A stretch of DNA of 36,087 nt from Bacteroidaceae bacterium (GTDB lineage Bacteria; Bacteroidota; Bacteroidia; Bacteroidales; Bacteroidaceae). The translations under genes and the position numbers were made by a program. Under the pieces are notes generated by a model. That model was not told where the DNA came from, made no database searches, and was given only the letters and a program-made list of their open reading frames with translations. Shown here in pieces: positions 1 through 36,087 of the stretch. The DNA is taken from assembly GCA_017933995.1 (NCBI GenBank), contig JAGBKI010000062.1, forward strand, positions 1-36,087, read 5' to 3'. Within the stretch, counting starts at the first letter, position 1. Every line of letters starts with the position of its first letter.

Positions 1-662
1 CGCGTGGCGCTGACGCAGGCGGCGGCGGGGCGCAAGCGGCTGTGGAGCGCGATGGGGGCATCGCCCGTGGCGGCGTATTGCTCACGGGCGCGGGTGTAGA
101 GGTCGGAAAGGATGGATTGGTCTTCGCAGTGCGCCACGACGGGTTTGCGCGCCGTGCGGAACACCTGCGCGAGGGGTTCGTCGCTGTCGAGCAGCATACC
201 GCCCGTGGAGGCGCCGAGAAACACCTTGACGCCGCAATAGAGCGCGGGGTCTACGTCGGCAATGGTGGCGGCGTTCTCGTGCGTCGCACCGAGGTAGAAG
301 CCCGTGCGCACCACGCTCTTCTCGGCGGCTATGGCGGCCTTTTCGAGCAGCGCGGCGGCTGTGGTGGTCTGCGGCACGGTGTTGGGCATGTCGAACACGG
401 TGGTGACGCCGCCCGCCGCCGCCGCGCGGCTCTCGGTGGCGAAGTCGCCCTTGTGGGTCAGTCCCGGATCGCGGAAATGCACGTGCGTGTCGATCACGCC
501 CGGCAACAGCCACAGCCCTTCGGCCTCGACCACTTCGTCGAAGCCCTCCACGGGCAGCGGCGGCGGGCTGACGGCGGCGATGCACCCGTCCTCGACGGCT
601 ACACTCGCGCGGAAACTGCGCCCGTCGGTCACGACGGTGGCGCGTTGGATGAGCAGGTTCAT
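1..662 (-). CDS. pyrC: dihydroorotase, N-terminal 220 residues (runs off the window)
   Basis: Predicted zinc amidohydrolase of pyrimidine synthesis that interconverts N-carbamoyl-aspartate and dihydroorotate in the cytoplasm. The sequence shows the metal-binding DTHVHFRDPG motif (H60 and H62), then a GGVTTVFDMPNT segment, and later GVKVFLGASTG, whose lysine is in the place of the carboxylated bridging lysine of this family. Only about half of a usual 440-450-residue enzyme is visible; the C-terminal half lies left of base 1. The ATG at 662 overlaps the TGA of the upstream glycosyltransferase by four bases (ATGA), so the two are probably translationally coupled in one transcript. The amidohydrolase assignment is firm. 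Dihydroorotase rather than a dihydropyrimidinase or allantoinase is judged from the HFRDPG and KVFLGASTG wording, which is typical of Bacteroidetes dihydroorotases. Confidence 0.88.
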   Translation of the reverse strand, partial: MNLLIQRATVVTDGRSFRASVAVEDGCIAAVSPPPLPVEGFDEVVEAEGLWLLPGVIDTHVHFRDPGLTHKGDFATESRAAAAGGVTTVFDMPNTVPQTTTAAALLEKAAIAAEKSVVRTGFYLGATHENAATIADVDPALYCGVKVFLGASTGGMLLDSDEPLAQVFRTARKPVVAHCEDQSILSDLYTRAREQYAATGDAPIALHSRLRPAAACVSAT

Positions 663-1405
663 TGCTTGCCCTTAATCTTTCCCGTCAAGGCGCGCCAGCG
701 TAGGTTGACCACGCCGAAGAGCGCTTCGCTGAAGATGCCGCCCGACATTTTGCTCTCGCCCAGCCGACGGTTGACGAAGATGACGGGCACTTCGGCCACA
801 CGGAAACCGAGGCAGTGGGCGGTGAACTTCATCTCAATCTGGAAGGCGTAGCCCTTGAAGCGCACGGCATCGAGGTCGATGGCCTCCAGCACGCGGCGGC
901 TGTAGCAGACGAAGCCCGCCGTGGTGTCGTGGACGGGCAGACCCGTCACGAGGCGCACGTACTTCGAGGCGTAGTAGCTCATCAGCACACGCCCCATCGG
1001 CCAGTTCACGACATTGACGCCGCTGACGTAGCGCGAGCCGACGGCCACGTCGCCCTGGCCGCCCTTGACGGCTTCGAGGAGGCGCGGCAGGTCGTTGGGG
1101 TCGTGGCTGAAGTCGGCGTCCATCTCGAAGATGTAGTCGTAGCCGCGCTCCAGCGCCCACTTGAACCCTGCGATATAGGCTGTGCCGAGCCCCAGTTTGC
1201 CGCTGCGCTCCACGAGGAAGAGCCGGCCCTGGCAGTCGCCCTCCATAAGGTTTTTCACGATGGCGGCGGTGCCGTCGGGCGAGCCGTCGTCGATGACGAG
1301 GACGTGGCAGGCCATTTCCAGGCCCAGCACGGCGCGCACGATGTTCTCTATGTTTTCGCGCTCGTTGTAGGTGGGGATGATGACGAGGCTTTCTTGGTTG
1401 TTCAT
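659..1405 (-). CDS. GT2 polyprenol-monophosphate mannosyltransferase (DPM1-like)
   Basis: A 248-residue glycosyltransferase family 2 enzyme that should transfer mannose or another hexose from a nucleotide sugar to a polyprenyl phosphate at the inner face of the membrane. It starts almost directly with the nucleotide-binding VIIPTYNERENI. Then come DDGSPDGT (D39, D40) and the metal-binding DAD motif (D96, D98 in EMDADFSHDP). The HDTTAGF and GYAFQIEM segments and a late GESKMSGG stretch are typical of the DPM1/Ppm1 branch. There is no C-terminal membrane domain, so it is the short soluble form. The open frame extends 12 codons further upstream, but the ATG at 1405 gives the normal N-terminus and lies just behind a -7 box. 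It shares a four-base stop/start overlap with dihydroorotase, an arrangement I have often seen annotated in Bacteroidales. The donor sugar cannot be read from the sequence. Confidence 0.9.
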   Translation of the reverse strand: MNNQESLVIIPTYNERENIENIVRAVLGLEMACHVLVIDDGSPDGTAAIVKNLMEGDCQGRLFLVERSGKLGLGTAYIAGFKWALERGYDYIFEMDADFSHDPNDLPRLLEAVKGGQGDVAVGSRYVSGVNVVNWPMGRVLMSYYASKYVRLVTGLPVHDTTAGFVCYSRRVLEAIDLDAVRFKGYAFQIEMKFTAHCLGFRVAEVPVIFVNRRLGESKMSGGIFSEALFGVVNLRWRALTGKIKGKQ

Positions 1406-1430
1406 AAGCGTGTTGGGGGTAAGACGGGTG

Positions 1431-1438
1431 CAAAGGTG
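1431..1438 (-). promoter_or_regulatory. -7 promoter box for the mannosyltransferase/pyrC pair
   Basis: On the minus strand this reads CACCTTTG, seven of eight positions matching the Bacteroidetes -7 box TAnnTTTG if n is free and only the first T is lost. It lies 25 bases upstream of the ATG at 1405. A TTGG about 20 bases further upstream may act as the -33 element. Inferred by pattern only. Confidence 0.45.
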
Positions 1439-1533
1439 CAACTTTCTTTCGGAACGGCCAAGTGCTTAGGTAGGGGTTGCGGCGCGGGCAGAAAGCCATA
1501 AAAACTTTTCAAGCCCGATTGATTCTTGCCCAT

Positions 1534-1645
1534 AGCGGACTAATTCTGCAAATTAAGCCTAAGTTTTTACAATTTAAGGCTTAATTTGGCGAAACTTAGG
1601 CTTAGTTTGTACAAACTTAGGCTTAATTTGCAGAATTAGTCCGCT
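1534..1645. repeat. Family A palindromic array: four 21-bp units inside a 33-bp perfect inverted repeat
   Basis: Four contiguous 21-bp units start at 1550, 1571, 1592 and 1613. Each is a 17-bp near-palindrome of the type AAACTTAGGCTTAGTTT followed by a 4-bp spacer (TTAC-, GGCG-, GTAC- and GCAG-like). The whole array sits inside a perfect 33-bp inverted repeat, 1534-1566 against 1613-1645, and the pairing continues imperfectly for a few bases outside. A second array of the same family lies at 16989-17072. It occupies the gap between the divergent mannosyltransferase and phosphatase genes. The 21-bp period is two helical turns, so a protein could bind the same face at every unit. No coding role is likely. 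Confidence 0.9.
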
Positions 1646-1750
1646 GTGGGAGGGATTTTGGTGGGTTTGGTGGCATTTTCTGCCGAGGCTTTTCGGATTG
1701 CGGGGGCTGAAAAACCGCCTCGGGCGCGCGGCGGTATGCGGAAAAGGGTT

Positions 1751-1758
1751 TACTTTTG
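1751..1758 (+). promoter_or_regulatory. -7 promoter box for the phosphatase/peroxidase pair
   Basis: TACTTTTG matches TAnnTTTG exactly and is 38 bases upstream of the ATG at 1797. No convincing TTTG is seen 19-21 bases upstream, so the -33 element is weak or absent. Confidence 0.55.
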
Positions 1759-1796
1759 CCCAAAATCCGCGCTAAAACTTTTTTTCTGCCTTTACA

Positions 1797-2306
1797 ATGA
1801 CGCTTCGCCCCACCTCCGTTCCCGACAAGTCCCGCCCGGTTCGTGTGCTCTTCGTCTGCCTCGGCAACATCTGCCGCTCCGTGGCCGCCCAGCACGTTTT
1901 TGAGTCCGTTGCCCAGGCTCGCGGTGCGGACGGACGCTTTGTTGTGGACAGCGCGGGCACTTATGGCGGCCACGCTGGCCAGTTGGCCGACCCCCGTATG
2001 CGCCAGGCGGCGGCGCGTCGCGGCTATCGGCTGACACACCGCGCACGCAGGGTGACGACGGAGGACTTTAGCCGTTTCGACATCCTGCTGGCGATGGACG
2101 ACAGCAACCTCCACACCTTGCAGCGCCTGGCTCCGACGCTGGAGGAGCGCGACAAAGTGGTGCGGATGGCCGATTACCTGACGCTGTTTCCACACTACGA
2201 CTACGTGCCGGACCCTTACTACGAAGGCGCAGCGGGTTTTGAACTGGTGCTGGACATGCTGGAAGATGCCTGCGGCACTTTGTGCGACGCGCTGCTGGCT
2301 GGATGA
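1797..2306 (+). CDS. low-molecular-weight protein tyrosine phosphatase
   Basis: A 169-residue cytoplasmic phosphatase of the LMW-PTP family. The P-loop is FVCLGNICRS, with nucleophile C21 and R27 (C-x5-R), and the general acid is D139 in the late DPYY motif. Both catalytic elements are present, so activity on phosphotyrosine or on arginine phosphate is expected. One small oddity is that the residue after CRS is valine where proline is usual. The start is preceded by an exact -7 box, and the 14 residues before the first strand are an ordinary tail. The peroxidase start follows 25 bases after the stop, so they are probably co-transcribed. In bacteria such enzymes often act on exopolysaccharide tyrosine kinases, but no such kinase is visible here, so the substrate is open. 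Confidence 0.92.
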   Translation: MTLRPTSVPDKSRPVRVLFVCLGNICRSVAAQHVFESVAQARGADGRFVVDSAGTYGGHAGQLADPRMRQAAARRGYRLTHRARRVTTEDFSRFDILLAMDDSNLHTLQRLAPTLEERDKVVRMADYLTLFPHYDYVPDPYYEGAAGFELVLDMLEDACGTLCDALLAG

Positions 2307-2331
2307 ACGACGAACCCCAAAAACCATTTTT

Positions 2332-2934
2332 ATGAAAAGGACCCTATTGCTCGCGCTCGCGCTTGTGTGCCTGTCGGCCACGGCTCAGCGCAACATTTAT
2401 GGCTTCACGGCGCGCAATGGCGCGGGCCAAGACGTGTCGATGGCCGACTTCCGTGGCAAGGTGGTGCTGGTGGTGAACACCGCGACGCAGTGCGGCTTCA
2501 CGCCCCAGTATGCCGCCTTGCAGGAACTCTTTGAAAAATACGCCGACAAGGGGCTGGTGGTGCTCGACTTCCCTTGCAACCAGTTTGGCGGGCAGGCGCC
2601 CGGCTCGCTCGCCGACATAAACAAGTTTTGTACGGCGCAATTCGGCACTACATTCCCCCGCTTCGCAAAGATACTCGTGAACGGCGCGGACGAAACGCCG
2701 CTGTTCACGTTTCTGAAAAAGAAACTCCCGTTCCGTGGCTTTGCTCTCGACACCGAACTGGGACAGGCCATGCACGCGATGCTCAGCCGACAGGATGCTG
2801 ACTATGCGCGCAAGAGCGACGTGAAGTGGAACTTCACCAAGTTCCTCGTAAATCGCAAGGGGCGTCCCGTGCAGCGCTTCGAGCCCACAGCCGACATGCG
2901 CGAGGTCGAGGCTGCTATCATCCGTCTGCTCTGA
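2332..2934 (+). CDS. exported glutathione peroxidase-family thiol peroxidase
   Basis: A 200-residue peroxidase of the glutathione peroxidase (BsaA/BtuE) family. It reduces peroxides, in bacteria usually with thioredoxin as donor. The catalytic tetrad is visible: C54 in NTATQCGFTPQY, Q88 in FPCNQFGGQAPG, and W166 and N167 in KWNFTKFL. The nucleophile is cysteine (tgc), not selenocysteine. An N-terminal signal peptide (residues 1-19, hydrophobic LLLALALVCLSATAQ) predicts a periplasmic location. The frame is open upstream to 2239 inside the phosphatase gene, but the ATG at 2332 gives the signal peptide and follows the phosphatase stop. A strong hairpin terminator follows at 2963. The family is certain; the electron donor is not. 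Confidence 0.93.
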   Translation: MKRTLLLALALVCLSATAQRNIYGFTARNGAGQDVSMADFRGKVVLVVNTATQCGFTPQYAALQELFEKYADKGLVVLDFPCNQFGGQAPGSLADINKFCTAQFGTTFPRFAKILVNGADETPLFTFLKKKLPFRGFALDTELGQAMHAMLSRQDADYARKSDVKWNFTKFLVNRKGRPVQRFEPTADMREVEAAIIRLL

Positions 2935-2962
2935 AGGGCGCCGCCATCCCATTTCAAAAAAG

Positions 2963-3004
2963 CCTCCGCCCATGCCGCAACTGTGTCGCACGGGCGGAGG
3001 TTTT
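2963..3004 (+). terminator. intrinsic terminator after the peroxidase gene
   Basis: A perfect 9-bp stem CCTCCGCCC/GGGCGGAGG (2963-2971 with 2992-3000) is followed by TTTTC. A-rich sequence precedes the stem, so it may work in both directions. Confidence 0.75.
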
Positions 3005-3019
3005 CACAGGGCAAAGAAA

Positions 3020-3052
3020 AAACGTCCGCATCCCAAGGCGGGGCGGACGTTT
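3020..3052 (-). terminator. terminator of the tRNA-His transcript
   Basis: A 10-bp perfect stem, AAACGTCCGC (3020-3029) with GCGGACGTTT (3043-3052), lies just downstream of the tRNA on the minus strand. Its outer part becomes a short U run followed by CTTTGC on that strand. It faces the peroxidase terminator, as expected between convergent transcripts. Confidence 0.6.
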
Positions 3053-3081
3053 ACAGATGTGAGTCGCTGGGACTCCTAAGG

Positions 3082-3156
3082 GGTGTCTGATGGGACTCGA
3101 ACCCACGACATTCAGAACCACAATCTGACGCTCTAACCAACTGAACTACAGACACC
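3082..3156 (-). tRNA. tRNA-His (GTG anticodon)
   Basis: The minus strand folds into a full cloverleaf: acceptor GTGTCTG/CAGACAC, T-arm GTGGGTTCGAGTCCCAT, and anticodon loop TTGTGGT with GTG at positions 34-36. The extra 5' G (G-1) opposite C73, the histidine identity element, is encoded. The CCA end is not encoded. Confidence 0.96.
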
Positions 3157-3208
3157 ATGTCGGCTTCCGAACGGCGCAGCCCCAATGGGCTTTGCCTCAA
3201 AAGCGGTG

Positions 3209-3238
3209 CAAAGGTAGGCCAAAAGTTTGAAAAAACAA
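3209..3238 (-). promoter_or_regulatory. promoter of tRNA-His
   Basis: On the minus strand an exact -7 box TACCTTTG (3216-3209) is preceded by TTGT (3238-3235) with 18 bases between them, close to the -33/-7 layout of Bacteroidetes promoters. The tRNA 5' end is 53 bases downstream. Confidence 0.6.
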
Positions 3239-3585
3239 GTCCCATAGGCCATAAAAGTTCGTATGCCTGCCAAAAAACGCCTTGACAAGGCTGCGGCGGC
3301 GCTGGCGCGCGCCACGGTGAAACCCTTGCGCGCGTGCGGCACGCTCCCGGTACTCCGTATTTATATATAGAGGCACTCCTGTCGCCGACAACATAGGCAC
3401 CGACGTTTGCATCGTGCTTCCGCGCGCCATCCCCTGCCTATGCAGTGTTTTTCGCCTCCGTTCCGCGCGCCGCCCCGTCCGTGCGGCTCTCGGCGGCTCA
3501 CGAAAGCGGCGTGGCCGAAAGGTCGGCGAGCGTTGCGCAAGACGCATTTTTTTTCCTTTTGCGCCCCCTATTGCCTTTTTTTCAC
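3239..3585. other. non-coding gap upstream of the degenerate ATPase gene
   Basis: No gene is supported here. Open frames on both strands translate to Arg/Pro/Ala-rich, low-complexity peptides without homology signatures. The stretch is GC-rich apart from a short TATTTATATATAG at about 3358-3370 and T-runs near 3548 and 3577. Neither repeat families nor a clear terminator are seen. Confidence 0.5.
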
Positions 3586-3593
3586 TACTTTTG
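3586..3593 (+). promoter_or_regulatory. -7 promoter box for the degenerate ATPase gene
   Basis: TACTTTTG is an exact TAnnTTTG match 33 bases before the ATG at 3626. A TTTG at 3558-3561 is 24 bases upstream, a little far for a standard -33 element. Confidence 0.5.
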
Positions 3594-3625
3594 CGCATCT
3601 AAATACCAACGAAAAACATCGGCGT

Positions 3626-4807
3626 ATGGACAAATTCTACCAGACGCATGACTTCTGGATGGAGCATGCCAAGTTTCCCGTACACCGCTCCCTGATGGAT
3701 TCCATCGACTGGAGCTACCGCCTCATCGGCATCCGCGGCCCGCGCGGCGTGGGACGCACCTCCTTCCTCCTGCAATACGCCCGCGAACATTATGCACGCG
3801 GCGGCCACCAGTGCCTATTCGTCTCGATGAACAACTTCTACTTCCAGGGTTGCGGCATCGTGGACTTCGCCGGGCGTTTCCTTGCCGAGGGCGGCCAGGT
3901 GTTGCTGATGGACCAGATGTTCAAGCTCCAGGGATGGAAAGAACAGCTTGTGGAATGCTACAAGCGCTATCCCCTGCTGCGCATCATCTTCACCACCACC
4001 TCCGTACCCGACAGTGAAGAGGAGAACAGCGAACTTTCGCAAATCTGCCGCTTCTACCACCTGCACGGCTTCTCGTTCCGCGACTTCCTGAACCAACAGA
4101 CGGGCAACGAGTTCAAGGCCTACACGTTGTCGGAGGCACTCGACGGCCACGAGATGTTGATTCGCAACATCACCAATAAGGTCGAGCCGTGGGAATACTT
4201 TGAAGCGTACCTGCGCCATGGGCATTACCCCTTCTACATAGAGAACCGCAACTTCACGGAGAGCCTTCTCAAGTCGATGAACTCGATGATAGAGACCGAC
4301 ATCTTGCTCTCCAAGCAGATTGAACTCAAGTACCTTTCGCGCATCAAGAAGTTGCTCTACGTGCTGGCCGTTTTCGACGATGCCGCGCCCAACATCAGCC
4401 GCATGGCCGAGGAGATAGGCACGTCGCGCGCCACGGTGATGAACTACCTCAAGTATCTCGAAGAGGGGCGTTTCATCAACATGATTTACCACGTGGGCGA
4501 CAGTTTCCCCAAAAAGCCCGCAGCCATACGCCTGCACAACACCAACTTGATGTACGCCCTCAACGTGCCCAACATGGACGAGCAGAATCGCTACGAAACC
4601 TTCTTCGTGAACTGCTTGTGGCGTCACCACGACGTCAAGCGTGGCAAGCGCCCCGGCCAGTTCCGCGTGGATGATAAGTACGACATTTGCGTGTGCGACA
4701 AACTCAAGCGTGTGAAAGCCCCCGACGGTGCCATTTTTGCCCGCTACAACCTTGAGGTGGGCCGTGGCCCCGACATCCCGCTCTGGTTCTTCGGGTTCCT
4801 GCACTAA
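3626..4807 (+). CDS. AAA/DUF4143-type ATPase paralogue with degenerate Walker motifs
   Basis: A 393-residue protein with the layout of the Bacteroidales 'ATP-binding protein' family: N-terminal AAA domain (about residues 30-200), a winged-helix-like segment (about 295-330, ISRMAEEIGTSRATVMNYLKYL) and a DUF4143-type C-terminus ending in IPLWFFGFLH. The fold is clear but its key residues are changed. The P-loop reads GPRGVGRTS, with R44 where the catalytic lysine belongs. The Walker B site reads LLMDQM, with D96 followed by Q97 instead of glutamate. The following IIFTTTS replaces the usual IIFTGSS. ATP binding or hydrolysis is therefore doubtful. The frame is open 73 codons upstream, but that extension is Arg/Pro-rich; the ATG at 3626 gives the family start and follows a -7 box. 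The gene stands alone and ends next to element E1. The cellular role of the family is unknown to me. Confidence 0.8.
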   Translation: MDKFYQTHDFWMEHAKFPVHRSLMDSIDWSYRLIGIRGPRGVGRTSFLLQYAREHYARGGHQCLFVSMNNFYFQGCGIVDFAGRFLAEGGQVLLMDQMFKLQGWKEQLVECYKRYPLLRIIFTTTSVPDSEEENSELSQICRFYHLHGFSFRDFLNQQTGNEFKAYTLSEALDGHEMLIRNITNKVEPWEYFEAYLRHGHYPFYIENRNFTESLLKSMNSMIETDILLSKQIELKYLSRIKKLLYVLAVFDDAAPNISRMAEEIGTSRATVMNYLKYLEEGRFINMIYHVGDSFPKKPAAIRLHNTNLMYALNVPNMDEQNRYETFFVNCLWRHHDVKRGKRPGQFRVDDKYDICVCDKLKRVKAPDGAIFARYNLEVGRGPDIPLWFFGFLH

Positions 4808-4808
4808 G

Positions 4809-4932
4809 ATAAGGTTTAAGTGGTTTAAGGAGGTTTAAGAGGTTTAATCCGTCCGGCAAGACAAAGGGTCGGAATGCTCCGAGGCCGGACGGATTAAGCC
4901 TCATTAAACCTTTTCAACCTCTTAAACCTTAT
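4809..4932. repeat. Family E palindromic element E1
   Basis: A 124-bp imperfect palindrome. Its outer ends are a perfect 12-bp inverted repeat (ATAAGGTTTAAG, 4809-4820, with 4921-4932). The arms are degenerate 9-10-bp units of the type GGTTTAAGN. The inner part is a perfect 13-bp stem TAATCCGTCCGGC (4845-4857 with 4884-4896) around a 26-base loop. Related elements lie at 17273, 22606 and 26666. In E1 the CCGTCCGGC core occurs on both sides of the loop, unlike the other copies. It lies between the ATPase gene and PFOR and may be transcribed as part of the PFOR leader. Confidence 0.85.
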
Positions 4933-4973
4933 TACACTTACATCGAATAAAAATCTTTCACTACAATAACCTT

Positions 4974-7900
4974 ATGGCAACACAAAAGAAAATGATTACG
5001 TGCGACGGCAACCAGGCCGCCGCCCACGTAGCCTACATGTTCTCCGAAGTAGCCGCCATCTACCCCATCACGCCCTCCAGCCCCATGGCCGAGCACGTCG
5101 ATGAGTGGTCGGCACAGGGACGCAAAAACCTCTTCGGCGACACCGTAAAAGTACAGGAGATGCAGTCCGAGGGCGGCGCGGCAGGTGCCGTGCACGGCTC
5201 GCTGCAGGCCGGTGCGCTCACCACGACGTTCACCGCCTCGCAGGGACTGCTCCTGATGATTCCCAATATGTACAAAATCGCCGGCGAACTGCTGCCGTGC
5301 GTCTTCCACGTGAGCGCACGCACGCTGGCCACCCACTCGCTCTGCATCTTCGGCGACCACAGCGACGTGATGGCCTGCCGCCAGACGGGCTTCGCCATGC
5401 TCGCCGAGGGAAGCGTGCAGGAGGTGATGGACCTCGCCGCCGTGGCACACCTCGCCACCATCGAGAGCCGCGTGCCGTTCATCAACTTTTTCGACGGCTT
5501 CCGCACCTCCCACGAGTACCAGAAGATTGAGGAAATCGACCAGGAGGAACTCCGTCCGCTCGTTGACCAGCAGGCACTGGCCGAATTCCGCAACCGCGCC
5601 CTTACGCCCGAACACCCCGTGGCTCGCGGCATGGCCGAGAACCCCGAAACGTTCTTCGCCCACCGCGAGGCGTGCAACAGCCACTACGACGCCGTGCCCG
5701 CCATCGTCGAGAAGTACATGGCCGCCGTCTCCAAAATCACCGGCCGTGAGTACAAACTCTTCAGCTACTACGGTGCCGACGACGCCGAGCGCATCATCAT
5801 CGCTATGGGCAGCGTCACCGAGGCCGCACGCGAGGCCATCGACCACATGATTGCCCAGGGCGAGAAGGTGGGTATGGTCAGCGTTCACCTCTACCGCCCC
5901 TTCAGCGTGGAGCGTTTCCTGGAGGCTGTGCCCAAGACCGTGAAGCGCATCGCCGTGCTCGACCGCACCAAGGAACCCGGTGCCGAGGGCGAGCCGCTTT
6001 ACCTCGACGTGAAGAGCGCCTTCTACGGCAAGGAGCAGCAGCCCCTCATCATCGGCGGACGCTACGGCCTCGGCTCGTGCGACACCACGCCCACGATGAT
6101 TATCTCCGTCTTCGACAACCTGAAGAAGGATGAGCCGAAAGACCATTTCACGCTTGGCATCGTCGACGACGTGACCTTCACCTCCCTGCCCCTCGAAAAG
6201 GAGATGGCACTGGGCGGCGAGGGCATCTTCGAGGCCAAGTTCTACGGCCTCGGCGCGGACGGCACCGTCGGAGCCAACAAGAACAGCATCAAGATCATCG
6301 GCGACAACACCGACAAGTACTGTCAGGCTTACTTCTCCTACGACTCCAAGAAGTCCGGCGGTTTCACCTGCTCCCACCTGCGTTTCGGCGACACGCCCAT
6401 CCGCTCCACCTACCAGATCAAGACGCCCAACTTCGTGGCCTGCCACGTTCAGGCGTACCTCCACATGTACGACGTGCTGCGCGGCCTGCGCGACGGCGGC
6501 ACCTTCCTGCTCAACACCATCTGGGAGGGCGACGAACTGGCCAAGAACCTGCCCAACGACGCTAAGCGCTACTTCGCCGAGCACAACATCACCGTATATT
6601 ATATTAACGCCACCAAGATAGCCCAGGAAATCGGCCTTGGCAACCGCACCAACACCATCCTGCAAAGTGCCTTCTTCCGCATCACCGAGGTTATCCCCGT
6701 CGACCTTGCCATCGAGCAGATGAAGAAGTTCATCGTCAAGAGCTACGGGCGCAAGGGCGAAGACGTGGTGAACAAGAACTATCAGGCCGTAGACCGTGGC
6801 GGCGAGTACCAGCAGCTGCCCGTCGACCCCGCTTGGGCCAGCCTGCCCGCCGACGAGCAGGTGAAGCGCGAAGAACCCGCCTTCATCACCGACGTGGTGC
6901 GCCCCATCAACGCGCAGAACGGCGACCTGCTGCCCGTCAGCGCCTACGCCGAGAGCATTGACGGCACTTGGCCGCAGGGCACTGCCGCCTACGAGAAGCG
7001 CGGTGTCGCAGCCTTCGTTCCTGTCTGGGACAGCGCAAACTGCATACAGTGTAACAAGTGTGCCTACGTCTGCCCCCACGCCTGCGTCCGTCCCTTCGTG
7101 CTCGACGAGGCCGAGGCCGCTGGCTTCGAGGCCACGACGCTCGAAATCAAGGCTCCCGCCGCGCTCAAGGGTATGCGCTTCCGCATACAGACCAGCGTGA
7201 TGGACTGCACCGGCTGCGGCAACTGCGTAGACGTATGCCCCGGAATGCGCGGCAACAAGGCCCTCTCCATGACCACTCTCGCCGGACAGGAAGCCGAGGA
7301 CAACAACTGGGACTACCTCGTCAAGAACGTCAAGTCCAAGCAAGACCTCGTAGACCTCCAGCTCAACCCCAAGAACTCGCAGTTTGCTACTCCGCTCTTC
7401 GAGTTCAGCGGTGCCTGCGCCGGCTGCGGCGAGACGCCCTACGTCAAACTCGTCAGCCAGCTCTTCGGCGACCGCCAGATGATTGCCAACGCCACCGGCT
7501 GCTCCTCCATCTACAGCGGCTCCATCCCCTCCACGCCCTACACCAAGAACGAGAAAGGCCAGGGTCCCGCTTGGGCCAACAGCCTCTTCGAGGACTTCTG
7601 CGAGTTCGGCCTCGGTATGGTACTGGCCAACAAGAAGAAACGCGGCCAGCTGCGTCTGTTGGCCGAGGAACTGGTCAAGACCACCGCTTTCGACTGGATG
7701 CGCGGGGCCACGCAGAAGTGGCTCGACACCTACGAGGACTCCGCCGCCAACCGCAAGGCTACCGACGAGTTCGTAGCCGCCCTGGAGAAAGCCATCCTGC
7801 CCATCGACGGAGCCATCGAGTTCTGGAAAGGACAGGGCAAGGACCTCTATGGCGCCGAGGTGGCCGCCCAGAAACTGCAAGAGGCCGAGGAGGCCAAGGC

Positions 7901-8654
7901 AGCCGGCAGCCCCATCTGCCCGTGCCGTGGCTGCGCCCTCGAAAGCGCACTGCTTGAGGGCAAAGACCACTTAGCAAAACGCTCGCAGTGGATCATCGGC
8001 GGCGACGGTGCCAGCTACGACATCGGCTACGGCGGTCTCGACCACGTGCTGGCCAGCGGAGAGGACGTGAACATCCTCGTGCTCGACACCGAGGTGTACT
8101 CCAACACCGGCGGCCAGGCTTCCAAGGCCACGCCCGTCGGCGCCATCGCCCAGTTCGCAGCCAGCGGCAAGCGCGTCACGAAGAAAGACCTCGGCCTCAT
8201 GCAGGCCACCTACGGCTACGTCTATGTGGCACAGGTGGCTATGGGTGCCGACAACGCCCAGTGCCTCAAGGCCATACGCGAGGCCGAAGCCTATCCCGGC
8301 CCCTCGCTCGTCATCGCCTACGCACCGTGCATCAACCACGGCCTCAAGATCAAGGGTGGTATGGGTCGCTCGCAGGCCGAGGAGGAACGCGCCGTGAAGT
8401 GCGGCTACTGGCACCTGTGGCGCTACAACCCCGCATTGGCCGATGAGGGCAAGAACCCCTTCACCCTCGACAGCAAGGAACCCGACTGGTCGCAGTTCCA
8501 GGACTACCTCGCCCACGAGGTGCGCTTCTCCAGCCTCACGAAAGCCTTCCCCGAAGAGGCTGCTGAACTCTTCGCCGAGACAGAGAAAGCCGCCAAGCGC
8601 CGCTACCAGTCCTACGTCCGCAAGACCCAGGAAGACTGGAGCGAGGTCATCTAA
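4974..8654 (+). CDS. nifJ: pyruvate:ferredoxin (flavodoxin) oxidoreductase
   Basis: A 1226-residue single-chain enzyme that oxidises pyruvate with CoA to acetyl-CoA and CO2 and reduces ferredoxin or flavodoxin in the cytoplasm. The N-terminal domain has YPITPSSPMAE (residues 30-40). Two 4Fe-4S motifs follow: CIQCNKCAYVCP near residue 689 and CTGCGNCVDVCP near 745. The proximal-cluster cysteines are visible as CAGCGE (about 815), ATGCSSI (about 843) and APCINHG (about 1119). The thiamine-diphosphate site is at GGDGASYDIGYGG to DTEVYSNTGGQASK (about 1009-1050). Length and domain order match the homodimeric family, usually about 1170-1200 residues. It is monocistronic: element E1 precedes it and a 14-bp stem terminator follows. 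Codon use is strongly biased to C/G-ending codons, consistent with high expression. In anaerobic Bacteroidota this enzyme is the main source of reduced ferredoxin. Confidence 0.97.
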   Translation: MATQKKMITCDGNQAAAHVAYMFSEVAAIYPITPSSPMAEHVDEWSAQGRKNLFGDTVKVQEMQSEGGAAGAVHGSLQAGALTTTFTASQGLLLMIPNMYKIAGELLPCVFHVSARTLATHSLCIFGDHSDVMACRQTGFAMLAEGSVQEVMDLAAVAHLATIESRVPFINFFDGFRTSHEYQKIEEIDQEELRPLVDQQALAEFRNRALTPEHPVARGMAENPETFFAHREACNSHYDAVPAIVEKYMAAVSKITGREYKLFSYYGADDAERIIIAMGSVTEAAREAIDHMIAQGEKVGMVSVHLYRPFSVERFLEAVPKTVKRIAVLDRTKEPGAEGEPLYLDVKSAFYGKEQQPLIIGGRYGLGSCDTTPTMIISVFDNLKKDEPKDHFTLGIVDDVTFTSLPLEKEMALGGEGIFEAKFYGLGADGTVGANKNSIKIIGDNTDKYCQAYFSYDSKKSGGFTCSHLRFGDTPIRSTYQIKTPNFVACHVQAYLHMYDVLRGLRDGGTFLLNTIWEGDELAKNLPNDAKRYFAEHNITVYYINATKIAQEIGLGNRTNTILQSAFFRITEVIPVDLAIEQMKKFIVKSYGRKGEDVVNKNYQAVDRGGEYQQLPVDPAWASLPADEQVKREEPAFITDVVRPINAQNGDLLPVSAYAESIDGTWPQGTAAYEKRGVAAFVPVWDSANCIQCNKCAYVCPHACVRPFVLDEAEAAGFEATTLEIKAPAALKGMRFRIQTSVMDCTGCGNCVDVCPGMRGNKALSMTTLAGQEAEDNNWDYLVKNVKSKQDLVDLQLNPKNSQFATPLFEFSGACAGCGETPYVKLVSQLFGDRQMIANATGCSSIYSGSIPSTPYTKNEKGQGPAWANSLFEDFCEFGLGMVLANKKKRGQLRLLAEELVKTTAFDWMRGATQKWLDTYEDSAANRKATDEFVAALEKAILPIDGAIEFWKGQGKDLYGAEVAAQKLQEAEEAKAAGSPICPCRGCALESALLEGKDHLAKRSQWIIGGDGASYDIGYGGLDHVLASGEDVNILVLDTEVYSNTGGQASKATPVGAIAQFAASGKRVTKKDLGLMQATYGYVYVAQVAMGADNAQCLKAIREAEAYPGPSLVIAYAPCINHGLKIKGGMGRSQAEEERAVKCGYWHLWRYNPALADEGKNPFTLDSKEPDWSQFQDYLAHEVRFSSLTKAFPEEAAELFAETEKAAKRRYQSYVRKTQEDWSEVI

Positions 8655-8680
8655 CTGCACTTGTCCTCACGATAATGATG

Positions 8681-8715
8681 CTGGGGCGCAACACTTTTAC
8701 AGTGTTGCGCCCCAG
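8681..8715 (+). terminator. hairpin terminator after PFOR
   Basis: A perfect 14-bp stem (CTGGGGCGCAACAC, 8681-8694, with 8702-8715) closes a 7-base loop TTTTACA, 26 bases after the stop codon. The T tract behind it is weak (TTCTTGATTTTT), but the stem is very stable. Confidence 0.75.
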
Positions 8716-8750
8716 TGCGTTCTTGATTTTTCCGCTTTGGCCCCTTTTCC

Positions 8751-8790
8751 AAAAGCAAAATCCGCAACGCCTATTCATCGGCATTGCGGA
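8751..8790 (-). terminator. terminator of the metG transcript
   Basis: On the minus strand the 7-bp stem TCCGCAA/TTGCGGA (8790-8784 with 8767-8761) is followed by TTTTGCTTTT, a normal intrinsic terminator about 65 bases after the metG stop. It faces the PFOR terminator. Confidence 0.7.
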
Positions 8791-8854
8791 CGAGATATGC
8801 TGCTCAATTAACTTTTAGCGGTTAGCAATAATATAAGAGAAATATGGTCTTGTC

Positions 8855-10894
8855 TCAGGCCACGGGGCTGCCGGGATGGACGGGCGCCTCGGTGGTGATG
8901 ACCGAGAGCGTGCCGTCGGGACCCACGGCGGAGAGGATCATGCCCTGGCTCTCGATGCCGCGCAGTTTGCGGGGCGGCAGGTTGGCGATGAAGCAGACGG
9001 TCTTGCCCACGAGGGCGTCGGGCGTGTAGTGCTGGGCGATGCCGCTGACGATGGTGCGCGGCGTGCCGCTGCCGTCGTCGAGGGTGAAGCAGAGCAGTTT
9101 GTCGGCCTTTTTCACCTTCTCGCACGCCGTGACGACGGCGGTGCGTATGTCGAGCCGCTCGAAGTCCTCAAAGGCGATGTCGGACTTGACGGGCGCGGGC
9201 TTCCACGCGGCGGCCTCGTTGCGGGCTTTCATGTCGAGCAGTTTCTGCACCTGCGCCTCGACGGTGGCGTCCTCGATTTTCTCGAAGAGCAATTGGGGCT
9301 GGCCGATGCGGTGGCCGGCGGGCAGGATGTCGGTGTCGCCCAGACGGGCCCAGTCGGCGGCCTCCAGCCCTATCATCGCCCGCAGGCGCGCCGACGAGAA
9401 GGGCAGGAACGGCTCGAAGGCGATGCTCAGGTTGGCCACAAGTTGCAGGGCGAGGTTGAGGATGGTCTTGACGCGCTCGGGGTCGGTCTTGACCACCTTC
9501 CAAGGCTCGCTGTCGGCCAGGTACTTGTTGCCGATGCGCGCCAGGTTCATGGCCTCCTTCTGCGCGTCGCGGAAGCGGAAGGCGTCGAGCAGGCGCTCCA
9601 CCTCGGCCTTCACGCCCCGGAACTCTTCGATGACGGCGCGGTCGGCCTCGGTCAATTCGCCGCAGGCGGGCACTTCGCCGCCGTAGTACTTATTGGTCAG
9701 CACCAGGGCGCGGTTGACGAAGTTGCCGTAGACAGCCACGAGTTCGTTGTTGCAGCGCGCCTGGAAGTCGCGCCACGTGAAGTTGTTGTCTTTGGTCTCG
9801 GGGGCGTTGGCGGTGAGCACGTAGCGCAGCTCGTCCTGCCGTCCGGGCAGTTCCTTGAGGTATTCGTCGAGCCACACGGCCCAGCCGCGCGACGTGCTGA
9901 TTTTGTCGTCCTCCAGGTTGAGGAACTCGTTGGCCGGCACGTTGTCGGGCAGGATGTAGCTTCCCTCGGCCTTGAGCATGGCGGGGAACACGATGCAGTG
10001 GAACACGATGTTGTCCTTGCCGATGAAGTGGACGAGGCGCGTGTCGGGGTCTTTCCACCACGTCTGCCACTCGTCGGGCAGCAGTTCGCGCGTGTTCGAG
10101 ATGTAGCCGATGGGGGCGTCGAACCACACATAGAGCACCTTGCCCTCCGCGCCCTCGACGGGCACGGGGATGCCCCAGTCCAGGTCGCGCGTCACGGCGC
10201 GCGGGCGCAGTTCCATGTCGAGCCACGACTTGCACTGCCCGTAGACGTTGCTGCGCCACTCCTTGTGGTCCTCCAGTATCCACTTCGTGAGCCACGGCTG
10301 GTGGCGGTCAAGGGGCAGGAACCAGTGCTTCGTCTTCTTCATCACCGGCTGGCTGCCGCTGATGGCGCTCTTGGGGTTGATGAGTTCGGTGGGCGAGAGG
10401 TCGCGCCCGCACTTTTCGCACTGGTCGCCGTATGCCTGCGGGTTGTGGCAGTGGGGACATTCGCCGGTGATGTAGCGGTCGGCCAGGAAGGTTTTGGCCT
10501 CCTCGTCGTAGTACTGCTCGCTCTCCTGCTCGGTGAACTCGCCCTTCTCGTAGAGGGTGCGGAAGAACTCGGAGGCCGTGCGGTGGTGCGTCTCGCTGGT
10601 GGTGCGGCTGTAGATGTCGAACGAGATGCCGAAGGCGGCGAACGACTCCTTGATGATGGCGTGGTAGCGGTCGACGACCTGCTGGGGCGTGATGCCCTCG
10701 CGGCGCGCGCGGATGGTGATGGGCACGCCGTGCTCGTCCGAGCCGCAGACGAAGAGCACGGGACGCCCTTTAAGGCGCTGGTAGCGCACGTAGATGTCGG
10801 AGGGGACGTATACGCCGGCCAGGTGGCCGATGTGGACACCGCCGTTGGCGTAGGGCAGGGCGGCGGTGACAAGGGTGCGTTTGAAGTCGGTCAT
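8855..10894 (-). CDS. metG: methionyl-tRNA synthetase
   Basis: A 679-residue class I synthetase that charges tRNA-Met in the cytoplasm. The HIGH signature is at residues 21-24 (VHIGHLAG). A zinc knuckle, CPHC followed by CEKC, lies around residues 144-161. The KMSKS loop near residue 330 reads KISTS, a variant I regard as normal for Bacteroidetes enzymes. The last 110 residues form the EMAP-II/Trbp111-like tRNA-binding domain ([11 protein letters not shown], then [18 protein letters not shown]), so this is the long form. It is the last gene of a minus-strand unit: its ATG comes one base after the xerD stop, so it probably relies on the promoter before the histidine phosphatase gene. A terminator follows. 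Confidence 0.97.
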
Positions 10895-10895
10895 A

Positions 10896-11810
10896 TCAGG
10901 TTCTTGGATTTTGTGTTTCTTGGTTTCTGGGGAAGTAGTCGAGTATCTGTTGCCGCAGGTAGCTGCGGTCTATGTGTGTATAAATCTCGGTTGTGGCGAT
11001 GCTTTCGTGGCCCAGCATGGCTTGGATGGCGCGCAGGTTCGCTCCGCCTTCGAGCAGGTGGGTGGCAAAGGTGTGGCGTAGCGTGTGGGGACTGATGGCC
11101 TTGGTGATGCCTGCTGCGCGAGCGTACTGCCGCAGGTTGTGGAACACCGTGATGCGCGACAAGTGCTGTTTGCGCAGGTGGGAAAGGAACACATAACTCT
11201 CTTCTCCCTCGTGTGGAGTGATTTCTTTGCGGTCCTTGAACCACAGTTCCAGCTCTTGCTTGGCGCGTGGCGAGATGGGAACAAGCCGTTCTTTGCTCCC
11301 CTTACCCATCACGCGCAGGTAGTCGTCTTCAAGGTAGAGATGGTTCATGCGCAGCCCGCACAGTTCACTCACGCGCAGCCCGCAACTGTAGAGCATCTCG
11401 ACCACGGCGCGGTCGCGCTGGCCGAAGGGCTGGCTCATGTCAATGGCGGCAATGATGGCATCTACTTCCTCCATCGTCAGTACGTCGGGCAACCGCCGTC
11501 CGGCCTTGGGCGATTCCAGAAGTTCGGTGGGGTCGGGCAGGTCGTGGTTCTCCATCTGCCTGAAGTGGAAGAAGGAGCGTAGCGCACTGTGCATACGCGA
11601 AATGCTACGAGGTGAGATGCCCATGTCTGCGAGCAAGAGCGTGTAGGAATGGAGTGTGTCAAGCGTCACGTCCTCTGCCGCGATGCCTTGTGTGTCGATG
11701 TATTCCAAAAAACGGGACACATCGCGAAGGTAAGCCTCGCGGGTGTTTTCCGAAAGCCCTCTTGCAAGCAGAATATGGGCTTGATAAGCCTGTAGCAGGG
11801 ACAATGCCAT
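10896..11810 (-). CDS. xerD: site-specific tyrosine recombinase XerD
   Basis: A 304-residue tyrosine recombinase that should resolve chromosome dimers at dif with a XerC partner. The N-terminal SAM-like DNA-binding domain covers about residues 1-95. All catalytic residues are in place: R146 in CGLRVSEL, the beta-hairpin lysine in [11 protein letters not shown] (K170 or K173), H242 and R245 in [15 protein letters not shown]268 in LGHES, and the nucleophile Y277 in TEIYTHI. The spacing follows E. coli XerD. The length and absence of an arm-binding domain argue against a phage or transposon integrase, and no att-like repeats or cargo are nearby. It lies 10 bases after the histidine phosphatase stop and one base before metG, so all three probably share a transcript. 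Which of XerC or XerD it is cannot be settled from one copy. Confidence 0.88.
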
Positions 11811-11820
11811 ATCCGAAGCG

Positions 11821-13104
11821 TCAGTCGCCTATTTGGAACGCGTCAAGCTTGGCGCGGTAATAGGCTTCCACGTCTTTCCAGTGATAGTAAGGAGCTACGT
11901 TCGAGGGTACGGGCAGCGTCATCTCGTGCTCGTTGAGCATAACCTTGACCAAGATGTCGTCGTTGGCCTTTTTGCGGTAGAACACGAACTGTATGTTGCT
12001 GGCCATAGGGAAAATCTTGTAGTTTCGGATGTTTTCCTCAAGCGTTGCGGGGTCGTTGTATGCTTTTCCGCAGTCGCCCAGTTCCAGCAGGGCCGCGAGG
12101 GGATAGATGACAACTTCGTGGCCGAAACGCAGCGTGGCACCGGGATGCGCTTGTGTGATACAAGTGTCGGCGGTCTCAATGATGTTGCGCAGCAGGTTGG
12201 CTTCCAGATAGGGAATCTTGCCTTCCGAAAGGGGCGAAGTGCCGTAGTTTATGTACCAGCCGAGGTTGCTGTTGCGCCACAGCTGGTAGCATTCTTCGGG
12301 TGTAAAGAGCCAATAGAGGTCAAGGTCGGTGTCGAGGCTCTGCATGTTGGAACAAACGCTGAAGATGCTGTTCATAAGTGCATCGCAGTTCACACTGTCG
12401 CGGATGTACACGGGGTCGCTGATGAGCTGTGCCACAAAGCGTCGGCTGTCCACCGTTTGCCGCCAAAACTCATCGCGCACGGGCTTGATTTCTGGGTTCT
12501 TGCGGTATTTCGTGAGACGCTCGTCGAACTCGTAGTTCATGTAGTACATGTCGTGGTGGCTGGCATCGTTCTTAAAGCGGAGGCTTGGGTTGAGTGCCTG
12601 CAAGGCCATACATTCGGCCTGCATGGACAGGATGCAGCGTATCACGACCGTAGAACGTGCGTCCACGGGTGCGTTGCCTGCGAAAACTTCTGGGAAATTG
12701 CGATACATGCGCTGGGCTATTCCTCTATGTTGGCGGTGGCCGAGCGGGGTGAGTTCACCGAGCCGTCCGTGCGACATTCGCTCCACGCTGTCAAGGATTA
12801 CCAGTGCCCGTTCTCCCGCTTGGGTGAGCACACCGGCGCGTTGTGCACGGCGGAGACGGCGCACGGGAGCCGGGTATTCGTCCTTGCTGATGAGCCAGCG
12901 CGAACCGTGGCGGGCGTAGTGGCTGATGTAGAAGGGCTTGTAGCCCTTGGGCGCAGCCGTATAGGACACGCCTACAGGGTCGGGGTAGGCATAGTAGTTG
13001 GAAGCCGAGCGGTGCAGGTCGGCAAAGATTTCGTCGCGTGCGGTCTGGGCGGTGAGCCATAGCGGAGCCGCTATCAGAAGCAGGGTAAGGATTACGTTTC
13101 TCAT
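11821..13104 (-). CDS. periplasmic histidine phosphatase, MINPP-like (possible phytase)
   Basis: A 427-residue exported enzyme of histidine phosphatase clade 2. A type I signal peptide covers residues 1-20 (ending LWLTAQ). The phospho-acceptor motif is RHGSR (R65, H66, R69 in YISHYARHGSRW). The late FGHE motif (H329, E330) followed by VVIYPL corresponds to the proton-donor region of multiple inositol polyphosphate phosphatases, which use a glutamate rather than the HD of classical acid phosphatases. Removal of phosphate from phytate or other organic phosphates in the periplasm is the likely role. The frame is open 60 codons upstream, but the ATG at 13104 gives the signal peptide and has an exact -7 box 20 bases before it. 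It heads a unit with xerD and metG. The substrate is inferred from the family, not shown. Confidence 0.82.
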   Translation of the reverse strand: MRNVILTLLLIAAPLWLTAQTARDEIFADLHRSASNYYAYPDPVGVSYTAAPKGYKPFYISHYARHGSRWLISKDEYPAPVRRLRRAQRAGVLTQAGERALVILDSVERMSHGRLGELTPLGHRQHRGIAQRMYRNFPEVFAGNAPVDARSTVVIRCILSMQAECMALQALNPSLRFKNDASHHDMYYMNYEFDERLTKYRKNPEIKPVRDEFWRQTVDSRRFVAQLISDPVYIRDSVNCDALMNSIFSVCSNMQSLDTDLDLYWLFTPEECYQLWRNSNLGWYINYGTSPLSEGKIPYLEANLLRNIIETADTCITQAHPGATLRFGHEVVIYPLAALLELGDCGKAYNDPATLEENIRNYKIFPMASNIQFVFYRKKANDDILVKVMLNEHEMTLPVPSNVAPYYHWKDVEAYYRAKLDAFQIGD

Positions 13105-13121
13105 GGATGTGTTATTTTGTG

Positions 13122-13204
13122 GTGCAAAGATAGCGCAAGGCGAGCGGCAGAGCAAGCAAAACGAAGTTTTGATGTGCTCTGCCCGAGCCGCAGCCACTTC
13201 TATC
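13122..13204 (-). promoter_or_regulatory. Family H element with promoter box, upstream of the histidine phosphatase
   Basis: A single diverged copy of the unit tandemly repeated at 30232-30416. It shares TGCAAAGATA, GCAAGGCGAG and a late CGAGCCGC, but has its own central hairpin (8-bp stem GCAGAGCA, 13147-13154, with 13175-13182, plus an inner CAAAAC/GTTTTG). On the minus strand 13132-13125 reads TATCTTTG, an exact -7 box aimed at the phosphatase gene. A TTTG at 13160-13157 is 24 bases upstream. The hairpin follows the Pif1 stop and may also slow that transcript, but has no U tract. Confidence 0.65.
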
Positions 13205-13214
13205 GCCCCCTGGA

Positions 13215-15395
13215 CTACATAGGCCGTTTGGTGTACCAGGAAAGGACGAGGTGGAGGTCGTTGTAGGTGACGAAGGGCGGACACATCTCCTTTAGGGTGG
13301 AGGTGGGAAGGTCTGTGCCCACTGTGTCGAGCACGTCTTTGACCGCCGTCTGCGCTTGGGGCGTTACCAGGTCGGACAGGGGAATGCGACCGTCGGCTAC
13401 GGCATAGCCCAAGTGCCGATAGATGCTCTGTAGCGTAAGGCTGCGTGTGCGTGCAATGTCCTCGGGACCGAGGTTGTGCAAGTACAGGTCAATGGTAATC
13501 TCTTGCGTCTTGGGCTTAGGTGGCTTGGCTTCCTTGGTTTTTGCTTTGCGTTTTTTTTCCGGCTTGAGCTCGCTGGCATCGAGCGCGTCGAGCAAGGCCA
13601 TTTGCTTGGCGTGGAGGTATGTGGAAACGCTGAACCCCTCTTGGCTTATGGCTGTAAGCAAGCGGTGGCGCGCCAGGACGGTTTGTGTGGTGTCGGCCAA
13701 GCGGTTTTGCAGGCGTTTCTTGGCCTCTTTGTTTTGCGTTTCCACCGCGCGCGAAAGTGCAAGAGGCCGCTCATATATTTCGGCAATCTTCGTGGCAAAG
13801 TACTCCGCACTCTTACGCGCGCGCGTAATAAATACGGAGTCGGCAAGTTCCGTCGCAGGCGTACGGCTGATGACCGCCGCCCACTTTCGTGCCACTTCCG
13901 CAATGTCGCGTTGCGTTGCCTCAAGTGCTTCTTTGTGGAGTTGTGAAAGCTGCGCTTGGCTGCGGCTGAAGTATTCGGCGAAGACACGCACCATGCCCTC
14001 CTGCGCCGTGAGCAGGGGGCGGAAGTCGAAGAGTTCGAGCAGCAGATGGCGCGTGTACTCCTGCTTGAGCGTGGGCAACTGCCCCACGGCGGCCTGCGCC
14101 TCGCGCTCCTGCCCGGCCATATAGTCGTCTACGCGGCGGTCGTTGATGACGGCGCGCTCGCTCAGCGGCGCGGCCAGCACAAGCCCCTCCAGCGTGCGGC
14201 AGCGGCTCAGCGCCACATACACCTGTCCGGGGGCGAACGACAGGTTGGCGTCGATGATGGCGCGGTCGAACGTCAGGCCCTGGCTCTTGTGGATGGTGAT
14301 GGCCCAGGCCAGGCGCAACGGGTACTGGCGGAACGTGCCCTGCACGTCGGCCTCAATCTCGCGCGTCTCGGCGTTGAGCGTGTAGCGCGTGTTCTCCCAC
14401 TGCAGCGGTTCGACGCTGATGGGTTCGGCGTCGCCCTGGCACAGCACGCTGATGCCCGTGGCGCTGAGCGCGGTGACGCGGCCTATGCGCCCGTTGTAGT
14501 AAAGGCGTTCCTGCCCGGGGTCGTTCTTGACGAACATCACCTGCGCGCCCACCTTGAGTTCCAGGCAGGCGGCGGTGGGATAGGAATATTCGGGAAACGT
14601 GCCCTGCACCTCCGCCTTATAGCGATGGGCGGCGCCGGGCAGTTTGGCCAGTTCGCCCTCGTTGTAGTTGTTGGCCAGGTTGTTGTGCGTGGTCAGGCGT
14701 ATGTAGCCGTCCTCGGGGCGCGGCGTGAAGCCCGGCTGGCAGCGCGCGTTGAGGGCGGCGAGGTCGGCGGTGGAGGGCTGCCCGGTGCGGATGTGGTTGA
14801 GGATGGAGATGAACGCCTCGTCCTGCTGGCGGAAGACGTGCGTGAGTTGGATGGTGACGTAGGGCGTCTGCGCCAAGGCGCGCGAGCCGAAGAAATAGGG
14901 CGTGGAGTAGTATTGGCCGAGCAGTTGCTCCTCGTCGGGCGTGACGACGGGCGTGAGTTGCGCCAGGTCGCCGATGAGCAGCAACTGCACGCCGCCGAAA
15001 GGCTTGCCGTGGTCGCGGAAGCGGCGCATCACGCTGTCGATGGCGTCGAGCAGGTCGGCGCGGACCATAGACACCTCGTCGATGATAAGCAGGTCGAGCG
15101 AGGCGATGATTTTGCGCTTCTCGCGGCTGAAGTCAAACTTGCTCTTCATCTGCGCGCCTGGCACGTAAGGCGAAAAGGGCAGCTGGAAAAAGGAGTGTAT
15201 CGTCACGCCGCCCGCGTTGATGGCCGCCACACCCGTGGGCGCCACGACGACGCTGCGTTTGCGCGACTGCTGCACCACGCGCTTGAGGAAGGTGGTCTTT
15301 CCCGTCCCGGCCTTGCCCGTCAGGAAGATGCTGCGCCCGGTGTGCTCCACAAAGTCCCAGGCGTTGCGCAGTTCGGCTGATTGTTCGCGCTCCAC
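13215..15395 (-). CDS. Pif1/RecD-like superfamily 1 helicase with C-terminal helix-turn-helix
   Basis: A 726-residue DNA helicase of the Pif1 type, which unwinds DNA 5' to 3' with ATP. Walker A is GKAGTGKTT (K33, T34) and Walker B is LLIIDEVSM (D106, E107). The GDLAQLTPV, ITIHKSQGLTFDRA and YVALSRCRTLEGL segments are helicase motifs III, V and VI. A Lys-rich linker (about 600-620) leads to a C-terminal helix-turn-helix of the HTH_40 kind, a combination typical of Bacteroidetes proteins. The start is GTG at 15395: an in-frame TAA lies two codons upstream (the stop of the transporter gene) and no ATG occurs before Walker A. The three-base gap to the transporter suggests translational coupling, though the functions look unrelated. 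Roles at replication forks or G-quadruplexes are family knowledge only. Confidence 0.88.
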   Translation of the reverse strand: MEREQSAELRNAWDFVEHTGRSIFLTGKAGTGKTTFLKRVVQQSRKRSVVVAPTGVAAINAGGVTIHSFFQLPFSPYVPGAQMKSKFDFSREKRKIIASLDLLIIDEVSMVRADLLDAIDSVMRRFRDHGKPFGGVQLLLIGDLAQLTPVVTPDEEQLLGQYYSTPYFFGSRALAQTPYVTIQLTHVFRQQDEAFISILNHIRTGQPSTADLAALNARCQPGFTPRPEDGYIRLTTHNNLANNYNEGELAKLPGAAHRYKAEVQGTFPEYSYPTAACLELKVGAQVMFVKNDPGQERLYYNGRIGRVTALSATGISVLCQGDAEPISVEPLQWENTRYTLNAETREIEADVQGTFRQYPLRLAWAITIHKSQGLTFDRAIIDANLSFAPGQVYVALSRCRTLEGLVLAAPLSERAVINDRRVDDYMAGQEREAQAAVGQLPTLKQEYTRHLLLELFDFRPLLTAQEGMVRVFAEYFSRSQAQLSQLHKEALEATQRDIAEVARKWAAVISRTPATELADSVFITRARKSAEYFATKIAEIYERPLALSRAVETQNKEAKKRLQNRLADTTQTVLARHRLLTAISQEGFSVSTYLHAKQMALLDALDASELKPEKKRKAKTKEAKPPKPKTQEITIDLYLHNLGPEDIARTRSLTLQSIYRHLGYAVADGRIPLSDLVTPQAQTAVKDVLDTVGTDLPTSTLKEMCPPFVTYNDLHLVLSWYTKRPM

Positions 15396-15398
15396 GGC

Positions 15399-16703
15399 TT
15401 ATTGTTTACTGTAGTTAAGGCTGCGCAGGGCGTACACGATGATGATAAGGAAGCAGACCAGCGGCAGGGCGTAGCTGACGTTCACCGCCGGGTGGCCGGC
15501 CACGGTGCCGAGGTCGATGACCATACCCTGCAACGGGGGCATCAGCGCACCGCCCACGATGGCCATCACCAGGAAGGCCGCGCCCAGCGTGCTGTCCTCG
15601 CGGCTCACGTCCTCAAGGGCGATGCCGTAGATGGTGGGGAACATCAGCGACATGAACGCGCTGATGCCCACAAGGCAGTACAGCCCCGCCACGCCCACGA
15701 TGAGCACCGCACCGGCGGCGCACAGCGCGGCACCGGCACCGAAGACGGCCAGCAGTACGCGCGTATTGACGAACTTCATCAGGAACGTGCTCACAAAGCG
15801 GCTACACAGGAAGAGCGACATGGCCACGATGTTGTAACGCTGCGCCGTGGCTTTGTTGATGCCCAGGTGGTCGGCGTACTGTATGATGAACGTCCACGTC
15901 ATAATCTGTGCGGCCACATAGAACACCTGCGCCACCACGCCCTCGCGGTACACGCGGTTGTGCCACAGCCGCACGAGCGTATCGCGGCTGCTGGCCACGC
16001 GCTCATCGCTGCCGCCCACGGGCATCTTTTTCAGCGCGATGATGACCAGCATCACGACCACCACAAGCCCTATGGCCACATACGGGTCGCGGATGACGGA
16101 GAGGTCGTGCAGGCGAACGATTGCCTTTTCGGCCTCGGAGAGCCTGGGAAATATAATTTGTCCTGCCATGTCGCGCCTGTCACTCAGCAGGCGGGGCAGC
16201 ACCAGTTGCGAGGCCACGGCCATGCCACAGAGCGAGCCCATCGGGTTGAACGCCTGCGAGAGGTTGAGGCGGCGCGTGGCGTTGGTCTTGCTGCCCAGTG
16301 CCAGAATAAAGGGGTTGGCCGTGGTTTCAAGGAAGGCCAGGCCGAAGGTGAGGATATAGAGCGAACCACAGAAGAAGGCGAAGCTCTGCATCTCCGCCGC
16401 CGGGATGAACAGGAACGCACCCACTGCGTAGAGCGCCAGGCCCAGCACGATGCCGCTCTTGTAGCTGTAGCGGCGGATGAAAAGGGCGGCAGGGATGGCC
16501 ATCGTGGCATAGCCGCCGTAAAAGGCGAACTGCACCATCGAGGCTCTTGTGGCGGAAAGTTCCATCACCGTCTGGAACGCCGCCACCATCGGGTTGGTGA
16601 TGTCGTTGGCGAAGCCCCACAGGGCGAAGAGCGCGGTGATGAGAATAAACGTGACGAGGTACTTCCGCTCCACGAGCGGGGCTTTGCTGTTTTCGGCTTT
16701 CAT
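15399..16703 (-). CDS. FucP-family sugar:proton symporter (MFS)
   Basis: A 434-residue inner-membrane transporter of the major facilitator superfamily with about twelve hydrophobic segments. The FALWGFANDITNPMV stretch in the first helix and the AFLETTANPFI segment in the fourth are characteristic of the L-fucose permease family, which also includes glucose/galactose and N-acetylglucosamine carriers. Length matches E. coli FucP (438). The start at 16703 is the only ATG before the first helix. No sugar-catabolism genes are adjacent; the downstream partner is the Pif1 helicase, three bases away. The substrate cannot be assigned beyond 'sugar', because close FucP homologues in this phylum serve different hexoses. 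Confidence 0.87.
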   Translation of the reverse strand: MKAENSKAPLVERKYLVTFILITALFALWGFANDITNPMVAAFQTVMELSATRASMVQFAFYGGYATMAIPAALFIRRYSYKSGIVLGLALYAVGAFLFIPAAEMQSFAFFCGSLYILTFGLAFLETTANPFILALGSKTNATRRLNLSQAFNPMGSLCGMAVASQLVLPRLLSDRRDMAGQIIFPRLSEAEKAIVRLHDLSVIRDPYVAIGLVVVVMLVIIALKKMPVGGSDERVASSRDTLVRLWHNRVYREGVVAQVFYVAAQIMTWTFIIQYADHLGINKATAQRYNIVAMSLFLCSRFVSTFLMKFVNTRVLLAVFGAGAALCAAGAVLIVGVAGLYCLVGISAFMSLMFPTIYGIALEDVSREDSTLGAAFLVMAIVGGALMPPLQGMVIDLGTVAGHPAVNVSYALPLVCFLIIIVYALRSLNYSKQ

Positions 16704-16790
16704 GGCAGGTGGCTTTGTATTCCTTGTGAATGCTGTCGTAAGGCTTTGCCCGAAACGCCCTGCTGGTAGACAGATGGGCGTTAAGCGCCG

Positions 16791-16798
16791 CTAAATTA
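16791..16798 (-). promoter_or_regulatory. possible -7 box for the transporter/helicase pair
   Basis: The minus strand reads TAATTTAG, one mismatch from TAnnTTTG at the last base, 87 bases before the ATG at 16703. No good -33 element is visible. Confidence 0.3.
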
Positions 16799-16988
16799 CG
16801 AAAAAAAGCCGAACCGCAGCCTTAATCGCGCTTAAAACAGCCTATAACCCCTTGAGATAGGGATGAGTGTCGCATATCGACAACCACCAATGAAAACAAG
16901 CGTCAGCCAAACGCCTCGCGGTTCATCTTTTCCCACACAAAAGCGCCCTGAGCGCCCGTCATTCTTCTCTGTATCCACACAAATCTCC

Positions 16989-17072
16989 AAACTAAGCCTA
17001 AGTTTCGCCAAATTAAGCCTTAATTTGTACAAACTAAGCCTAAGTTTTTGCAATTTAAGCCTTAGTTTTGAG
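16989..17072. repeat. Family A array, second locus: four 21-bp units
   Basis: Units start at 16989, 17010, 17031 and 17052, each a 17-bp near-palindrome of the type AAACTAAGCCTAAGTTT with a 4-bp spacer. Short imperfect inverted flanks (ACAAATCTC and GAGATTGT) bracket the array. It belongs to the same family as 1534-1645, with three of the four units there in the opposite orientation. Because 21 is a multiple of three, both strands read through as heptapeptide repeats, which produces a spurious 119-residue frame. Confidence 0.88.
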
Positions 17073-17214
17073 ATTGTAAAGCCAACAGAAACGTTTGCAA
17101 CCACTGCGGATGGAAATTGCAGCCCCTCGCAGCTCTTTTGAAAGTATGTTCGCACAGCGGGTAAGCATTGCGGGAATGCCCAGAAAGCCAAAAGTTAAAA
17201 AAAGTTTCACGCCG

Positions 17215-17246
17215 TTTGGCCGATTGGGCGGAACGCCGTATTTTCG
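17215..17246 (+). promoter_or_regulatory. candidate promoter of the nuo operon
   Basis: TTTG at 17215-17218 is followed after 20 bases by TATTTTCG at 17239-17246, one mismatch from TAnnTTTG. This is the expected -33/-7 spacing for Bacteroidetes. Transcription would start near 17254 and the leader of about 155 bases would contain element E2. Confidence 0.5.
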
Positions 17247-17272
17247 CGGCCTAATCGGTTGCAACTTTATAA

Positions 17273-17386
17273 AGGTTTAATAAGGTTGAAAGGTTTAAGA
17301 AGTTTAATGCTGCGCCACGATAGCGCGGTTTTTGCCGGACGGATTAAACCTCTTAAACTTCTTAACCCCCTTAAACCTCTTATTGA
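17273..17386. repeat. Family E palindromic element E2, in the nuo leader
   Basis: The left arm has GGTTTAATAA, GGTTGAAA and GGTTTAAGAA units; the right arm repeats TTAAACNNC with an exact 9-bp period. The 34-base core (17309-17342) is the reverse complement of the E3 core type: CCGTCCGGC is on the right-hand side here. Positioned between the candidate nuo promoter and nuoA, it would form a long hairpin in the 5' leader. Confidence 0.85.
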
Positions 17387-17410
17387 GAGAAATCACAAAC
17401 ACAATAACAA

Positions 17411-17761
17411 ATGAATTTCACTTTGTTTGTCGCGGCGGTGCTGACGGGCGTGGGCTTCGTGGCCATCGTCACGCTGCTGGCCCGCCTGCTGGCGCCGCGC
17501 AGCTTCAACGCGCAGAAGGAGGAGCCGTATGAATGCGGCGTGCCCACGCGCGGAGGCTCGTGGATGCAGTTCCGCGTGGGCTACTACCTCTTCGCCATCC
17601 TGTTCCTCATGTTCGACGTGGAGACGATGTTCCTCTTCCCCTGGGCCGTCGTGATGAGGACGATGGGTCCGGCAGGACTGACGGCAGTCCTGTTTTTCCT
17701 TGCAATTTTAGTTCTGGGCCTGGCCTACGCCTGGAGGAAAGGAGCGTTGAGATGGCGCTGA
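17411..17761 (+). CDS. nuoA: complex I subunit NuoA
   Basis: A 116-residue membrane subunit of NADH-quinone oxidoreductase-type complex I. It has three hydrophobic segments, with the conserved loop (YECGVPTRGGSW) and FDVETMFLFPWA between helices one and two; this loop borders the quinone chamber. Length and order match the family. It is the first gene of the operon, 24 bases after element E2, and its last ten bases overlap the nuoB start, so the two are translationally coupled. No other start codon gives the first helix. Confidence 0.96.
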   Translation: MNFTLFVAAVLTGVGFVAIVTLLARLLAPRSFNAQKEEPYECGVPTRGGSWMQFRVGYYLFAILFLMFDVETMFLFPWAVVMRTMGPAGLTAVLFFLAILVLGLAYAWRKGALRWR

Positions 17762-18387
17762 AACGACCTGCAATCAAGAACATCCCATACGAGGAGTTCA
17801 AGGACAACGAGACGTTCGAGCGCCTCGTCGAGGAACTGAACCAGAACGGTGTGAACATCGCCGTGCGCAGCCTTGACTGGCTGTTCGACTGGGGCCGTTC
17901 GCACTCGCTGTGGCCCCTGACGTTCGCCACGAGTTGCTGCGGCATCGAGTTTATGGCCGTGTGCGCCGCGCGCCACGACATCGCGCGCTTCGGTTTCGAG
18001 GTGACGCGCAACAGCCCGCGCCATGCCGACGTCATCCTGGTGAGCGGCACGATTGTCAAGAAGATGGCGCCGGTGCTGAAACGCCTGTACGACCAGATGG
18101 CCGACCCGAAGTACGTCATCGCCATCGGCGCGTGCAGCGTGAGCGGCGGCCCGTTCCGCAAGAGCTACCACGTGGTGCAGGGCGTGGACGAGATTATCCC
18201 CGTCGACGTCTACGTGCCCGGCTGCCCGCCGCGCCCGGAGTCGTTCCTCTACGGTATGATGCAGCTGCAGCGCAAGGTGAAGGTGGAGCAGTTCTTCGGC
18301 ACCACCAACCGCAAGGAGCGCGACCCCTTCAAACAGGAGTACAAGGAGCGCAGCGAGAAGATACTTGCGCAGCAAGAGGAGGCTTAA
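17752..18387 (+). CDS. nuoB: complex I subunit NuoB (cluster N2)
   Basis: A 211-residue peripheral subunit carrying the terminal 4Fe-4S cluster N2, which passes electrons to quinone. All four ligands are seen: tandem C62-C63 in TSCCGIEFM, C128 in GACSVSGGPF and C158 in VPGCPPRPES. The start at 17752 (ATGGCGCTG) lies inside the end of nuoA, a ten-base overlap in another frame. A frame open from 17533 is only the shadow of nuoA. The C-terminal 30 residues are charged (KERDPFKQEYKERSEK) and longer than in some homologues. Element F1 fills the gap to nuoCD. Confidence 0.97.
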   Translation: MALKRPAIKNIPYEEFKDNETFERLVEELNQNGVNIAVRSLDWLFDWGRSHSLWPLTFATSCCGIEFMAVCAARHDIARFGFEVTRNSPRHADVILVSGTIVKKMAPVLKRLYDQMADPKYVIAIGACSVSGGPFRKSYHVVQGVDEIIPVDVYVPGCPPRPESFLYGMMQLQRKVKVEQFFGTTNRKERDPFKQEYKERSEKILAQQEEA

Positions 18388-18390
18388 CCT

Positions 18391-18492
18391 AAGTAAAAAT
18401 GAAAAAATAATAATTAAAAGTGGTGTTTGGCTTGGCCGCGCACTTTGCCCCAGCCATCACAATTTTCATTTTTACTTTTTAATTTAATCAGA
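18391..18492. repeat. Family F hairpin element F1, between nuoB and nuoCD
   Basis: The left arm AAGTAAAAATGAAAA (18391-18405) pairs perfectly over 15 bases with 18463-18477. The arms continue as A/T-rich 7-bp units (TAAAAAT, GAAAAAA, TAATAAT, TAAAAGT) around a GC-rich centre of about 40 bases. It fills almost the whole 111-base gap between two co-directional genes and would be a long AU-rich hairpin in the mRNA. Confidence 0.8.
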
Positions 18493-18498
18493 ATAACA

Positions 18499-20064
18499 AT
18501 GAACCTACAATACACCCCCGTCGCCCCCGAGGCGCTGCACGCTGAATGTCTGCGGCTGCGCGAGGAGGAGATGATGGACTTCCTGGTGTTCCTCACGGGG
18601 CTTGACCTCGGTGAGGAGGGCTTCGGCGTGGTCTACCAGCTGGAAAGCACGCAGACGGGCAAGCAGGTGAACCTGCGCTGCGTCACGCCCGACCGCGAGC
18701 GTCCCGTGCTGCCCACCGTGAGCGACATCTGGGACATCGCCAACATCTACGAGCGCGAGGCTTACGACTACCTCGGCATCATCTTTACCGGCCACCCCGA
18801 CATGCGCCGCATCTTCCTGCGCGAGGACTGGGTGGGCCACCCCCTGCGCAAGGACGACAAGCCCGAAGAGCAGAACCCCCTGCGCATGGACAACGAGCCG
18901 CTGAGCGACACGACGTGGCAGTACGAACTCTCGCAGGACGGCACGCTCACCAAGCGCGAGAACGTCGTCTTCGCGCCGAGCGACTACGTCGTGAACATCG
19001 GCCCGCAGCACCCCTCTACCCACGGCGTGCTGCACTTCCGCGTGGCCATCGAGGGCGAGACCATACGCCGCGTGGATCCCGTGCTGGGCTACATACACCG
19101 TGGCATCGAGAAGATGAACGAGAGCATGACCTACCCGCAGATGCTCGCCCTGACCGACCGTATGGACTACCTCGGCGCGATGCAGAACCGCCACGCGCTC
19201 TGCAAGGTCATCGAGGAGGCCATGGGCGTCGAGGTGAGCGACCGCGTGAAGGTCATCCGCACCATTATGGACGAGTTGCAGCGTATCGACTCGCACATCC
19301 TCTTCTTCTCCTGTCTGGCGCAGGACCTCGGCGCCACTACCGCCTTCATCTACGGTTTCCGCGACCGCGAGAAAATCCTCGACATCTTCGAGGAGACCTG
19401 TGGCGGACGCCTCATCCTGAACTACAACACTATCGGCGGCGTGATGCACGACCTGCACCCCAACTTCGTGAGCCGTGTCAAGGAGTTCATCCCCGTGATG
19501 CGCAAGGGGTTGAAAGAATACCACGACCTGTTCACGGGCAACGTCATCGCGCGCAACCGTATGGAGGGCGTGGGTATTCTGACCAAGGAGCAGGTCATCG
19601 CGATGGGCTGCACCGGCGGCACGGGGCGCGCCTCGGGCTGGCACAACGACCTGCGCAAACTGCGCCCCTACGACGCCTACGACCGCGTGGAGTTCGACGA
19701 AATCACCTTCACCAAGGGCGACAGCTTCAGCCGCTACATGGTGCGTATGGACGAGATTGAGCAGAGCCTGCGCATCATCGAGCAACTCATCGACAACATC
19801 CCCGAGGGGCCGTTCCAGGAGAAGATGAAGCCCATCATCAAGGTGCCCGAGGGCGTGTACTACAGCGCCGTGGAAGGCTCGCGCGGCCAGTTCGGCGTCT
19901 ACCTCGAAAGCCGTGGCGACAAGAGCCCCTACCGCGTGCACTACCGCAGCACCGGCCTGCCGCTGGTTTACGCCATGAACGCCGCCTGCCGTGGCAACCT
20001 CATCGCCGACCTTGTGACCATCGGCGGCACGTTCGACTACATCGTGCCGGATATTGACAGGTAA
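18499..20064 (+). CDS. nuoCD: fused complex I subunit NuoCD
   Basis: A 521-residue fusion of the two peripheral-arm subunits NuoC and NuoD. NuoC is short (about residues 25-120) and ends with its signature IYEREAYDYLGIIFTGHPDMRR; the usual first segment of NuoC is largely missing. NuoD follows from about residue 160 (NIGPQHPSTHGVLHF, H171 and H175) and includes TDRMDYLGAMQN and the late GESRG-like EGSRGQFGVYL, which shape the quinone site. The start is the ATG at 18499. The frame is open 24 codons upstream but that part lies in element F1. A nuoCD fusion is also known from E. coli and is usual in Bacteroidetes. It sits between elements F1 and F2. Confidence 0.95.
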   Translation: MNLQYTPVAPEALHAECLRLREEEMMDFLVFLTGLDLGEEGFGVVYQLESTQTGKQVNLRCVTPDRERPVLPTVSDIWDIANIYEREAYDYLGIIFTGHPDMRRIFLREDWVGHPLRKDDKPEEQNPLRMDNEPLSDTTWQYELSQDGTLTKRENVVFAPSDYVVNIGPQHPSTHGVLHFRVAIEGETIRRVDPVLGYIHRGIEKMNESMTYPQMLALTDRMDYLGAMQNRHALCKVIEEAMGVEVSDRVKVIRTIMDELQRIDSHILFFSCLAQDLGATTAFIYGFRDREKILDIFEETCGGRLILNYNTIGGVMHDLHPNFVSRVKEFIPVMRKGLKEYHDLFTGNVIARNRMEGVGILTKEQVIAMGCTGGTGRASGWHNDLRKLRPYDAYDRVEFDEITFTKGDSFSRYMVRMDEIEQSLRIIEQLIDNIPEGPFQEKMKPIIKVPEGVYYSAVEGSRGQFGVYLESRGDKSPYRVHYRSTGLPLVYAMNAACRGNLIADLVTIGGTFDYIVPDIDR

Positions 20065-20069
20065 ACTTT

Positions 20070-20236
20070 CAATTAATAAATAAAAAGTAATAGTTAAAAG
20101 TTTAGGATGTTGCGGCGGGTTCGGGCTGCATAGTATTGCGGCTTCCAAGGCCGCCCGAACGACGAAAGGCTTGCGAAATAATGCCTGCCACGGCAAACTC
20201 AACTTTTCACTTTTATTTTTTAACTTTTAATTAGAA
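20070..20236. repeat. Family F hairpin element F2, between nuoCD and nuoH
   Basis: A/T-rich arms of 7-bp units (TAAAAAG, TAATAGT, TAAAAGT on the left; ACTTTTC, ACTTTTA, TTTTTTA, ACTTTTA on the right) enclose a GC-rich centre of about 100 bases. The centre has its own stem, GTTCGGGC (20119-20126) with GCCCGAAC (20153-20160), and an inner GCGGC/GCCGC. The reverse complement of its right arm closely matches the left arm of F3, so the two elements lie in opposite orientation. Confidence 0.78.
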
Positions 20237-20238
20237 TT

Positions 20239-21318
20239 ATGTTCGACTTCACAATAATCACAAACTGGCTTCACACGCTGCTCGTGGGCGTGCTGCCCGA
20301 GTGGGCGGCGGTGCTGACGGAGAGCGTGCTGGTGGCCGTGGTCATCATCTCGCTGGCCGCCATCTTCGCCATGGTGCTCATCTACATGGAGCGCAAGGTG
20401 TGCGCCTTCTTCCAGTGCCGCCTCGGCCCCAACCGCGTGGGCAAGTGGGGACTGCTGCAACTCTTCGCCGACGTGTTCAAGATGTTGCAGAAGGAAATCA
20501 TCAAGATGCGCCAGACCGACCGCTTCCTGCACGACCTGGCCCCCTTCTTCGTCATCACGGCCTCGATGATAACCATCGCCTGCCTGCCGTGGAACAAGGG
20601 CGCGCAAATCCTTGACTTCAACATCGGCGTCTTCTTCTTCCTCGCCGTGAGCAGCGTCAGCGTCGTGGGCATCCTGCTCGCGGGCTGGGGCAGCAACTCC
20701 AAGTACCCCCTCATCGGCGCCATGCGCAGCGGCGCGCAGATCATCAGCTACGAAATCTCCATCGGCATCACGATGCTCACCGTCATCTGCCTCACCGGCA
20801 CGATGCAGATCAGCGAGATTGTCGAGCAGCAGTACACCGAGGGGTGGAATATCTTCCGCGGCCACCTGCCTATGGTCGTCGCTTTCCTTATTTATATGAT
20901 AGCGGGCAACGCCGAGTGCAACCGCGGCCCGTTCGACCTACCCGAGAGCGAGAGCGAACTGACCGCCGGCTACCACACCGAGTACAGCGGTATGCACTTC
21001 GGCTACTTCTACCTGGCCGAGTACATGAACCTGTTCATCAGCGCCGGCCTGGCCACGACCGTGTTCCTCGGCGGCTGGGCGCCCCTGCACATCGCCGGCC
21101 TCGACGGCTTCAACCACGCCATGGACTACATACCCGGCGTGGTGTGGTTCGTGGGCAAGGCCCTGTTCGTCGTGTTCCTCTTCATGTGGGAGCGCTGGAC
21201 GCTGCCCCGCCTGCGCATCGACCACATCCTCACGCTCGAATGGAAATACCTGATGCCCATCAGCCTCGTCAACCTCGTGGTGATGGCGCTCGTCGTAGCC
21301 TTCGGCATTCACTTCTAA
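20239..21318 (+). CDS. nuoH: complex I subunit NuoH
   Basis: A 359-residue membrane subunit with about eight helices that joins the quinone chamber to the proton-pumping arm. Signatures are ERKVCAFFQCRLGPNRVGKWG in the first cytoplasmic loop, GWGSNSKYPLIGAMRSGAQIISYEI, and the acidic AECNRGPFDLPESESELTAGY with conserved glutamates lining the E-channel. Length is close to the usual 325-350. The ATG at 20239 is directly behind element F2. nuoI starts 15 bases after the stop, without an element between them. Confidence 0.97.
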   Translation: MFDFTIITNWLHTLLVGVLPEWAAVLTESVLVAVVIISLAAIFAMVLIYMERKVCAFFQCRLGPNRVGKWGLLQLFADVFKMLQKEIIKMRQTDRFLHDLAPFFVITASMITIACLPWNKGAQILDFNIGVFFFLAVSSVSVVGILLAGWGSNSKYPLIGAMRSGAQIISYEISIGITMLTVICLTGTMQISEIVEQQYTEGWNIFRGHLPMVVAFLIYMIAGNAECNRGPFDLPESESELTAGYHTEYSGMHFGYFYLAEYMNLFISAGLATTVFLGGWAPLHIAGLDGFNHAMDYIPGVVWFVGKALFVVFLFMWERWTLPRLRIDHILTLEWKYLMPISLVNLVVMALVVAFGIHF

Positions 21319-21333
21319 ACCCACGGCGCAGTT

Positions 21334-22083
21334 ATGTCTACATATAAGGAAAAATCATACTTCGAGGGTCTCGCCTGCGGCATCAAGTCGGTGGCTGTGG
21401 GTCTGAAGACCACGATGCGCGAACTGTTCGTGAAGAAAATCACGCAGCAGTATCCCGAGAACCGCAAGGAACTGGTGATGTTCGACCGCTTCCGCGGCTC
21501 GCTCACCATGCCCCACAACGAGAAGAACGAGCACAAGTGCGTGGCCTGCGGCATCTGCCAGATGCAGTGCCCCAACGGCACCATCAACGTGGTCAGCGAG
21601 ATGGTGGAGGCCGACGGCAAGAAGAAGAAACAGCTTGTGCGCTACGAGTACAACCTCGGTTCGTGCATGTTCTGCAACCTGTGCGTCACGGCCTGTCCGC
21701 ACGGTGCCATCGAGTTCGACCAGAGTTTCGAGAACGCCGTTTTCGACCGTTCCAAACTCATCCTCACGCTCAACAAGCCCGGCTCCAAGGTGGCCGAGAA
21801 AGCCAAGCCCGCCCTCACGCCCGAGATGCAGGCCAAGATAGCCGCCGCCAAGGCCGCGAAAGCCGCCAAGGAAGGCGGTGAGGCCGCTCCCGCCGCCCCC
21901 GCTGCTGCGCCCGCCGAGGCCGCCGCGCCTGCTCAGGCAGCACCCGCCGCCAAGCCCGCCCGCCAGTTCTCGCCCGAGATGCTGGCCAAGATTGAGGCCG
22001 CCAAGGCCAAGAAAGCCGCCCGCGAGGCCGCAGCGAAAGCCGCAGCCGAGGCCGGGGAAGTGAAACCCGAAGAAAACAAGTAA
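21334..22083 (+). CDS. nuoI: complex I subunit NuoI with Ala/Lys/Pro-rich C-terminal extension
   Basis: A 249-residue ferredoxin-like subunit holding clusters N6a and N6b. Two 4Fe-4S motifs are clear: C69-x2-C72-x2-C75-x3-C79 and C111-x2-C114-x2-C117-x3-C121. The normal NuoI part ends near residue 155. About 93 further residues are almost only Ala, Lys, Pro and Glu, with two copies of a helix-like block, LTPEMQAKIAAAKAAKAAKE (161-180) and FSPEMLAKIEAAKAKKAARE (212-231), joined by an Ala/Pro linker. The extension is in frame with no stop and keeps the local codon bias, so it is part of the gene. In a complex without NuoE, NuoF and NuoG this subunit is the outermost iron-sulfur carrier, so the tail could help dock an electron donor; that is inference. 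nuoJ follows after six bases. Confidence 0.95.
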   Translation: MSTYKEKSYFEGLACGIKSVAVGLKTTMRELFVKKITQQYPENRKELVMFDRFRGSLTMPHNEKNEHKCVACGICQMQCPNGTINVVSEMVEADGKKKKQLVRYEYNLGSCMFCNLCVTACPHGAIEFDQSFENAVFDRSKLILTLNKPGSKVAEKAKPALTPEMQAKIAAAKAAKAAKEGGEAAPAAPAAAPAEAAAPAQAAPAAKPARQFSPEMLAKIEAAKAKKAAREAAAKAAAEAGEVKPEENK

Positions 22084-22089
22084 AGCCGT

Positions 22090-22602
22090 ATGGACTCCTA
22101 CAATATCATGTTCGTAGTGCTGGCAGGCATCATCGTTGCCTCGTCGGTGCTCACCGTGGTGACGCGCAGCATCATGCGTGCCGCCACCTACCTGTTCTTC
22201 GCCCTGCTCGGCACGGCTGGAATGTACTTCCTGATGGGCTACACCTTCCTCGGCGCGGTGCAGACGATGGTCTACGCCGGAGGCATCATCGTGCTCTACG
22301 TGTTCGCCATCCTGCTGACGCGTGGCACGAAGGACCGCATCAGCGAGAACACCCGCTCCAAGATAGCGCTCAGCGCGCTGCTGTCGCTTGTGGGCTTCGG
22401 CCTCGTGGCCTTCATCATCTTCACGGCCAACCTGCGCGCCCAGGTGATCACCGCGCCCGACGAGAGCGTGATGAACATGTCGACCCTTGGCAGGAACCTG
22501 CTCTCCACCGACCCGGACGGCTACCTGCTGCCCTTCGAGGCCGTCAGCGTGCTGCTCCTGGCCTGCATCGTGGCAGGCGTGATGATTGCACGCAAACGCT
22601 AA
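22090..22602 (+). CDS. nuoJ: complex I subunit NuoJ
   Basis: A 170-residue membrane subunit with five hydrophobic segments. The third carries the signature FLGAVQTMVYAGGIIVLYVF, the pi-bulge helix that couples quinone chemistry to proton movement. It starts six bases after nuoI and is probably coupled to it. Its stop is followed within four bases by element E3, which separates it from nuoK, although in most bacteria nuoJ and nuoK are adjacent or overlap. Confidence 0.95.
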   Translation: MDSYNIMFVVLAGIIVASSVLTVVTRSIMRAATYLFFALLGTAGMYFLMGYTFLGAVQTMVYAGGIIVLYVFAILLTRGTKDRISENTRSKIALSALLSLVGFGLVAFIIFTANLRAQVITAPDESVMNMSTLGRNLLSTDPDGYLLPFEAVSVLLLACIVAGVMIARKR

Positions 22603-22605
22603 TAC

Positions 22606-22720
22606 GAAGTTTAATAAGGTTGAAAAGGTTTAATAAAGTTTAATCCGTCCGGCCTCGGCCTGCGTTTCGTGGCGTAGCATTAAACCTCTTAAACTTCTTA
22701 AACCCCTTAAACTTCTTAAA
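22606..22720. repeat. Family E palindromic element E3, between nuoJ and nuoK
   Basis: The left arm is almost identical to that of E4 (about two differences in 46 bases) and contains TTTAATAAGG and TTGAAAAGG units. The right arm is TTAAACNNC repeated with an exact 9-bp period. The 34-base core (22645-22678) starts with CCGTCCGGC and ends CGTGGCGTAGC. It fills most of the 132-base gap. Confidence 0.87.
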
Positions 22721-22734
22721 AAAACACCTCACGA

Positions 22735-23043
22735 ATGATACAGATAGAATACATCCTGATTGTCTCCGCCGTGATGATGTTTGCCGGCATCTTCGGCTTC
22801 TTCACGCGCCGCAGCACGCTGGCCATCCTGCTCTCCATCGAGCTGATGCTCAACGCCACGGACCTGAACTTCGCCGTCATCAACCGCCTGATGCACACCG
22901 GCGGGCACGAAGGCTACTTCTTCACGCTCTTCAGCATCGCCATCTCCGCCGCCGAGAGCGCCGTGGCCATCGCCATTATGATTAACATCTACCGACAGCT
23001 CAAGGACACCACCGCCGACAAGCTCTCGAAACTCAAATGGTAA
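22735..23043 (+). CDS. nuoK: complex I subunit NuoK
   Basis: A 102-residue membrane subunit with three helices, an MrpC-like part of the proton path. Both conserved acidic residues inside the membrane are present: E36 in LLSIELMLNATDLNF and E74 in ISAAESAVAIAI. Length is normal. The ATG at 22735 comes 14 bases after element E3; element F3 follows the stop and leads to nuoL. Confidence 0.95.
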   Translation: MIQIEYILIVSAVMMFAGIFGFFTRRSTLAILLSIELMLNATDLNFAVINRLMHTGGHEGYFFTLFSIAISAAESAVAIAIMINIYRQLKDTTADKLSKLKW

Positions 23044-23183
23044 CTCGTAAATTAAAAGTTAAAAGATAAAAAGTAAAAGTTGAGAATGGTATAGCCGCGT
23101 AAAAGGACGGCGAGAAGTTCAACTTCTCAATGCAAACGGTGACCCCACTTTTACTTTTTAATTATTACTTTTTACTTAAAAGA
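23044..23183. repeat. Family F hairpin element F3, between nuoK and nuoL
   Basis: The left arm is a clean run of 7-bp units TAAAAGT, TAAAAGA, TAAAAAG, TAAAAGT (23053-23080). The right arm mirrors it with CTTTTTA-type units (about 23147-23178). The centre holds a near-perfect palindrome GAGAAGTTCAACTTCTC. The arms show the clearest 7-bp period of all four F copies. Confidence 0.82.
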
Positions 23184-23186
23184 CTT

Positions 23187-25160
23187 ATGGACTACCAATA
23201 TACGCTTCTCATCCTTTGCCTGCCCATCGTGTCGTTCCTGATACTGGGCATCGGTGGCAAGTGGCTCAGCCACAAGGCCGCTGGGCTCATCGGCACGCTG
23301 AGCATCGGCACGGTGGCCGTGCTGTCCTACTACACGGCGTTCCACTACTTCGCCGAGCGCGGGGCCGACGGCACGTTCGCCTCCATCGTACCCATAAACT
23401 TCGAGTGGCTGCCCTTCTACGTCGGCAACCTCCACTTCGACATGGGCATCCTGCTCGACCCCATCAGCGTGATGATGCTCATCGTCATCAGCACCGTGTC
23501 GCTGATGGTGCATATCTACAGTTTCGGCTATATGCACGGCGAGCGGGGCTTCCAGCGCTACTACGCTTTCCTGAGCCTCTTCACGATGTCGATGCTCGGG
23601 CTGGTGGTGGCCACCAACATCTTCCAGATGTACATGTTCTGGGAACTTGTGGGCGTGTGCTCCTACCTGCTCATCGGCTTCTACTTCACCGAGAAGCCCG
23701 CCATCGCCGCTTCCAAGAAGGCGTTCATCGTGACGCGCTTCGCCGACCTGGGCTTCCTGGTGGGCATACTCGTCTTCGGCTACTACACCGGCTCGTTCAG
23801 TTTTGACTTCACCGAGAACTTCCAGTACGCCGCCGGCGCGCTTCACGGTGTGGCCCCTGACGCCGCCAAGGCCATCGCCGCCGGAGGCTTCATCCTGCCC
23901 ACCGCCCTGTTCCTGATGTTCATCGGCGGCGCCGGCAAGAGCGCGATGTTCCCCCTCCACATCTGGCTGCCCGACGCTATGGAAGGCCCCACGCCCGTCA
24001 GTGCCCTCATCCACGCCGCCACGATGGTCGTGGCCGGTGTGTTCCAGGTGGCCCGTATGTTCCCCATGTGGATACAGTACGCCCCCGAGACGCTGCACTA
24101 TGTGGCCTGGATAGGCGCATTCACCGCTTTCTACGCCGCCGCCGTGGCCTGCGCGCAGAGCGACATCAAGCGCGTGCTGGCCTTCTCCACCATTTCGCAG
24201 ATAGCCTTTATGATGGTGGCCCTGGGCGTATGCACCGAGATGACCACTGGCCACGAGCACGTGGGCAGCGTGGGCTATATGGCCTCGATGTTCCACCTCT
24301 TCACCCACGCCATGTTCAAGGCCACGCTCTTCCTCTGTGCCGGCTGCATCATCCACGCCGTGCACAGCAACGAGATGTCGGCCATGGGCGGTATGCGCAA
24401 GTACATGCCCGTGACGAACTGGACGTTCCTCATCGCCACGCTGGCCATCAGCGGCATCCCGCCCTTCAGCGGCTTCTTCTCCAAGGACGAAATCCTGAGC
24501 GCCAGCTTCGCCTACAGCCCCGTGATGGGCTGGGTGATGACCGGCATCGCAGCCATGACGGCCTTCTATATGTTCCGCGTGTACTACGGCATCTTCTGGG
24601 GCACGGAGAACAAGCAGCTGCACGAGGAGCTCAAGGCGCACGGCCACTTCGGCGAGGCGCCCCTCGTGATGACCGCCCCGCTCGTGCTGCTGACGCTCTT
24701 CACCGTGTTCTGCGGCTGGGCGTTGCCCGGCTCGTTCGGCTCGTTCGTCAGTGCCGACGGCCAGGCGTACAACATCCACCTCGACCCGCAGATTGCCATC
24801 ACCAGCGTCGTCATCGCCTGCATCAGCATCGGCCTTGCCACGTGGATTTACATCCGCAGCAGCCAGCCCGTCGCCGAGCGCCTCAAGGCCGCCATGCCCC
24901 ACCTCCACGAGTGGGCATACCGCCGCTTCTACATTGACGAGATTTACCAGTTCGTGACCCACCGCATCATCTTCGCCTACATCTCGCGCCCCATCGCCTG
25001 GTTCGACCGCCACGTCGTCGACGGCACGCTCAACGGCCTGGCCAGCGGCGCCAACTACGTGGGCGAATCCATCCGTCCCTTGCAGAGCGGACGCTTGCAG
25101 CAGTACGCCTATGTGTTCCTGCTGGGCGTGGTCGTGTTGTTCTTCATTATGATTATCTAA
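23187..25160 (+). CDS. nuoL: complex I subunit NuoL
   Basis: A 657-residue antiporter-like proton-pumping subunit at the end of the membrane arm, with the long C-terminal region that carries the lateral helix. The key charged residues are present: E153 in MYMFWELVGVCSYLL and K251 in GAGKSAMFPLHIWLPDAM, followed by GPTPVSALIHAATMV. The frame is open 19 codons further upstream, inside element F3, but the ATG at 23187 gives the usual N-terminus. nuoM starts nine bases after the stop. Confidence 0.96.
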   Translation: MDYQYTLLILCLPIVSFLILGIGGKWLSHKAAGLIGTLSIGTVAVLSYYTAFHYFAERGADGTFASIVPINFEWLPFYVGNLHFDMGILLDPISVMMLIVISTVSLMVHIYSFGYMHGERGFQRYYAFLSLFTMSMLGLVVATNIFQMYMFWELVGVCSYLLIGFYFTEKPAIAASKKAFIVTRFADLGFLVGILVFGYYTGSFSFDFTENFQYAAGALHGVAPDAAKAIAAGGFILPTALFLMFIGGAGKSAMFPLHIWLPDAMEGPTPVSALIHAATMVVAGVFQVARMFPMWIQYAPETLHYVAWIGAFTAFYAAAVACAQSDIKRVLAFSTISQIAFMMVALGVCTEMTTGHEHVGSVGYMASMFHLFTHAMFKATLFLCAGCIIHAVHSNEMSAMGGMRKYMPVTNWTFLIATLAISGIPPFSGFFSKDEILSASFAYSPVMGWVMTGIAAMTAFYMFRVYYGIFWGTENKQLHEELKAHGHFGEAPLVMTAPLVLLTLFTVFCGWALPGSFGSFVSADGQAYNIHLDPQIAITSVVIACISIGLATWIYIRSSQPVAERLKAAMPHLHEWAYRRFYIDEIYQFVTHRIIFAYISRPIAWFDRHVVDGTLNGLASGANYVGESIRPLQSGRLQQYAYVFLLGVVVLFFIMII

Positions 25161-25169
25161 GCGCAGACT

Positions 25170-26666
25170 ATGAACTTCCTTTCGATATTTGTACTGATAC
25201 CCCTGGTGATGCTGCTGGCCCTGTGGCTGGTCAAGGGGCAGAAAGCCATCCGCACCGTGATGGTCACCGGCAGCACCGCGCTGCTCGCCATGGCCGTCTA
25301 CCTCACCGTAGCGTTCCTCACCGACCGCGCCGCCGGGGCCGACGCCGAGATGCTCTACACGGCCTCGTTCGCCTGGTTCGAGCCGCTCCATATATACTAT
25401 AGCGTCGGCGTCGACGGCATCAGCGTCGCCATGCTCCTGCTCAGCGGCGTCATCGTCTTCACCGGCACGTTCGTCAGCTGGGACATGTGCAAGGAGTACT
25501 TCCTGTGGTTCACCCTGCTGTCGCTCGGCGTGTTCGGCTTCTTCATCAGCGTCGACATGTTCACGATGTTCATGTTCTACGAGGTGGCCCTCATCCCGAT
25601 GTACCTGCTCATCGGCGTGTGGGGCACGGGCAAGAAGGAGTACAGCGCGATGAAACTCACGCTGATGCTCATGGGCGGCTCGGCCTTCCTGATGTGCGGC
25701 ATCTTCGGCATCTTCTACGGCGCCGGCGGCCAGACGATGAACCTCGTCGAGATAGCCAACCACACCGGCGGCGCCCACGCCATCAAACTCAGTGAGCAAA
25801 TGGTGTGGTTCCCGATGACCTTTGTGGGCTTCGGCGTGCTGGGCGCGCTGTTCCCGTTCCACACCTGGTCGCCCGACGGCCACGCCAGTGCCCCCACCGC
25901 CGTGTCGATGCTCCACGCCGGCGTGCTGATGAAACTCGGAGGCTACGGCTGTTTCCGCATTGCCATGTACCTGATGCCCGAGGCCACGCACGAACTGGCC
26001 TGGATTTTCCTCATCCTGACCGGCATCAGCGTCGTCTACGGCGCGTTCTCCGCCTGCGTGCAGACCGACCTCAAGTACATCAACGCCTACAGTTCCGTGT
26101 CGCACTGCGGCCTGGTGCTCTTCGCCCTGCTGATGATCAACGAGACGGCCTGCTCCGGCGCCATCATCCAGATGCTGTCGCATGGACTGATGACGGCCCT
26201 GTTCTTCGCCCTCATCGGTATGATTTACGGCCGCACCCACACGCGCGACATCCGCGAGCTGAGCGGCCTGATGCGCATCATGCCCTTCCTCGCCGTGGGC
26301 TACGTCATAGCCGGTCTCGGCAACCTCGGCCTGCCCGGCCTGAGCGGATTTGTGGCAGAAATGACTATCTTTGTGGGCGCGTTCCAGCACGCCGACACGT
26401 TCCACCGTGTGCTGACCATCCTGGCCTGCTCCAGCATCGTCACCACGGCGGTCTACATCCTCCGTATGGTGGGCAAGATACTCTACGGCAAGTGCACCAA
26501 CGAACACCACCTGGCGCTCACCGACGCCACGCTCGTCGAGCGTTTCCCCGTTGTGGTGCTCATCTGCTGCATCGCCGCCATCGGCCTCGCCCCCTTCTTC
26601 GTCTCCCACCTCGTGAACGGAGGCGTCGTGCCTATCGTTAACCATATCCTTGCTGTGGCAGGGTAA
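25170..26666 (+). CDS. nuoM: complex I subunit NuoM, lacking the helix-7 lysine
   Basis: A 498-residue antiporter-like proton-pumping subunit with about fourteen helices. E138 in FMFYEVALIPMYLL matches the conserved helix-5 glutamate, and K255 in HAGVLMKLGGYG matches the helix-8 lysine. The conserved helix-7 lysine (FAVK in E. coli, five residues before PLH) is replaced: the segment reads GFGVLGALFPFHTW with L224 at that position. The following loop is SPDGH instead of LPDAH. The reading frame is intact and codon use is normal, so this is not a sequencing fault. The change may be a lineage-wide form of NuoM. It is coupled to nuoL by a nine-base gap, and the stop overlaps the beginning of element E4. 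Confidence 0.95.
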   Translation: MNFLSIFVLIPLVMLLALWLVKGQKAIRTVMVTGSTALLAMAVYLTVAFLTDRAAGADAEMLYTASFAWFEPLHIYYSVGVDGISVAMLLLSGVIVFTGTFVSWDMCKEYFLWFTLLSLGVFGFFISVDMFTMFMFYEVALIPMYLLIGVWGTGKKEYSAMKLTLMLMGGSAFLMCGIFGIFYGAGGQTMNLVEIANHTGGAHAIKLSEQMVWFPMTFVGFGVLGALFPFHTWSPDGHASAPTAVSMLHAGVLMKLGGYGCFRIAMYLMPEATHELAWIFLILTGISVVYGAFSACVQTDLKYINAYSSVSHCGLVLFALLMINETACSGAIIQMLSHGLMTALFFALIGMIYGRTHTRDIRELSGLMRIMPFLAVGYVIAGLGNLGLPGLSGFVAEMTIFVGAFQHADTFHRVLTILACSSIVTTAVYILRMVGKILYGKCTNEHHLALTDATLVERFPVVVLICCIAAIGLAPFFVSHLVNGGVVPIVNHILAVAG

Positions 26667-26773
26667 AGTTTAATAAGGTTGAAAAGGTTTAATAAGGTTT
26701 AATCTGTCCGGCTACCGTGCCGTAAGGCGTTAAACCTCTTAAACTTCATTAAACTTCTTAAACCTCTTAAAGT
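26666..26773. repeat. Family E palindromic element E4, between nuoM and nuoN
   Basis: The left arm is nearly the same as in E3; the core is a shorter variant beginning CTGTCCGGC and ending AAGGCG. The right arm has TTAAACNNC units. The first base of the element is the last base of the nuoM stop codon, and only four bases separate its end from the nuoN ATG. Confidence 0.86.
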
Positions 26774-26777
26774 TCCC

Positions 26778-28247
26778 ATGACCAACTACACAGAATTCCT
26801 TTATATGCACGAAGAGCTGGGCCTGCTTGCCGTCATCCTGCTGCTCTTTGTGTGCGACCTGCTCTTTTGCAAGGACAGCAAGCGCGGCGGCGTGTACAAC
26901 ACCGCCCTGCCCGTCATCCTGCTCGGCATCCTGACGGCGTTCAACCTGCTGCCCCTCAGCAACCTGCCGTTTGAGGCATTGGGCGGCATGTACCACCACA
27001 CGCCGATGGACACCATCGTGAAGAGCACCCTCAACATTGGCACGCTCGTCACGTTCCTGATGGCTCACAAGTGGCTCGCACGTCCCGAGAACCTCGTCAA
27101 GCAGGGCGAGTTCTACATCGTGACGCTATTCACCCTCCTGGGCATGTACTTTATGATTTCCAGCGGCCACTTCCTAATGTTCTTCATCGGTCTTGAATTG
27201 GCCAGCATCCCGATGGTCGCCCTTGTGTCGTTCGACAAGTATCGCTACGAGAGCGCAGAGGCTGGAGCCAAGTACATTCTGCTCGCCCTTTTCAGCAGCG
27301 CGCTGTTGCTCTACGGCGTGAGTCTTATTTATGCCGCTACGGGATCTCTCTATTTCAACCAGATTTGGCCCGACGCCTCTTCTTCGTGGTTGTTGCTTTG
27401 CGGTCTGTCGCTTTTTCTTGCTGGTATGGGCTTCAAGATTTCGCTTGTGCCTTTCCACCTTTGGACAGCCGACACCTACGAAGGTGCACCTACTGTCGTC
27501 ACAGGCTATCTCAGCGTTGTAAGTAAGGGTAGTGCCGCCTTTGTTCTGCTCGTTGTTTTGGCCAAAGCGTTTACATTCGGTGGTGTGAAGCTCGACTGGC
27601 AGGTGGCGCTCTTTTGGGTCATCATCGCCAGCATCACCCTTGCCAACCTCTTTGCCATCCGCCAAAGCAACCTCAAGCGCTTCATGGCCTATAGCGCCAT
27701 CTCGCAGGCCGGCTACCTTGTGCTCGGCATTATGGGCGGCACCGAACCCGCCGCCGACGGCTCGGCGCAGGGTATGACCGCGCTGGTGTTCTACCTGCTC
27801 GTTTACCTCGCCGCCAACATGGGCGCTTTCGCCGTTATCAACGTCGTGGAGCAGAACAGTGGCAAACTCGCCATCAAGGACTACAACGGCCTCTACGGCA
27901 CCAACCCCAAACTGGCCTTCCTGATGACGCTCTGCCTCTTCTCACTGGCCGGCATCCCGCCGTTCGCAGGCTTCTTCTCCAAGTTCTTCATCTTCATGGC
28001 CGCCTTCAACGCAGGCTTCAAGGTGCTGGTGTTCATCGCCTTGGTAAACACCATCATCTCGCTCTACTACTACCTGCTCATCGTCAAGGCGATGTACATC
28101 AGCAAGAGCGATACCCCTGTGGCCACGTTCAAGAGCGACGGTTACACGCGCGCCGCGCTGGCCATCTGCACCGCTGGCGTTCTGCTGCTCGGCATCGCTG
28201 GATGGGTCTACAACTACCTTGACAGCATCGCCAAAGTTAGCCTATAG
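26778..28247 (+). CDS. nuoN: complex I subunit NuoN
   Basis: A 489-residue antiporter-like proton-pumping subunit and last gene of the operon. The charged residues of the proton path are all present: E140 in [13 protein letters not shown]220 in [14 protein letters not shown] and K250 in [11 protein letters not shown]. Unlike its neighbours, the middle of the gene (about 27200-27600, strongest 27315-27590) uses many codons ending in T or A, while both ends have the C/G-ending codons typical of the operon. No frameshift accompanies this. The hairpin F4 follows the stop by about ten bases and probably ends the operon. Confidence 0.95.
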
Positions 28248-28257
28248 GCGGATAGTT

Positions 28258-28352
28258 GATTGTTAAAAGGCAAAAGCGAATAGTTGGGTTACGCTTGCTG
28301 GCATTCTTTCGGCCTCCGTAACCCAACTATTCACTTTTGCTTTTTAACGATT
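28258..28352. terminator. Family F hairpin F4, likely two-way terminator between convergent genes
   Basis: Nearly continuous pairing over about 34 base pairs: a perfect 16-bp inner stem GAATAGTTGGGTTACG (28278-28293 with 28317-28332) and outer A/T-rich 7-bp units (TAAAAGG, CAAAAGC with ACTTTTG, CTTTTTA). It lies between the nuoN stop and the DUF3256-like stop and would end transcripts from both sides. It has the same arm style as F1-F3. Confidence 0.75.
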
Positions 28353-28357
28353 CTTGC

Positions 28358-28993
28358 TTAGAGCCGCTTCTTCCTCCAGCTCCCGCGCTGCCATACCAGC
28401 ACAACAGGACGCAACAGCGCGTTTGCGTCCTGCTGTTCCTCTTTACTGAGGTTCTGCGTACCAACTTCCAGCGTCAGCATTTCGGATTCGGCTGCCCATT
28501 TTGCGCCGATGTGCAGGGGGAACAGGATGCTGGACAGGCGCTTGCGCTCTATGTAAACCACGCTGTCGGGTGCCTGGATAAAGTCACCCAAGTCGGGCAT
28601 GGCGAACTGCGGAATGTCCGTACAGTAGTCGGCTGTGTAGAAGACGATGTGGCTGTCTGGCGCAGGGGTAAGGAGCGTGTAGATGGATGCGAACACCTCG
28701 CTTGTGTCGGTTTGCAGTTTGCGTATTTCCAATCGGCTTGAAGGAGTGAGCAGGATGCTCAAAAAATCGTCTGTCTTGTGCGCGATGCGGGTCGGCAACC
28801 CGAAGAGATTGTCCACAACGGGTTCTGCCCCGCGTTGTGCCAGCTGCATCAGTTCCACCCTCGCCTTGCGAGGCAGCACGAGGAGCAGGCTGTCGGGCAT
28901 CTCCACGAAAAAGCGTTCAATCGTGGCTTGTGCCATTCCTGTAATGGGCAGCGTGGCAACGGCTATTGTGGCAAAAAGCGTTCTGATAGACAT
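28358..28993 (-). CDS. exported DUF3256-like protein
   Basis: A 211-residue protein with a signal peptide (residues 1-21, ending ITGMAQA), so probably periplasmic. The mature part begins FFVEMPDSLLLVLPRKARVEL and contains the pattern 'MPDS...LP...R..LM' and 'DNL.G..T.I...TDDFL.I.L.PSS' that I associate with DUF3256, a Bacteroidetes family of unknown function. There are no catalytic motifs, metal sites or membrane helices beyond the signal. It starts 21 bases after the GH109-like gene and should be co-transcribed with it; the pairing may be incidental. No function is proposed. Confidence 0.65.
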   Translation of the reverse strand: MSIRTLFATIAVATLPITGMAQATIERFFVEMPDSLLLVLPRKARVELMQLAQRGAEPVVDNLFGLPTRIAHKTDDFLSILLTPSSRLEIRKLQTDTSEVFASIYTLLTPAPDSHIVFYTADYCTDIPQFAMPDLGDFIQAPDSVVYIERKRLSSILFPLHIGAKWAAESEMLTLEVGTQNLSKEEQQDANALLRPVVLVWQRGSWRKKRL

Positions 28994-29014
28994 AAGGCGG
29001 ACTTTCTCGTAGGT

Positions 29015-30163
29015 TTATTGGAAGAATTGCAGCCCCTCGGCCTTACGCCATCGCCCCCGAGTGAAGTCGGGCACGTCCACAGGGCGCCCGTTTCCCTGCG
29101 CACTGAGCGCAGACAGCGGTCCTATGCAACTCCATTCAGCCGCGTCGTAAACGTCAATGTCGAGCGGCAGACCGTAGTGTAGGCAATGGATAAGGCGGCA
29201 GTCCATGGCGTAGTTCATCTCGTTGGGCACGCCGATGCTGTGACCCTCTTCCCAGTAGTGGCTGGCGGGATTACGCTCCTTGTAGCGCTCTGCCCAGTCC
29301 AGCGCAGCCTGCCCTGTAAGCGGCCTTTCCATACCCCGTGCGAAGAGAGTGGGCAAGGGGTACTTCTGCGCAAATCCTTCCGTGCCGCACACAGTTTGCA
29401 GCCTGCTGTAGGGGCGGGGAGTGGTTGTGTCCAACTGCTGCATGATAGTGATGCCCCGCCGTGTGCGTATCAGGGTGGTGTTCACGCGCCCCCGCAGCCC
29501 CTCGTCTCCCAGCCCGCGCGAGGTTACCGACGTGAGGCTCTCCATCAGGTCGCCACGGTGAAGCCCCAACAGCCAGCCCATCGGTCCCATACCGTGTGTA
29601 GGGTAGGCGTTAGCACCGTGTGCGGCAATGCTGCGCAGCATCCAACCATATTCATTCGCCTTCTCTTCGGCCAGGAGGTTGTGGATATAAGCCCCTTCCA
29701 TGTGGGTCAGCTCGCCGAAGAGCCCGTCGCGGTGCATCTCCAGCGTGGCCAATGCAAAGAAGTCGTAGCAACAGTTTTCAGTCATGAAACAGTGGCGACG
29801 CGTGCGTTCGGCTGTGTCCACCAGGCGCCAGCATTCTTCCAGCGTCGTAGCGGCGGGAACTTCCACGGCCACATGTTTCCCTGCTTCCATGGCCGCGCAG
29901 GCCATGGCCGTATGTGTTTGCCACGGTGTGCAGATGTACACGAGGTCAATGTCCTTGCGGTCGATGGCTTCACGCCATGCTTCTTCGCCGCACAGCAGTT
30001 CTGGGCGCGGCTTGCCTTCTTTGGCTATGGTTTCGGCGGCTTGCTCCAGGCGTCCGCTGTCCACGTCGGCAAGCACGCGGATTTCCGCTCCGCGTATCAC
30101 GCCGTACCGTTCTACCGTTTTCAGTCCCCTTTGTCCCACGCCGAGCAGGGCGATGCGAACCAT
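29015..30163 (-). CDS. GH109-like NAD-dependent glycosidase (Gfo/Idh/MocA fold)
   Basis: A 382-residue protein with an N-terminal Rossmann fold (LLGVGQRG, residues 6-13) and the EVPAATTLEECW segment (101-112) in the place of the Gfo/Idh/MocA EKP motif. The AYPTHGMGPMGWLL stretch (186-199) and the later TTTPRPYSRLQTVCGTEGFAQK are strongly reminiscent of glycoside hydrolase family 109, alpha-N-acetylgalactosaminidases that use bound NAD in a redox-assisted mechanism. There is no signal or Tat peptide, so it should be cytoplasmic unless the start is wrong. ATG codons at 30193 and 30214 would add 10 or 17 residues (MAANTESM...), but the fold begins best at 30163. Upstream lies a three-fold array of promoter-box repeats. 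A simple oxidoreductase of the same fold remains possible. Confidence 0.72.
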   Translation of the reverse strand: MVRIALLGVGQRGLKTVERYGVIRGAEIRVLADVDSGRLEQAAETIAKEGKPRPELLCGEEAWREAIDRKDIDLVYICTPWQTHTAMACAAMEAGKHVAVEVPAATTLEECWRLVDTAERTRRHCFMTENCCYDFFALATLEMHRDGLFGELTHMEGAYIHNLLAEEKANEYGWMLRSIAAHGANAYPTHGMGPMGWLLGLHRGDLMESLTSVTSRGLGDEGLRGRVNTTLIRTRRGITIMQQLDTTTPRPYSRLQTVCGTEGFAQKYPLPTLFARGMERPLTGQAALDWAERYKERNPASHYWEEGHSIGVPNEMNYAMDCRLIHCLHYGLPLDIDVYDAAEWSCIGPLSALSAQGNGRPVDVPDFTRGRWRKAEGLQFFQ

Positions 30164-30231
30164 AGGGATGCGCTCCGCGCGATAGCGTATCATCGATTCT
30201 GTGTTTGCGGCCATACCGTTGCTTTGTGGGT

Positions 30232-30416
30232 GCAAAGATACTGCAAGGCGAGTGCAATGGAAAAATAGCGCAGCTTTTTTCCATTGCCGAGCCGCCGCAT
30301 ATCTTCGTGAAGCAAAGATACTGCAAGACGAGTGCAATGGAGAAATAGCGCAGCTTCTTTCCATTGCCGAGCCGCCGCATATCTTCGTGAAGCAAAGATA
30401 CTGCAAGGCGAGAGCA
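30232..30416 (-). repeat. Family H tandem array: two 80-bp units plus a partial third, each with a -7 box
   Basis: Units 30232-30311 and 30312-30391 differ at about three of 80 positions; a third copy is cut short after about 25 bases (30392-30416). On the minus strand each begins with TATCTTTGC, an exact TAnnTTTG box (30240-30233, 30320-30313, 30400-30393), so three potential promoters point at the GH109-like gene. Each full unit also folds into a hairpin: GCAATGGAAAAA with TTTTTTCCATTGC around TAGCGCAGC in the first unit, with an outer stem formed by AAGATA and TATCTT. A diverged single copy precedes the histidine phosphatase at 13122-13204. Confidence 0.88.
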
Positions 30417-30434
30417 TAGCAGTGTCCAATCGGG

Positions 30435-30471
30435 AAAAAGGCGGGGCGACACCCGTGTGTGCCGCCCCGCC
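30435..30471 (-). terminator. terminator of the sus operon
   Basis: On the minus strand the stem GGCGGGGCG/CGCCCCGCC (30471-30463 with 30448-30440) is followed directly by TTTTT. It lies about 40 bases after the lipoprotein stop and separates the susCD unit from the GH109-like gene. Confidence 0.82.
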
Positions 30472-30511
30472 CTCTTATATATATATAATACGGTATAGCG
30501 TTTCCTTTGTT

Positions 30512-31300
30512 TTACTCGCCAGGATAGCCTTCGTCCCAAACGAACTTCTCGTTCCATACGCCGAAGTCGCTGGAAGCGTTCATGATGTAAACGCTCATTG
30601 TGAAGACGTTGCTGTCGTTGGTGAAGCTGTTTCCGTATTGCGGGTAATAGTATAGGTGGAACGTGCTGCCGCTGTAAACAAGGCCAGTGTCTTGGTCAGC
30701 GGGGAGATTAGCGGCGTTGTAGTCCTCGTCGAGTTCAAACTCGATGTCGTAGCCCGATGTGTAAGGGCCGACGAGCTTGTAAAGGTTCGTGCCAGTGGCG
30801 TGCATCACGGCGACGCCTGGGCGAGGTGCTAAGCCGAATCCGTCGATAAGCAACTCGCTATGGAGTGTCGCACTTCCGGCTTCCTCCCACAAGTACTCGC
30901 ACTTCACTTTGATGGAATAGCTGCCGCTGAACCAGTTGAGGTCGCAGGCATCGTCGGGAATGCTGAGTGTGAGTGTCTCTTGCTGTCCGGCCACGAGGTC
31001 GCAGGTCACAGTGATTTCGGCCTCCGTCTGTCCAGCCTCGAACGTAACGCTCGTGGGCACAGTGAAGGCATCGTTGTCGCTCTCGATGGCGATGGTCTCG
31101 GCTGCGCCGCCGTTTGGGCGCACGATTTTGACGGTGAATTGCTGCGTGGCGTCGGCAGGCGTGAAGGTTACGCTGCTTTGGTCGCTGATGATGTACGCAC
31201 CTTCATAACTGGCGGGCGTGTAGTCGAACTCGTCCGTGCAGCTGGCCAGCACAAGCGCAGTGGCCACGAGGGTGCAGGCGTATTTGAGTAACTGTTTCAT
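30512..31300 (-). CDS. surface lipoprotein of unknown function, third gene of the susCD unit
   Basis: A 262-residue lipoprotein. The lipobox is LVLASC with C21, and the next residues TDEFD are acidic, as in the signal that sends Bacteroidetes lipoproteins to the cell surface. Residues about 45-135 look like a beta-sandwich repeat (VTFTPADATQQFTVKIVR, then TVPTSVTFEAGQTEAEITVTC), similar in style to Calx-beta or BACON-type modules. The rest is rich in Tyr, Gly and Asp and ends with several aromatic residues. It follows susD by 28 bases and precedes the terminator. By position it could be a SusE/SusF-like glycan-binding protein, but no catalytic or known binding motif is visible. Confidence 0.72.
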   Translation of the reverse strand: MKQLLKYACTLVATALVLASCTDEFDYTPASYEGAYIISDQSSVTFTPADATQQFTVKIVRPNGGAAETIAIESDNDAFTVPTSVTFEAGQTEAEITVTCDLVAGQQETLTLSIPDDACDLNWFSGSYSIKVKCEYLWEEAGSATLHSELLIDGFGLAPRPGVAVMHATGTNLYKLVGPYTSGYDIEFELDEDYNAANLPADQDTGLVYSGSTFHLYYYPQYGNSFTNDSNVFTMSVYIMNASSDFGVWNEKFVWDEGYPGE

Positions 31301-31328
31301 CGTTTTCTTGGGCTTTTAAAGGAGGGAG

Positions 31329-32981
31329 TTACTTTAACTTGAGCACCTTGTGAACCATGTTGCGACGGGTGCTGCTGGCGGCGGTGTATTTGTCGGAGGG
31401 ATCAGGCGTGGCGTAGTCGGCGGTGGCGGGATTGTTGTTCTCCTCGCTCCGAGGCAGCACGAAGTTCATCCAGCCGGGGAAGGTCGTGGTGTTGTACTGG
31501 TAGTCGGGATCAAAGTTCGAGCCGCTGTAGCCGCGCGTCACGGGCATGTTCAACCGCTTGATGTCGAACATCGTCAGGCCCTCGCCCCACAGCTCTACGC
31601 GCTTCTGGAATATGATTTCGTCAATCACGTCTTCCAGAGAACTGGCGCCGCTTTCGTATTCAGCGTCACGGTAGCTCTGCATGAAGCTGGTCAGGACGTT
31701 CATTCCAGCTGCGGGGCCGTAGACATGGGCTGCGGCCTCGGCGGCGATGAAGAACATCTCCTCCACGCGCATCACGGGAAAGGCCACGCTGCACGAAATG
31801 TTGTAGTCCTCCATTTCGCCGTAGCCGGGGCGGAACTTAACGCTGCTGTACGTGGGCATGTAGTTGCTCCATCCAGCGCTTATGAAAGGCGTTTGCCCAG
31901 CAAGGGGGCTGTTTCCAGGTGCTTTCCAGAGTAGCTTGCGCCAATCGCTGTCGCTGATGCGGTTATACATCGCAGCGTCAATCATCACCCAGCAGTCCCC
32001 ACCGCCAGCATAGCCAAAGGTGGTTTCGTTGCTCATCATCGACGTCCAGTTGATGATGCCGCTGGTCACGGCGCGGTTCTCCTTCACGAACTCGCCTGCC
32101 CACATAAAGTCGCTGGCCGTGTTGAAGCCGTTGGTGAGGCTCAGACCTCGGTCGGCGCTGATGGGAGCCGTACTGCTGTTGTCGATGGCCTCGGCTGCGG
32201 CTTCATAGGCTTTGTCGTAGTCGCCGTGCCACAGGTAGAGGCGTGCCAGGAGGCCGTAGACGGCATCGAGGTGGGGGAACACGTTGTCGCTCTCTGACAG
32301 ATAGGGGATAAGCTCTTCGGCCAGCAACAGGTCGCTTTCGATGAAGGCAAAGATTTCCTCGCTTGTGGCGCGCGGCGTGTTGTGGCTCTGCGCCTCGGTG
32401 GTCTCTTCGGTGACGATGGGCACGGTCAGCCCCTTGATGTCGTTGCCTTTGGCGTTGATTATCTTGCCGTCCACCTCGGGCAGAATGTCGTTGGCCTTTA
32501 CCTCGTACATACGGGCGAGGTCAAGATAGGCCAGGGCGCGGAAGGCCAGTGCTGCGCCGTAGATGCCTTTCTGTTCGTCGTCGGCTGTGGCCAGGTTGAG
32601 GGATTTCAGTACGCCGTTGGCCGTGTTGATGAGCGCATAGTAATAGCTCCAAATGTAACCGGCGAAGTAGTAGTCGCGCCCCATATAGGCATTCTGCTCC
32701 CACGACCAATATTTGTCATATTGGCTGGCTTGGTCAACGGCCATGTCGCCCGTCATTACGTCGCGGACGTGCATCAGGCTGCTGTAGCCAAAGCGGAAAT
32801 GGTTCGCCGTGTTGGTGGCAATCATCGCGGCGGGCATACCGTAGAGCATGGCCGTCTGTGCTGAGGCGGAGTTGTCCACATAGTCCTGCGTGGCCCCTGT
32901 CGTGGGCGTAACCTCGTCGATGCAGCTCGTCAGCGTTGTGGCGAGAGCCAGGAATAGTATTGATTGCTTAAATAGTTTCAT
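31329..32981 (-). CDS. SusD/RagB-family glycan-binding lipoprotein
   Basis: A 550-residue outer-membrane lipoprotein that captures glycan or peptide and forms the lid of its SusC partner. The lipobox is LTSC with C20 followed by IDEVTP. Helical repeat segments typical of the family are visible, including ALAFRALAYLDLARMYEVK and LLARLYLWHGDYDKAYEAAAEAI, and the C-terminal SusD domain has RVEEMFFIAAEAAA and FQKRVELWGEGLTMFDIKRL. Length matches the family (about 500-600). It starts 33 bases after the susC stop. The ligand cannot be predicted from the sequence. Confidence 0.93.
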   Translation of the reverse strand: MKLFKQSILFLALATTLTSCIDEVTPTTGATQDYVDNSASAQTAMLYGMPAAMIATNTANHFRFGYSSLMHVRDVMTGDMAVDQASQYDKYWSWEQNAYMGRDYYFAGYIWSYYYALINTANGVLKSLNLATADDEQKGIYGAALAFRALAYLDLARMYEVKANDILPEVDGKIINAKGNDIKGLTVPIVTEETTEAQSHNTPRATSEEIFAFIESDLLLAEELIPYLSESDNVFPHLDAVYGLLARLYLWHGDYDKAYEAAAEAIDNSSTAPISADRGLSLTNGFNTASDFMWAGEFVKENRAVTSGIINWTSMMSNETTFGYAGGGDCWVMIDAAMYNRISDSDWRKLLWKAPGNSPLAGQTPFISAGWSNYMPTYSSVKFRPGYGEMEDYNISCSVAFPVMRVEEMFFIAAEAAAHVYGPAAGMNVLTSFMQSYRDAEYESGASSLEDVIDEIIFQKRVELWGEGLTMFDIKRLNMPVTRGYSGSNFDPDYQYNTTTFPGWMNFVLPRSEENNNPATADYATPDPSDKYTAASSTRRNMVHKVLKLK

Positions 32982-33014
32982 AATGGCTGTTTCGTTTCAA
33001 GTTCTTGTGAGACA

Positions 33015-36000
33015 TTAGAACGTCACGGTCACGCCGCCGCTGATGGTGCGGATGGGAGCGTAGTATTGGTTGCTGGCATCTCCGAAGCGCGAGTTTGCTG
33101 TTTGCTGGCGCGGGTCGAGGCCCTGGCGCTTGCTCCACAGCCACACATTGTCGGCAGTGCCATAGATGCGCAGTTTGCTGATGCCCAGCTTGCGGGTGAG
33201 CGCGTCGGGCAGGGTGTAGCCCAGCGTGATGTTTTGCAGGGCGAGGTAGCTCGCGCTGGTCAGCCAGCGGTCGCTGCTACCATTCTGCGTGGGCGTACTC
33301 TGGTAGAACACGCGGGGAATGCTGCCCGTATAGGGATTGAGCAGGTTGCCGTTGGCGTCATACTGGAACGCGTCGAGCATCACGCCCTTCAGCAGGTCGG
33401 CGTGCATCATCCTGCCTCGGTTGATGCCCATCGAGGCTTGATAGTCTCCGTCATAGACCTTGCCGCCGAGTTGATAGGCGAAGTCCACGCTGAAGTCGAT
33501 GCCTTTCCACTCAAGGCTGGTGCCGAAACCACCGTAGACTTTAGGCAACGCTGTGCCACAGAGGTAGAAGTCGGCATCGTTAAACTCGGTAGTCGTTTCG
33601 AGCGCACCGTTGTCGGCCTTCTTGTACCACATGGACTGGCCGAGTTCGTTCACACCAGCGTACTTCTTGAGGTAGAAGGTGTAGAGCGACAGCCCCTCGC
33701 CGATAAAGAAACTTCCGCTCTCATAGCCTGGGTGGCCGTCCACGGTGAGTGTCTTCTGGCTTTCGTCGAGACGCAGCACCTTGTTCTTGTAGTGCGTCAG
33801 GTTGAAGTTCACGCTCCAGTTGAAATCCTTTTGGCGGATGATGTTGGCCACGAGCTCAAACTCGATACCACGGTTGCGCATATCGCCCACGTTGGTATAA
33901 TAGCCGCTCCAGCCGTAGGACGGGGCGAGCGGGAAGAAGTAGAGCATGTCGGTGGTCTTGCGGTTGAAGTACTCTACGCTACCGCTCAGCACGCCCTTGA
34001 ACAGCGAGAAGTCGAGACCCACGTTGAAGTTGCCCACGGTTTCCCACGTCACCTTCTCGTTGCCCAGCGAACTGGGTGTGAGAGCCGCCGTGTTGCTGGC
34101 ATTCTGCGGAGCGTAGGTATTGACGTAGCTGAACGAGCCGATGCGGTCGTTACCGTTCTCGCCATAGGAAGCCTTGAGTTTCAAGTCGTCCACCCACTTC
34201 ACGTTGAACCACTTCTCCTGGCTGATGCGCCATGCGGCGCTGAGGGCGTAGAACGTACCCCAGCGGTGGTCGGGGTGGAAGTTAGAGCTGGCCTCGCGGC
34301 TGATGGCGGCAGCAAGGAAGTAGCGCTCGGCGTAGTTGTACTCGGCGCGTCCCAGCCAGCGTTCGCTGTTGTACGTGCCGCGCGAAGAACTCGTACCGTC
34401 CACGATGACAGCGCTGGCCAACTCGTAGTCGTCGGGGTTCCATTGGTTGTGGCGCTGGCCGTAAAGGATGTAGTCGCGGCTCTTGTTGTACTCGTGGCCA
34501 GCCATGGCGGCGATGCTGTGCTTGCCGTAGACGTGCGCCCAGTTGAGCAATTGCTGGAAATTGGTGGTGAACCGACGGTCGTGTTCCACGGCTGCCGAGC
34601 CGTTCGAGCTGGCATACTGTCCGAAATAGGGGTTGGTGGTGCTGCCCGCGCGCGTCTCGACGACAAAGGCGGTGTTGCGCGAGGTGAACTTGAAGTCCTT
34701 GAGGAAAGTGATTTCGGCCACGCCCTCAGCGCGGAACGTGTTGCCGTTAAGCTCGTTGCGGTCGAGCTGTACCTGCGACAGCGGGTTGGCCTTGCTGAGG
34801 TAGGGGCGTGTGCCCACCGTGCCGTCGCCGTAGTCGTAGAGTGTAGACTTGCTCGTGGGGTCCCAAATGGTGTTGCCTTGTGCGTCGCGCAGGAATACGG
34901 GATAGATGGGAGCCATCAGCGTGTAGCTGAACATGTTGCCGCTGTATGAGTCCTCGCCATCGTTGTCAAGATACTGCTGGCGATAGTGAGCGTACATCAT
35001 GTTGGCGCTCAGGCGCAGCCAGGGCTTCAGCTGGTAGTCGGCCTTGAGGCGGCTCGTGATGCGCTCGAACTCCGAGCCGATGGTGATGCCCTCGTTGTTA
35101 AGGTAGTTCACACTGGCGTAGTACGAGCCCTCGCCGTTGTGCGCGCTGGCCGTGACGGTGTATTCCTGGCGCAGGCCATGGCCGTAGATGGCTTTCGACC
35201 AGTTGTCGGGGTAGAGCTGGTAGTCCTGCCCGCCTGCGCTGACCACACGCCCTAACGTAGCGTTGGGGTTGAGCTTGCCGTTGAAGCCGATGAGCGTCTG
35301 GCCTTCGGGCACGGTGTAAACGTTGTATTGCAGGCCGTAGGTGTTGTTGTTGATGATATTGCCCACCGCCCAGGCGTGGGCGCGGGCTTCGTTCATTCCG
35401 CTGTTCAGTGCCAGGCCCCGCAGACCAGCGTAGTACAGTTCGTAGTAGGCCGCCGGGCTGGTGATGTAGTTATAGTCGGGGATGGCTTTGGAGTTGCTGC
35501 CCCACTTGGCGTCGACCGTCACCGTGGTGTGTCCGTCGCTGTTCTTGCCGCGTTTCGTCTGGATGAGGATAACGCCGTTTGCAGCGCGTGCACCGTAGAG
35601 GGCGGTCGAGGCAGCGTCTTTCAAGACGGTCATGCTCTCGATGTCCTGCGCATTGATGAGGTTCATATCGCCGTCGAAGGGCGTGCCGTCAAGCACAATG
35701 AGCGGCGTGGGGCTGGCACTGATCGACGTAATGCCTCGGATGAGGATGCCGGGCGAGCTGGCACCAGGCTGGTTGCCGGTGTTGCGGAACTGCACGCCCG
35801 CCACGCGCCCGTTCAGCGCCTCGACAGGATTGCTCACTTGCAGCTTTCCGATTTCGTCGCTCTTCACGACAGAGGCCGAGCCGGTGAACGTGTTGCGCGT
35901 CGTTGTGCCATAGGCCACGACCATGGCCTCGTCGAGCGCGCTCTCACTGGGGTCGAGCGTCACCTGAACCACGTCGGCCACGGCTATCTCCTTAGACTTG

Positions 36001-36087
36001 TAGCCCAGCGCGCTCACCACGAGCGTCTTGGCCGAGGTCGGCACTCTCAGGAACACAAAGTGGCCGTCGCTCCCGCTGAAGGTGCTA
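33015..36087 (-). CDS. SusC/RagA-family TonB-linked outer-membrane transporter, 5' end outside window
   Basis: The last 1023 residues of a TonB-dependent transporter that imports the ligand held by SusD. At the window edge it begins inside a CarboxypepD-regulatory-like domain (STFSGSDGHFVFLRV, then LVVSALGYKSKEI). The plug domain follows, with GASSPGILIRGITSIS, PLIVLDGTPFDGDM, INAQDIESMTVLKDAASTAL and YGARAANGVILIQTKRGK, the SusC-specific form. The rest is the 22-strand barrel, ending GGVTVTF with the C-terminal aromatic residue. The frame is open to base 36087, so the signal peptide, any N-terminal DUF4480-type or TonB-box part and the promoter are not visible. No sigma or anti-sigma gene is seen within the window. 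Confidence 0.95.
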   Translation of the reverse strand, partial: STFSGSDGHFVFLRVPTSAKTLVVSALGYKSKEIAVADVVQVTLDPSESALDEAMVVAYGTTTRNTFTGSASVVKSDEIGKLQVSNPVEALNGRVAGVQFRNTGNQPGASSPGILIRGITSISASPTPLIVLDGTPFDGDMNLINAQDIESMTVLKDAASTALYGARAANGVILIQTKRGKNSDGHTTVTVDAKWGSNSKAIPDYNYITSPAAYYELYYAGLRGLALNSGMNEARAHAWAVGNIINNNTYGLQYNVYTVPEGQTLIGFNGKLNPNATLGRVVSAGGQDYQLYPDNWSKAIYGHGLRQEYTVTASAHNGEGSYYASVNYLNNEGITIGSEFERITSRLKADYQLKPWLRLSANMMYAHYRQQYLDNDGEDSYSGNMFSYTLMAPIYPVFLRDAQGNTIWDPTSKSTLYDYGDGTVGTRPYLSKANPLSQVQLDRNELNGNTFRAEGVAEITFLKDFKFTSRNTAFVVETRAGSTTNPYFGQYASSNGSAAVEHDRRFTTNFQQLLNWAHVYGKHSIAAMAGHEYNKSRDYILYGQRHNQWNPDDYELASAVIVDGTSSSRGTYNSERWLGRAEYNYAERYFLAAAISREASSNFHPDHRWGTFYALSAAWRISQEKWFNVKWVDDLKLKASYGENGNDRIGSFSYVNTYAPQNASNTAALTPSSLGNEKVTWETVGNFNVGLDFSLFKGVLSGSVEYFNRKTTDMLYFFPLAPSYGWSGYYTNVGDMRNRGIEFELVANIIRQKDFNWSVNFNLTHYKNKVLRLDESQKTLTVDGHPGYESGSFFIGEGLSLYTFYLKKYAGVNELGQSMWYKKADNGALETTTEFNDADFYLCGTALPKVYGGFGTSLEWKGIDFSVDFAYQLGGKVYDGDYQASMGINRGRMMHADLLKGVMLDAFQYDANGNLLNPYTGSIPRVFYQSTPTQNGSSDRWLTSASYLALQNITLGYTLPDALTRKLGISKLRIYGTADNVWLWSKRQGLDPRQQTANSRFGDASNQYYAPIRTISGGVTVTF

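Follow-up and report, generated by a model that had tools for sequence, protein, structure and literature searches.

Palindromic repeats, probably REP-like, at the gene junctions of a nuo operon and elsewhere in a Bacteroidaceae genome

In a 36,087-nt stretch of a Bacteroidaceae draft genome (hereafter the window), the genes of the nuo operon are separated by junctions of two very different lengths, and the longer ones are filled with palindromes. This raises the question of whether the palindromes serve the operon or are interspersed repeats that are lodged there. The gene order is nuoA, B, CD, H, I, J, K, L, M, N, and Pfam matches were obtained for ten of the ten proteins; the genes probably form one transcript. 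Genes and start codons were called with a simple caller of our own, and the genome is 84% complete. The gap lengths given in the initial annotation were reproduced exactly: A-B (-10 nt), H-I (15 nt), I-J (6 nt) and L-M (9 nt) are short, and B-CD (111 nt), CD-H (174 nt), J-K (132 nt), K-L (143 nt) and M-N (111 nt) are long. Each of the long junctions (five of nine) is occupied by one palindrome of the families designated E and F. The non-palindromic sequence left between stop and start codons amounts to 24 nt in B-CD, 12 nt in CD-H, 16 nt in J-K, 15 nt in K-L and 5 nt in M-N, so that the filling is indeed almost edge to edge. The palindromes reported in the leader (E2) and at the end of the operon (F4) were also located (Table 1).

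Table 1. Positions of the nuo genes and of E and F elements in the window. Fold z, folding relative to dinucleotide shuffles.
Feature	Family and location	Position	Strand	Evidence
nuoA, B, CD, H, I, J, K, L, M, N	nuo operon	17411..28247	+	Pfam
E1	E family, elsewhere in the window (outside the nuo finding)	4809..4932	.	49-nt arms, 82%; two motif matches, E core in both halves
E2	E family, nuo leader	17273..17378	.	inverted repeat 36+36 nt, 81%; E half motif match; fold z -5.7
F1	F family, fills nuoB-CD	18391..18477	.	15-nt perfect arms; fold z -2.7; left half aligns with F family (L177 + 2582)
F2	F family, fills nuoCD-H	20071..20232	.	35-nt arms, 80%; F motif matches; fold z -5.4
E3	E family, fills nuoJ-K	22603..22718	.	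inverted repeat I16; E motif with 1 mismatch; fold z -2.9
F3	F family, fills nuoK-L	23050..23177	.	31-nt arms, 81%; F motif matches; fold z -3.1
E4	E family, fills nuoM-N	26666..26771	.	inverted repeats I13 + I21; 27-nt arms, 85%; E motif with 1 mismatch; fold z -4.0
F4	F-like, after nuoN	28259..28351	.	35-nt arms, 91%; fold z -9.7; assigned to F by eye

The first base of E4 is also the final base of the nuoM stop codon. Neither F1 nor F4 was matched by the F motif. The gap that holds F4 is convergent, unlike those of F1-F3, the next called gene lying at 28358-28936 on the minus strand. Folding supported the hairpins of the initial annotation, as all seven stretches in and around nuo folded better than dinucleotide shuffles (z from -2.7 to -9.7).

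The initial annotation treated the palindromes as a pattern of nuo. A genome-wide search removed this specificity. An ungapped scan (score of at least 15), which overlooked E3 and hence scored four of the five long nuo gaps, found 95 palindromes in 394.3 kb of the genome, 93 of them intergenic, against none in a block-shuffled control. Of the 74 co-directional gaps outside nuo that are 80-250 nt long, the same scan scored 22 as containing a palindrome. The E motif had 84 matches genome-wide at three mismatches (reversed pattern: 4) and the F motif 107 at two mismatches (reversed pattern: 1). The E matches group into 57 places, 31 of which have only one half recognised, and the F matches into at least 52 places, with 100 of the 107 matches taken in. 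By motif, nuo is the densest E and F stretch, with five places against four in the next separate stretches. However, uniform placement yields at least five places somewhere in 11% of simulations (P = 0.11); the density of nuo is not beyond chance, and the elements are no nuo device. No palindrome was found in the 27 junctions of a 28-gene cluster around the ribosomal L22 gene.

Within the genus, the two families are nearly restricted to this genome. At one mismatch, E has 53 matches here and one across 57 other genomes of the genus, and F has 33 matches here and ten in four of the 57. The closest relative (G012) has no match to either motif at one mismatch. Its nuo gaps are short except for K-L, which carries a different palindrome, so that four of the five junctions are short where the genome studied here carries E or F. 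In other relatives, nuo junctions are mostly short or carry other palindrome families. Across 101 tabulated nuo operons, in which gaps of at least 40 nt were scanned, the palindromes are unevenly distributed over the junctions (P = 0.002) and most frequent in CD-H (16/96). At least seven of these 101 rows are duplicates, as judged by their identical gap lengths (G012=L077, G013=L078, G017=L087, G021=L083, G026=L082, G032=L081, G036=L086), and the 52 palindromic gaps include one duplicate (K-L of G012). Misplaced gene ends probably account for two A-B values (490 and 151), and for several of the B-CD gaps that exceed 130 nt the start of a longer CD protein was probably misplaced.

What nuo shares with the rest of the genome is the placement of the elements. 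Co-directional gaps hold 66 of the 75 E and F cases examined, a sample including four dense stretches (L250-L253) that were picked for their E and F content. The co-directional, divergent and convergent counts are 31, 4 and 1 for E and 35, 1 and 3 for F; an earlier count gave 28, 3 and 0 for E, besides one intragenic element and one at an edge; for F it gave 34, 1 and 3, besides one at an edge. Distances come from 55 of the 66 co-directional gaps, the other 11 (3 E, 8 F) having no recognisable unit on one side. The median distance from stop codon to arm is 5 nt, and that from arm to start codon 8-12 nt; for F, the quartiles of the latter distance are 7, 8 and 10 nt. The stop-to-arm distance is at most 15 nt in 51 of the 55 cases, the arm-to-start distance in 42 and both in 40. 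Measured distances may be too short owing to the loose unit pattern of F; hairpin-based boundaries of 27 palindromes gave comparable values for members of both families. The other sequence left in the gap has a median of 19.5 nt for E and 12 nt for F, and among native co-directional gaps 0-60 nt long the median is 21 nt (n = 53). No more than 60 nt of other sequence is left in 51 of the 55 cases, although, of the 32,430 co-directional bases sampled that are free of palindromes, only 1,794 lie in gaps that tight. According to the initial annotation, elements found equally often in all gaps of the genome would make the nuo pattern unremarkable; in fact E and F concentrate in tight co-directional junctions. 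The edge-to-edge fit is a rule wider than nuo, and neither of the two ideas first put forward, regulatory hairpins or selfish elements tolerated where harmless, predicts it alone.

The construction of the elements is also regular. The half-elements have a fixed length of 45-48 nt, with conservation dropping off at both ends (52 E and 61 F halves), and are made of units of 7-10 nt that close in a GC-richer core. The interiors are variable and differ between copies, and the measured palindromes span about 70-180 bp. A 7-nt period was detected among the palindromes of this genome (lag-7 z = 11.0) and of G012 (z = 14.8); stop codons in all frames were considered as a conceivable reason for it. For this test, 42 of the 93 intergenic palindromes were taken, 38 having been dropped as GC-richer or short-armed and 13 as belonging to the AAATTAAGCC type. 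Among other families, some elements have irregular units common to both arms (L071, L146, L156). Different heptad families in other Bacteroidales obey the same stop-to-start placement. In 80 Bacteroidales loci, at most 60 nt was left around 24 of 30 co-directional heptad palindromes and 22 of 88 others (Fisher's exact test: P = 1.6e-7); these loci are centred on nuo, which over-represents tight gaps, and the control consists of the other palindromes of the same loci. In this genome alone, the corresponding counts are 14 of 19 and 16 of 67 (P = 0.0002).

One of the two ideas in the initial annotation was that transcribed hairpins tune the amounts of nuo subunits. In such a reading the elements would control stoichiometry at particular junctions through stability, processing or incomplete termination. 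We consider this very unlikely. The density of elements at nuo, the folding of seven out of seven stretches and the uneven distribution over junctions in the 101 nuo operons are in its favour. However, that density is unexceptional after scanning, the elements are genome-wide and near-confined to one genome, and the nuo junctions of relatives are mostly short or carry other families. Terminator-like sites (a GC-rich hairpin with an immediate U tract) between 16900 and 28700 are also at chance level (11 against 10.3 expected). The last result also speaks against intrinsic terminators or attenuators, which are very unlikely here: within the elements the plus strand had no such site and the minus strand had two, one each in F2 and F3. 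Moreover, most E and F elements separate closely spaced co-directional genes, E being convergent in one of 36 cases. In support of terminators, U-rich 3' flanks can be read in the F arms, the convergent gap of F4 is a place where one would expect a bidirectional terminator, and six of seven convergent gaps of 80-120 nt in the sample contain some palindrome. A search of Rfam 15 returned two matches, on F4 and F1, to miRNA families and far under the gathering score. In their sequences, E and F give no sign of RNA-level selection on pairing. G-U mismatches between arms are not in excess of A-C mismatches (68 to 60, 44 to 52, and 24 to 33 in the heptad set), for which the structured-RNA control was too small (7 tRNAs, with one G-U and one A-C). 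Arms of the same element are no more alike than permuted partners, with identities of 0.790 and 0.813 in 16 E pairs (P = 0.945) and of 0.688 and 0.694 in 19 F pairs (P = 0.68). This speaks against an RNA-hairpin function, yet the arms of a repeat can pair without co-evolving. Template-switch homogenisation or arm co-evolution had been considered for E and F after a first small comparison of elements picked by ungapped arm match, with identities within and between elements of 0.860 and 0.772 (E, 6), 0.849 and 0.781 (F, 5) and 0.900 and 0.715 (H, 4); the signal vanished with motif-anchored halves (E 0.665 and 0.653, F 0.474 and 0.464) and partner permutation, and the idea was dropped for both families.

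Copy number together with near-restriction to one genome suggests that E and F are, or have been, mobile. They could be ordinary MITEs, that is, non-autonomous elements with terminal inverted repeats that are moved by a transposase in trans and persist only where harmless. We regard this as rather doubtful, although the fixed-length inverted halves, the many copies and the near restriction to one species agree with it, and excerpts of PMC4596501 describe MITEs with internal tandem repeats in Porphyromonas gingivalis. The interiors vary from copy to copy, and E and F under-use long and convergent gaps, where harmless insertions would be expected. Simple selfish tolerance is disfavoured by the uneven distribution of E and F over intergenic DNA. 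The flanks of 16 E elements showed no target-site duplication (longest shared word 4.25 on average, against 4.29 for shuffled partners); the fuzzy boundaries of E could let a duplication of 2-3 nt escape this test, which covered E only. No alignable empty site was found for E or F, nor a transposase partner among the Y1 genes scanned. A RAYT or IS200 origin appears unlikely from these genes: the genome, at its 84% completeness, has five Y1_Tnp matches, and a hairpin scan around four of them (the fifth being C47) found no E or F element beside a Y1 gene. Another reading is that the elements are selected for a benefit to operons, such as spacing, cistron insulation, ribosome release or mRNA protection, and that unrelated families have independently reached the same architecture and position. 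The different heptad families that share stop-to-start placement in different Bacteroidales and the 7-nt period common to this genome and G012 point in this direction. The mismatch counts, the lack of arm co-evolution and the rapid turnover between related species point away from it, and we think it somewhat unlikely.

We conclude that E and F are probably REP-like interspersed palindromic families that became lodged at the nuo junctions without nuo-specific design. They would have spread in this lineage, most simply after its split from the closest sequenced relative. A well-preserved element consists of two inverted halves of about 45-48 nt around a variable interior, and where two neighbouring genes run in the same direction, the elements fill the space from stop to start codon nearly completely. 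In nuo, five junctions, the leader and the end are occupied, apparently without design. Co-transcribed, an element would fold into a stem with its foot about 5 nt after the stop codon. Stop and start would then stay roughly 12-20 nt apart because the hairpin loops out the insert, and with this proximity kept, the junction may still work as before. A modest side effect is likely, either on ribosomes that terminate at the stop codon or on upstream-cistron decay, as reported for E. coli REPs that lie at most 15 nt from a stop codon. If this is right, fast-turning palindromes fill a good part of the operon intergenic space in gut and rumen Bacteroidales, which matters for operon polarity, for the gain of intercistronic DNA, and for how ribosomes are recycled and reinitiate in bacteria that are said to depend little on Shine-Dalgarno pairing.

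More tentatively, Bacteroidales may possess a class of operon-junction elements set by architecture and not by sequence, in which many unrelated families of inverted degenerate 7-nt (sometimes 8- to 10-nt) units lie about 5 nt from the stop and about 8-12 nt from the start of co-directional genes, the families turning over between related species while period and position stay. Such a class would need copying that is directed to stop-start junctions, perhaps via ribosome-free stretches of polycistronic mRNA, or else a common intercistronic function that any heptad palindrome can serve.

Several known systems resemble E and F in part. REPINs, which are associated with RAYT transposases, consist of two inverted half-elements and a spacer. 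E and F also have two inverted halves around a spacer, but their halves are 45-48 nt long and made of tandem units, and none was seen beside a Y1 gene in the four of five matches scanned. E. coli REPs, as far as excerpts of PMC12306157 describe them, are present in many copies, extragenic, between operon genes or after the last gene, and some that sit at most 15 nt from stop codons stall ribosomes; their length is given as 20-40 bp in an excerpt of PMC3733652. E and F are likewise multi-copy, extragenic and palindromic, and lie between operon genes or at 3' ends, their transcription being presumed. However, 51 of 55 measured E and F elements lie within 15 nt after a stop codon, as against 446 of 4,072 predicted E. 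coli REPs in the excerpted data (PMC12306157, PMC3733652). E and F also differ in their size of about 70-180 bp, their tandem 7- to 10-nt units in each arm and their variable interior.

Porphyromonas gingivalis belongs to the Bacteroidales. Its MITEs, including BrickBuilt, are intergenic with inverted ends and internal tandem repeats; BrickBuilt has 23-nt units in direct array and IS5-family-like terminal repeats of about 12 nt (PMC4596501, in excerpt). E and F share fixed-length terminal inverted repeats with MITEs (52 E and 61 F halves), but unlike in BrickBuilt it is the unit arrays that form the inverted ends. The heptamer TAACTGA forms direct repeats in marine Beggiatoaceae, some Cyanobacteria and five Bacteroidetes, mostly in intergenic sets, many of them just upstream of start codons (PMC4679880, in excerpt). 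E and F also use 7-nt units in intergenic DNA, but TAACTGA is one sequence in direct repeats with a single inverted case, and stop-to-start filling is not among the features described for it in the excerpted text (PMC4679880). In a literature search that left subscription journals and preprints largely outside, no paper was found on six 17- to 20-letter repeat stretches or on heptad palindromes in Bacteroidales. By their placement and short-unit build, E and F look like an undescribed version of the known intercistronic repeats.

The window spans all 36,087 bases of contig 58, one of 66 in a draft genome of 2.48 Mb. All ten nuo proteins matched their Pfam families, and the best-matching named records for NuoM belonged to Bacteroidaceae, Prevotellaceae, Bacteroidales, Prevotellamassilia timonensis and Alloprevotella tannerae. 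On re-measurement, the nuo gap lengths and element positions of the initial annotation were correct, the gaps from nuoB-CD to nuoM-N being 111, 174, 15, 6, 132, 143, 9 and 111 nt. Every nuo element gave a more stable fold than dinucleotide-shuffled versions of its own sequence (z −2.7 to −9.7). In G012, the closest sequenced relative (NuoM 93% and NuoB 99% identical), the same gaps measured 41, 40, 15, 4, 19, 202, 12 and 30 nt. No palindrome was found in its B-CD and CD-H gaps (scan score 13), its J-K and M-N gaps leave no room for one, and its K-L gap holds a palindrome of GGAGTTATAA-like units that is, by eye, unlike F3. Fourfold sites in nine nuo genes are only 59% identical between the two genomes; therefore, the remaining flanks are unalignable and exact insertion points unreadable. 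Among nuo rows, NuoCD-H was the junction most often carrying a palindrome (16 of 96), and the nearly always overlapping A-B junction carried none in 91. By eye, ATTTACN-type elements in L115, L146 and L156 have in common an 8-nt unit that is the second one in from their outer end.

An inverted-repeat scan of 394.3 kb (the window plus 20 stretches) detected 95 palindromes, 93 of them intergenic, and none in a shuffled control. Inspection by eye separates them into many families, which include E, F, the ATTGACC, AATTAGG, AGGTTTTT and AAACATT types, a separate AAATTAAGCCTAAGTTT type and GC-rich palindromes. At a tolerance of one mismatch, the E motif matched 53 times in this genome and once across 57 others of the genus. 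The F motif matched 33 times here and 10 times in four other genomes, seven of these in G010. G012 had zero matches to either motif at that tolerance. The AAATTAAGCCTAAGTTT-unit palindrome, which has a short loop and arms of as much as 59 nt, recurs across the sampled genome, where most copies lie in longer gaps and not in tight junctions. A GC-rich inverted element, about 240-250 bp (GACGCTGGAAGCGTC...CTCTGTAACCGCAGGT) with arms 80-94% complementary, is repeated intergenically and is a candidate MITE. The window also holds a self-complementary stretch that occurs twice at a distance of 46 nt, and similar-looking pairs occur elsewhere.

Coordinates of individual repeat features
Feature	Sequence	Positions
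AAATTAAGCCTAAGTTT-unit palindrome	window	1529-1650
AAATTAAGCCTAAGTTT-unit palindrome	window	16982-17075
Self-complementary GCAATGGARAAATAGCGCAGCTTYTTTCCATTGC pair	window	30254-30367
Pair resembling GCAATGGARAAATAGCGCAGCTTYTTTCCATTGC pair	L071	107-299
Pair resembling GCAATGGARAAATAGCGCAGCTTYTTTCCATTGC pair	L073	3248-3373
GC-rich inverted element	L059	17606-17844
GC-rich inverted element	L061	16075-16322
GC-rich inverted element	L065	14971-15221
GC-rich inverted element	L066	4100-4349
E element of matching pair	G000 C13	18124-18225
E element of matching pair	G000 C31	14719-14820

The AT-rich arms (42 of 93 palindromes, excluding the AAATTAAGCC type) repeat with a period of 7, with lags 7, 14 and 21 above shuffles at z 11.0, 5.4 and 5.9, and lag 8 at z 3.4. 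Lag 7 reached z 14.8 in G012 (274 kb, 35 palindromes, 21 arms used). Unit spacing is 9-10 nt in E and 7 nt in F. Halves of both families have fixed ends, reading roughly AAGGTTTAAGAGGTTTAATGAGGTTTAAGAGGTTTAATCCGTCCGGC in E (52 halves) and AGTTAAAAATTAAAAGGTAAAAGTTAAAAGTTGAG followed by TTTGG-like letters in F (61 halves). Interiors vary between copies; by eye, sub-types recur and some F interiors contain another repeat. Stretches of a further type, AACCACAAA..ACACAAA, lie in F interiors of L214, L216, L205 and L190, and are inverted in L214 and L190, therefore forming nested palindromes. A single recognised half was present at 31 of 57 motif-found E places; about 4 of 84 E motif matches are expected by chance. 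Two E elements (C13 and C31) share identical rare core variants and an identical 85-nt spacing, perhaps through recent duplication of a larger region.

Placement of E and F is tight. In the stretches and loci examined, 66 of 75 gaps bearing them were co-directional (E 31/36, F 35/39), against 59% of sample intergenic bases (P = 3e-8) and 79% of sample gaps (P = 0.03). In 51 of 55 measurable co-directional cases, the sequence outside the element came to no more than 60 nt; space this tight makes up 1,794 of the 32,430 co-directional bases that are free of palindromes in the sample. The distance from stop to arm had quartiles of 2, 5 and 7.5 nt, and that from arm to start 7, 9 and 13 nt (F alone 7, 8 and 10 nt); native co-directional gaps of 0-60 nt had a median of 21 nt. 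This rule is not general to the palindromes of the genome, because GC-rich and most AAATTAAGCC-type ones sit in longer gaps. Across 80 Bacteroidales loci the contrast holds, with 24 of 30 heptad palindromes (arms of 7-nt units) tight versus 22 of 88 others.

In transcript sense, G-U versus A-C mismatches numbered 68 versus 60 in co-directional palindromes of all kinds here (n = 64), 44 versus 52 in those of other genomes (n = 81) and 24 versus 33 in heptad palindromes (n = 49). Under partner permutation, arms of the same element were no more similar than arms of different elements (16 E pairs, 19 F pairs). These results thus give no sign of helix selection. A hairpin function may nevertheless exist, since arms of near-identical units can pair in any combination. 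By motif, nuo is the densest 10.84-kb window, with five E and F places against at most four in other separate windows; the nuo finding was chosen for this density, and uniform placement of 109 elements gave a window of at least five in 11% of runs. F halves also occupy three successive junctions in the L250 cluster, and an E element directly follows the ATP synthase subunit-a gene. A cluster of 28 genes surrounding that of ribosomal protein L22, assigned to S10/spc by position only, had no palindrome in its 27 junctions; judged from this one cluster, the elements may carry a cost in operons with strong expression.

E. coli REPs that lie no more than 15 nt from a stop codon are reported to stall ribosomes and lower translation (PMC12306157), and 51 of 55 measured E/F elements lie in that zone. 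We therefore tentatively expect that each junction element would have a small general effect on its upstream cistron, rather than take part in a tuned nuo programme. E and F are not established as REPs, REPINs or MITEs: their size differs from that of REPs, a look for hairpins around four of the five Y1-transposase matches placed no E or F beside the gene, and target duplication in 16 E elements did not exceed that of shuffled partners. They resemble REPs in intercistronic location and copy number, but they exceed REPs in length, consist of tandem units and fit their junctions far more closely.
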